From the NCBI GenBank assembly GCA_024695065.1, contig JAILIX010000022.1, positions 1 to 39,159 of the forward strand: a stretch of 39,159 bases of DNA. Direction: 5' to 3'. This DNA is from Fretibacterium sp. (GTDB lineage: Bacteria; Synergistota; Synergistia; Synergistales; Aminobacteriaceae). Shown piece after piece: positions 1 to 39,159 of the stretch; the first letter of the stretch is position 1, and each line of letters begins with the position of its first letter. Below the pieces are notes generated by a model. It saw only the letters and a program-made list of their open reading frames with translations, did no database searches and was not told where the DNA came from. A program made the translations under genes and the position numbers.

Positions 1-242
1 ACCGCGTTCACTGTCTTTTTGTAGTAGTCAGATACACGGTCTATCAATGACGTATCAGATTTTGCGAACTCCTTCCCGCTGATCTCTCCCACAGGTTCGC
101 TGTTCTTCAAAAAGTCCTTCACAGCCTGTACGGTGTGTGCCATTTCCCAATCCCCAAACCATTCCTTAAACGCCGGCGTCCTCACCTGCCTCCACTGTTT
201 CTCGGTCAGGTGCGTGTCCACTCTATTGACTATAGTCCAGTC
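1..242 (-). pseudogene. Fragment of a phage/mobile-element large polyvalent protein, 5'-truncated and running off the left edge
   Basis: Read on the minus strand, the frame is open from a TAA at 243-245 to the window edge. It contains the motif RTPAFKEWFGDWE, followed by a stretch with GKEF and DRVSDYYKK. The (R)TP-x-FK-x-WFGDWE motif is one I know from the middle of large polyvalent and head-morphogenesis proteins of phages and conjugative elements, next to ART- or barnase-like domains. Here there is no room for the usual N-terminal part: a stop lies only about 15 codons upstream of the motif, and the only nearby start (GTG at 221) has no ribosome binding site. I therefore read it as a decayed remnant rather than a complete gene. 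Its C-terminal part, and whatever toxin or nuclease domain it carried, is outside the window. Positions 243-372 hold no further gene that I can support. Confidence 0.45.
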
Positions 243-372
243 TTACAGAACCTCCGACGCCTTCGCCGCCCGGAGAGCTTCTTCAAAATACCAAAAAGTA
301 CCATTTAGGGAACCGATTCATATCTTGTTTTGAAGGGGACTGTTGTGTACTATTTAATAGGGGGGAAAGGGA

Positions 373-660
373 ATGGATGTCTCAGAGAGGATAAGAGAGC
401 GCAGGAAGGCCGATGGACTGTCTCAGATCGCGCTTGCAGAGCGTCTTGGCATGTCGTACATGACGGTGCGAAGATGGGAAGGAGGCAAGCGCACGCCGCG
501 GATGGAAGAGTTGCAGCGGCTCGCTGATGCCCTCGGGACGACCGTCCCGTACCTCATGGGGATAGACGCGCCTGAAGCGAACACCAGCCCCATCAGGGGC
601 CCGTTCGTTTTAAAAGCAGCTCCCCGCCTGAAGGCGGGGAGCTTTTCGTTGGGGTATTAA
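373..660 (+). CDS. Small XRE/Cro-CI family helix-turn-helix regulator (95 aa), odd C-terminus
   Basis: Residues 3-62 form a classic XRE helix-turn-helix (SERIRERRKADGLSQIALAERL, then the recognition helix MSYMTVRRWE and the usual LQRLADALGTTVPYLMG end). This is a sequence-specific DNA-binding protein of the phage-repressor or plasmid-control type. A strong purine-rich ribosome binding site (GGGGGGAAAGGG) precedes the ATG. After about residue 66 the family similarity stops. The last codons are read through a perfect 11-bp terminator-like hairpin (618-643), so the tail is probably not selected protein, and an S24 peptidase domain, if once present, is gone. It lies between a polyvalent-protein remnant and a duplicated sequence, which fits the edge of a mobile element. 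DNA binding is well supported; its target is unknown. Confidence 0.75.
   Translation: MDVSERIRERRKADGLSQIALAERLGMSYMTVRRWEGGKRTPRMEELQRLADALGTTVPYLMGIDAPEANTSPIRGPFVLKAAPRLKAGSFSLGY
618..646 (+). terminator. Strong hairpin with T-run, inside the end of the XRE frame
   Basis: Arms AGCTCCCCGCC (618-628) and GGCGGGGAGCT (633-643) pair perfectly over 11 bp with a TGAA loop, then TTT. It is a Rho-independent terminator by shape. GC hairpins of this kind also occur at IS200/IS605-type ends and at phage module ends. Confidence 0.7.
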
Positions 661-662
661 GG

Positions 663-690
663 GCAGATGCCTCTCAGCAGATGCCTCTCA
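663..690. repeat. 14-bp perfect tandem duplication at the end of the FGGY kinase gene
   Basis: GCAGATGCCTCTCA occurs at 663-676 and again at 677-690. The second copy contains the stop codon of the minus-strand kinase gene. It marks the junction between the mobile-element remnant and the chromosomal gene. Confidence 0.85.
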
Positions 691-2283
691 CCAGTTCAGC
701 GCTTCAATCGCCGCACGCTCCGCCGGGAGGGCATCGGTATAGCGCTTTGTGAATGTCTCAAACCCCGCCACGTCCTCCGGGGAGGGGGCCACAGCCTCAC
801 CGGTCAGCCCGCCAAAGATGCGCTTGTCCAGATACTCCTCCAGCTTGCCGTCCTTTTTGCCGTCCGCCATATACGCCGCCAGCAGCGCAATGCCCCACGC
901 GCCGCCCTCAGAGGCCGTCGCCATAACGCTCACAGGGGCATTCACCGCCGCCGCCAGAATTTTCTGCATGACCAGCGGGGTTTTGAAGAGGCCGCCGTGG
1001 CCCATCATGCGGTCCAGCTTCACGCCTTCCTTCTTCAGCAGAATATCCATGCCCAGCTTCACCGCACCCAAAGAAGTGTAGAGGTGGGCGCGCATGAAGT
1101 TCGCCAGAGTAAGTCTGCTGTCCGGCGTACGGACAAAAAGGGGCCGTCCCTCATTGACGCCCGTGATGCCCTCACCGGAGTAATAGCCGTAGGCCATGAG
1201 CCCGCCGCAGTCCGGGTCACCCGTCAATGCGTGGGTGTAGAGCTTTCCAAACAGCTCCCCCTTGTCCGCCTTTATCCCCATCAGATCGCAGAACTCACCG
1301 AAGAGCCCCACCCAGGCGTTCAGGTCCGACGTCCCATTGTTGGCGTGCGCCATGGCGCAGGGGAAGCCGGAAGGCGTTGTCACCATATCAATCTCACGAT
1401 AGAGCTTTGAAAGCTGCTTCTCCAGCACAATCATGGCAAAGGTGCTCGTCCCGGCCGAGAGGTTGCCTGTACGGGGGGCGACGGAGTTCGTGGCAGTCAT
1501 GCCGGTACCGGCATCGCCTTCGGGCGGACACAGGGGCACACCGGGCTGAAGGTTCCCGCTCTCGTCCAGCAGGGCTGCGCCCTCCGCCGTCAGAGTTCCC
1601 GCGTCCTCTCCGGCCACCAGAACCTTCGGGAAGACATCCCGCAGCTTCAGGGAGTAGCCCCGCTTCGCCACGAGCGCGTCAAACTTCTTCACCATGTCCT
1701 CGTCATAGTCCAGCTTGCCGGAGTCAATGGGGAACATCCCCGCCGCGTCGCCGATTCCAATCACTTTTCTGCCGGTCAGGCGGCAGTGCACCCAGGCCGC
1801 CAGCGTGAGGACCGAGGCCACGTCCCTGACGTGCGCTTCCTTATCCAGCATCCGCTGGTAAAAGTGTGCCACGGACCAGCGCAGCGGGATGTTGAACTGG
1901 AAAAGCTCCGTCAGTTCGTCCGCCGCCGGGCCGGTGTTGGTGTTGCGCCAGGTCTGGAAACGGGCAAGCTGCCGGCCATCCTTGTCCAGTGCGATATAGC
2001 CGTGCATCATGGCGCTGATGCCGATTACCCCAAAGGTCCGCGGCGTGACGCCGTATTTTGTCTCCACATCGCGGCGCAGTGCGGTGTAGCAGGCCCTCAT
2101 CCCCGCGTTCACCTCGTCAAGACCGTAGGTCCAGACTCCATCCACCAGAGAGTTCTCCCACTCGTGCGCGCCTGTGGCCAGCACATGGCCGTCATAATCA
2201 ATCAGGACACCCTTGAGGCGCGTTGAGCCCAACTCAATGCCCAGAGCTGTCCGTCCCTGGACGATAAGATCCTTAGCATTCAT
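688..2283 (-). CDS. FGGY-family carbohydrate kinase (xylulokinase/ribulokinase-like, 531 aa)
   Basis: This is an ATP-dependent kinase of the hexokinase/actin-fold FGGY family, which phosphorylates sugars or polyols in the cytoplasm. The N-terminal phosphate-binding strand is visible near residues 15-29 (GIELGSTRLKGVLID). A second FGGY signature region follows in the middle (PEGDAGTGMTATNS and NLSAGTSTFAMI), and the C-terminal adenosine-binding region contains MGHGGLFKTP and ATASEGGAWGIALLAA. The length of 531 aa is typical of the ribulokinase/xylulokinase side of the family. The start follows a GGGAAAGGGGG ribosome binding site. A terminator just upstream separates it from the PH-domain gene, so it is likely transcribed alone. 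No sugar transporter or isomerase is next to it, so the substrate cannot be named from context. Confidence 0.85.
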   Translation of the reverse strand: MNAKDLIVQGRTALGIELGSTRLKGVLIDYDGHVLATGAHEWENSLVDGVWTYGLDEVNAGMRACYTALRRDVETKYGVTPRTFGVIGISAMMHGYIALDKDGRQLARFQTWRNTNTGPAADELTELFQFNIPLRWSVAHFYQRMLDKEAHVRDVASVLTLAAWVHCRLTGRKVIGIGDAAGMFPIDSGKLDYDEDMVKKFDALVAKRGYSLKLRDVFPKVLVAGEDAGTLTAEGAALLDESGNLQPGVPLCPPEGDAGTGMTATNSVAPRTGNLSAGTSTFAMIVLEKQLSKLYREIDMVTTPSGFPCAMAHANNGTSDLNAWVGLFGEFCDLMGIKADKGELFGKLYTHALTGDPDCGGLMAYGYYSGEGITGVNEGRPLFVRTPDSRLTLANFMRAHLYTSLGAVKLGMDILLKKEGVKLDRMMGHGGLFKTPLVMQKILAAAVNAPVSVMATASEGGAWGIALLAAYMADGKKDGKLEEYLDKRIFGGLTGEAVAPSPEDVAGFETFTKRYTDALPAERAAIEALNW

Positions 2284-2305
2284 TCAGTGGTCCCCCTTTC
2301 CCAAG

Positions 2306-2328
2306 AAAAAAGGGAGGTCTCCCTCCCT
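2306..2328 (-). terminator. Rho-independent terminator of the PH-domain gene
   Basis: On the minus strand the arms AGGGAGG and CCTCCCT pair over 7 bp around a 4-nt loop and are followed directly by six T. It lies 22 bp after the PH-domain stop and upstream of the kinase ribosome binding site. Confidence 0.75.
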
Positions 2329-2349
2329 GAATTTCAACACAAAAAACTC

Positions 2350-2868
2350 TCAGTCGTTCTGGGGCTGCTCCTCCCCTGCCGCAGCAGCTGCCTCTGTCTT
2401 CTGCCTGGCCTGGGTGATTGCGCGGGAGCGCGCCTGAATATCGTCACGGATGGCATAAGGCGAGGGCATATTTTTGATCTGCACCTCATAGGCCTCCGTG
2501 CCGGAGGACGCAATGGAGATATCCCCGATGTTGAGGATGCGCTGCACAAGGGTCTGGTCCACCAGCACCGTGCGGATACTCGTGAGACCAATCTCCGTGG
2601 ACTTGCGCTTCAGGATGCCGTTCTCATAGGCAACTTCATCCTCGCGTACAATGAGGACAGAGCTGATGCGCTTCACAGCCATGCACAGGAAGATGACAAC
2701 CATCGCCGCCACCGCCACTGCCCAAAGGATTCCCTTCACCTTGCCTCCCAGAGGCGCCCAGATGGTGAGAGCAAGCGCAACCGCACAGATAAGAATCATC
2801 AGGCCAATGTGCCTGTAAAAGCTTCTCCATGCCGGCTTGTAGCAGATTTCCTTTTTAACTTCTTCCAT
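2350..2868 (-). CDS. Membrane protein with bacterial PH (bPH2/DUF304-like) domain, 172 aa
   Basis: Two hydrophobic segments, at about residues 20-40 and 43-65, are followed by a soluble domain. That domain includes VKRISSVLIVREDEVAYENGI and an RTVLVDQTLVQRILNIGDI stretch, which matches the strand pattern of bPH2 (YdbT/YdbS-like) domains, then a Gln/Ala-rich tail. Such proteins are small inner-membrane proteins of unknown role, thought to act in membrane or envelope homeostasis. I chose the ATG at 2868 because AGAGGAAG lies 8 bp upstream. A longer frame to 2907 exists but has no ribosome binding site. The gene is divergent from the ABC permease at 3026 and ends in its own terminator. Confidence 0.7.
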   Translation of the reverse strand: MEEVKKEICYKPAWRSFYRHIGLMILICAVALALTIWAPLGGKVKGILWAVAVAAMVVIFLCMAVKRISSVLIVREDEVAYENGILKRKSTEIGLTSIRTVLVDQTLVQRILNIGDISIASSGTEAYEVQIKNMPSPYAIRDDIQARSRAITQARQKTEAAAAAGEEQPQND

Positions 2869-3025
2869 CCCGATAACTTCCTCTCTAAGAATTTTGAGGC
2901 TCAACATGCTTATTCATTATAGCAAAAGGCAGCGAAAACGGGGGAGTCAAAATCGTATCTTTTCTTCTTATTTTTTCCATCCTTCTCTGCTATGCTTCTT
3001 TAAGCAAGAGAAGGGGGGTATCTTC

Positions 3026-4249
3026 TTGTTCGAAATCATTAAAACGGCTCTTCGCTCCCTGCTGGGCAACCGGACCCGTTCCATCCTCACCATGCTGGGA
3101 ATCATTATCGGCGTTGGGGCTGTTATCACCATGGTCGCCATCGGCCGCGGCGCGGCGGAACAGGTGGAGGGCTTCGTGGCCGGCTTTGGGGCAAACCTTA
3201 TCCTTGTTTTCCCTGCCCCGCCGAACACGACAGGGGCACGCGGAGCGGCGGGCAGCGGCGCTACCCTGACGCTGGAGGACGCCAACGCCATTGCTTCGGA
3301 GAGTTTCTCCATCGCCCGGGTGGCCCCTGAGGCCAACAGCAGCGCTCAGGTCATCTACGGCAACAGCAACTGGAACACCAGCATCACAGGCAGCACCCCG
3401 GACATCCTGCCGGTGCGAAACCTTGAGGTTGCGCAGGGAAGCTGTTTTTCGGACGCGGACGTGCGGACCGCGGCGAAGGTGTGCGTGCTGGGGCCGACCG
3501 TGGCAACAGAGCTCTTTGGCTACGCGGATCCCATTGACGCCACCCTCCGCATCCGCAACATCCCCTTCCGCGTGCTGGGCGTGCTGAAGCCCAAGGGAGC
3601 CAATTCCTTCGGACAGGACCAGGATGATTTCATCCTCGTCCCCATCACAACGGCGCAGCGGCGGCTGGTACGCTTTGGGACCCGCGTGGACTCCGTGCGC
3701 CGCATCAACGTCCAGGCCCGAAACCGGGACTCTCTGAGCGCCGCTCAGGACGAGGTCCGGGCCATCCTTCGCCAGCGTCATCGCCTGACCGATGGGATGG
3801 CGGACGACTTCAACATCCGGGACCTGGCTGAGGCGCTGGAGAACGCCGCCAGTTCCGCAGAGGTCATGAGCATCCTGCTTGGGGCCGTGGCTTCCATTTC
3901 CCTGCTGGTGGGAGGCATCGGAATCATGAACATTATGCTCGTCTCCGTCAGCGAACGCACACGGGAAATCGGCATCCGCATGGCAGTGGGGGCCCGGCCC
4001 TCCAACGTACGTGTACAGTTTTTAACCGAGGCCGTTGTGCTGTCGCTGCTGGGCGGGGCCATCGGGATTATGGGGGGTGTCGGTGTCTCAAAGGCCATCA
4101 CGAAGTTCCTCTCATGGCCCACCACCATCTCCACCCAGTCCATCCTCATTGCCGTTGGATTCTCCGCGGGAGTCGGCGTTTTCTTCGGATTCTGGCCAGC
4201 CTGGAAGGCGTCAAACCTTGATCCCATCGACGCACTGCGGACAGAGTAA
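3026..4249 (+). CDS. MacB/FtsX-family ABC transporter permease (407 aa), no ATPase next to it
   Basis: The layout is that of MacB-type permeases. One N-terminal membrane segment (SILTMLGIIIGVGAVITMVA) is followed by a large extracytoplasmic MacB_PCD domain of about 230 residues. Three membrane helices come near the C-terminus, including MSILLGAVASISLLVGGIGI with the typical EIGIRMAVGARPSNV cytoplasmic loop. Such proteins work as mechanotransmitters with a LolD/MacB-like ATPase, exporting peptides, lipoproteins or toxins. I place the start at TTG 3026, in frame and 6-7 bp after AGGGGGGT; longer upstream frames lack a ribosome binding site. No ATP-binding subunit or membrane-fusion protein is adjacent on either side, so the partner must be encoded elsewhere or be missing. 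A terminator follows at 4309. Confidence 0.85.
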   Translation: MFEIIKTALRSLLGNRTRSILTMLGIIIGVGAVITMVAIGRGAAEQVEGFVAGFGANLILVFPAPPNTTGARGAAGSGATLTLEDANAIASESFSIARVAPEANSSAQVIYGNSNWNTSITGSTPDILPVRNLEVAQGSCFSDADVRTAAKVCVLGPTVATELFGYADPIDATLRIRNIPFRVLGVLKPKGANSFGQDQDDFILVPITTAQRRLVRFGTRVDSVRRINVQARNRDSLSAAQDEVRAILRQRHRLTDGMADDFNIRDLAEALENAASSAEVMSILLGAVASISLLVGGIGIMNIMLVSVSERTREIGIRMAVGARPSNVRVQFLTEAVVLSLLGGAIGIMGGVGVSKAITKFLSWPTTISTQSILIAVGFSAGVGVFFGFWPAWKASNLDPIDALRTE

Positions 4250-4308
4250 CCCTCATGACCGGAGACAGATGGAAGAGGCATCCGTCCGCCAGACGGACTC
4301 TCAGCTGC

Positions 4309-4342
4309 AAAGCGCCACGGCCCTGAGAGCCGGGGCGCTTTT
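4309..4342 (+). terminator. Terminator after the MacB-like permease
   Basis: AAAGCGCC (4309-4316) pairs with GGCGCTTT (4334-4341), with an inner CGGC/GCCG stem, and ends in a T-run. It separates the permease from the arsR-type gene. Confidence 0.75.
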
Positions 4343-4419
4343 GTGAGTTTGGAAGAACAGCGGGAACACTGTAAAATATTTTCATATTTATATCTGGTCC
4401 GGGAGGACGTGAGAGAACA

Positions 4420-4797
4420 ATGACACACTGCAATCTGCCACACGAACACAACCAGAACATTCAGGCCGTCCTGGCAAAAATGCCGGACTCTGAAAAGTTT
4501 TCCGACGCGGCCGCTCTCTTCCAGCAGCTTGGCGACGGCACGAGGCTGAAAATCCTGTGGCTGCTGTGCCACAGCCGGGAGTGCGTCTCCAATATCGCCG
4601 CAGCCGTCGGGATGAGCAAGGCCGCAGTGTCCCATCATCTCCAGCTTCTCAAGCGGAGCGGCCTTGTCACAGGGGAACGTGTGGGTCAGGAAATCCATTA
4701 TTCTCTGACAGAGAACCGGGAGGCTGCCCTCCTCCACCGGACGATTGACGCCTTGTTCGATTTGTCCTGCCCAACCCCACAGCCCCTTGACTCATGA
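4420..4797 (+). CDS. ArsR/SmtB-family metal-sensing repressor (125 aa)
   Basis: A winged-helix ArsR/SmtB domain covers residues 26-97. LFQQLGDGTRLKILWLL is the first helix region, MSKAAVSHHLQLLKRSGLV is the recognition helix, and VGQEIHYSL is the wing. These repressors leave DNA when they bind Zn, Cd, Pb, As or similar ions. Possible ligands seen are Cys4, His8 and His10 in the N-terminal arm and Cys50 and Cys55 in the region matching the ELCVCD helix of CadC. The alpha-5 site of SmtB is largely absent. This suggests a CadC-like soft-metal site, which is inference. The gene lies directly upstream of a metal-transporting ATPase module. The -35 box of that module sits inside its last codons, so it very likely represses it. 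Confidence 0.88.
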   Translation: MTHCNLPHEHNQNIQAVLAKMPDSEKFSDAAALFQQLGDGTRLKILWLLCHSRECVSNIAAAVGMSKAAVSHHLQLLKRSGLVTGERVGQEIHYSLTENREAALLHRTIDALFDLSCPTPQPLDS

Positions 4798-4814
4798 GGA
4801 AGCCGGCGTATAAT
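4787..4814 (+). promoter_or_regulatory. Sigma-70-type promoter of the HMA/P-type ATPase genes
   Basis: TTGACT (4787-4792) and a perfect TATAAT (4809-4814) are separated by 16 bp. The -35 box overlaps the last codons of the ArsR gene and its stop codon lies in the spacer. Transcription would start near 4821, inside the inverted repeat that follows. Confidence 0.75.
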
Positions 4815-4821
4815 CTAATAA

Positions 4822-4845
4822 TCAAATGATTGTTTTATCATTTGA
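4822..4845 (+). promoter_or_regulatory. Perfect inverted-repeat operator, ArsR/CadC type
   Basis: The arms TCAAATGAT (4822-4830) and ATCATTTGA (4837-4845) are perfect reverse complements with a 6-bp spacer. ArsR/SmtB operators such as that of cadC have the same TCAAAT...ATTTGA form. The site covers the predicted transcription start, where a bound repressor would block polymerase. Confidence 0.75.
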
Positions 4846-4875
4846 AAAAATCAAAGACCAGGGAGAGTTCCGGCA

Positions 4876-5094
4876 ATGAAAAAGACCTACAAAATTGATG
4901 TGGACTGTGCCAACTGCGCGAACAAGATGGAAGAGGCCGCCCGAAAGACGCCCGGCGTCCGGGACGCGGCGGTGAACTTCATGACGCTGAAGATGACCGT
5001 GGAGTTCGAGGACGGCCAGGACCCGGCGGCCGTTATGCAGGCTGTGCTCGGGAACTGCAAAAAGGTTGAGGATGACTGCGAGATATTTCTTTAG
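4876..5094 (+). CDS. Free-standing heavy-metal-associated (HMA) protein, CopZ-like (72 aa)
   Basis: This is a single ferredoxin-like HMA domain with the metal-binding pair Cys11 and Cys14 in VDCANCANKMEE. The rest shows the usual beta-alpha-beta pattern (GVRDAAVNFMTLKMTVEF). Such proteins carry soft metal ions in the cytoplasm and hand them to a P1B-ATPase. The usual GMTC motif is VDCANC here; P1B-2 (Zn/Cd/Pb) ATPases often have a similar DCxxC form. The gene is 15 bp upstream of an ATPase that lacks its own N-terminal HMA domain, so it most likely supplies that domain in trans. An acidic pair (EDD) lies near its C-terminus. It is expressed from the promoter and operator at 4787-4845. Confidence 0.88.
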   Translation: MKKTYKIDVDCANCANKMEEAARKTPGVRDAAVNFMTLKMTVEFEDGQDPAAVMQAVLGNCKKVEDDCEIFL

Positions 5095-5109
5095 GCTGAG
5101 CTCTGAATC

Positions 5110-7029
5110 ATGAATAAAAAACAGAGGCGGATGCTGGTCCGCATTGTTCTGGCGGCGTCGCTGCTGGTGCTGCTGTTTTTTCTGCCTGTCACGGGCCCGC
5201 TGCGGTTTGCTCTGTACCTTGTTCCCTATCTGACGGTGGGGTACGACATTCTGATCAGGGCCGCGAAGGGCATCCGCAACCGGCAGATGTTCGACGAGAA
5301 CTTTTTAATGGCGGTGGCTACCCTCGGCGCTCTGGCTCTGGCGGTTTGCGACGAGCTGACCGGGCGGGAGGGCGATTACCTTGAGGCCATCGCCGTCATG
5401 CTGTTCTATCAGGTGGGCGAGCTGTTCCAGAGCTGCGCGGTGGGCCGGAGCCGCCGGAACATCAGCGCACTGATGGACATCCGGCCGGACACCGCCAATC
5501 TGGAGCAGGATGGGAATCTGGTGTCTGTGGATCCGGCCGGGGTCCCCGCGGGAAGCATTATCGTGGTGCGGCCGGGGGAAAAGATTCCTATCGACAGCGT
5601 GATTATTGAAGGAAGTTCCAGCCTTGACACCAGCGCCCTTACCGGTGAAAGCGCGCCCCGGGGCGCCGGTGTGGGAGATGAGGCGGTCAGCGGCTGCGTG
5701 AACCTGACCCATGTGCTGAGGATGCGGACCATCCGCGAGTTTGGAGAGTCCACCGTCTCAAAAATTCTGGATCTGGTGGAGAACGCCAGTTCCCAAAAGT
5801 CACGGTCCGAAAACTTCATCTCCCGTTTCGCGCGGGTCTACACGCCTGTCGTCTGCTGCAGCGCGCTGGCTCTGGCGATTCTGCCTCCGCTGATCCGTCC
5901 GTTGTTCATGGGACTTTCCCCCAATTGGGGCGATTGGCTCTACCGGGCGCTGACCTTTCTGGTCATAAGCTGTCCCTGCGCGCTGGTGATCAGCATTCCT
6001 CTGACGTTCTTCGCGGGGATCGGCGGGGCCAGCCGCGAGGGAGTGCTGGTGAAGGGCTCAAATTTCCTTGAGATGCTGTCAGAGGCGGACTGCGTGGCCT
6101 TCGACAAGACGGGAACACTGACTCAGGGGGTCTTTGAGGTAGTGGCTGTCCACCCGGAGAAAAATCCGCTGCGCGGGCCCGGCGTGCCTGACGAAACCGC
6201 TCTGCTCCATCTGGCAGCCCACGTGGAGCGTTACTCCACGCACCCCATCGCCAACTCGCTGCGGAAGGCCTATCCCAATGAGGCAGACGGCTGTATCGTG
6301 GAGGACGTGGAGGAACTGGCGGGGCTCGGCGTCCGCGCCAGGGTAAACGGCAGACTCATCTGTGTGGGGAACTCCGCTTTTATGGACTCCGCAGGGGCCG
6401 CATGGCATCCCTGCACCAGGGCAGGAACGATTATTCATATTGCCATCGACGGAGAGTATGCGGGGCACATTGTGATCTCCGACGTGATGAAGCCCCATGC
6501 GAAGGAGGCCATCGCCGCTCTGAAAAAAGCGGGAGTGAAACGCGCCGTAATGCTGACGGGCGACTCCGCCGCTGCAGCGGCGCAGGCCGCGGAAGAACTG
6601 GGTCTTGAAGAATTCTGCGCCGAACTTCTGCCCGCGGACAAAGTCGCCAAAGTGGAAGAGCTTCTGAAGGAGAACGCAGGCAGGGGCGGCCGGGTGGCGT
6701 TTGTGGGCGACGGCATCAACGACGCCCCCGTTCTCTCCCGTGCCGATGTGGGCATCGCGATGGGGGCAATGGGCTCCGACGCCGCTGTCGAGGCCGCCGA
6801 CGTGGTCCTGATGGACGATGACCCCCTCAAAATCGCGAAGGCGATCCGGATTTCCCGCCGGTGTCTGGGCATCGTCCGCCAGAACATCATCTTCTCCATC
6901 GGGGTGAAGCTGGCCTGTCTGGCGCTGGGAGCGCTGGGCATTGCAAATATGTGGCTGGCAGTCTTCGCGGACGTGGGCGTTATGATCCTCGCTGTCCTCA
7001 ACGCTGTCCGCGCGCTGTTCACAATTTAA
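5110..7029 (+). CDS. Heavy-metal P1B-type ATPase, Zn/Cd/Pb class (639 aa), without HMA domain
   Basis: This is an inner-membrane pump that exports soft metal ions from the cytoplasm using ATP. The family motifs are all present: actuator TGES (in LTGESAPRG), the transmembrane metal site Cys288-Pro-Cys290 (SCPCALVISIP), the phosphorylated Asp332 in DKTGTLT, the P1B His-Pro pair in STHPIANSL, and the hinge GDGINDAP at about 533-540. The context and sequence favour the ZntA/CadA (P1B-2) class over copper pumps. The protein begins almost at the first membrane helix; the HMA domain found at the N-terminus of most relatives is encoded by the preceding small gene. The order arsR, HMA, ATPase forms one detoxification unit. 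Confidence 0.93.
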   Translation: MNKKQRRMLVRIVLAASLLVLLFFLPVTGPLRFALYLVPYLTVGYDILIRAAKGIRNRQMFDENFLMAVATLGALALAVCDELTGREGDYLEAIAVMLFYQVGELFQSCAVGRSRRNISALMDIRPDTANLEQDGNLVSVDPAGVPAGSIIVVRPGEKIPIDSVIIEGSSSLDTSALTGESAPRGAGVGDEAVSGCVNLTHVLRMRTIREFGESTVSKILDLVENASSQKSRSENFISRFARVYTPVVCCSALALAILPPLIRPLFMGLSPNWGDWLYRALTFLVISCPCALVISIPLTFFAGIGGASREGVLVKGSNFLEMLSEADCVAFDKTGTLTQGVFEVVAVHPEKNPLRGPGVPDETALLHLAAHVERYSTHPIANSLRKAYPNEADGCIVEDVEELAGLGVRARVNGRLICVGNSAFMDSAGAAWHPCTRAGTIIHIAIDGEYAGHIVISDVMKPHAKEAIAALKKAGVKRAVMLTGDSAAAAAQAAEELGLEEFCAELLPADKVAKVEELLKENAGRGGRVAFVGDGINDAPVLSRADVGIAMGAMGSDAAVEAADVVLMDDDPLKIAKAIRISRRCLGIVRQNIIFSIGVKLACLALGALGIANMWLAVFADVGVMILAVLNAVRALFTI

Positions 7030-7059
7030 ACGGCTTTCCCCGCAAGGCCCTCCTGAAAA

Positions 7060-7091
7060 GAACAGAGCCCCCCCAAAAGGGGGCTCTGTTC
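7060..7091. terminator. Bidirectional terminator between the metal ATPase and proS
   Basis: GAACAGAGCCCCC (7060-7072) pairs perfectly with GGGGGCTCTGTTC (7079-7091) over 13 bp. It lies between two convergent genes. The minus-strand exit reads TTTTC, so it can serve both. Confidence 0.85.
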
Positions 7092-7103
7092 CTGAATCAG
7101 TGA

Positions 7104-8540
7104 TCAGTAGGCCTTTGCAAAGAGAGTGAGGCGTCCCTCATTGCCTGTGATAATGCATTTGCCGCGGCTGTCATTATTCAGAGGAATGCAGCGCGGAGTC
7201 GCTCCCGTTTCCTCCCTGATTCTGCGTTCGTCCTCCGGCGTGCCGCCAAAGAACGCCTCGACAAAGCCGCCCTTCTCCGCAAGAATTGCCTTCAGCTCGT
7301 CATAGCTTCCGGCGACAGAGGTATGCTCCTGACGGAAGTTCTTTGCACGGGTGTAGAGGTTGTCCTGAATTTCATCCAGAAGCTTCTTCACCGTTGGAAT
7401 GAGCGCATCGATGGCAATGTCCGTCTTCTCGCCCGTGTCACGGCGCACAGCCCGCACCGTCCCCGCCTTCATCTCCTTCTCGCCCAGTTCCAGCCGCAGA
7501 GGCACCCCCTTCTGAAGGTGCGTGAAGAAGCGGTCGCCGGGACGCATGTGGAACTGCGTGTCCACAGATGTGAAGAGACCGCCCAGCGCCTCGTTGAGCT
7601 GGCCTGAAAGCTCCTTCGCCCGAGGCAGCAGCACGTTCTCCGCCGTGCTCTCGTCCTTGGAAATGGGCAGAAGCACTGTCTTGACCGGAGCGACGCGCGG
7701 CGGCAGAATCAGGCCGTCGTCGTCGGAATGCGTCATAATCAGCGCACCGATCAGACGGGTGGAGACTCCCCAGCTCGTCGTCCAGCAGAACTCCAGTTCC
7801 CCCTCCTTGTTCTGGAACTGAATCTCAAAGGCCCTGGCAAAGTTCTGACCCAGGAAGTGGCTGGTCCCCGCCTGAAGGGCCTTGCCGTCGCTCATCATGG
7901 CCTCGCAGGTGTAGGTATCCACCGCACCGGGGAAGCGTTCGCCCGCTGTCTTCTCGCCGGGGATGACGGGCAGCGCCAGCTTGTCCTCCATGACCTGGCG
8001 GTAGACCTCCAGCATCCGCAGGGTCTCCTGCCGTGCCTCCTCCGGCGTGGCGTGGGCCGTGTGCCCTTCCTGCCACAAAAACTCCGACGTCCTCAGGAAC
8101 AGTCTCGGCCGCTTCTCCCAGCGCATGACGTTGCACCACTGGTTGATGAGGACAGGCAGGTCGCGCCAGGACTGAATCCATTTGCTGTACATATGGCCGA
8201 TGACCGTCTCGGAAGTAGGGCGGATGGCGTATGGCTCCTCCAGCTCCTCGCCGCCGGCATGCGTCACCGTGGCGACCTCCGGGGCAAAGCCCTCAACGTG
8301 CTCCGCCTCCCTGTTCAGGAAGGAATAAGGGATGAGGAGCGGGAAGTAGGCGTTGACATGCCCCGTCTTTTTAAACTCCTCGTCAAAGTGTTTCTGGACC
8401 ATCTCCCAGAGCGCGTAGCCCGTCGGCCGGATGACCATGCAGCCGCGCACCGGCGCGTAGTCCGCCAGCTCCGCGGCCTTAATCACGTCAAGGTACCACT
8501 GGGAATAATCGGCACTTCGCGAGGTAATGTTGCGTGCCAT
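7104..8540 (-). CDS. proS: Prolyl-tRNA synthetase, short archaeal/eukaryal type (478 aa)
   Basis: A class II aminoacyl-tRNA synthetase that charges tRNA-Pro. Motif 2 is visible in NVMRWEKRPRLFLRTSEFLWQEGHTAH. The proline pocket and dimer region follow, then an anticodon-binding domain, and the chain ends in the C-terminal Tyr (LFAKAY) typical of the ProS3 type. At about 480 aa it lacks the INS editing domain of the longer Escherichia coli type. The start is ATG 8540, with AGGAGG upstream at the usual distance; a TTG directly before it is in frame but less likely. It follows the HAD gene on the same strand by about 120 bp. That gap holds one copy of the dispersed repeat and a TCAGGGG/CCCCTGA hairpin. 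No T-box features were found. Confidence 0.95.
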   Translation of the reverse strand: MARNITSRSADYSQWYLDVIKAAELADYAPVRGCMVIRPTGYALWEMVQKHFDEEFKKTGHVNAYFPLLIPYSFLNREAEHVEGFAPEVATVTHAGGEELEEPYAIRPTSETVIGHMYSKWIQSWRDLPVLINQWCNVMRWEKRPRLFLRTSEFLWQEGHTAHATPEEARQETLRMLEVYRQVMEDKLALPVIPGEKTAGERFPGAVDTYTCEAMMSDGKALQAGTSHFLGQNFARAFEIQFQNKEGELEFCWTTSWGVSTRLIGALIMTHSDDDGLILPPRVAPVKTVLLPISKDESTAENVLLPRAKELSGQLNEALGGLFTSVDTQFHMRPGDRFFTHLQKGVPLRLELGEKEMKAGTVRAVRRDTGEKTDIAIDALIPTVKKLLDEIQDNLYTRAKNFRQEHTSVAGSYDELKAILAEKGGFVEAFFGGTPEDERRIREETGATPRCIPLNNDSRGKCIITGNEGRLTLFAKAY

Positions 8541-8614
8541 CAAAAAACCTCCTTTTATAATTGAAGCTCAGGGGAAAAGCCCCCCTGAAATTCCCGTCTC
8601 AGACTTTCAGGCAT

Positions 8615-8631
8615 CGTGCCCTGCGGGTATG
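8615..8631 (+). repeat. Dispersed palindromic repeat, copy A
   Basis: CGTGCCCTGCGGGTATG forms a 7-bp stem with G-T pairs and a 3-nt loop. It matches copy D at 9754 in 16 of 17 positions, and copies B (11399) and C (15322) on the other strand. It lies in the gap between the HAD gene and proS. Confidence 0.6.
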
Positions 8632-8663
8632 AGAAATCCCAACCAGCCACGCGGCGTGAGCCA

Positions 8664-9539
8664 TCAAATCCGCACTTTCTCCATTCCGGCGGAGACACCG
8701 CTCTCGTCGCAGCTCAGCGTGACAAAATCCGCCGCCTCCCGTACTTCCAGGGGGGCGTTGGCCATGGCCATGCCCACACCCGCCGCCCGGAGCATACTGA
8801 CGTCGTTCAGCCCGTCGCCAAAGGCAAGGGTCTGGGCCATGTCCACACCAAGATGGGCCGCCAGCCGTCTCAGGGCCTCTCCCTTGTTGGCATGTTCATT
8901 GTTTATCTCCACATTGTTAACGGCGGAGGAGGCAACCACAGTCCCGGGGAAACGCTCCGCAAGGGTCCGCAGCAGGTCCGCGCGCAGCCTTTCATCCCAT
9001 GTGAATAACTGAATCTTCTGCACGCCGCCGCCCTGAGCCTGAATGAAGGTTTTAAGATCGTCCACAGGCCGGCGCAGCTCACGCAGCATCTTCGCCATGT
9101 ACGCGTCCGGCGCAAATTCATCAATCCTGTCAAAGAACCCACGCGTCATCCAGGCCTTGTCCTCCATAAAACAGTCGTAAATCACGGGCAGCGCGTCAAA
9201 GCATCTCATGATATCCACAGCCTGGGGAAGCGGTATCTCCGCCCGGGCAACGGAGGTTCCCTCCCGCACGTCGAGAACCTGTGCGCCGTTGGCCGTGATA
9301 ACGTAGCGAATAAAGGGCAGACTGCGCACCACTTCCGGCAGGGCGATCAGGGCGCGGCCCGTGGCCGGGACGAGGTGAACGCCCGCAGCGGCCGCCCGCG
9401 CAAGGGCGGCGGCGTTCCTCTGCGAAAGTTCCTTGCGGGAATCCAGCAGCGTGCCGTCCAAATCGAAGGCGATTATTCTGATGTCCCTGCAGACCGGCGT
9501 ATCACCGGCGCGTGCCTGACCTGCCTCCGTCCGTTCCAT
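8664..9539 (-). CDS. HAD-superfamily phosphatase, Cof type (class IIB, 291 aa)
   Basis: The catalytic motif DLDGTLLDS near the N-terminus supplies the nucleophile and acid/base Asp pair. Motif II lies in VPATGR, the conserved Lys in NNEHANKGEALRRLA, and the metal-binding acidic pair in FGDGLNDVSML. The 291-aa length and the alpha/beta C2B cap between motifs II and III match the Cof/YbjI group, which dephosphorylates sugar phosphates, FMN or related small molecules; the substrate cannot be read from the sequence. I chose ATG 9539 because GGAGAGGGAAGGGGAG precedes it. The frame stays open to 9659, but the extra 40 residues look noncoding. It is divergent from htrA. Confidence 0.88.
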   Translation of the reverse strand: MERTEAGQARAGDTPVCRDIRIIAFDLDGTLLDSRKELSQRNAAALARAAAAGVHLVPATGRALIALPEVVRSLPFIRYVITANGAQVLDVREGTSVARAEIPLPQAVDIMRCFDALPVIYDCFMEDKAWMTRGFFDRIDEFAPDAYMAKMLRELRRPVDDLKTFIQAQGGGVQKIQLFTWDERLRADLLRTLAERFPGTVVASSAVNNVEINNEHANKGEALRRLAAHLGVDMAQTLAFGDGLNDVSMLRAAGVGMAMANAPLEVREAADFVTLSCDESGVSAGMEKVRI

Positions 9540-9753
9540 GGCTCCCCTTCCCTCTCCTTCAAATCCCTGCCCTGTGCGGGGAAATAACTTTAATATATTA
9601 TCATAACAAGTTCTGACGCGCTTATACGCTGCCAGGTCCTGTACTCCGCCGGCAGACATGATTCGTCTTTTTTCGGATATCCCCTTCCGTAAAAAATGGC
9701 ATGAAGGAAAATCTTTCCGGGACTACAATAACATCATCATAAATGAGGCAGCA

Positions 9754-9770
9754 CGTGCCCTGAGGGTATG
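9754..9770 (+). repeat. Dispersed palindromic repeat, copy D
   Basis: CGTGCCCTGAGGGTATG differs from copy A at one base, in the loop. Outer arms GGCAG (9747-9751) and CTGCC (9778-9782) could enclose it in a larger hairpin. It lies about 50 bp upstream of htrA, in the 283-bp divergent region 9540-9822. Apart from AT-rich stretches I see nothing else there. Confidence 0.6.
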
Positions 9771-9822
9771 TGGTTTTCTGCCAGTTTATATTTTCAGTTT
9801 ATTTTTTTTGGAGGTGCTTTGA

Positions 9823-11301
9823 ATGTGGAATTGCGTCAGAAATCACAGGAAGTTCCCGGGGCTGATTCTGGCCCTTGCACTTGTGCTGGGAATGATGGGC
9901 AGCGAAGCGGCGCTGGCGGTCTCGTCCTCCGCGTCAAACCCCATCGTCAACATCGTAAAGAAGGCATCGCCGGCCGTTGTGAACATTGATGTGGAAACCA
10001 AGGCCCGCCGCTCAATATCGCCCTTCCCCTTTGACGATGACCCTATCTTCCGCCACTTTTTCGGCGACGCTTTCAGGGATTTCACCCGTTCTGTGCCCAT
10101 GAAGGGCCGCGGGTCCGGCTTCATCGTCACGAAGGACGGGCAGATCCTCACGAACAACCACGTTGTTGACGGCGTGGACAAGATCATGGTGTCCGTCCTG
10201 ATGTCGGACGGCAGCAAAAAGACCTATCCGGCCCGGGTGCTGGGCAGCGACCCCACCTACGACCTCGCGGTCATCAAGATCGACCCTGACGGGGACCTGC
10301 CGGTGCTGCTGCTGGGAGACTCGGACGAAGTGGAACCCGGCGAGTGGGTTGTGGCTATCGGCAACCCCTACGGTTTTGAGCATTCCGTGACGGCGGGCGT
10401 CATCTCAGCCAAGGACCGAAGCATCCACGCACAGGATGTCAACTTCGACGGCTTCCTTCAGACGGACGCAGCCATCAACCCGGGCAACAGCGGCGGCCCC
10501 CTGCTGAACATGGACGGACAGGTTGTGGGCATCAACACAGCCATCATTCCCTACGCGCAGGGTCTTGGGTTCGCCATCCCGGTCAACATGGCGAAGGAGG
10601 TCATGAACGACCTCGTCTCCTACGGCAAGGTGAAGCGCGGCTGGCTGGGCGTCTCCATCCAGAATGTGACTCCGGAAATCGCCAGAGCCTACGGCGTGAA
10701 GGGTGAAGGCGGAGCCATCGTCAGCGACGTGTTTGGGGACTCCGCCGCGGAGAGGGCCGGCGTCCGGCGCGGCGACGTCGTGATTGAGCTCAACGGCGAG
10801 AAGGTTAAGGACGTCAACTGGTTTGTCCAGAAGGTGCGCACACTGACCCCCGGCTCCACGGCCACGCTTCAGGTTGTGCGTAATGGCAGAAAGATGACGC
10901 TGAAGGTCAAACTGGACGAGCGCCCGGATTCTGCAGACGCAAGGCCCGGCCAGACGCCCCGCAGTCCGCGCGGCAGGAAGAACGATGACAGCGTGACCAG
11001 CGACGCTCTGGAAGACTTCGGCATTGAAGAAGTGACCCCTCTGACAAGCGGCCTGCGGCGGCAGTTCAAGATTGCCCCTGACTCGGAAGGCCTGGTGATC
11101 ATCGATGTGGACTCCGATTCCCCGGCCAGCACGGTGGGCATCCGCGAAGGAGATCTTCTGCATCAGGTCAATGGCCGCGATGTCCGGACATTTGACGACC
11201 TGAACAAGGCCATGCAGGACAAAAGCGATTCCGTCGTCCTGATGATCGAGCGCAGCGGCAACACCTTCATCGTCTCCCTGAAGAAGGAGAGCAAGGATTA
11301 G
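9823..11301 (+). CDS. htrA: Periplasmic serine protease/chaperone of the HtrA (Deg) family (492 aa)
   Basis: It degrades or refolds damaged proteins in the periplasm. A signal peptide with a hydrophobic core (LILALALVLGMM) precedes an Ala-rich cleavage region ending near residue 32. The trypsin-fold protease domain has the triad His113 (NNHVVDG), Asp147 (YDLAVIKID) and Ser223 (GNSGGP). Two PDZ domains follow, at about 270-370 (GWLGVSIQNVTPEIA...) and 400-490 (SDSPASTVGIREGDLL...). Length and domain order match DegP/DegQ-type proteins. GGAGG precedes the ATG. A weak terminator hairpin and copy B of the dispersed repeat separate it from a secreted serpin on the same strand. Confidence 0.95.
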   Translation: MWNCVRNHRKFPGLILALALVLGMMGSEAALAVSSSASNPIVNIVKKASPAVVNIDVETKARRSISPFPFDDDPIFRHFFGDAFRDFTRSVPMKGRGSGFIVTKDGQILTNNHVVDGVDKIMVSVLMSDGSKKTYPARVLGSDPTYDLAVIKIDPDGDLPVLLLGDSDEVEPGEWVVAIGNPYGFEHSVTAGVISAKDRSIHAQDVNFDGFLQTDAAINPGNSGGPLLNMDGQVVGINTAIIPYAQGLGFAIPVNMAKEVMNDLVSYGKVKRGWLGVSIQNVTPEIARAYGVKGEGGAIVSDVFGDSAAERAGVRRGDVVIELNGEKVKDVNWFVQKVRTLTPGSTATLQVVRNGRKMTLKVKLDERPDSADARPGQTPRSPRGRKNDDSVTSDALEDFGIEEVTPLTSGLRRQFKIAPDSEGLVIIDVDSDSPASTVGIREGDLLHQVNGRDVRTFDDLNKAMQDKSDSVVLMIERSGNTFIVSLKKESKD

Positions 11302-11320
11302 CAGCCGATAAGGGCAGTAT

Positions 11321-11345
11321 AAGGGCGGGGCCTGGCTCCGCCTTT
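11321..11345 (+). terminator. Probable terminator after htrA
   Basis: AAGGGCGG (11321-11328) pairs with CCGCCTTT (11338-11345) with one G-T pair; the T-run is weak. Some readthrough into the serpin gene is possible. Confidence 0.5.
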
Positions 11346-11373
11346 AACTTTAATGCAACGGGAGGGGCCTTTA

Positions 11374-11392
11374 CAGAACGTTCCGCGTTCTG
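11374..11392. repeat. Hairpin CAGAACG/CGTTCTG in the htrA-serpin gap
   Basis: A perfect 7-bp inverted repeat with a 5-nt loop sits 6 bp from copy B of the dispersed repeat. It has no T-run, so it is not a normal terminator. Its function is unknown. Confidence 0.5.
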
Positions 11393-11398
11393 CTCCGG

Positions 11399-11415
11399 CA
11401 TACCCGCAGAGCACA
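11399..11415 (-). repeat. Dispersed palindromic repeat, copy B
   Basis: On the minus strand it reads TGTGCTCTGCGGGTATG. It shares both core and flanks (GGCTG before, CCGGAG after) with copy C inside cbiA. It lies between htrA and the serpin gene. Confidence 0.6.
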
Positions 11416-11463
11416 GGCAGCCGGCCGGCGTACTCCCCGACCCCCGGAATGGAGGTATTATGA

Positions 11464-12666
11464 ATGTGTCATCTTAATGGAATCAGCAAGGTAAGCGCGG
11501 TCTGCGCTCTGGTTTCCTCCTTCTTCCTGACTCCCGCGTGGGCGGCCGGAGACACGGCGCAGCCAGACGCGGCTGTAAAAAGTGTCAACCACTTTGCCCT
11601 CCGCGCGGCCAGTCTGCTGGCCCCGAAGGGAGGAGACTTCTTCTTCTCCCCCTACAGCGCCGTCACCGCCCTTGGCATGACTTATGCGGGGGCAAAGGGG
11701 GAGACGGCCGGGGAGATGGAGAGCTCACTGCTGTTCACGCCTGAGCTCCACGCCTCTTTGGGCATGCTGGCTCAGGACTTGGAAAAGAAGCCGGAGGCAC
11801 TGATCACGGCCAACCGCGTGTGGATTCACAAGGGGCTGACCCTTAACCCGGACTTCACTGAAACCCTTCAGCGCGACTATGGGAGCACAGCAGCGGAGGC
11901 GGACTTCATGGCAGACCCCAACGGCGCGAAGAAGCAGATCAACAGCTGGGTTGAGGCGCAGACCCACAACCGCATCCGCGGCCTGATTCAGAAGACAGAC
12001 CCCGATACGCAGATGATCCTTGTCAACGCAATCTACTTCAACGCCAGGTGGGAGAAGCCCTTCAGCAAGGAGAGGACCGCCCCCAGGCCTTTCCATCTTT
12101 CAGCCTCGGAGACGAAGGATGTTCCCATGATGCAGCAGAACAGCCAGCTCATGTACGGGAACGTGGACAACGTAAAACTGCTGCGGCTGCCCTACAGGGA
12201 CCGGCTGTCCATGCTGCTGATTCTGCCGGAGGAGGGCAGCGTGGAAAAAACGCTGAAGGCACTGGCAGAGGATGACAGCCTCTTTAACCGCTGGACACGC
12301 TCCCTTTCCAGGCATCAGGTGGATCTTTGGCTGCCGAAGTTCCGGACGGAGAAGCGCTATGAGCTGAAGGACATCCTTCAGATCCTTGGCGTGCGCCAGG
12401 CGTTCACGAAGGAAGCGGACTTCTCCGGCATGACGGACGACGAAAAGCTCCGCATTGACTCCGTGGTCCACAAGACCTTTATCGAGGTGGACGAGAAAAA
12501 AACCGAGGCTGCTGCCGCGACGGGCGTCGTCATGGTCAGGACAACCGCCGCAGCGCCGCAGGCACTGCCCCGGGCGGAGTTCCACGCCGACCGTCCGTTC
12601 CTCTATTGCATTATGGATGACGCCACGGGAATCATCCTCTTCATGGGACGACAGAGCTTTAAGTGA
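11464..12666 (+). CDS. Secreted serpin (serine protease inhibitor, 400 aa), inhibitory type
   Basis: A Sec signal peptide ends at AWA-AG near residue 27, so the protein acts in the periplasm or outside the cell. The full serpin fold follows, with family landmarks NHFALRAASLL, FFFSPYSAVTALGMTYAGAKGETAGEM, LVNAIYFNARWEKPF and the C-terminal signature FHADRPFLYCIMDDATGIILFMGR. Serpins trap serine or cysteine proteases after cleavage of the reactive loop. The hinge here (TEAAAATG, 347-354) has the small residues of inhibitory serpins, although P15 is Lys rather than Gly. By count, P1 falls near Arg359-Thr360, hinting at a trypsin-like target. The loop is about seven residues longer than in alpha-1-antitrypsin. 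GGAGG lies 8 bp before the ATG; the ATG at 11460 leads to an early stop. Confidence 0.93.
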   Translation: MCHLNGISKVSAVCALVSSFFLTPAWAAGDTAQPDAAVKSVNHFALRAASLLAPKGGDFFFSPYSAVTALGMTYAGAKGETAGEMESSLLFTPELHASLGMLAQDLEKKPEALITANRVWIHKGLTLNPDFTETLQRDYGSTAAEADFMADPNGAKKQINSWVEAQTHNRIRGLIQKTDPDTQMILVNAIYFNARWEKPFSKERTAPRPFHLSASETKDVPMMQQNSQLMYGNVDNVKLLRLPYRDRLSMLLILPEEGSVEKTLKALAEDDSLFNRWTRSLSRHQVDLWLPKFRTEKRYELKDILQILGVRQAFTKEADFSGMTDDEKLRIDSVVHKTFIEVDEKKTEAAAATGVVMVRTTAAAPQALPRAEFHADRPFLYCIMDDATGIILFMGRQSFK

Positions 12667-12667
12667 G

Positions 12668-13294
12668 TTAAGGACGCTCCGGCTCCAGCAGGGCCTGCAA
12701 ATCAGCGCGGGCCTGCCTGGGGCTGAGGCACTGAATGGCGTGGAGGCCGAAATTTCGCGCGGCCTCCACGTTTTCTTTTACGTCATCAATAAAGACGCAG
12801 GAGGAGGGCGTGAGACTGTATTCCCGGCAGAGGCGGTCGTAGATGGCACGATCCGGCTTAAGCAGGTGAACGTCGCAGGAGAAGATTCCGCCGTCCATCA
12901 GGGGAAGGAAGTCCAGCACCCCGGGATTTGTCTTCATGATGATGCGCGAATAATTGGAGAGATAAAGCGCGCGGCGGCCAGCAGCCTTCACCTCACGAAT
13001 CCAGGGAATCGAGTGGTCCATGCGGCTGATGCAGTTCCCGATGTGTCTGCAGGCCAGCCGGATCTCCCGTTCAACATCCGGCGCGTGGCTGATGAAAGCC
13101 GAGATGATCTCATCGTCAGTCATCACGCCGCGGTCGAATTCCTCCCAGAGCCCGTATCCCCGCATGGCCTCATTCACTCTTGCAATGATGTTCTCATCGC
13201 TGAAGATGTTGTGAATGCAGGAATCCCAGTTAAAATCGGCCAGCACGTTTCCAATATCAAAAACCACTGTGTCAATCCTGTTTTTTCCCGTCAT
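12668..13294 (-). CDS. HAD-superfamily hydrolase, class IA (YihX-like, 208 aa)
   Basis: The first motif is FDIGNVLADF, the D-x-G-N form found in YihX-type sugar phosphatases and related enzymes. Motif II is LYLSNYS, the conserved Lys is in HLLKPDRAIYDRL, and the acidic motif is CVFIDDVKENVEAA. A helical C1 cap lies between motifs I and II. It is probably a cytoplasmic phosphatase for a small phosphorylated metabolite; the substrate is not known. Its stop is one base from the stop of the convergent serpin gene, with no room for a separate terminator. It is divergent from folD; a likely folD ribosome binding site (AAAGGGG) lies in the 76-bp gap. Confidence 0.88.
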   Translation of the reverse strand: MTGKNRIDTVVFDIGNVLADFNWDSCIHNIFSDENIIARVNEAMRGYGLWEEFDRGVMTDDEIISAFISHAPDVEREIRLACRHIGNCISRMDHSIPWIREVKAAGRRALYLSNYSRIIMKTNPGVLDFLPLMDGGIFSCDVHLLKPDRAIYDRLCREYSLTPSSCVFIDDVKENVEAARNFGLHAIQCLSPRQARADLQALLEPERP

Positions 13295-13370
13295 GCCTCT
13301 CGTCCCCTCATTCTGTGATAAACTTCAGTTATTATACTATCGCACTTGCTGAAAGGGGTAACCTGCTAAA

Positions 13371-14213
13371 ATGGCCATATTGATGAAGGGGGCAGAGGTT
13401 GCCGCCGGGATGAAGGAAACACTGCTGGCGGAACGGAGAGCCCTGCAGGGAGCGGCTCCAAGGCTGGCCGTCCTGCGTGTCGGCGCGAGGGAGGACGACC
13501 TGGCCTACGAGCGCGGGCTGTCAAAACGCTTTGAAACTCTGGGGCTTGACGTTCAAATTGTGGAACTGCCGGAGGGGATTGGCCAGAGGGATTTTGATAT
13601 GGAATTTGAGCGGGTGAACGGGGACCCCGGGGTGAATGGGGTGCTTCTTTTCCGGCCGCTGCCGGAGGGCCTGAACGACGAACGCGCGCGGCAGACCATC
13701 GACCCGCTCAAGGACGTGGACGGAATGAGCCCCGTCAATGTCGCGAGGGTCTTCTCCGGCAAGGAGGGATTTGCGCCCTGCACGCCCAGCGCTGTGACAG
13801 AGCTTTTGTCGCACTACGGCGTGTCCCTGGAGGGGAAGAACGTGGCGATCGCCGGGCGCAGCCTGGTGGTGGGCCGGCCGCTGGCGATGCTGATGCTGGC
13901 CGCCCATGCCACAGTCACAGTCTGCCACACCCGCACAGCGGACCTCGCAGCGGTCTGCCGGGGTGCCGATATCGTGGTGGCTGCGGCGGGCCGGGCCGGT
14001 GTCATCGGCCCAGACTGCGTAACGGAGCGGAGCATCGTCGTTGACGTGGGCATCAATACAGGCAGGGACGGGAAATTGTGCGGCGACGTGGACTTCGGGG
14101 CTGTGGAGCCCATTGTTTCGATGATCACTCCCGTGCCGGGGGGCGTGGGGGCCGTGACGACCTCCGTGCTGGCAAAGAACCTTCTTAAGGCCGCGAAGTT
14201 ACAGGGCTGGTGA
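13371..14213 (+). CDS. folD: FolD-family methylenetetrahydrofolate dehydrogenase (280 aa), atypical cyclohydrolase site
   Basis: FolD normally oxidises 5,10-methylene-THF to methenyl-THF and hydrolyses that to 10-formyl-THF. The family landmarks KDVDGMSPVN (114-123), the NADP-binding region AGRSLVVGRPLAMLML and the C-terminal TPVPGGVGAVTTSVL are all present. Two residues needed for cyclohydrolase differ. In the YVxxKxK motif (YERGLSK, 46-52) the catalytic Lys position is Leu50. In the usual VQLPLP motif (LFRPLP, 93-98) the Gln position is Phe94. Tyr46 and Lys52 are kept. It may therefore be mainly a dehydrogenase, as known for some acetogen enzymes that work with a separate FchA cyclohydrolase. 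The end of the gene overlaps the convergent cbiA by 15 bp. Confidence 0.9.
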   Translation: MAILMKGAEVAAGMKETLLAERRALQGAAPRLAVLRVGAREDDLAYERGLSKRFETLGLDVQIVELPEGIGQRDFDMEFERVNGDPGVNGVLLFRPLPEGLNDERARQTIDPLKDVDGMSPVNVARVFSGKEGFAPCTPSAVTELLSHYGVSLEGKNVAIAGRSLVVGRPLAMLMLAAHATVTVCHTRTADLAAVCRGADIVVAAAGRAGVIGPDCVTERSIVVDVGINTGRDGKLCGDVDFGAVEPIVSMITPVPGGVGAVTTSVLAKNLLKAAKLQGW

Positions 14214-15698
14214 GGCAAAGGCCTCACATTTTTTCAAAAAATATTCTGCCGCTGCCGGGCAACCCAGCAGGTTGAGGTGGAGATAGGAGGCCAGAACGCC
14301 GCCACGCGCGTAGCCGCCGGGGTAGGTTTCTCCTGTGCGCCTTCTCCTGAACAGAAAGGCATCGGGAAATGGCTCCTCCGCGTCCTTTCTGAGGGAGGAG
14401 AAGTGAAACTCGTGCCCGCGCAGAACCGTACCTCTGGGACCCAGCACGGTATCGCAAAGGGTCGTTGCCTCCACATAACCTACCCTCTGAAGACGGCTGT
14501 TCATCTGGCACGAGGCCGGGACCACGCCCGCCATCCTGAAGGAGCGGCCCTCAAAATCCGTGAGGGAGCGGCTGAGGTACATCAGCCCGCCGCACTCTGC
14601 CAGAATCGGCAGCCCCGATTCCGCTTTAGCGGCGATGTCCCGCCGCATGGAGACGTTGGCCTCCAGCCCGGCCGCGAACATCTCCGGGAAGCCTCCGCCC
14701 AGAATCATTCCATCCGCCGGCGGCAAAGCGCTGTCCCTGAGCGGACTGAAGAAGACCAGTTCCGCTCCGCGCCTCTCCAGGACCTCCAAACTTTCAGGGT
14801 AATAGAAGGAAAAGGCCTCGTCCCTTGCCACCGCAAGACGTACCCCCTGCACCACCACGCGGGGCCCGGGCAGAGGAGAAGGCATCTTCAGCGGAGGCGC
14901 AGACTGCGCCAGGGCAATCAGCGCGTCGACGTCAAGTCCTGCTTCCACCGCAGCCCGGACACGCTCCACACGCCCGGCGTCCTCTGCCTCCTCAACGGGG
15001 GTCAGCCCCAGATGACGCTCCTCCAGGGCAAGCGTGCCGTCACGCTTCAGCGTCCCCAGGAGAGGAATGCCCACGCGGTCCAGGGCTGAGGCGATAATGT
15101 CCCTGTGGGAATCCGACCCCACACGGTTGAGGATGACGCCGCGAAGGTCCACAGATCGGTCGTACTCCCGGAAACCCAGCGCCACTGCTGCGGCGCTCTC
15201 GCCCATGGAGCGGGCGTCAATAACCAGCACCACGGGCAGTCCCAGGAGTTTTGCAATCTCCGCGCTGCTGCTGCCTCCCCGGTCTTCTCCGGCCTCCACA
15301 GGGCCGGAGAGCTCCCTCCGGCATGCCCGCAGGGCATGGCCAGCCCGGCCAAGCCACCGCCGGACAACGCCCTGACAAGGCCGCCTGCACGGGCTCGTCT
15401 GGCCGTCAAACAGCCCCATGACCCCCTCCACCACAGCGATATCCGCTCCCTGTGCGGTGCGGGCAAAGAGGCCCGCCATCGCCGCGCGGTCCATCATCCA
15501 TGTGTCCAGATTATAGACCTCGCACTGCCCGGCCCGGCGCTGGTGGCCGGGGTCGATGTAGTCTGGTCCTGTTTTATAGGCACATATATGAAGACCCCGG
15601 CGGCGCAGCGCGGCCAGAAGTCCGCCGACAATCGTCGTCTTTCCGGAGCCGCTGCCCGCCGCCGCAATGAGAAGCCGGGGAATCAACAGGCTGTTCAT
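14199..15698 (-). CDS. cbiA: Cobyrinate a,c-diamide synthase CbiA/CobB family (499 aa), with internal insertion
   Basis: It amidates the a and c side chains of cobyrinate using glutamine and ATP, in cobalamin synthesis. The N-terminal ATP-binding domain has AAAGSGSGKTT (12-22), AYKTGPDYIDPGH and VVEGVMGLFDG (89-99). The C-terminal class I glutamine amidotransferase domain has GGGFPEMF, the nucleophile in LAECGGLMYLS and the His in GHEFHFS. Between GLFDG and RGGSSSAEIAKLLGLP, where relatives have fewer than ten residues, there are about 40 Arg/Gly/Ala/Cys-rich residues (100-139). The matching DNA holds a dispersed palindromic repeat. The frame is intact, so the enzyme may still work. It lies 20 bp after speD. 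Confidence 0.92.
   Translation of the reverse strand: MNSLLIPRLLIAAAGSGSGKTTIVGGLLAALRRRGLHICAYKTGPDYIDPGHQRRAGQCEVYNLDTWMMDRAAMAGLFARTAQGADIAVVEGVMGLFDGQTSPCRRPCQGVVRRWLGRAGHALRACRRELSGPVEAGEDRGGSSSAEIAKLLGLPVVLVIDARSMGESAAAVALGFREYDRSVDLRGVILNRVGSDSHRDIIASALDRVGIPLLGTLKRDGTLALEERHLGLTPVEEAEDAGRVERVRAAVEAGLDVDALIALAQSAPPLKMPSPLPGPRVVVQGVRLAVARDEAFSFYYPESLEVLERRGAELVFFSPLRDSALPPADGMILGGGFPEMFAAGLEANVSMRRDIAAKAESGLPILAECGGLMYLSRSLTDFEGRSFRMAGVVPASCQMNSRLQRVGYVEATTLCDTVLGPRGTVLRGHEFHFSSLRKDAEEPFPDAFLFRRRRTGETYPGGYARGGVLASYLHLNLLGCPAAAEYFLKKCEAFASPAL
15322..15338 (-). repeat. Dispersed palindromic repeat, copy C, inside cbiA
   Basis: CATGCCCTGCGGGCATG on the minus strand is a perfect 7-bp palindrome with a 3-nt loop. 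Flanks GGCTGGCC and CCGGAG match copy B. A second inverted repeat, TCTCCGGCC/GGCCGGAGA, lies next to it at about 15286-15310. Both sit in the stretch encoding the extra CbiA residues. Confidence 0.6.
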
Positions 15699-15718
15699 GT
15701 CTTTTTTCAGAGGCTTTC

Positions 15719-16147
15719 CTAATCCTCACCCTGCTCCTGGCTGTTGGGGCTCCTGTCTTCCTCCCAGGTGATGAAGGAGTGGTAGTAGACCTCGTCGTTG
15801 TCGTCCAGACCGCGGGAGATCTCCGTGATATGAGTGTGCTGGGCGTGGACCTGCTCCGTCACATACTCCACCGCGACCATGGGTTTGCTCTGCACCCCGC
15901 AGGTGTAGATGTCCAGTGCCATATAGTTCACCTCCGGCCACGTGTGGACGGAGAGATGAGACTCGCTGATAACCACAACTCCGCTGACCCCATTGGGCGG
16001 GAAGCGGTGAAAATATACACCCCGAACCTGAGATTGGGCGCGTTTAGCGGCCTCCACCAGAATTTCCTGAAGACGGACCACATCGGTGATGGTATCATCA
16101 CAGCCAGAAACCTCTACAATGAAGTGAACTCCTTTTGGCGACAACAC
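15719..16147 (-). CDS. speD: S-adenosylmethionine decarboxylase proenzyme (142 aa)
   Basis: It makes decarboxylated S-adenosylmethionine, the aminopropyl donor for spermidine. The small prokaryotic proenzyme cleaves itself at Glu-Ser in the motif SESHLSVHTWPE to form the pyruvoyl cofactor. The catalytic Cys is in DIYTCG. The extra acidic C-terminal tail (DDNDEVYYHSFITWEEDRSPN) is longer than in the Thermotoga type. The start is GTG 16147, 7 bp after AAAGGAGG. Spermidine synthase (speE) is not adjacent. The gene sits between recN and cbiA on the same strand. A weak hairpin with an AT-rich tail lies upstream, so it may have partly separate expression. Confidence 0.95.
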   Translation of the reverse strand: MLSPKGVHFIVEVSGCDDTITDVVRLQEILVEAAKRAQSQVRGVYFHRFPPNGVSGVVVISESHLSVHTWPEVNYMALDIYTCGVQSKPMVAVEYVTEQVHAQHTHITEISRGLDDNDEVYYHSFITWEEDRSPNSQEQGED

Positions 16148-16161
16148 CCCAAGCCTCCTTT

Positions 16162-16194
16162 AAAATAAAATAACTCCGCGATTTTAACAGAGTT
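16162..16194 (-). terminator. Weak terminator-like hairpin between recN and speD
   Basis: On the minus strand AACTCTG pairs with CGGAGTT (one G-T pair) around a 9-nt loop, followed by an ATTTTATTTT tail. It overlaps the speD leader and could act as an attenuator. Confidence 0.45.
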
Positions 16195-16206
16195 TTTTAC
16201 GGATTG

Positions 16207-17895
16207 TCAAACCACCTGCCGCTGCGCCTCCAGCAGCGTCCGGGCGTGTTTCTGAGCCTCCTCCAGGTCAGGAGAGCCCGACAGCATACGCGCAATCTCC
16301 CGCACACGCTCCTCGCCGTCAATGAAACGAACCTGAGACTCGCCGCCGGGAAGTCCGCTCCGGGCGTCAAAGCGCTGAATGAGGATATGGGCGTCGCCCA
16401 GGGCAGCAATAGATGCCTCGTGCGTCACCAAAAGCACCTGACAGCGGCGGGAGAGTTCCTTGAGCTTTCTCCCGGCAAGGACGGCAGCCTTCCCTCCCAG
16501 CCCGGCCTCCACCTCGTCGAAGACCAGCGTGGGAGGCAGCCATTCGTCAGAGAGAGAAAGCTGGAGCGCCAGAAGCAGCCGGCTCAGTTCCCCTCCGGAG
16601 GCGACCTTGTCCACCCGCCCGGCCCTCTGCCCGGAGCGCAGGGTGAACTCCACCTCGTCCGCCCCGCTCCGCCGGAGCTTGTTCAGGTCCCGAAAGCACA
16701 CCTCAAAAGTATTTTCCCCCATGGCCAAATCCGCCAGGAGTGCGTTGACCCGTGACTCCAGGGCAGAGGCGGCCTCCTTCCTGCCGCGTCTCAGTTCCAT
16801 CGCCAGAACGTTGGCCTGTTTTCTCAGCCCATGAGACTCCCGCGTCAGCTCCTCAAGCCGATGATAGCTTTTTTCCAGCCACTCCAGGCTCTCCCCGGCG
16901 TCACGGCACCAGGCCAGCAGCCCCTCTTCATCCGCCGTCCCCGACAGACGCCTCAGGCGGCGCAGTGCCCCAAGGTGCGCTTCAACGCGGTCGCGTTCCT
17001 GAGTATCCCCATCTCCGGTTTCAACGCTTTCGCGGGCCGTTTCCACAGCCTCCTCAAGAAGGCGGAGGCCCTCACCGACAGCGCGCATGGTTTCAGGACG
17101 CTGCTCCTCAGGCAGAATATCCTGAAGGGAGTCAAAGGCGCCCCGCACGCCGTTCAGGAGTCCCTGTTCGGAGAGACCGCCGTCGAGCCGGTCGAGGTTT
17201 ATCCGCGCTTTCTCCCGCTGGGCAATGCGCCGGTTCAGCTCCGAGAGCTCCCCCTCCAGCCGGGACTCCAGCCCCGGCTCCGGCCCCACACGGCGGACAA
17301 GGCTCAGGACCTCGCCCGCATTGACATAACGTCTCTCAACCTCTGTCCGGCGGGCCGTCATGGCCCTCAGCTCCCGGTCGCTGGCCTGGGCCCGTTCAAA
17401 AACGCGGCGCAGCTCCGCAGCGGAGTTCTGAACGGCAACGGATGTGCAGGAGTCAACCATGGCAAGCTGACGCGCTTCATCCAGAAGTTCCATCTGGGCA
17501 AACTGACTCTGGATATGGATGAGCCCCCCCGCGGCCAGAGCATAGGTCGCCAGAGGAATCTGAACCCCCTGGAGGGATACGCGGGAGCGGTTCTCACGGA
17601 GGACCCGCCGGACAAGCAGCTCCCCCTCCCCGTCCGGCCGGAGCGCTTCATCAAGCTCAAGGAAAGGGGAACGATGCTCCTCGGCGACGAGAAAGCGCGC
17701 TTCAGCGCCGCCTTCCTCTTCCCCCGCTCTGAGGAGCTGACCTGCCCCCCTCTTGCCTGCCACGAGCTCCAGAGCACGGACAACGCTGCTCTTGCCCGCG
17801 CCGCTTTCGCCGGTGATGACCGTGAGCCCCGGGCCAAAGGAAAGCTCCGCGCGCCGGATGCCCCCCACGTTCCAGAGGGTAAGGTCCCTGAGCAC
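16207..17895 (-). CDS. recN: DNA repair protein RecN (SMC-like ATPase, 562 aa)
   Basis: RecN acts early in repair of double-strand breaks and helps hold DNA ends together. The N-terminal Walker A is GESGAGKSS (29-37). A long coiled-coil middle region (about 160-380) contains many Glu/Arg/Leu heptads. The C-terminal half brings the ABC signature ASGGELSRLLLALQLS and the Walker B TLVFDEVEAGLGG, followed by the His-switch VTHEASIAALGD. Length and order match the family. GTG 17895 is the start, with AGGAG 8 bp upstream inside the end of nadK. The stop of nadK is only 5 bp away, so the two are co-transcribed. Confidence 0.95.
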   Translation of the reverse strand: MLRDLTLWNVGGIRRAELSFGPGLTVITGESGAGKSSVVRALELVAGKRGAGQLLRAGEEEGGAEARFLVAEEHRSPFLELDEALRPDGEGELLVRRVLRENRSRVSLQGVQIPLATYALAAGGLIHIQSQFAQMELLDEARQLAMVDSCTSVAVQNSAAELRRVFERAQASDRELRAMTARRTEVERRYVNAGEVLSLVRRVGPEPGLESRLEGELSELNRRIAQREKARINLDRLDGGLSEQGLLNGVRGAFDSLQDILPEEQRPETMRAVGEGLRLLEEAVETARESVETGDGDTQERDRVEAHLGALRRLRRLSGTADEEGLLAWCRDAGESLEWLEKSYHRLEELTRESHGLRKQANVLAMELRRGRKEAASALESRVNALLADLAMGENTFEVCFRDLNKLRRSGADEVEFTLRSGQRAGRVDKVASGGELSRLLLALQLSLSDEWLPPTLVFDEVEAGLGGKAAVLAGRKLKELSRRCQVLLVTHEASIAALGDAHILIQRFDARSGLPGGESQVRFIDGEERVREIARMLSGSPDLEEAQKHARTLLEAQRQVV

Positions 17896-17900
17896 CGGAA

Positions 17901-18767
17901 TTACTCCTGCCCCATGCTCTGCCCCCAGCCCAGCTTCTCGCGAACCAGGTCAAGAAAACTGCGGCCAGGCAGCATGACGGTCTGAATGATCTTGTCCTGC
18001 GACAACTCCAGATCAATCCTGTCACCGGGGAAGACCTCGTATCCCAGCTGTCCGTCCTGGGTAAGGGTGATATCCCGGGAGCTGCCCCGCGGGATGAGCG
18101 ATATCCTGTCCGTGGCAGCTGCCATCAGCGGACGGGAGTAAAGGGTGTGGGCGCACAGCGGCGCCAGCACCATGCTGTCAAGATGCGGAGGGATGATGGG
18201 ACCGCCGGCGGAGAGTGCATAGGCGGTGGAACCCGTCGGAGAGGAGACGATGACTCCGTCCGCCGGAAGCACACCGAAAAACTGCCCGTTAAAACGGACC
18301 TCAATACGAAGCAGACGGGCAATAGCGTTCTTGCTGAGCACGACGTCATTGAGCGCATAGAGGGTGTGCAGGGGAGCCCCATCCCGGTACAGCACGCAGC
18401 GGAGAAGCCGCCGCTTCAGAATATCAAACCGGTCGTCAAGAATATCCTGCAGAGCCTGCTCCGCCTCTTCCGGATGGCTGGAGGCAAGGAACCCCAGGTG
18501 TCCCATGTTGATTCCGTGAAGGATAATTCCGGCGTCGAGGACATAGCGCGCGGCGCGCAGAAAGGTGCCGTCCCCGCCGACGACGATGGCCAGCCTGACG
18601 GTTTTCAGCCATTCCTCATCACTGAGTCCCGCCGTGGTCAGCGCGGAGGCTTCCTGATAGGGCAAAAGAAAGGGGCAGCCGTTGTTCTGCCCCCACTGGA
18701 GGAGACGACGCGCCATCTCCACGGCCTCCGGTTTCCGGAGGTTGACAATCATTCCCAGATCTTTCAA
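17901..18767 (-). CDS. nadK: NAD kinase (288 aa)
   Basis: It phosphorylates NAD to NADP with ATP or polyphosphate. The GGDGT motif (64-68), the NMGHLGFLAS segment, the substrate-binding ALNDVVLSK region and PTGSTAYALSAGGP are all present. Length is normal. Its ATG overlaps the TGA of the upstream GGDEF gene by 4 bp, indicating translational coupling. nadK next to recN is a common bacterial order; a GGDEF protein in front is less usual. Confidence 0.95.
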   Translation of the reverse strand: MKDLGMIVNLRKPEAVEMARRLLQWGQNNGCPFLLPYQEASALTTAGLSDEEWLKTVRLAIVVGGDGTFLRAARYVLDAGIILHGINMGHLGFLASSHPEEAEQALQDILDDRFDILKRRLLRCVLYRDGAPLHTLYALNDVVLSKNAIARLLRIEVRFNGQFFGVLPADGVIVSSPTGSTAYALSAGGPIIPPHLDSMVLAPLCAHTLYSRPLMAAATDRISLIPRGSSRDITLTQDGQLGYEVFPGDRIDLELSQDKIIQTVMLPGRSFLDLVREKLGWGQSMGQE

Positions 18768-20062
18768 CGCTGGCCTCTTCCTGTGGTCTCCATGGAAGGA
18801 TCGTAAATCCTGCAGCAGGCCCGGCCGGCGTTCTTGGCGCGGTAGAGGGCCCGGTCGCTCTCATGAATGAGCTGGTCGATGGATTTCGCTGAAGTGGGGT
18901 CCGTCTGAGCGATCCCCGCGCTGATGGAGAGGTGCCTCATGGTCGGTTTCTCCCAGTAATAGTCCATCAGGCGGGCAAGGAAGGCATTGATTCGGGACTC
19001 CGTATTCGCAATGCCCCTCTTCCCCAGCAGCACCACCATGAACTCGTCGCCGCCCAGCCGCGAGATAAAGCCGTCGGAGAACTCCTGCTGCATCAGTTCG
19101 GCGGTGGCCGCAAGGGCCTCATCCCCCACCTGATGCCCGTAGGTATCGTTGACTTCCTTGAAGTGGTCCAGGTCAAAGTAAATGCAGGTGATATCCTTCT
19201 CGTCCCTGTTCTGCTCAATGTACTCCTGAAGATACCACCGGGTGGCCAGACCGGTCAGACAGTCCTGACGGGCCATCTCCAGAATCTGCTGCTCATAGGC
19301 CCGCTCCAGTGTCACGTCGTGCGCCACCCCGACAGTGCCGATGATTCGTCCATCCTCGTCAAAGATGGGCGTCTTGTACGTCTTGAGCTGGCGCATTCCG
19401 TCCGCGCTCTTGACCTGCTCATCGAACACACAGGTCCTTCCCAGGCGCTGGACCTCCCGCTCTGTCTCGAGGCAGACGAACTCGCCCTTCTCGTACTCCT
19501 CCTTCGTCAGGCCCCAGATATAGTAATGGCCGCGCCCCTGAATGTCTTCCTTCGACTTGTTCACCATATTGCAGAAAGCGTCGTTGACCTTCAGGTGCGC
19601 TCCCTTCATGTCTTTGAACCAGATAAGGTCGGGCAGAGGGTCGATGGTCTGGTCCAGCCAGGTCCGGCAAAGCCAGAAATCCTTTTCGTCCTTCAGCTGC
19701 TTTTGCAGACGCCGGAAGTAAAAATTCAGAGAAGCAGACGTCAGCGGCGTTCCCCACACGTCGAAAAGGCGGTTCAGCGTCTGAACCGGCAGAGCGGAGA
19801 AATCCTTCACACAGAGGATATTCCTGATTTTCCGGGAGGGGACCTGCCTCTCAAGGAAGCGGACAACAGCATCCATCCCCAGAGACTCACCAAGAATGAG
19901 AATCCGGTCCCCACTCTTCCGGGCTACTTCGTTCAGACTGTCGAAAGTGTCAAACACCTGAAATATATGGCTGAAACGTTCCAGAGGCGGTATCGCCTTC
20001 ATCTGCTCCACAACAGCAGAATCCACGCCCACTGTCTGAATTGTGAGTTCACAGGAATACAT
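18764..20062 (-). CDS. Diguanylate cyclase: degenerate receiver, PAS and GGDEF domains (432 aa)
   Basis: It probably makes cyclic di-GMP from two GTP. The C-terminal cyclase domain has DCLTGLATRWYL, YFDLDHFKEVNDTYGHQVGDEAL and an intact GGDEF at 337-341. The product-inhibition RxxD site just upstream is EFSD here, so feedback inhibition is probably lost. The middle holds a PAS domain (PDLIWFKDMKGAHLKVNDAFC and the YKTPIFDEDGRIIGTVGVAHDVT end). The first 120 residues look like a receiver fold (RILILGESLG..., ILCVKDFSALP, DVWGTPLTSASL) without a clear phosphorylated Asp. No membrane segment is seen. ATG 20062 follows GGGGAGGAGG; a longer frame to 20188 has no such site. It overlaps nadK by 4 bp and heads that run. 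Confidence 0.9.
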   Translation of the reverse strand: MYSCELTIQTVGVDSAVVEQMKAIPPLERFSHIFQVFDTFDSLNEVARKSGDRILILGESLGMDAVVRFLERQVPSRKIRNILCVKDFSALPVQTLNRLFDVWGTPLTSASLNFYFRRLQKQLKDEKDFWLCRTWLDQTIDPLPDLIWFKDMKGAHLKVNDAFCNMVNKSKEDIQGRGHYYIWGLTKEEYEKGEFVCLETEREVQRLGRTCVFDEQVKSADGMRQLKTYKTPIFDEDGRIIGTVGVAHDVTLERAYEQQILEMARQDCLTGLATRWYLQEYIEQNRDEKDITCIYFDLDHFKEVNDTYGHQVGDEALAATAELMQQEFSDGFISRLGGDEFMVVLLGKRGIANTESRINAFLARLMDYYWEKPTMRHLSISAGIAQTDPTSAKSIDQLIHESDRALYRAKNAGRACCRIYDPSMETTGRGQR

Positions 20063-20119
20063 CCGTCTGCCTCCTCCCCAGGGGGCTTCTCCTGTCCCCT
20101 GGACTCTTCCCCCCGAGTC

Positions 20120-20167
20120 ATTATAACGCAAATCTGCTCTCCCCGTCCTCCGATAATATTCTATAAT
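20120..20167. promoter_or_regulatory. AT-rich divergent promoter region between the GGDEF gene and the gene at 20216
   Basis: A TATAAT on the minus strand (20125-20120) faces the GGDEF gene, and a TATAAT on the plus strand (20162-20167) faces 20216. A TTGACG lies on the minus strand at 20179-20174. No -35 box is at ideal distance, so exact starts are uncertain. Confidence 0.4.
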
Positions 20168-20215
20168 AATGTTCGTCAATCCTGTCATAGATTTTTAGCG
20201 AAGGAGGACGCTGTC

Positions 20216-21397
20216 ATGAAAAAAAGATTCCTTTGTCTGGGCCTTGCGCTCACCGTTCTGCTGGGGGAGGGCACGGGGGCGTTCTGCGCTGTCAGTCACA
20301 GCTGGCTTTGGAACGTACTGGTGATTCCCCCGCAGGGGGGCTGGGAAACCGAGGCAGGCAAGGCCATCTCCACCGCTCTGTCATGGCACGAGTCGGAAAT
20401 TTCGGACAGCGGCTCGGGGACAGGAGGGCATGACATACAGTTCCATCTTCTGCCGCCCATGAATGAGGACTCCGCCCTCTCTGCCCCTCTGCCCGTTGAT
20501 TCCATGACAACCGCAGTGATGAGTTTCGCCGCGCCGGAGGTGGACCGCGTTCTTGTCTCGCGCATGGCGGGGAGCGACGTTCCGCTTTTACTGAGCGGGG
20601 GGGAGGATGTCCTCTTTGACAACGGCAGGAGACCCGCCCGAAACGTCTTTGCTCTGGATCTGTACCGGGACTACCGCTGCGCGGCCTTTGCTCTTTATGC
20701 CGCGAAAACAGTCAGCCCGGAAGCTCACCTCGCGCTGCTGGCAAGCCGGTTCACCGTCAATCAGGAGCGGGAGGCGAAAATCATCTCCGGCCTTCTGGAT
20801 GATGCCGGATTCATGCCGATGCCCTTCTGGGTGGACTCCTCGACGCGCAACACCTTCGATATGGTGTCTCAGGAGATAGAGAGCGCGACAGACGGCGTGG
20901 TGATCTCCTTTCTTGGCAACATGGGAGCCCGTGAGATGTGGCGCAGCTTCATGCGGGTAAACACAAAATGGAAGCTCTGGAACTGCGCTTTCCCCGATAA
21001 AAGCTACCTCTCGTCCCGCGGGATGATCTTTGCAGACCAGAATCTTTTTTTGACGGAGCACGGCGGGTTCATGGGGCTCAAGCACAAACTGTGGTCCACC
21101 CGGGCCATGCAGATTGCGGATACTGTTTCCGCCGGGCGGGCAGAGGCACTGACTGAATGGCTGAAAATCGGTATTGACTCCCTCCCGCAGCCCATCAACA
21201 CTCTGAACCGTTCCGAACTGCTCCAGGCCCTTGAGACTGTCCGCGGCATCCCCTTTGGCACGCAGACGCTGGACATCGCTCCGGAAACTCATCGCCCGCG
21301 CGTCCGTCAGGTTTATATCACCGAGGTCCGCGGCGGCGCTTACGTACTGTTGGAGTCCCTGTCGGTAGCAGGTCTGCCCTACGTCCCTGTTGACTGA
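20216..21397 (+). CDS. Exported protein of the periplasmic-binding-protein type I kind (393 aa), function unknown
   Basis: A signal peptide (MKKRFLCLGLALTVLLGEGTG, cleaved near AFCA) exports it. The mature part alternates beta strands and helices: VLVSRMAGSDVPLLLSGGEDVLFDN, HLALLASRFTVNQEREAKIISGLLDDAGF, DGVVISFLGNMGAREMWRSFM, WKLWNCAFPDKSYL. This suggests the two-lobed fold of type I solute-binding proteins, with YRDYRCAAFALYAA in a typical position, but I cannot name a ligand. GGAGG lies 8 bp before ATG 20216. The frame is open far upstream, but that part is only antisense to the GGDEF gene. No transporter genes follow on the same strand. The liv importer nearby has its own binding protein. 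Confidence 0.65.
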   Translation: MKKRFLCLGLALTVLLGEGTGAFCAVSHSWLWNVLVIPPQGGWETEAGKAISTALSWHESEISDSGSGTGGHDIQFHLLPPMNEDSALSAPLPVDSMTTAVMSFAAPEVDRVLVSRMAGSDVPLLLSGGEDVLFDNGRRPARNVFALDLYRDYRCAAFALYAAKTVSPEAHLALLASRFTVNQEREAKIISGLLDDAGFMPMPFWVDSSTRNTFDMVSQEIESATDGVVISFLGNMGAREMWRSFMRVNTKWKLWNCAFPDKSYLSSRGMIFADQNLFLTEHGGFMGLKHKLWSTRAMQIADTVSAGRAEALTEWLKIGIDSLPQPINTLNRSELLQALETVRGIPFGTQTLDIAPETHRPRVRQVYITEVRGGAYVLLESLSVAGLPYVPVD

Positions 21398-21437
21398 CCC
21401 TGACGGGAAAAACCCTTTCAGGCTGTCCACGCAGGTA

Positions 21438-21446
21438 TGCTACAAT
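21438..21446 (+). promoter_or_regulatory. Extended -10 promoter of tRNA-Leu
   Basis: TGCTACAAT has the TG-n extension of the -10 box and ends about 10 bp before the tRNA. The -35 region is poor. Confidence 0.5.
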
Positions 21447-21456
21447 GTATATTCAT

Positions 21457-21540
21457 GCGGAGGTGGCGAAATGGCAGACGCGCCAGACTTAGGATCTGGT
21501 GCCTTCGGGCGTAGGGGTTCAAGTCCCCTCCTCCGCACCA
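21457..21540 (+). tRNA. tRNA-Leu (anticodon UAG, reads CUA)
   Basis: The acceptor arms GCGGAGG (21457-21463) and CCTCCGC (21530-21536) pair perfectly, and A plus an encoded CCA follow. The anticodon stem CCAGA/TCTGG encloses the loop CTTAGGA with anticodon TAG. A long variable arm (class II tRNA) and the T-loop GGTTCAAGT are present. It is single and not part of a tRNA cluster. Confidence 0.97.
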
Positions 21541-21551
21541 GTTCAAGAGCA

Positions 21552-21584
21552 TAAAAAAGGCCTCCCCGTCATGCGGGGAGGCCT
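21552..21584 (-). terminator. Terminator of livK (convergent with tRNA-Leu)
   Basis: AGGCCTCCCCG (21558-21568) pairs perfectly with CGGGGAGGCCT (21574-21584). The minus-strand exit has six T, 27 bp after the livK stop. It may also stop the tRNA transcript. Confidence 0.85.
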
Positions 21585-21610
21585 GATTTCTGCACAGAAC
21601 AGCCTGTGTT

Positions 21611-22843
21611 CTACTTGTACTGAGCGGGGTACTGGATCTTGGCCCCGGCGTACTCCAGCGGCCAGACGGTCTTGTACACGCCGTCCTGAACCTGAGAAAT
21701 GGCGATGGAGGCATAGACGTTGTTCTGGTAGTGCTGCTTGCCCGCGAAGGTGTGGTCCTCGAACTTGATGCGGTTGTAGGGCAGAATGATCTCCGGCCCG
21801 TTCGGGAACTTGCCCTGGATGTCCAGCTTCTCCAGTGCCTCCTTGACGGCGGAACCCTTCGTGGTTCCGGCAGCCTCAAAAGCGGTCTTGAGAATCCACG
21901 TCGCGGTGAAGGACTCGGCGGAGTGGCCGTTCATGTCGATGCCGTACTCCTTTTTGAACGCGGCGTTGATATCCTGGCCCTTCGTCAGGTCAGGGTTCCA
22001 CTCGACCACAGAGGCCACGCCGTTGGAAATGCCCTGGTTGTTCTGGAGGAAGGTGGGGTCAGTGTAGCCGTTCGCCTTGGCAACAAGGATAGCGGGCTTG
22101 TAATTCTGCTCCTGAAGCGTCTTCATAAGAAGGGTGGCGTCGTTGATGTAGCTCTCGGCGATGACAGCGTCGGCGTTGGCCTTCTTGAGGGTCAGGACCT
22201 CAGAGCTCAGGTCGGGCTGCCCGCCCTGGTACTCAACCGTGGCGACAATCTCCATGCCGTAGTCCGGCGCGAAGATCTTGGCGCAGCGGATAATCTCCTG
22301 GCCGATGTTGGAGTTGTCGGCAAAGATGGCGATGGTCTTCACCTCATGTCCCGTGGCGCGCGCCTGGTCACGGAGATAGTCGAACATCCCGCGGACGTAG
22401 ACGGAGTTCATGGGGCACATACGGAAGAAGTACTCGTAGCCGTTCTCAGAAAGGTTGTCAACGGTGGAGATAGCGGTGATCATGGGGATCTCGTTGGCCT
22501 CTCCCACCTGAGCAGCGATGTTGGTGAGGGTGGACTGGTGGCAGCCCAGCAGGGCATCGACATGGTCCTGAGTGACGAGCTTCTCCGCAACGGAGCGCGC
22601 CTTGGCAGCGTCGCCCTCGGTGTCGCCGCGGACGACCTCAATCATGCGGCCGTTCACGCCGCCCGCCTCGTTGATCATCTTGACGGCAAAGTCAACTCCG
22701 CGCATGATGTTGGTGCCAATGGCAGCGTTGGCGCCGGTGAGGGCGTACATTGCGCCGATACGGATGGGCGGCTCAGCTCCAAACGCTGTTCCGCACAGCG
22801 CGGCGATGCAGGCCATGACAACCAACAACTTCTTGATGCTCAT
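21611..22843 (-). CDS. livK: Branched-chain amino acid ABC transporter, substrate-binding protein (410 aa)
   Basis: This is a periplasmic type I binding protein that delivers leucine, isoleucine, valine or related amino acids to LivHM. The signal peptide MSIKKLLVVMACIAALCGTAFG is cleaved near AFG-AE. The mature N-terminus IRIGAMYALTGANAAIGTNIMRGVDFAVKMINE is the standard LivJ/LivK opening, and LGCHQSTLTNIAAQVGEANEIPMI is the ligand-side segment. The C-terminal SAESFTATWILKTAFEAAGTT also fits. It is the last gene of the operon, 83 bp after livF, behind GGGGGAG. That longer gap has a small CCGG hairpin that could separate its mRNA and allow higher expression. The exact amino acid preference is not readable. 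Confidence 0.93.
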   Translation of the reverse strand: MSIKKLLVVMACIAALCGTAFGAEPPIRIGAMYALTGANAAIGTNIMRGVDFAVKMINEAGGVNGRMIEVVRGDTEGDAAKARSVAEKLVTQDHVDALLGCHQSTLTNIAAQVGEANEIPMITAISTVDNLSENGYEYFFRMCPMNSVYVRGMFDYLRDQARATGHEVKTIAIFADNSNIGQEIIRCAKIFAPDYGMEIVATVEYQGGQPDLSSEVLTLKKANADAVIAESYINDATLLMKTLQEQNYKPAILVAKANGYTDPTFLQNNQGISNGVASVVEWNPDLTKGQDINAAFKKEYGIDMNGHSAESFTATWILKTAFEAAGTTKGSAVKEALEKLDIQGKFPNGPEIILPYNRIKFEDHTFAGKQHYQNNVYASIAISQVQDGVYKTVWPLEYAGAKIQYPAQYK

Positions 22844-22926
22844 AACAAACTCCCCCTTAAAAAGGTATTTTATTTCAACGGCCCAAGCCGGTGAAATCCG
22901 GTTTTGCGTCTCCTCTTCCAGTCCTC

Positions 22927-23634
22927 TTAAATCCCCAGATACGCGCGCTTCACGTGCTCATCGGCGCTGAGCTCGGAGGCTGTTCCGGACAGAGCCACCC
23001 GCCCGTTCTCGATGACATAGCCGCGGTCCGCTGTGGAGAGCGCCTTCGTCACATCCTGCTCCACCAGAATGACGGACAGGCCCTGCTGCTTCGCCATGCC
23101 GTGCGCCACGGTGAGGATATCATCCACCACGTTGGGCGCCAGCCCCAGGCTGGGTTCATCCAGAATGAGGAGCTTCGGCAGACCGATAAGCGCACGCGCC
23201 ACAGCCACCATCTGCTGCTCACCGCCGGACAGCGTTCCCGCCGCCTGCCGTTCCCGTTCCTTCAGGCGCGGGAAGTAGCCGTAACACACCTCCAGCGACT
23301 CCGCCAGCTTCGCTTTTGCCTCCGGGGAGAAGGCTCCCAGCTCCAGATTTTCGTACACTGTCATCTCCGTGAAGAGCTGGCGGCCCTCCGGCACCTGCAC
23401 AATGCCCGCATCCAGAATAGCCCGGCTCTTCCGGCCGCAAAGCTCCCGCCCGTCCAGCTGCACGCTGCCGCTCATGGGTTTGAGAAGCCCTGTGACGGCA
23501 CGGACGGTCGTGGTCTTGCCGGCGCCGTTGCTGCCCAGAACGGCAATGATCTCTCCATCATCCACATGAAAGCCCACATCCCACAGCACCTGCACCGCGC
23601 CATAACCCGCGTTCAGCCCCTCAACCCTTAACAT
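22927..23634 (-). CDS. livF: Branched-chain amino acid ABC transporter ATPase LivF (235 aa)
   Basis: This is the cytoplasmic ATP-binding subunit that drives uptake together with LivG. It has Walker A GSNGAGKTT, signature LSGGEQQMVAVARAL, Walker B LLILDEPSLGLAP and an H-loop region reading VEQDV, in which the usual His is Asp or shifted, as often in LivF. It overlaps the end of livG by 14 bp. Confidence 0.95.
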   Translation of the reverse strand: MLRVEGLNAGYGAVQVLWDVGFHVDDGEIIAVLGSNGAGKTTTVRAVTGLLKPMSGSVQLDGRELCGRKSRAILDAGIVQVPEGRQLFTEMTVYENLELGAFSPEAKAKLAESLEVCYGYFPRLKERERQAAGTLSGGEQQMVAVARALIGLPKLLILDEPSLGLAPNVVDDILTVAHGMAKQQGLSVILVEQDVTKALSTADRGYVIENGRVALSGTASELSADEHVKRAYLGI

Positions 23635-24364
23635 TGGGCGCTCCTTTCCCCAGATAAACCTCCATCACATAGGGGTCGTTCATCACCTGTTCCGGCGTGC
23701 CCTCGGCGATCTTCTCCCCGTGGTGCAGCACAACGACCTTCCCGCACAGCGACACAACGGCCCTCATGATGTGCTCGATGAGGAAGATTGTGACGCCGCC
23801 CTCGTTGATGCGGCGGATGAGCGCGATGGCGTCCTCCGTCTCCGTGGGATTGAGTCCCGCCATGGCCTCGTCCAGGAACAGCATATCCGGCTTCGTCGCC
23901 AGGGCGCGGGCCACTTCCAGCCGTTTCTGGTCCGGCGTGCCCATCTCGCGCGCCAGCACATCCCTCCTGGCGGTCAGCCCTGTGAACTCCAGAATCCCCT
24001 CCGCGATCTCCCGGGCCTGGCTGAGACTCTTTGCTTTATGCCGGCCAAAGAACGCCCCGGAAGCCACGTTGTCCAGCACCGTGAGGTTGCCCAGCGGCTT
24101 CATGATTTGAAACGTTCGCGCAATGCCCATGTCCGCAAACTGATAGGCACGCAGTCCGGTGATGTCCCGCCCGCGGTAGAAAATCTGCCCGCTGGTGGGG
24201 GGATAAAATCCGCAGATCATGTTGAAGGTGGTGGATTTGCCCGCGCCGTTGGGGCCAATCATGCCGGTAATGGCCCCCTCCTCCGCCGTGAGGGAAACAT
24301 CCGAGACGGCCTTCAGCCCCCTGAAGCTCTTGCAGAGCCCCCTGACCTCAAGGACAGCGCTCAT
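23621..24364 (-). CDS. livG: Branched-chain amino acid ABC transporter ATPase LivG (247 aa)
   Basis: This is the partner ATPase of LivF. Walker A is GPNGAGKST (37-45), Walker B is MLFLDEAMAGLNPTE (from 161), and the H-loop is IEHIM. The LivG-type insertion QFADMGIARTFQIMKPLGNLTVLDNV is present. The signature motif is divergent: where LSGGQ is expected it reads MGTPDQ (141-146), followed by a normal KRLEVARALAT. Some LivG relatives show similar signatures, so this is probably a subfamily trait. Its start overlaps livM by 4 bp. Confidence 0.94.
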   Translation of the reverse strand: MSAVLEVRGLCKSFRGLKAVSDVSLTAEEGAITGMIGPNGAGKSTTFNMICGFYPPTSGQIFYRGRDITGLRAYQFADMGIARTFQIMKPLGNLTVLDNVASGAFFGRHKAKSLSQAREIAEGILEFTGLTARRDVLAREMGTPDQKRLEVARALATKPDMLFLDEAMAGLNPTETEDAIALIRRINEGGVTIFLIEHIMRAVVSLCGKVVVLHHGEKIAEGTPEQVMNDPYVMEVYLGKGAPNVKG

Positions 24365-25401
24365 GACTGCGCCTCCTTTCCGTTTTTATCCATATTCCGT
24401 CCCAGCACACGCCCCTCAAGGAAATCACGGAAGGCGCTGTGGCTGTACCAGCCCAGAATGCCCGTGGGACGGAAGCGGATGACCACAATCAGCACCACGG
24501 CGTAGAGGATGAGGTTGATGCCGGGCAGGATGCCGCCGAAGGTGTTGCGGAGGTATTCTGAAAGCGAGACCATGAGAATGCCGCCGACAAGGGGGCCCTC
24601 AACGAAGGCGGAGCCGCCGATGATGGCGGGAAGCACCAGTTCCACCGAAGCGCTCTGGAGCATGATGTTCGGGTCGATGTAGCGGTAATAGCAGGCGTAG
24701 AAGAAACCCGCCACGGCCGAGACGCTGGCGCTGATGACCACGGCGATGACCTTGTACTTCAGCGGCCGTATGCCGATGGCGGCGGCCACGTCCTCGTCCT
24801 CGCGGATGGTCTTGAGGGCAAAGCCCAGCCTGGAATTATCAATGCGCTTCATGATGAGATACACCCCCACCATCATGGCAAAGGCGATGTAATAGTAGAT
24901 GGCCCTGTCCTTAAAGCTGAACAGAAGCCAGTTGTTGCCGCGGACATAGGGCAGGCCGACGCCAATGGCCTTGCCCGCGAAGTCCCAGTTGAGGATAATC
25001 TGGCGGACGGCCTCGGCAAAGGCGATGGTCACGAGGGTGAAGTACGGCCCCCGCAGAATGAAGCACTGGGAGAAGACCAGGCCGGTGATGACCGCCGTGA
25101 CAAGGACCGCTATGGGCAGGGATACCCAGGGGTTCATGCCAAACTGCGTGACGCACAGCACAGAGGTGTAGGCCCCGATGCCCATGAAACAGGCGTGCCC
25201 GATGGAGTTCTGTCCGGTCATGCCGCCCAGCAGGTTCCACGCCAGGGACATGGTGGTCATGTAGAAAGCAAGGATAAAGACGTTCTGGATGTACGGCATG
25301 CCGGAGAGTGTCAGCGGCAGCACCAGCATCACGGCCACCAGAAGCGCCAGCGCGGCAGCGGCACGTCTTCGGAAGGTTGAGCTGAAGATTGTTCTGAACA
25401 T
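24361..25401 (-). CDS. livM: Branched-chain amino acid ABC transporter permease LivM (346 aa)
   Basis: This inner-membrane permease subunit forms the channel with LivH. It has about nine to ten hydrophobic segments. The family loop LGGMTGQNSIGHACFMGIGAYTSVL matches the usual LLxGxxGQxSLGHAAF motif. The ATPase-contact region is RIDNSRLGFALKTIREDEDVAAAIGIRPLKYK, and the last helices contain LPAIIGGSAFVEGPLVGGILMVSLSEYLR. It starts 4 bp after livH. Confidence 0.95.
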   Translation of the reverse strand: MFRTIFSSTFRRRAAAALALLVAVMLVLPLTLSGMPYIQNVFILAFYMTTMSLAWNLLGGMTGQNSIGHACFMGIGAYTSVLCVTQFGMNPWVSLPIAVLVTAVITGLVFSQCFILRGPYFTLVTIAFAEAVRQIILNWDFAGKAIGVGLPYVRGNNWLLFSFKDRAIYYYIAFAMMVGVYLIMKRIDNSRLGFALKTIREDEDVAAAIGIRPLKYKVIAVVISASVSAVAGFFYACYYRYIDPNIMLQSASVELVLPAIIGGSAFVEGPLVGGILMVSLSEYLRNTFGGILPGINLILYAVVLIVVIRFRPTGILGWYSHSAFRDFLEGRVLGRNMDKNGKEAQS

Positions 25402-25405
25402 AACG

Positions 25406-26269
25406 TTATGCCCTCCTCAGGAGGATGTTCTGGCGGATGACGAGTATGACGATGAACGTGGCAAACACCACCAGAGTCCGCAGGCTGGGACCGATGAACA
25501 GCGATACCAGCGTCTCAAGCAGGCCAAGGAAGATGCCCGCGAAGAACGCGCCGGGAATGCTGCCCAGCCCGCCCACCACCACCACGATAAGCGCACGGAA
25601 GCCAAAGTTGGAACCCGCCGTAGGGTTGATAACGTAGAACAGCGTGAGCAGCGCGCCGGATACCCCTGCCAGCGCCGCCCCCAGACCGTAGGTGATCATG
25701 TAAATCTTCTTCGAGTCAATGCCCACGACCTGGGCGCCGATGGGGTTCTGGGACACTGCGCGTATCTTCTTTCCCACAGGCGTATATTTAAGGAAAAAGA
25801 ACAGTGCGATGGAGATAACAATCAGCACGCCGAAGCTGACGACCTTGGGCAGCGCCACGGTAACCGGTCCGAAAGACAGTATCGTTGAGGAGTATCCCGT
25901 GGTGATAGTGCGGTAGTCGGACGAGAAGATGACCTGCGCCACGTTGGTGAGAAGGACGCCCATGCCGACGGTGAGAAAGAGGAGGTTGGTGAAGCTGTGG
26001 GTTCCCAGCGACGGAGTGATGAGGGTGTGCTGAAAAAGCGCCCCGAAGAGGAACATCGTCAGGGCTACGAGGGGCACGGCAAGATAGGGGTCTATGCCGA
26101 GCCATGCGTGGAAGACGTAGGTCAGGTACATCCCGACCATGAGCATCTCACCGTGACAGAAGTTGATAATCTTCATCACGCCGAAGATGATGTTCTGCCC
26201 CATCCCCATGAGGGAGTAGAACCCGCCAATCATGAGACCGTTAAGGCACGCCTGGAGAAAGGTATCCAT
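25406..26269 (-). CDS. livH: Branched-chain amino acid ABC transporter permease LivH (287 aa)
   Basis: This is the first gene of the importer operon. It has about eight membrane segments. The motif MGMGQNIIFGVMKIINFCHGEMLMVGMYL matches the LivH hallmark (IFGVMRVINFAHGE...). The ATPase-contact loop is KIRAVSQNPIGAQVVGID, and AFRALIVVVVGGLGSIPGAFFAGIFLGLLE covers the last helices. The start follows AAGGTGA. The predicted promoter lies about 90 bp upstream. Confidence 0.95.
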   Translation of the reverse strand: MDTFLQACLNGLMIGGFYSLMGMGQNIIFGVMKIINFCHGEMLMVGMYLTYVFHAWLGIDPYLAVPLVALTMFLFGALFQHTLITPSLGTHSFTNLLFLTVGMGVLLTNVAQVIFSSDYRTITTGYSSTILSFGPVTVALPKVVSFGVLIVISIALFFFLKYTPVGKKIRAVSQNPIGAQVVGIDSKKIYMITYGLGAALAGVSGALLTLFYVINPTAGSNFGFRALIVVVVGGLGSIPGAFFAGIFLGLLETLVSLFIGPSLRTLVVFATFIVILVIRQNILLRRA

Positions 26270-26353
26270 TTAAAATTTTCACCTTCGCTCGTTTCCGGAG
26301 CAACTCAGAATCCCGCCTGAATCTCCCGGAGAATAGGAAAAAACATTATATTT

Positions 26354-26383
26354 ATCCTATCAGAAATCCGCCCCTGACGTCAA
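26354..26383 (-). promoter_or_regulatory. Probable promoter of livHMGFK
   Basis: On the minus strand TTGACG (26383-26378) and TAGGAT (26359-26354) are 18 bp apart. An inverted repeat ATAGGA (26333-26338) and TCCTAT (26355-26360) overlaps the -10 box. Two direct repeats AACCGGGA (26402 and 26424, 22 bp apart) lie upstream of the -35, where an activator could bind. Confidence 0.55.
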
Positions 26384-26446
26384 CCTTCGCCACTGGTCCC
26401 GAACCGGGAGGAGACACCGGCCCAACCGGGAATCTCTCCCCGGCCT

Positions 26447-28273
26447 TCACTCCGTCCAGACGGTGATGGAGGGGAAGCCCCCGCGGGAGCACCGGATGCT
26501 GAAGCGGGGCAGCAGCGCGCGCTCCACAGCCCCCACGGACCGCACGTTCACCCACAGGGGCACCGGGGCCGGTGCTTCGCCGCCCGGACCGGAAGAAAGC
26601 CCGCTGCATGGGTCCGGCTCCCCCGGGTCCATAACAAAAAGCCCCTCATCCTCAAGCCGGCGGATCAGGGCCCTTCGGTCCCCGACTGGGTCAATCCGGA
26701 CCATCAGTCCAAAGGGCGGGATATCCAGCTCCTCACGCAGCGCCAGCTCCTTTTCCCAGAAACGCCCCCAGCCCCTCGCCAGAAGTTCCCGCCACTCCAG
26801 GCCCCGGCGCCGGCTCTGGACCAATACGGTCCGGCCTCCTTTGCCGGTCCCGCAGCCCCGCCAGCAGGACTCCCACACCATGCTGAAGGTCTGGAAGCGC
26901 GCACTGTACTCCGCCCTGCGGAGCTCCGCGTCCAGATCCAGCCAGGCCGCCAGCCCCACGTCCAGACCGTCGCAGAGCGCCAGCGCTCCCCGCGTCCCCA
27001 GAATGAGGGAAGCACTGTCCTCTGTCCGGCCTTTCCCCGGACGATGGGATGTCCTGTCATCATGAAGGAGGACGGGAAAGTCCCGGACCAGACGTCCCGC
27101 CATCGAAGCAAGCGCTTCAAGCCCGGGACGCCGCCCGGACCAGAGCCCTCCCCGGCAGTCCGGGCAGCAGGAGGGAAGGGCCGTTCGGGCCCCGCAGCGT
27201 ACACAACGCAGGCTCCGCCCCGCATCCTCGCTGCGCATGATTCCCCCGCAGCGGGGACAGCGGACCGCGTGGCCGCACTCCGCGCAGAACACCTCCGCGG
27301 CTTCCCCCCGCCGGTCGAGAATCCAGAGGACATGCCGTCCTCCGTCCAGCTCTGCCCGTGTCCGTTCCAGCAGGGAGACCGTCAGGGGCAGCGTCCCCTC
27401 CACGCCGCGCTCCTCTCCTTTGAGAGACCGGCGCACGTCGGCAAAAATCAAATTTTTGCGGTCGGGAAGAACATCACAGGCAGGCTTTGCCCGGAGGAAG
27501 GTCCTGGCGGAGGGGAGCCGGCCTCCCAGGACAAGCTCCGCCCCCAGCAGGGACGCCCGTTTTCCCGCAAGGCTGCGGGCGGGAATACGCGGAGGCCGCT
27601 GAGAGACGTAAGCGGGGTTGGCCTCGTCCTCCACCATAATCCGGTCTGCCCTCAGAGGGGCAAAGACTCCCCCCGGCGGAGCAACGACAATTCTTACCTC
27701 CCCCGCCCTCACGGCACGCCAGGTGTCCCACAGCTTCCTGCCGCCGGTGGAGGGCCACAGCACCGCTTCGGAACGCAGGGAGGCCGGGAGCCCCGTGAAG
27801 AATGCCTTAGCCGCGGACGCCTCCGGAAAAAGGAGCAGCGTCCGCCCCGCCTCCCCGAGACGGCTGAGGTAAAAATCCCGACGCTCCCCGTCCCAGGGAT
27901 TGAAACAGTGAAGTTCACGGAAAGCAGCCGGCTCCGGTGTCTCCTCCGGCACAGGGGGAACTGCCTCCCCCCTGAGGAACGGCTGGGGGCAAAAAGTCTG
28001 AAGGGCCAGCCCCGCCCCGCAGAGGAAAGTGCTCCCCACCCACAGCGCCAGGGGCCACAGGCCGGCGTTCAGGGCACAGGTCTCATCAAGAATATCGGCG
28101 ATACGGCGAATAGTATTGGAAGGCTCCGTCCGGGCAGGCTGCAGGACAAACCCCACGCGCAGTCCTCTGCCCACAGGAACACGAACACGCGCGCCGGGGG
28201 GCGGAACACGGTCCGCCTCGTAGGTCAGTGCGTTCCACCACGGCCCCGGGACGATAACGTCAACAAGGGGCAT
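26447..28273 (-). CDS. priA: PriA-like primosomal protein (608 aa) with lost ATPase motifs
   Basis: PriA restarts stalled replication forks. The N-terminal DNA-binding domain (VDVIVPGPWWNALTYEA, GARVRVPVGRGLRVGFV) is recognisable. The eight zinc-binding cysteines lie in four pairs (330/333, 339/342, 357/360, 370/373), and the C-terminal domain includes ELDIPPFGLMVRI. The helicase core is degenerate. The Walker A position (usually GVTGSGKTE) reads CFNPWDGER at about 123-131. DEEH is EDEA at 215-218, and GSATPS is GGRLPS. ATP-driven unwinding is thus very unlikely, though fork binding and primosome assembly may remain. Actinobacterial PriA proteins show a similar loss. It lies 6 bp after coaBC and ends the long housekeeping run. 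Confidence 0.88.
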   Translation of the reverse strand: MPLVDVIVPGPWWNALTYEADRVPPPGARVRVPVGRGLRVGFVLQPARTEPSNTIRRIADILDETCALNAGLWPLALWVGSTFLCGAGLALQTFCPQPFLRGEAVPPVPEETPEPAAFRELHCFNPWDGERRDFYLSRLGEAGRTLLLFPEASAAKAFFTGLPASLRSEAVLWPSTGGRKLWDTWRAVRAGEVRIVVAPPGGVFAPLRADRIMVEDEANPAYVSQRPPRIPARSLAGKRASLLGAELVLGGRLPSARTFLRAKPACDVLPDRKNLIFADVRRSLKGEERGVEGTLPLTVSLLERTRAELDGGRHVLWILDRRGEAAEVFCAECGHAVRCPRCGGIMRSEDAGRSLRCVRCGARTALPSCCPDCRGGLWSGRRPGLEALASMAGRLVRDFPVLLHDDRTSHRPGKGRTEDSASLILGTRGALALCDGLDVGLAAWLDLDAELRRAEYSARFQTFSMVWESCWRGCGTGKGGRTVLVQSRRRGLEWRELLARGWGRFWEKELALREELDIPPFGLMVRIDPVGDRRALIRRLEDEGLFVMDPGEPDPCSGLSSGPGGEAPAPVPLWVNVRSVGAVERALLPRFSIRCSRGGFPSITVWTE

Positions 28274-28279
28274 AGGGGC

Positions 28280-29515
28280 TCAGCAGCGGGGAAACAGGCC
28301 CCGTCCGGCCAGGGAATCCCACACGGAACGGGCCACGTCCTCCTTCAGGCCGGAAAAGCTCTCGTCCTCTCCGGAGCGGCCGATAAGGCGCAGGGTATTG
28401 GTCTCCGAGGCAAAACCGCTGCCCGACGCAAGGACATCGTTGACAAGGATGGCGTCCAGCCCCTTGCGCTCCAGCTTGCTCCGGGCGTTGCGCAGCAGGT
28501 CGTCCGTCTCAGCGGCAAAGCCGATCAAAATCTGGTCCGGACGTTTGGCACGCCCCACCTCCGCGGCAATGTCGGGGTTCTGCACAAGTTCGATGGAAAC
28601 TTCCTCCCGCCCCTCGCGCTTCACCTTGCGCTCCGCCCGCTTCTTTGCACGATAATCCCCCACGGCTGCGGCCTTGACAATAATCTGAGCCCAGGGAAGG
28701 GAGCTCATCACCGCATCCCGCATCTCCAGAGCCGAAACAGCGGGCAGGACCTCAAACCCATACAGGGAACAGGGGGGATCAACAGGCCCCAGAACCACAC
28801 GGACCTCCGCTCCGCGCCGCCAGGCCCCGCGGGCCATTGCCAGCCCCATCCGTCCCGTGCTGGGATTGGAGATGAAGCGCACGGGGTCAAGGTATTCACG
28901 GGTTGGCCCCGCGGTGACAAGGACGTGAAGCCCCTCCATGTCCTGAGGCGTCAGCGCGCGAAAAATCTCCTCCGCGATTTCCTCCGGCTCCGGCATACGG
29001 CCCCTGCCCGCCTCCCCGCAGGCCAGGGCCCCTGCGGCAGGCTCCACAATTCTCGCTCCGCGCCCGGCCAGAGTCTTCAGGTTCTCCTGCGTTGCAGGGT
29101 GCTCCAGCATATGAGTGTTCATGGCCGGAAAAATCACCACAGGCACGCGGGCCGCCAGAAAGACCGCCCCCGTCAATCCGTCCGCCCGCCCCTGAGCCAG
29201 GACGGCGGCGGTGTTGGCCGTACAGGGCGCGACGGCAACAGTCTCCGCCCACTCCGCCAGACGGATATGGGGAATTTCAAAGCCGTGCTCTTCCGACAGA
29301 AGATCCTCCTCCCGCCAGACACGACGGCCCGACAGTGTGGAGAGCGCGAGGGGCGCGACAAACTTTTCCGCAGCGCGCGTGAGGATAACCTCGACCTCAC
29401 ACCCTGCCTTCACGAGGCGGCGGACCAGCTCCGGCGTTTTGTAGGCGGCAATGCCGCCGGTCACGCAGAGCAGGACCCGCCTTCCTTCACAGAAACCGGC
29501 AGCGGTCAGGGCCAA
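28280..29515 (-). CDS. coaBC: Bifunctional phosphopantothenoylcysteine decarboxylase/synthetase (411 aa)
   Basis: It makes 4'-phosphopantetheine in coenzyme A synthesis. The N-terminal flavoprotein (CoaC) half has VTGGIAAYKTPELVRRL, the active His in IPHIRLAEWAE, PAMNTHML and the flexible-flap Cys in GALACGEAGRGRMPEP. The CoaB half begins near LHVLVTAGPTREYLDPVRFISNPSTGRMG and ends with DAILVNDV...GFASETNTL, with Lys residues in KAAAVGDYRAKK. The start is probably TTG 29515, 7 bp after GGAG and 4 bp after the rpoZ stop. Confidence 0.95.
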   Translation of the reverse strand: MALTAAGFCEGRRVLLCVTGGIAAYKTPELVRRLVKAGCEVEVILTRAAEKFVAPLALSTLSGRRVWREEDLLSEEHGFEIPHIRLAEWAETVAVAPCTANTAAVLAQGRADGLTGAVFLAARVPVVIFPAMNTHMLEHPATQENLKTLAGRGARIVEPAAGALACGEAGRGRMPEPEEIAEEIFRALTPQDMEGLHVLVTAGPTREYLDPVRFISNPSTGRMGLAMARGAWRRGAEVRVVLGPVDPPCSLYGFEVLPAVSALEMRDAVMSSLPWAQIIVKAAAVGDYRAKKRAERKVKREGREEVSIELVQNPDIAAEVGRAKRPDQILIGFAAETDDLLRNARSKLERKGLDAILVNDVLASGSGFASETNTLRLIGRSGEDESFSGLKEDVARSVWDSLAGRGLFPRC

Positions 29516-29519
29516 ATGG

Positions 29520-29750
29520 CTACTCCGTCTCGTTCTGAGACAGCCTCAGGGGATCGCCCGGAGCCGGAATGCCCTGCCCCAGATCGGCTTCCTTCAGCGC
29601 GATGGAAAGATAGCGCTCATTGACATCGTGCTCAAGCACCGTCTTGTGCTCCCCCAGCCAGCGCGCCCGCGCAGCGATACGCGCCGTGATTTCATACTTG
29701 TTATCCATCCCGCTTTTCCGGGAAAGTGCCTCAAGGTCGTAAAACTTCAT
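29520..29750 (-). CDS. rpoZ: RNA polymerase omega subunit (76 aa)
   Basis: This is a small subunit that helps assemble RNA polymerase. The hallmark NKYEITARIAARARWLGE (17-34) is clear, followed by the conserved region of the YLSIALKEADLG type. It overlaps gmk by 4 bp and precedes coaBC, the common gmk-rpoZ-coaBC order. Confidence 0.92.
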   Translation of the reverse strand: MKFYDLEALSRKSGMDNKYEITARIAARARWLGEHKTVLEHDVNERYLSIALKEADLGQGIPAPGDPLRLSQNETE

Positions 29751-30325
29751 TCTTCCACCCCACGCTTCATTCGATAATTTAAAATAAGTCTCCTCAGGGC
29801 CGCAGCCGCCTCGTCAAGGTCGCCGTTCACCACAATGTGGTCATACTCCTCCGCCTGACGAAGTTCCGCGGCCGCGTTTTTCAGCCGGAGCTGAAGTTCC
29901 GCGTCATCCTCCGTTCCCCGGCCGCGGAGGCGGTGCTCCAGTTCCTCAAGGGAAGGAGGAGAGACAAAAACAGACACCGCACCCGGAACCCGGCGGCGAA
30001 CCTGAAGGGCACCCTGCACATCAATCTCCAGAAGAACGTCATGCCCTGCGCTCAGTTCTCTTTCCACATCCTCACGGAGTGTGCCGTAACAGGCATCATG
30101 AACATGAGCGTACTCAAGGAAAGCCCCCTGTTTCACCCGCTCCTCGAAGTCCTCGCCGGAAATAAAGCGGTAATCCACACCATCCTGTTCCTCCGGCCTG
30201 GGGCGGCGCGTCGTGCAGGAGATGGAGTAGACCAGATCCTCAATGTCATTCAGAGCGCGCTTGCGGAGCGTCCCCTTTCCCACGCCGCTGGGTCCTGACA
30301 GGATAAACAGCCGTCCCCGTGCCAT
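29747..30325 (-). CDS. gmk: Guanylate kinase (192 aa)
   Basis: It phosphorylates GMP to GDP. P-loop GPSGVGKGT (11-19), GMP-binding SCTTRRPRPEEQDGVDYRFIS, FLEYAHVHDACYGT and LLEIDVQGALQVR are all present. The lid Arg motif is in RGRGTEDDAELQLRLKNA. It lies 6 bp after yicC. Confidence 0.96.
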   Translation of the reverse strand: MARGRLFILSGPSGVGKGTLRKRALNDIEDLVYSISCTTRRPRPEEQDGVDYRFISGEDFEERVKQGAFLEYAHVHDACYGTLREDVERELSAGHDVLLEIDVQGALQVRRRVPGAVSVFVSPPSLEELEHRLRGRGTEDDAELQLRLKNAAAELRQAEEYDHIVVNGDLDEAAAALRRLILNYRMKRGVEE

Positions 30326-30331
30326 TGCGCC

Positions 30332-31225
30332 TCACTCCACATTCTGTATCTGTTCGCGGATGCGTTCAAGGCAGGACTTGGCCCCGACAACACCCCAGCG
30401 GAAGTCCGCGTCCCCCACTTTGGAGCCCATTGTATTGACCTCGCGGTTCATCTCCTGAATCAGGAAATCAAGTCTCCGGCCGGCCAGGTCTTTTCCCCGG
30501 GTCTCCCCGCCCTCCATCGTCTGACGGAAGCGCTCAATATGCGCCGCCAGCCGGGCCAGTTCCTCGGAGACATCCCACTTATCGGCCATGAGCGAGACCT
30601 CCTGGGCAATCCGTGCCGAATCGAGCTCCAGCTCATAGTGCTCCATGACTTTCTCAATACGGGCACGCAGCGCCTCAAGAGCCTCCGCAGAGGCCGTCCT
30701 CCAGCGCGCCTCCAGGTCTGAAACAATCCCCTCAAAGGCGTTCAGGTCGGCCTCAATGACGGCCTTCAGCTTCTCCCCCTCGGCCCGCTTCATCTCCATG
30801 AGGGACTCCAGCGCAGCGTTCAGGAGTTCGTCCCACACCTGAGGCTCATCCTTCATCAGTTCAAGGGCCCGGCTTGCTTCACAGATGCCCGGCAGCGAAA
30901 GGAAAGAAGACAGAGAAGGCGTCTCCGCCCCCTCCTGAAGGGCCAGCTCACGCACCCGCCGGAAGAGAAGGAGCAACCCCTCTTCATCCAGCGTGGGGGT
31001 TCGGGCCCCGGGGTTCCAGGCAATCTCAGCGGAGAGACGAACCTTGCCCCGGTTCAGCGCCCCCCGCAGCAGGGAAATCAGACGGCTCTCCATCGGGGAG
31101 AGCTCCCTTGGCAGACGCGCTGAAAAATCCTGATAGCGGTGATTAACAGAGGTCAGCTCAAAAGTAACCGTCCCCCACGGGAACTCCCGGGAGGCCCGGC
31201 CGAAGCCCGTCATGCTCAGAAACAT
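30332..31225 (-). CDS. yicC: YicC family endoribonuclease-like protein (297 aa)
   Basis: Family hallmarks lie at both ends: SMTGFGRAS near the start with SVNHRYQDFSARLPRELSPME, and DFLIQEMNREVNTMGSKVGD near the end. The middle is helical and charged. Relatives (YicC, YloC) are reported endoribonucleases affecting RNA turnover. It is usually found before gmk, as here. GGAGG precedes the ATG at 31225; the internal ATG at 31213 is an alternative start. Confidence 0.92.
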   Translation of the reverse strand: MFLSMTGFGRASREFPWGTVTFELTSVNHRYQDFSARLPRELSPMESRLISLLRGALNRGKVRLSAEIAWNPGARTPTLDEEGLLLLFRRVRELALQEGAETPSLSSFLSLPGICEASRALELMKDEPQVWDELLNAALESLMEMKRAEGEKLKAVIEADLNAFEGIVSDLEARWRTASAEALEALRARIEKVMEHYELELDSARIAQEVSLMADKWDVSEELARLAAHIERFRQTMEGGETRGKDLAGRRLDFLIQEMNREVNTMGSKVGDADFRWGVVGAKSCLERIREQIQNVE

Positions 31226-31243
31226 TCGTAATACGCCCTCCGT

Positions 31244-31906
31244 CTATTCTGAAGCTGTGTTATGGCCCTGAGGCTGAGGCTCAGAGCCCTCTGAGTCAAG
31301 GGCCTTCATGGCCTCCTCCAGCCTCTTCATGATGATTTCCCGTCCCTCACGGCTCTTGTAGACCTCCTCGGAAAAGCGCAGGGGCTTGCCGAAGGTCACG
31401 GAGATTTTGCTGGGGCGGACGAAATGCGCACCAGTGGGCATGGCTTTGTAGGAGCCGTGAATAAACGCCGGCAGGATAGGCGCCCGCTCGTGGGCAGCGA
31501 CAAGAGCCACCCCGGCCTCCAGGGGCTGGAGCTTTCCGTCAGGGGAACGTCCCCCCTCCGGGAAAATCAGGACATCGTTCCCCTCCTGATAAAGCTTCAT
31601 AAACCCCTTCAGGGCTCCGGCGGCGGAAACGCTGCTCATGCGTGAGACGGGAACTGCCCCCAGGGCGCGGATGGAGGTCCCCAGAAACCAGGACTGAAAG
31701 AGCTCTTCCTTGGCAAAGTAACGCAGCCGTCTTGGGAAGAAGCACCCCACCACCAGAGGATCCAGATTGCTGCAGTGGTTGCAGGCAACAATCATCCGTT
31801 CTTCGGGCAGAGGCTCATCCCAGCGGGCGGAACAGCGGTTCCACAGCCTCAGCAGCAGGCGGAAGAAAGTGCGGACTATCGCGTAGAAAACGCGGTTTTG
31901 GTTCAT
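31244..31906 (-). CDS. plsC: 1-acyl-sn-glycerol-3-phosphate acyltransferase (220 aa)
   Basis: It adds the second acyl chain in phosphatidic acid synthesis at the inner membrane. The catalytic HX4D is NHCSNLDP, and the substrate-binding motif is FPEGGRS. A hydrophobic/basic N-terminal segment (VFYAIVRTFFRLLLRLW) anchors it. It overlaps cmk by 4 bp, an order seen in several phyla. Confidence 0.92.
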   Translation of the reverse strand: MNQNRVFYAIVRTFFRLLLRLWNRCSARWDEPLPEERMIVACNHCSNLDPLVVGCFFPRRLRYFAKEELFQSWFLGTSIRALGAVPVSRMSSVSAAGALKGFMKLYQEGNDVLIFPEGGRSPDGKLQPLEAGVALVAAHERAPILPAFIHGSYKAMPTGAHFVRPSKISVTFGKPLRFSEEVYKSREGREIIMKRLEEAMKALDSEGSEPQPQGHNTASE

Positions 31907-32577
31907 TCGGTGATCTCTCCTCTGGAAAGGGCTTCACGGACGTGATTCAAAAGAAGTTCAACGACCTCATCCTCCGTCATGTCCGAAGTATCCACCCGAA
32001 CGGCTCCCTCCGGCTGAACAAGGGGCGACACATCACGGCTGCTGTCGGCGGTGTCCCGTTCCCTGATAGAGGCCAGGACTTCCCCGTAGTCAACGGGCTC
32101 CCCCCGGCGCTCCCTCTCAAGGCACCGCCGGCGTGCCCGGGCCTCCGGGGTTGCGGTCAGGAAAAATTTCAGAGGCGCCTTTGGGAACACCACGCTCCCC
32201 TCATCCCGGCCCTCCACCACCAGAGAACCATATTTTTCCTGATCTCTCTGCAGCCCCAGAAGCGCCTGCCGGACGGAGGGCAGGGCGGAATAGACGGAGG
32301 ACAGCCTGTCCGCTTTCGGCGTCCGTATCTCCCGGCTGACGTCATCCCCGTTGGCCAGGACAGTCTCCCCGCGCAGCTCAATTTTGATATCGGGCAGAGC
32401 CTTTTTAAGAGACTCCGACTCCTCCGGGCGGATACCCGCCTCAGCAAGGACAAGGGCGATCGCCCTGTAGATCGCCCCCGTGTCCAGATAATGAATTCCC
32501 AATAACTGAGCCAGCCGTTTTGCCACGGAGCTCTTTCCCGCCCCGGCAGGCCCGTCGATCGTTATAACGTAGGCCAA
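31903..32577 (-). CDS. cmk: Cytidylate kinase (224 aa)
   Basis: It phosphorylates CMP and dCMP. P-loop GPAGAGKSS (9-17), HYLDTGAIYRAIAL, VEGRDEGSVVFPKAPLKFFLTA and the lid RERDTADSSRDVSPL are present. The usual VxGRDIGT motif reads VEGRDEGS, with Glu for Ile. Start is TTG 32577, 7 bp after GGAGG. Confidence 0.95.
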   Translation of the reverse strand: MAYVITIDGPAGAGKSSVAKRLAQLLGIHYLDTGAIYRAIALVLAEAGIRPEESESLKKALPDIKIELRGETVLANGDDVSREIRTPKADRLSSVYSALPSVRQALLGLQRDQEKYGSLVVEGRDEGSVVFPKAPLKFFLTATPEARARRRCLERERRGEPVDYGEVLASIRERDTADSSRDVSPLVQPEGAVRVDTSDMTEDEVVELLLNHVREALSRGEITE

Positions 32578-32588
32578 AAGAATGCCTC

Positions 32589-33482
32589 CTAATCGGGATT
32601 GCTCATCTCGGCCATCTCCTGAGCAACCTTTCCTGCGAAGTCCACCAGTTCTCCCATCAGTTCCTCGATGCTGCTGATCCCCAGCCGCTCCATCGGTTCC
32701 GGGAACATATAGTTCTGGAGCCCGTCAGCGCCAAGGCCTATTCCCATCATCAGGCAGACAGAGTTAGCCAGACTGACGACATCCAGCATCGGCTGATATT
32801 CCGCCTTTTCCTCCGGAAGCTCATTCGGCTTGTGGTGATAAGCCACCACAACCTGATAGGCCTCAGGCAAATCCCACTTCTCCGTCAGGATAGCCCCTAC
32901 CATCGCATGGTCAAACCCAAGGACATTGCTCTCCGCTTCGATAAAGGGAATATGCTCTTCCTCCACCATTTTGACGATAATGCCGTAGCCAAAGCGGACG
33001 TAGTCATTCAGGATGATCTTCCCAATATCATGAAGCAGCCCGCCGACATAGGCATCCTCAGAGGAGACGTTGTTCGTCATCTTTGCGATATAACGGGCGG
33101 CATAGGCCACCATCAGCGAGTGGCGCCAAAGTTCCCCTCTGTCAAGGGCGTAGCCGGAGAGCCCCTTATCCATGGTGGAGTAAACCTGAGCGGCCAGAAC
33201 AATGTTGCTGACGCTCTTGTACCCCAGAAGGGCGATGGCCTCGGAGATGTTGGAGATATTGCGTTTCATGCCATAGGCCGCCGAGTTGGCCAGCTTCAGG
33301 ACGCGCAGGACAAGGCCCTCATCCCTCGACAGACTCTTGGAGACATCCGACACGCTGCTGGTGGGATCGTTCAGCTTGCGCATCGTTTCCAGAACGAACT
33401 GAGGGAAGGACTTGACATCCTTCAGTTTGCTAAGGATACGAGTCTTTATCAGTTCTCTCGAGTGCTCATCGATTCCACTCAT
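32589..33482 (-). CDS. HDOD-domain signalling protein (297 aa)
   Basis: The HDOD domain covers roughly residues 20-220: FPQFVLETMRKLNDPTSSVSDVSKSLSRDEGLVLRVLKLANSA is its typical opening. It keeps HD-type residues in WRHSLMV, GGLLHDIGK, DHAMVGAIL and AYHHKP, so some metal-phosphohydrolase character may remain. HDOD proteins act in stress, motility and c-di-GMP-linked regulation, mostly without known enzyme activity. No second output domain is present. It lies in the middle of the housekeeping run, 39 bp after rluB and 11 bp before cmk. Confidence 0.9.
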   Translation of the reverse strand: MSGIDEHSRELIKTRILSKLKDVKSFPQFVLETMRKLNDPTSSVSDVSKSLSRDEGLVLRVLKLANSAAYGMKRNISNISEAIALLGYKSVSNIVLAAQVYSTMDKGLSGYALDRGELWRHSLMVAYAARYIAKMTNNVSSEDAYVGGLLHDIGKIILNDYVRFGYGIIVKMVEEEHIPFIEAESNVLGFDHAMVGAILTEKWDLPEAYQVVVAYHHKPNELPEEKAEYQPMLDVVSLANSVCLMMGIGLGADGLQNYMFPEPMERLGISSIEELMGELVDFAGKVAQEMAEMSNPD

Positions 33483-33521
33483 GCCCCATCCTCCTTATTA
33501 CGTCACGTGCCCCGTACAGGC

Positions 33522-34265
33522 TTAGACTTCTCCTCCATTGACTATTTTAGTAGAGAGTTCGGAAAAAGACAAATCCACAAATTCTCCAGGACGAAGTTTT
33601 TTTAAAGTCAGCTTCCCAATACGCCGCCGAATCAGTCTTTGCACGGAAAAACCCGCCCGGTTCGCCATGACCCGGACCTCCCGCTTCAGCCCCTCCCCGA
33701 TCACAATGGATATCCAGCGGCCCTGAGGCTCGCGTTCCAGAACGGTCAGGGAGAGGGGAGCCACATGGCGGGTTTCGCCGGGATGCCCGCTTTCCTCCAG
33801 CTCAAGGTCAAAACCCGCCCGCCAACGCTCAAGCTGGCGTTCATTGATCTCAATGTTCAGCAGGGCTTCATACTCCTTATGAACCCCCTTTGAGGGGTGG
33901 AGAATGTTCTGGGCGAACGCCCCGTCGTTCGTGAGGATGAGGAGCCCCTCGCTCTCACGGTCCAGCCGTCCCGCCGGATAAACCCGCAGCGCCCTCACCT
34001 CCGCCGGAAGGAGGTCCACCACCACGGGGTCATACTTGTCGCTCACGGCACAGACCAGCCCGGCGGGCTTGTTCATGACCAGATAAACCAGCCGGGAGGG
34101 TTCCAGCCGCCGTCCCCCGTAAAGCACCTCATCTTCCGGCCCCACATCGAAGAACGGGGCCAGGATGATCTTGCCGTTGACCTGAACCTGCCCCGCCCGG
34201 ATGAGCTCGTCCGCCTTCCGCCGCGAGGCCGCCCCGCAGGACGCAAGGTAAGCATTAAGCCTCAT
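33522..34265 (-). CDS. rluB: Ribosomal large-subunit pseudouridine synthase, RluB/RsuA family (247 aa)
   Basis: It converts specific uridines of rRNA to pseudouridine. The S4 RNA-binding domain (LNAYLASCGAASRRKADELI...GQVQVNGK) is followed by YLVMNKPAGLVCA. The catalytic Asp is in PAGRLDRESEGLLILTNDG, and the C-terminal GLKREVRVMANRAG is a family motif. I take ATG 34265, with GGAGGGAA upstream. It overlaps scpB by 11 bp, and the scpA-scpB-rluB order is common in bacteria. A longer open frame to 34505 is antisense-like noise. Confidence 0.94.
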   Translation of the reverse strand: MRLNAYLASCGAASRRKADELIRAGQVQVNGKIILAPFFDVGPEDEVLYGGRRLEPSRLVYLVMNKPAGLVCAVSDKYDPVVVDLLPAEVRALRVYPAGRLDRESEGLLILTNDGAFAQNILHPSKGVHKEYEALLNIEINERQLERWRAGFDLELEESGHPGETRHVAPLSLTVLEREPQGRWISIVIGEGLKREVRVMANRAGFSVQRLIRRRIGKLTLKKLRPGEFVDLSFSELSTKIVNGGEV

Positions 34266-35034
34266 CGGGCATTCCCTCCTCCGTCTCAGGGATATCTTCA
34301 ATCCTGTCATTGATGTCCTTTTCCGCGCCGGTATCCGGCTCCGGGTCCGTGTCGCCGAAACGCTGCACAACGGGCCCCTCGCCCAGCTCCTCCAGTTCCT
34401 CAAGGCTCGGCAGGTCAGCGATGGCATTGAGGCCAAACAGCTCCAGAAAACGCGGCGTCGTCCGATACAGAAGAGGGGAACCGCTGCCCTTCTTGCGGCC
34501 GGCAAGACGCACCAGACCGTAGCTCAGCAGCCGCTCAATGACGCCGTCCGACCGGACACCCCGCAGATCCTCCACCTCACCGCGCGTAACAGGCTGATTA
34601 TAGGCGATAATCGCCGCCGTCTCCACCGCCGCCCGGCTGAGCCGCACACGCCCTTTCTGCGCTGTGTCGCGAAAGCGTGCAAGGATCTCCGCAAAGTGCG
34701 GGTTCGTCTCCAGCACCCACCCTCCGGCCAAAGCCCTGAGCACCAGCCCGTGCCCGCCGCTCAGGTGCGCGTCCAGTTCCCTCAGCGCCGCGGACAGCAT
34801 GGAGCCCGGCACCCCGAAGACCTCCCGAAGCTCCGCCTCCGTCACGGGCGACACGGCCACAAACAGCACGGCTTCAATCTGCGCCGCAAGGCCGGACAGG
34901 CCGCCTGCCCCACGGGAATCCGCCGTCTCCTCAGCGTCCTTCTCCTCATGGAGGCCGGATAACGGAGGCTGCGTTTTGAGCGGTTCCGGCTGCTCTTTTT
35001 CAGGCTGGCTGTGCGAGGACTTTGACATCGGCAA
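34255..35034 (-). CDS. scpB: Segregation and condensation protein B (259 aa)
   Basis: ScpB is a winged-helix kleisin-associated subunit of the SMC-ScpAB condensin. The central part (IEAVLFVAVSPVTEAELREVFG, AAVETAAIIAYNQPVTRGEVEDLRGVRSDGVIERLLSYGLV, PLLYRTTPRFLELFGL) is typical. The first 45 residues are a hydrophilic, proline/glutamate-rich extension, and the C-terminus is acidic. Start TTG 35034 lies 7 bp after GGAGG; ATG 35028 is an alternative. It overlaps scpA by 35 bp. Confidence 0.93.
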   Translation of the reverse strand: MPMSKSSHSQPEKEQPEPLKTQPPLSGLHEEKDAEETADSRGAGGLSGLAAQIEAVLFVAVSPVTEAELREVFGVPGSMLSAALRELDAHLSGGHGLVLRALAGGWVLETNPHFAEILARFRDTAQKGRVRLSRAAVETAAIIAYNQPVTRGEVEDLRGVRSDGVIERLLSYGLVRLAGRKKGSGSPLLYRTTPRFLELFGLNAIADLPSLEELEELGEGPVVQRFGDTDPEPDTGAEKDINDRIEDIPETEEGMPDEA

Positions 35035-35800
35035 AAAGGGCCTCCTGCTCTATGGATATCTTCCCCATGCGGCACATCTCCAGAAGCGCCAGCAGAGTCA
35101 CCACCAGCGCCCGGATTCCCCGGACCGAAGAACGCGCCGCACGGCAGAGAGCGCTGAGGAAGAGCGTCCCCTCCGCCTGAAGCTGCTCCTCCAGTTCGGC
35201 AATGCGCGTCTGAATCTGCTCCTCGTCCGGCACGGGCTCATTGGTGAAGCCATCCCAGTCCGCAGAGTCCTCCTCCAGAAGCTGCGCTCTCCGAAGCTTT
35301 CTCTCCTGCTCGTAACGCTCGTAAATTCCCCACCACACGCGGCACATAAAGTAGAGTCCTCCCACGTCATACTCCACGTCCGCCTGAGCGTCCTCCGTCT
35401 CATCGCCGGGCAGGCGGCGGAAACAGCGGCTCTCCTCCTCCAGCCGCCCGGCCAGCCAGCGGTACGCCGCACGGTAGGGACGGTAACGCTCGATGGACTG
35501 CATCAGGGCCTCCTCATCCACAGACTTGAGTTCCTCGTCCGTGACGGGATCATCAAAAACATCCGTCCTCGGCAGAAGGGCATGGGCCTTTTCCAGCAGC
35601 AGTCCCGCCACCATGTAGAAAAACTCCGCCAGAGTGTCCACAGAGGCATGCCGGGTGCGGGCCAGATAGACGCCATAGATGCGCACAAGCTGCGTTATCC
35701 TGAGTCTGGAAGCCTGAAACTGCCGGCTCTCCACCAGACTGCACAGAAGGTCCAGAGGGCCGGAAAAGCCCTCAATGGAGATGTTGAACGCTTCTGCCAA
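35000..35800 (-). CDS. scpA: Segregation and condensation protein A (266 aa)
   Basis: This is the kleisin subunit that bridges the two SMC heads. The N-terminus FNISIEGFSGPLDLLCSLVE is the family hallmark, followed by LAEFFYMVAGLLLEKAHALLP and a winged-helix C-terminus (VRGIRALVVTLLALLEMCRMGKISIEQEALFADV). The start is TTG 35800 after GGGGGAG, 18 bp after the trpS stop. Confidence 0.93.
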   Translation of the reverse strand: MAEAFNISIEGFSGPLDLLCSLVESRQFQASRLRITQLVRIYGVYLARTRHASVDTLAEFFYMVAGLLLEKAHALLPRTDVFDDPVTDEELKSVDEEALMQSIERYRPYRAAYRWLAGRLEEESRCFRRLPGDETEDAQADVEYDVGGLYFMCRVWWGIYERYEQERKLRRAQLLEEDSADWDGFTNEPVPDEEQIQTRIAELEEQLQAEGTLFLSALCRAARSSVRGIRALVVTLLALLEMCRMGKISIEQEALFADVKVLAQPA

Positions 35801-35818
35801 ACTCTGCTCTCCCCCGGC

Positions 35819-36829
35819 TCAGCGCTCCGGGTTCATCAGCAGCCCCATGGCGGGATAAACCGCTGCCATCGTCTCCCGGGCCACAGCCCCCGCCCGGCGG
35901 GCTCCGTCCGCCAGAATATCGTCCATCAGCTTTTTGTTGCCCTCGTACTTCGCCCGGCGCTCGCGGACAGGCTCCAGCATCGCCTGAAGGTGCGCGTTCA
36001 GCCGCTTCTTGCAGTCAATGCAGCCGATGCCCGCGCTGCGGCAGCCCTGAACAATCTCAGCCTTCTCCGCCTCGTCCGGATTGAAGACCTTGTGCAGATC
36101 CCACACAGGGCACTTCTCCGGGTCGCCGGGGTCGGTCTTCCGCATCCGGGCCGGGTCGGTCATCATCGTCCGCAGCTTGTTCCAGATGGAGTCCGCCGAC
36201 TCCGATATCTGGAGGGAGTTGCCGTAGGATTTGCTCATCTTCCGGCCGTCAATGCCCGGCACCTTCGGCGTCTTGGTGAACAGCGGCTGCGGTTCCACCA
36301 GAAGGTCCTCCCCAAAGAAGTTATTGAAGCGCCGCACGATCTCGCGGCTCAGCTCCAGGTGCGCGCTCTGGTCCTCCCCCACCGGCACAAGGCTCGCCTT
36401 GTAGAGAAGGATATCCGCCGCCATCAGGACAGGGTAGCCCAGGAATCCGAAGGTGCTCAGATCCTTTCCCTTGATGTTGTCAAGCTGCTCCTTGTACGTC
36501 GGGTTGCGGTAGAGCCATCCCAGCGGGGTGATCATCCCAAGGGCCAGGGCCAGCTCCGCGTGCTGCGGAATATGGGACTGAATAAAGAGCGGGCTTTTCT
36601 CGGGGTCCAACCCCACGGAGAGCCAGTCGAGCAACGCGGCATAACAGTATTCCCCTGTGTTCGCGGACTCCGCGTAGTTCGAAGTCAGAGCATGCCAGTC
36701 CGCGATGCCGTAGAAGCACTCGTAATTCTCGTCATTCTGCAATCTCACAAAGTTGCTCAGAGCCCCGGCCATGTGGCCCAGGTGCAAGGGCCCCGTCGGT
36801 CTCATCAAGCTCAAAACCCGCTTCTTCAT
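35819..36829 (-). CDS. trpS: Tryptophanyl-tRNA synthetase (336 aa)
   Basis: A class I synthetase that charges tRNA-Trp. The HIGH-type motif is PLHLGHMAGAL near the N-terminus, and KMSKSYGN is the second signature. GYPVLMAADILLYKASLVPVGEDQSAHLEL is the Trp-binding region. The insert CRSAGIGCIDCKKRL fits the bacterial type with a Cys pair. ATG 36829 is taken as the start; the TTG just before it is also in frame. Confidence 0.96.
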   Translation of the reverse strand: MKKRVLSLMRPTGPLHLGHMAGALSNFVRLQNDENYECFYGIADWHALTSNYAESANTGEYCYAALLDWLSVGLDPEKSPLFIQSHIPQHAELALALGMITPLGWLYRNPTYKEQLDNIKGKDLSTFGFLGYPVLMAADILLYKASLVPVGEDQSAHLELSREIVRRFNNFFGEDLLVEPQPLFTKTPKVPGIDGRKMSKSYGNSLQISESADSIWNKLRTMMTDPARMRKTDPGDPEKCPVWDLHKVFNPDEAEKAEIVQGCRSAGIGCIDCKKRLNAHLQAMLEPVRERRAKYEGNKKLMDDILADGARRAGAVARETMAAVYPAMGLLMNPER

Positions 36830-36853
36830 CAAACCTTCACTCCTAAAATCCTG

Positions 36854-37621
36854 TTAAATTCTGATGGGGGCCCCCAGCCCCCGCGTGTCCGGCAAAAGGA
36901 CCTCGACCCCCTCCGCCGCCGTGAGGTCTCTCAGGCGGCGCGCCAGCTCCGGCAGGGAGGCCCGTTCCATCTCACCGTGGTCCGCCGTGGCGACGGCAAG
37001 ACCTGCGTCGTTCGCGTCCATCAGCTCATGATACTTCATGTCCGCCGTGATGTAGATATCCGCGCGCCGCGCTCTGGCCGCGGGCCAGAGACTGCCCCCG
37101 GACCCGCCGCAGAGGGCCACCCGGGACACCGGCCCTCCGCCCGGCGCGTAAGCGTCGATATGACTCAGTCCCCACGCTGCCCGGACCTGCCTGAGAAACG
37201 AATCCGGCGCGGCGGGAGCAGGCAGTTTCCCCAGAATTCCCAGCCCGGATCCGGGGTCCAGGGGTTCCGTCTCCTGAAGCCCCAGCAGACGGGCCAGATC
37301 CGCGTTCACCCCCACTTTGTCCCAGTTCGTGTGGGCAGCCAGAATGGCGATATCGCGCTTCACCGCCTCCCTCACGACACGCCCCGGCCCGGCGTTCAGG
37401 TCGAGCTTTTTGACGGGGTGGAAGAGCAGGGGATGATGACACAGAAGCGCCTGACACCCCGCCGCTGCCGTCACCGCCTGAACGGTGGGATCCAGAGCGA
37501 CGGCCACCCGCTGAACAGGGGCCTCAAGGTCCCCGATCATCAGACCAATATTATCCCACTCCTCGGCCAGACTGAACGGCGCGATTTCATCTATTGCGCG
37601 CAGCAGTTCCCGTATCCGCAT
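36854..37621 (-). CDS. NIF3/YbgI-family di-metal protein (255 aa)
   Basis: The metal-binding motifs are CHHPLLFHP, AHTNWDKV and DHGEMERASL, matching NIF3-like proteins that form hexamers with a di-iron or di-zinc site. They are often annotated as GTP cyclohydrolase 1 type 2 homologues; the true role is unsettled. The length is that of the short form without the central PII-like insert. It lies 24 bp before trpS and 21 bp after the alcohol dehydrogenase gene. Confidence 0.9.
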   Translation of the reverse strand: MRIRELLRAIDEIAPFSLAEEWDNIGLMIGDLEAPVQRVAVALDPTVQAVTAAAGCQALLCHHPLLFHPVKKLDLNAGPGRVVREAVKRDIAILAAHTNWDKVGVNADLARLLGLQETEPLDPGSGLGILGKLPAPAAPDSFLRQVRAAWGLSHIDAYAPGGGPVSRVALCGGSGGSLWPAARARRADIYITADMKYHELMDANDAGLAVATADHGEMERASLPELARRLRDLTAAEGVEVLLPDTRGLGAPIRI

Positions 37622-37642
37622 CCCACGGTTCTCCAGGCCGGA

Positions 37643-38812
37643 CTAATACGCCAGCTTGTATATCTCCAGCACGTCCTCCGCGTCCAGCGGCTTCAGGACG
37701 CCAAACGGGCAGGCTTTGGACGCGTTGTCCGCCAGTTTCCGGATATCCCCCTCCGGAATATCCAGCTCCCGCAGCGTGGTGGGCGCGCCGACCTCCCGGA
37801 AGAAGTCCTCCAGTGCCTCAATGCCGCTGAGGGCCTTTTCCTCATCGCTCACGTCGTCGAAGCTGTCAAAGACGTTCTCCGCCAGCCGGGCGAAGGGAAC
37901 GGGGTTCTCCTCAGAGAGGTACCGGGCCCAGGCCGGCATCATCACCGCCAGAGACGCCCCGTGGGGCACATCGTACAACAGGCTGAGGGTGTGGCCCAGC
38001 TTGTGGGACGAGAAGTCGCCCCGCGCTGCCCGGCCGCAGGAGAAGAAGCCGCTGTGGGCTATGGCCCCCGACCAGGCGTACTCTGCCCGCGCCTCGTAGT
38101 TCTGCGGATCCTCAATCAGCTCAGGGATCAGGCGTATCATGCTGCGCACAAGGGCGTACCCCTGCTCGTCCATCATCTCCGTGCCCTCGTCGCCGTCCAG
38201 CAGGCGCTCCAGCACGTGTGCGATGATGTCGATGCCTCCGTTGACGGTCTGCCGCTCCGGCAGGGACGTCTGGAGCGAGGGATCAATGACTGAGACCTTG
38301 GGATAAATCAGAGGGCTGTTCATGGAGACCTTGGCCTCTTTCTCCGGGTTCGAGACCACAGCAATGCCGTTCACCTCACTGGAGGATGCGGATGCCGTCA
38401 GCACTCCAAAGATGGGCAGCGCCTTCCGGACCTCCGCCTTGCCCTCAAAGAAATCCCACACGTCGCCGTCGTAGCACGCACCGGCCGCAACGGCCTTGGC
38501 CGAGTCAAAGACGCTGCCCCCGCCGATAGGGACGATGGCATCCACCGGCGAGGCCTTGACGCGGCTTATCGCTTCGCGCACCTTATCGACACGCGGGTTG
38601 GACTTCACGCCGCCGATCTCCGGAAAGGCAATGCCCGCCCTGGTCAGGGCCTGGGTGAGCTGGGCGTAGGCCCCGTTTTTAAAGACCGCCTTGCCGCCGT
38701 AAAGCAGCAGCACGCTTTTGGCATTCACGGCCGACAGCTGCTCCACCAGCTTCGGGATCGTTCCCTTTCCAAAGAAGACGATCGTTGGGTTCCACCACAT
38801 GAAGTTCTGCAC
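37643..38812 (-). CDS. Iron-dependent (group III) alcohol dehydrogenase, BdhA/YqhD-like (389 aa)
   Basis: It reduces aldehydes or oxidises alcohols with NAD(P)H. NAD-binding is seen in VPIGGGSVFDSAKAVAAG. Metal ligands are found in GGIDIIAHVLE (Asp, His), SSHKLGHTLS (His) and DVPHGASLAV (His). The opening FMWWNPTIVFFGKGTI matches butanol dehydrogenases and YqhD. I chose GTG 38812 because AGAGAGG lies 8 bp upstream; the GTG at 38821 has its purine-rich stretch directly against it. It heads the dense minus-strand run of 14 genes. Whether it shares a transcript with the translation and cell-division genes is inference from spacing. Confidence 0.93.
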   Translation of the reverse strand: MQNFMWWNPTIVFFGKGTIPKLVEQLSAVNAKSVLLLYGGKAVFKNGAYAQLTQALTRAGIAFPEIGGVKSNPRVDKVREAISRVKASPVDAIVPIGGGSVFDSAKAVAAGACYDGDVWDFFEGKAEVRKALPIFGVLTASASSSEVNGIAVVSNPEKEAKVSMNSPLIYPKVSVIDPSLQTSLPERQTVNGGIDIIAHVLERLLDGDEGTEMMDEQGYALVRSMIRLIPELIEDPQNYEARAEYAWSGAIAHSGFFSCGRAARGDFSSHKLGHTLSLLYDVPHGASLAVMMPAWARYLSEENPVPFARLAENVFDSFDDVSDEEKALSGIEALEDFFREVGAPTTLRELDIPEGDIRKLADNASKACPFGVLKPLDAEDVLEIYKLAY

Positions 38813-38942
38813 TTTCGACACCTCTCTGCTTTATAAACATAAACTTTTCGAGACTGAGAGTCCATTCTCCGTTGTAGTTTCGTCCATTTGCCGACAATCC
38901 TTAACGAACGGCCCAGGCTCAGGGATGCCGCCCCGTCTCTGT

Positions 38943-38986
38943 TATAATAACATAATACAATTAAATCCGCCGAATCTTTCTATAAT
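38943..38986 (+). promoter_or_regulatory. AT-rich region with two TATAAT boxes upstream of the last gene
   Basis: TATAAT occurs at 38943-38948 and 38981-38986. Neither has a clear -35 box. CCGCC/GGCGG arms flank the second. The region also serves as the upstream of the divergent alcohol dehydrogenase. Confidence 0.35.
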
Positions 38987-39013
38987 AAAAGGCGGGAAAC
39001 AGGGTGAAGAAAA

Positions 39014-39159
39014 ATGACCAGCGAGATTAAGCGTAAACTGGATGATCTGAACGAGCTTCTGAGCCAAAATTACATCACCGACGCGGAGTACGCCATCGCG
39101 AGAGAAAATGTTCTGGCCGATGCGGGAATCGATATCGTGCCGCGGCTGGAGGGCCCCGT
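39014..39159 (+). CDS. SHOCT-like short helical protein, cut by the right edge
   Basis: The visible 48 residues include KLDDLNELLSQNYITDAEYA and then IARENVLADAG. That is the pattern of SHOCT domains (a short two-helix motif with a D/E-x-G-x-I-T-x-x-E-F-like core), often found at the ends of membrane or envelope proteins. AGGGTGAAG precedes the ATG. The rest lies outside the window, so the function is unknown. Confidence 0.6.
   Translation, partial: MTSEIKRKLDDLNELLSQNYITDAEYAIARENVLADAGIDIVPRLEGP

Follow-up and report, generated by a model that had tools for sequence, protein, structure and literature searches.

The window, a stretch of 39,159 nucleotides from a species of Fretibacterium, encodes a cobyrinic acid a,c-diamide synthase (CbiA) that matches NF002204 over its full length (490 bits, E 5e-147, as compared with a curated cut-off of 254). 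When aligned with the proteins of congeners, it retains the GSGSGKT, EGVMGLFDG, and AECGG sequences and has extra residues located between GLFDG and SSSAEIAKLL. The distance from VEG to the start of SSSAE is 54 residues in the window CbiA as compared with 16 in those of G001, G002, G003, G015, and G014, a difference of 38 residues or 114 bp. The alignment thus confirms the extra segment noted in the original prediction, but its size, given there as about 36 residues, is corrected to 38, or to 37 plus one flank codon. The CbiA orthologues in the three other genomes of the genus are 80–84% identical to the window protein and all have an empty site; in close congeners, the loop after GLFDG comprises approximately five residues. 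GLFDG is likewise followed by a short loop and S(S/T)AEIAK in approximately 80 other CbiA proteins, mostly from other phyla, with the exception of some cyanobacteria. The features of the locus and the other repeat copies in the window are collected in Table 1.

Table 1. Positions of cbiA, its insert, and the related repeats in the window
Feature	Position	Strand	Evidence
cbiA, cobyrinic acid a,c-diamide synthase, 499 residues, with insert	14199–15698	minus	NCBIfam NF002204, translation, congener alignment
Inserted element copy, 111 bp, encoding the extra ~37–38 residues QTSPCRRPCQGVVRRWLGRAGHALRACRRELSGPVEAGED...	about 15292–15402	minus	absent from three congeners; element homology; conserved ends
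Nested ~17-bp palindrome CATGCCCTGCGGGCATG, exact; itself a dispersed unit of the genus	15322–15338	minus	sequence, copy counts
Hairpin TCTCCGGCC...GGCCGGAGA: the element's variable 3' hairpin, extended by a few host bases	15286–15310	minus	sequence; where the model places the 3' hairpin
Intergenic partial element copy with nested palindrome, flanked by the HtrA-type protease gene and by the gene that begins near 11464	11366–11439	minus	covariance model R1, 24.9 bits, E 0.011
Stand-alone small palindrome CGTGCCCTGCGGGTATG	8615–8631	plus	17-mer search
Stand-alone small palindrome CGTGCCCTGAGGGTATG, upstream of the HtrA-type gene	9754–9770	plus	17-mer search

The insert in cbiA

The interval 15282–15401 previously assigned to the insert was nearly right; comparison with the congeners moves its limits to those in Table 1, which are ambiguous by a few bases. 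The 5' end (GGCCAGACG) and the 3' end (GTGGAGGCC) both match the conserved ends of a two-hairpin element that is dispersed in the genus. The repeat copy expected inside the insert is present there as an exact palindrome, located between the two hairpins. The adjacent hairpin was also found, but it does not lie wholly within the insert because its final bases extend into the host flank.

The best local score of the insert against six palindrome-bearing copies of the element was 54, whereas 2000 dinucleotide shuffles of the insert gave a mean of 21.3 ± 3.0 and a maximum of 37, so that none of the 2000 was as good. Within the whole window, the only stretch that outscores the insert is the second copy, at 11366–11439, which is 95% identical to an element of G001 over 38 bp. 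The cbiA copy is degenerate and for this reason is poorly recognized by the general covariance model (R1, built from 16 copies with the cbiA copy left out), which gave 15.5 bits and E 0.45; nhmmer with the main model gave only 3.4 bits, a failure that reflects both the nested palindrome and the degeneracy. A BLAST search of the insert against its own genome returned weak pieces only, so the copies of the congeners were needed. Assignment of the cbiA copy to the family is accordingly based on the palindrome-bearing copies and the conserved ends.

The degeneracy of this copy would also fit ordinary loop growth in a variable region of CbiA, with a coincidental likeness to the repeat. The length of this loop does vary, and some cyanobacteria have long inserts there. 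Nevertheless, we consider loop growth very improbable because none of the shuffles matched the similarity of the insert, which only the 11366–11439 copy surpasses in the window, because both of its ends match element ends, and because the close congeners have so few residues at this position.

A sequence search of the PDB with CbiA found no CbiA-type structure. In an AlphaFold2 prediction for the window CbiA, the mean pLDDT is 87 and the pTM 0.86, and residues 98–138, corresponding to the insert, are the only stretch with pLDDT below 50. The insert is therefore predicted to be a flexible surface loop of approximately 38 residues directly after the conserved GLFDG, in a fold that is otherwise intact. 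Apparently it is translated as an extra protein segment, and CbiA would retain its activity. It is conceivable that the insertion was kept for a benefit to the enzyme, such as regulation or partner binding: the segment is still open although degenerate, hence the insertion is not very recent, and the site adjoins the conserved Asp98-Gly99. However, only one species carries this segment, the model predicts that it is disordered, and the CbiA of a congener (G001) has an independent copy elsewhere, in the opposite orientation and before the ARDEAFSFYYPES segment. In addition, a comparable insertion in a Rickettsia guanylate kinase was reported to be neutral or slightly detrimental (PMC2229807). 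A benefit to CbiA thus appears quite improbable, if marginally less so than loop growth.

Structure and distribution of the element

The longer composite was recognized from the flanks of copies of the small palindrome. The unit is approximately 93 bp in length, comprises two hairpins, starts with CGGCCAGAC, and ends with GGAGGCC. In some copies, a palindrome of 17–18 bp, placed either between the hairpins or inside the first, extends the unit to approximately 111 bp; at a given position, some copies of the larger element have this palindrome and others lack it. The four genomes of the genus contain 8, 9, 3, and 7 copies of YRTGCCCTGCGGGYATG with one mismatch or fewer; each of 21 other Synergistales genomes has at most one, and a reversed control pattern has no occurrence in the genus at the same threshold. 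In the window, the 17-mer palindrome has four matches at up to three mismatches, as compared with 0.39 expected.

In the four genomes of the genus, model R1 identified 9, 27, 37, and 14 copies (~87 in all); it found 14, 7, and 6 in three sister genera represented by one genome each, and none in 34 further genomes; most of the genomes compared are draft assemblies. In a draw of 151 genomes from the phylum, six were positive, all of them from the carrier genera. No copies were found in phages or plasmids, nor in viral contigs by exact 21-mer. Rfam gave no match for the element in the window at the gathering threshold and none in six loci at E 0.1. Tandem arrays are also seen: four copies at 96-bp spacing in G003 (L288, C68:2600–2982) and two abutting pairs in G009 (C1:70811–71007 and 2046821–2047015).

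Covariation in the two-hairpin fold is strong. Among 77 aligned copies, 95.1% of the paired cells hold standard pairs, and double changes number 338 as compared with 118 ± 10 in shuffled alignments and 71 or fewer with slid partners. Fitting the alignment to the model favors structure, but the margin is nonetheless large. G·U pairs occupy 258 cells as compared with 46 for A·C, which assigns the fold to a single strand, either as RNA or as single-stranded DNA. The elements have on average 4.18 open frames out of six as compared with 3.59 ± 0.10 in shuffles, so the unit itself is poor in stop codons.

An extra stretch of 48 bp in the window PriA (26486–26800, minus strand) was considered as an element copy and rejected; it is an unrelated linker, a Gly/Pro-rich extension of approximately 16 residues relative to a congener.

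Copies inside other genes

In-frame copies, identified within family-profile matches, occur in at least 16 other conserved genes. They include (i) copies within the reading frames of PdxA, PriA, the CbiA of a congener, DnaX (two), a PotA-type ATPase, an FAD-dependent oxidoreductase, an RqcH-type protein, WhiA, and CobQ, (ii) further in-frame copies in mannose-6-phosphate isomerase, PrmC, DUF2344, a MalK-type ATPase, a P-type ATPase, and FolD, and (iii) copies near the N terminus of a LeuB-type dehydrogenase and RuvX. Coding copies are found in either orientation, and no fewer than five of the six frames are represented. Six clean pairs of empty and filled sites were obtained by comparison with a congener or sister genus, and the net gain is divisible by three in each: 93 bp in PrmC, PdxA, PriA, and DUF2344, 90 bp in RqcH, and 111 bp in mannose-6-phosphate isomerase, where the copy carries the nested palindrome.

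The count of in-frame copies is biased because they were found through open frames. A scan of codon usage in both flanks, itself weak, scored 18 of 78 copies, of which 10 had the same frame on the two sides, 7 a shifted frame, and 1 the opposite strand. Most of the shifted cases look on reading like gene boundaries, and only L277 (G001 C225:3999–4092) is clearly an interior out-of-frame copy; it has a stop inside the gene, which is disrupted. By its motif we take the host gene to be a recombination-promoting nuclease/transposase (Rpn/PDDEXK-type), and it looks dispensable. In-frame copies in conserved genes together with an out-of-frame copy in a dispensable gene are as predicted for random insertion followed by selection, and they speak against splicing or bypass.

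Under the latter explanation, the element would be removed from the RNA as a tiny intron or skipped by the ribosome as a mobile translational bypassing element, and the protein would lack the segment. Such behavior would be in keeping with an element that is strongly structured on one strand and dispersed in coding genes. However, skipping needs neither a length in multiples of three nor an open host frame, yet the net gain is divisible by three in every clean pair and the copies in conserved genes are open in the host frame; the use of either orientation and of five frames or more, a size of ~93 nucleotides that is far below that of self-splicing introns, and the location of the one clear interior out-of-frame copy also argue against it. 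In our judgment, removal or skipping has scarcely any chance of being correct. The original proposal that an element landed in cbiA and left the frame open is instead supported by the empty sites in the congeners, by the homology that 0 of 2000 shuffles equaled, and by the in-frame copies in many other genes.

Three copies in G002 (L276, L282, and L239, at TsaE, ZnuA, and PssA) are located at gene ends and form new C-terminal tails or lie between neighboring genes. The copy in PrmC (L241/L247) is common to G000 and G001 and absent in G002, and that in PriA (L262/L269) occurs in G001 and G002 but not in G000. Identity between G000 and G001 is 91% at prmC, as compared with ~81% at cbiA. The incongruent sharing of the PrmC and PriA copies and the high identity at prmC suggest gene transfer, loss, or precise excision.

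Proposed mobility and relationship to known elements

We conclude that the cbiA insert is very probably one copy of a non-autonomous, structured mobile element that is limited to four genera of the Synergistaceae and whose coding copies persist when they are in frame, free of stops, and in a tolerant loop. The element would spread in either orientation, both between and within genes, and folding of one specific strand, as RNA or single-stranded DNA, would be part of its mobility. In essential or useful genes, copies would persist only if the gain is a multiple of three, the host frame acquires no stop, and the site is a tolerant loop, and the host protein would then include the additional translated residues. 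In cbiA, the element would have landed in the loop after GLFDG, adding the flexible segment described above to an otherwise intact enzyme. As judged from sequence, the "selfish" DNA of these bacteria apparently survives by being readable as protein.

Searches of the four genomes of the genus (G000–G003) found neither a Y1 transposase (PF01797) nor a reverse transcriptase (PF00078); because these are drafts, 81–100% complete, both absences are provisional. A target duplication, which the original prediction named as something to look for, was not confirmed, as no consistent duplication was seen at the filled and empty sites. In PdxA and mannose-6-phosphate isomerase, the target sequence itself is CGGCCA and resembles the element's 5' end.

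The many intergenic copies and the strong, covarying hairpins could also indicate that the element is primarily a regulatory or transcript-end RNA, similar to a REP or a terminator, that multiplies in intergenic DNA and enters genes by accident. This explanation is partly compatible with the mobile element proposed here. We regard it as unlikely, although less so than the other alternatives, given the number of coding copies in both orientations, the lack of an Rfam match, and the lack of a REP-type transposase in the genus.

To our knowledge, selfish DNA that lies in frame within conserved genes has been described mainly in Rickettsia and Wolbachia. The putative mobile element of the Synergistaceae adds a second system that appears to be unrelated to these. 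Its dozens of copies, its clean empty sites and tandem arrays, and the covariation of its fold make two questions accessible to testing: the way in which such elements move, and whether they can serve as a source of new protein segments. The CbiA insertions at different sites in two congeners, together with those in CobQ and FolD, provide ready pairs of enzymes with and without the element. In the open-access literature, no such element was found described in Synergistaceae (subscription journals were outside the search).

The Rickettsia palindromic elements (RPE), reportedly described by Ogata in 2000 and 2002, and their Wolbachia counterparts are the closest known kind. Like the Synergistaceae element, they are hairpin-forming, are dispersed both between genes and in frame in conserved genes that have empty orthologues, and encode a segment tolerated by the protein. 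Their size (~100–150 bp, with about 105–146 bp as the defining range) is of similar scale, although the basic Synergistaceae unit is shorter. RPE form one long palindrome with 12-bp terminal inverted repeats, whereas the Synergistaceae element has two adjacent hairpins and a nested 17-bp palindrome, and its outer 5' end pairs with the middle rather than with the 3' end. It also differs in its phylum (Synergistota), its strand-specific fold, and its GC content of ~71%. The likeness drawn here is one of features, and RPE serve as a working analogue: the element appears to work like them and is not classed with them. In R. conorii, nearly half of the RPE copies are located in genes (PMC10969869), and the Rickettsia guanylate kinase with an RPE insert is still active with an altered affinity (PMC2229807). 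Wolbachia and Methanocaldococcus are cited as further carriers of protein-coding palindromes (PMC2996958).

ORF fusions with the enterobacterial RU-1/ERIC, RU-2, and RU-3 repeats are mostly C-terminal, and none was found inside a conserved domain (Delihas 2007, PMC2759123). These are likewise small mobile repeats that are read through as protein, but the Synergistaceae copies sit inside catalytic domains. The consensus structure has no terminal inverted repeats, which together with the lack of a consistent target-site duplication distinguishes the element from MITEs. REP and REPIN sequences are short extragenic palindromes dispersed by a trans-acting RAYT (Y1) transposase. They resemble the Synergistaceae element as short dispersed palindromes, but the latter has coding copies and no Y1_Tnp partner in the four genomes of the genus, and no GTAG/CGTC tag was seen on reading its ends. 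We lean slightly toward the broader view that the element represents a new lineage of protein-coding mobile hairpins outside the Rickettsiales, that its strand-specific, covarying two-hairpin fold is the substrate of a trans-acting mobilization machinery that acts on RNA or single-stranded DNA, and that it has repeatedly added peptide segments to housekeeping and cobalamin enzymes of the Synergistaceae.

The same insertion in distant CbiA proteins with different DNA would have spoken against an element in cbiA. Distant CbiA proteins lack it, and inserts are present in some cyanobacteria (L119, L126, L136, and L137, from Planktothricoides, Nostoc, and Rhizonema). These Nostoc-type inserts lie in the same loop, are in frame, and vary in length, but their DNA is unrelated to the Synergistaceae element and is not GC-rich. 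The different DNA in the same loop points to a tolerant site and not to an inherited domain, and the insertions of hairpin DNA in this loop in different phyla are independent events. Two of the three cyanobacterial inserts that were tested are strongly hairpin-forming as DNA (z –6.1, –4.4, and –1.3), and those of Nostoc consist of hairpin-forming heptamer-like repeats.
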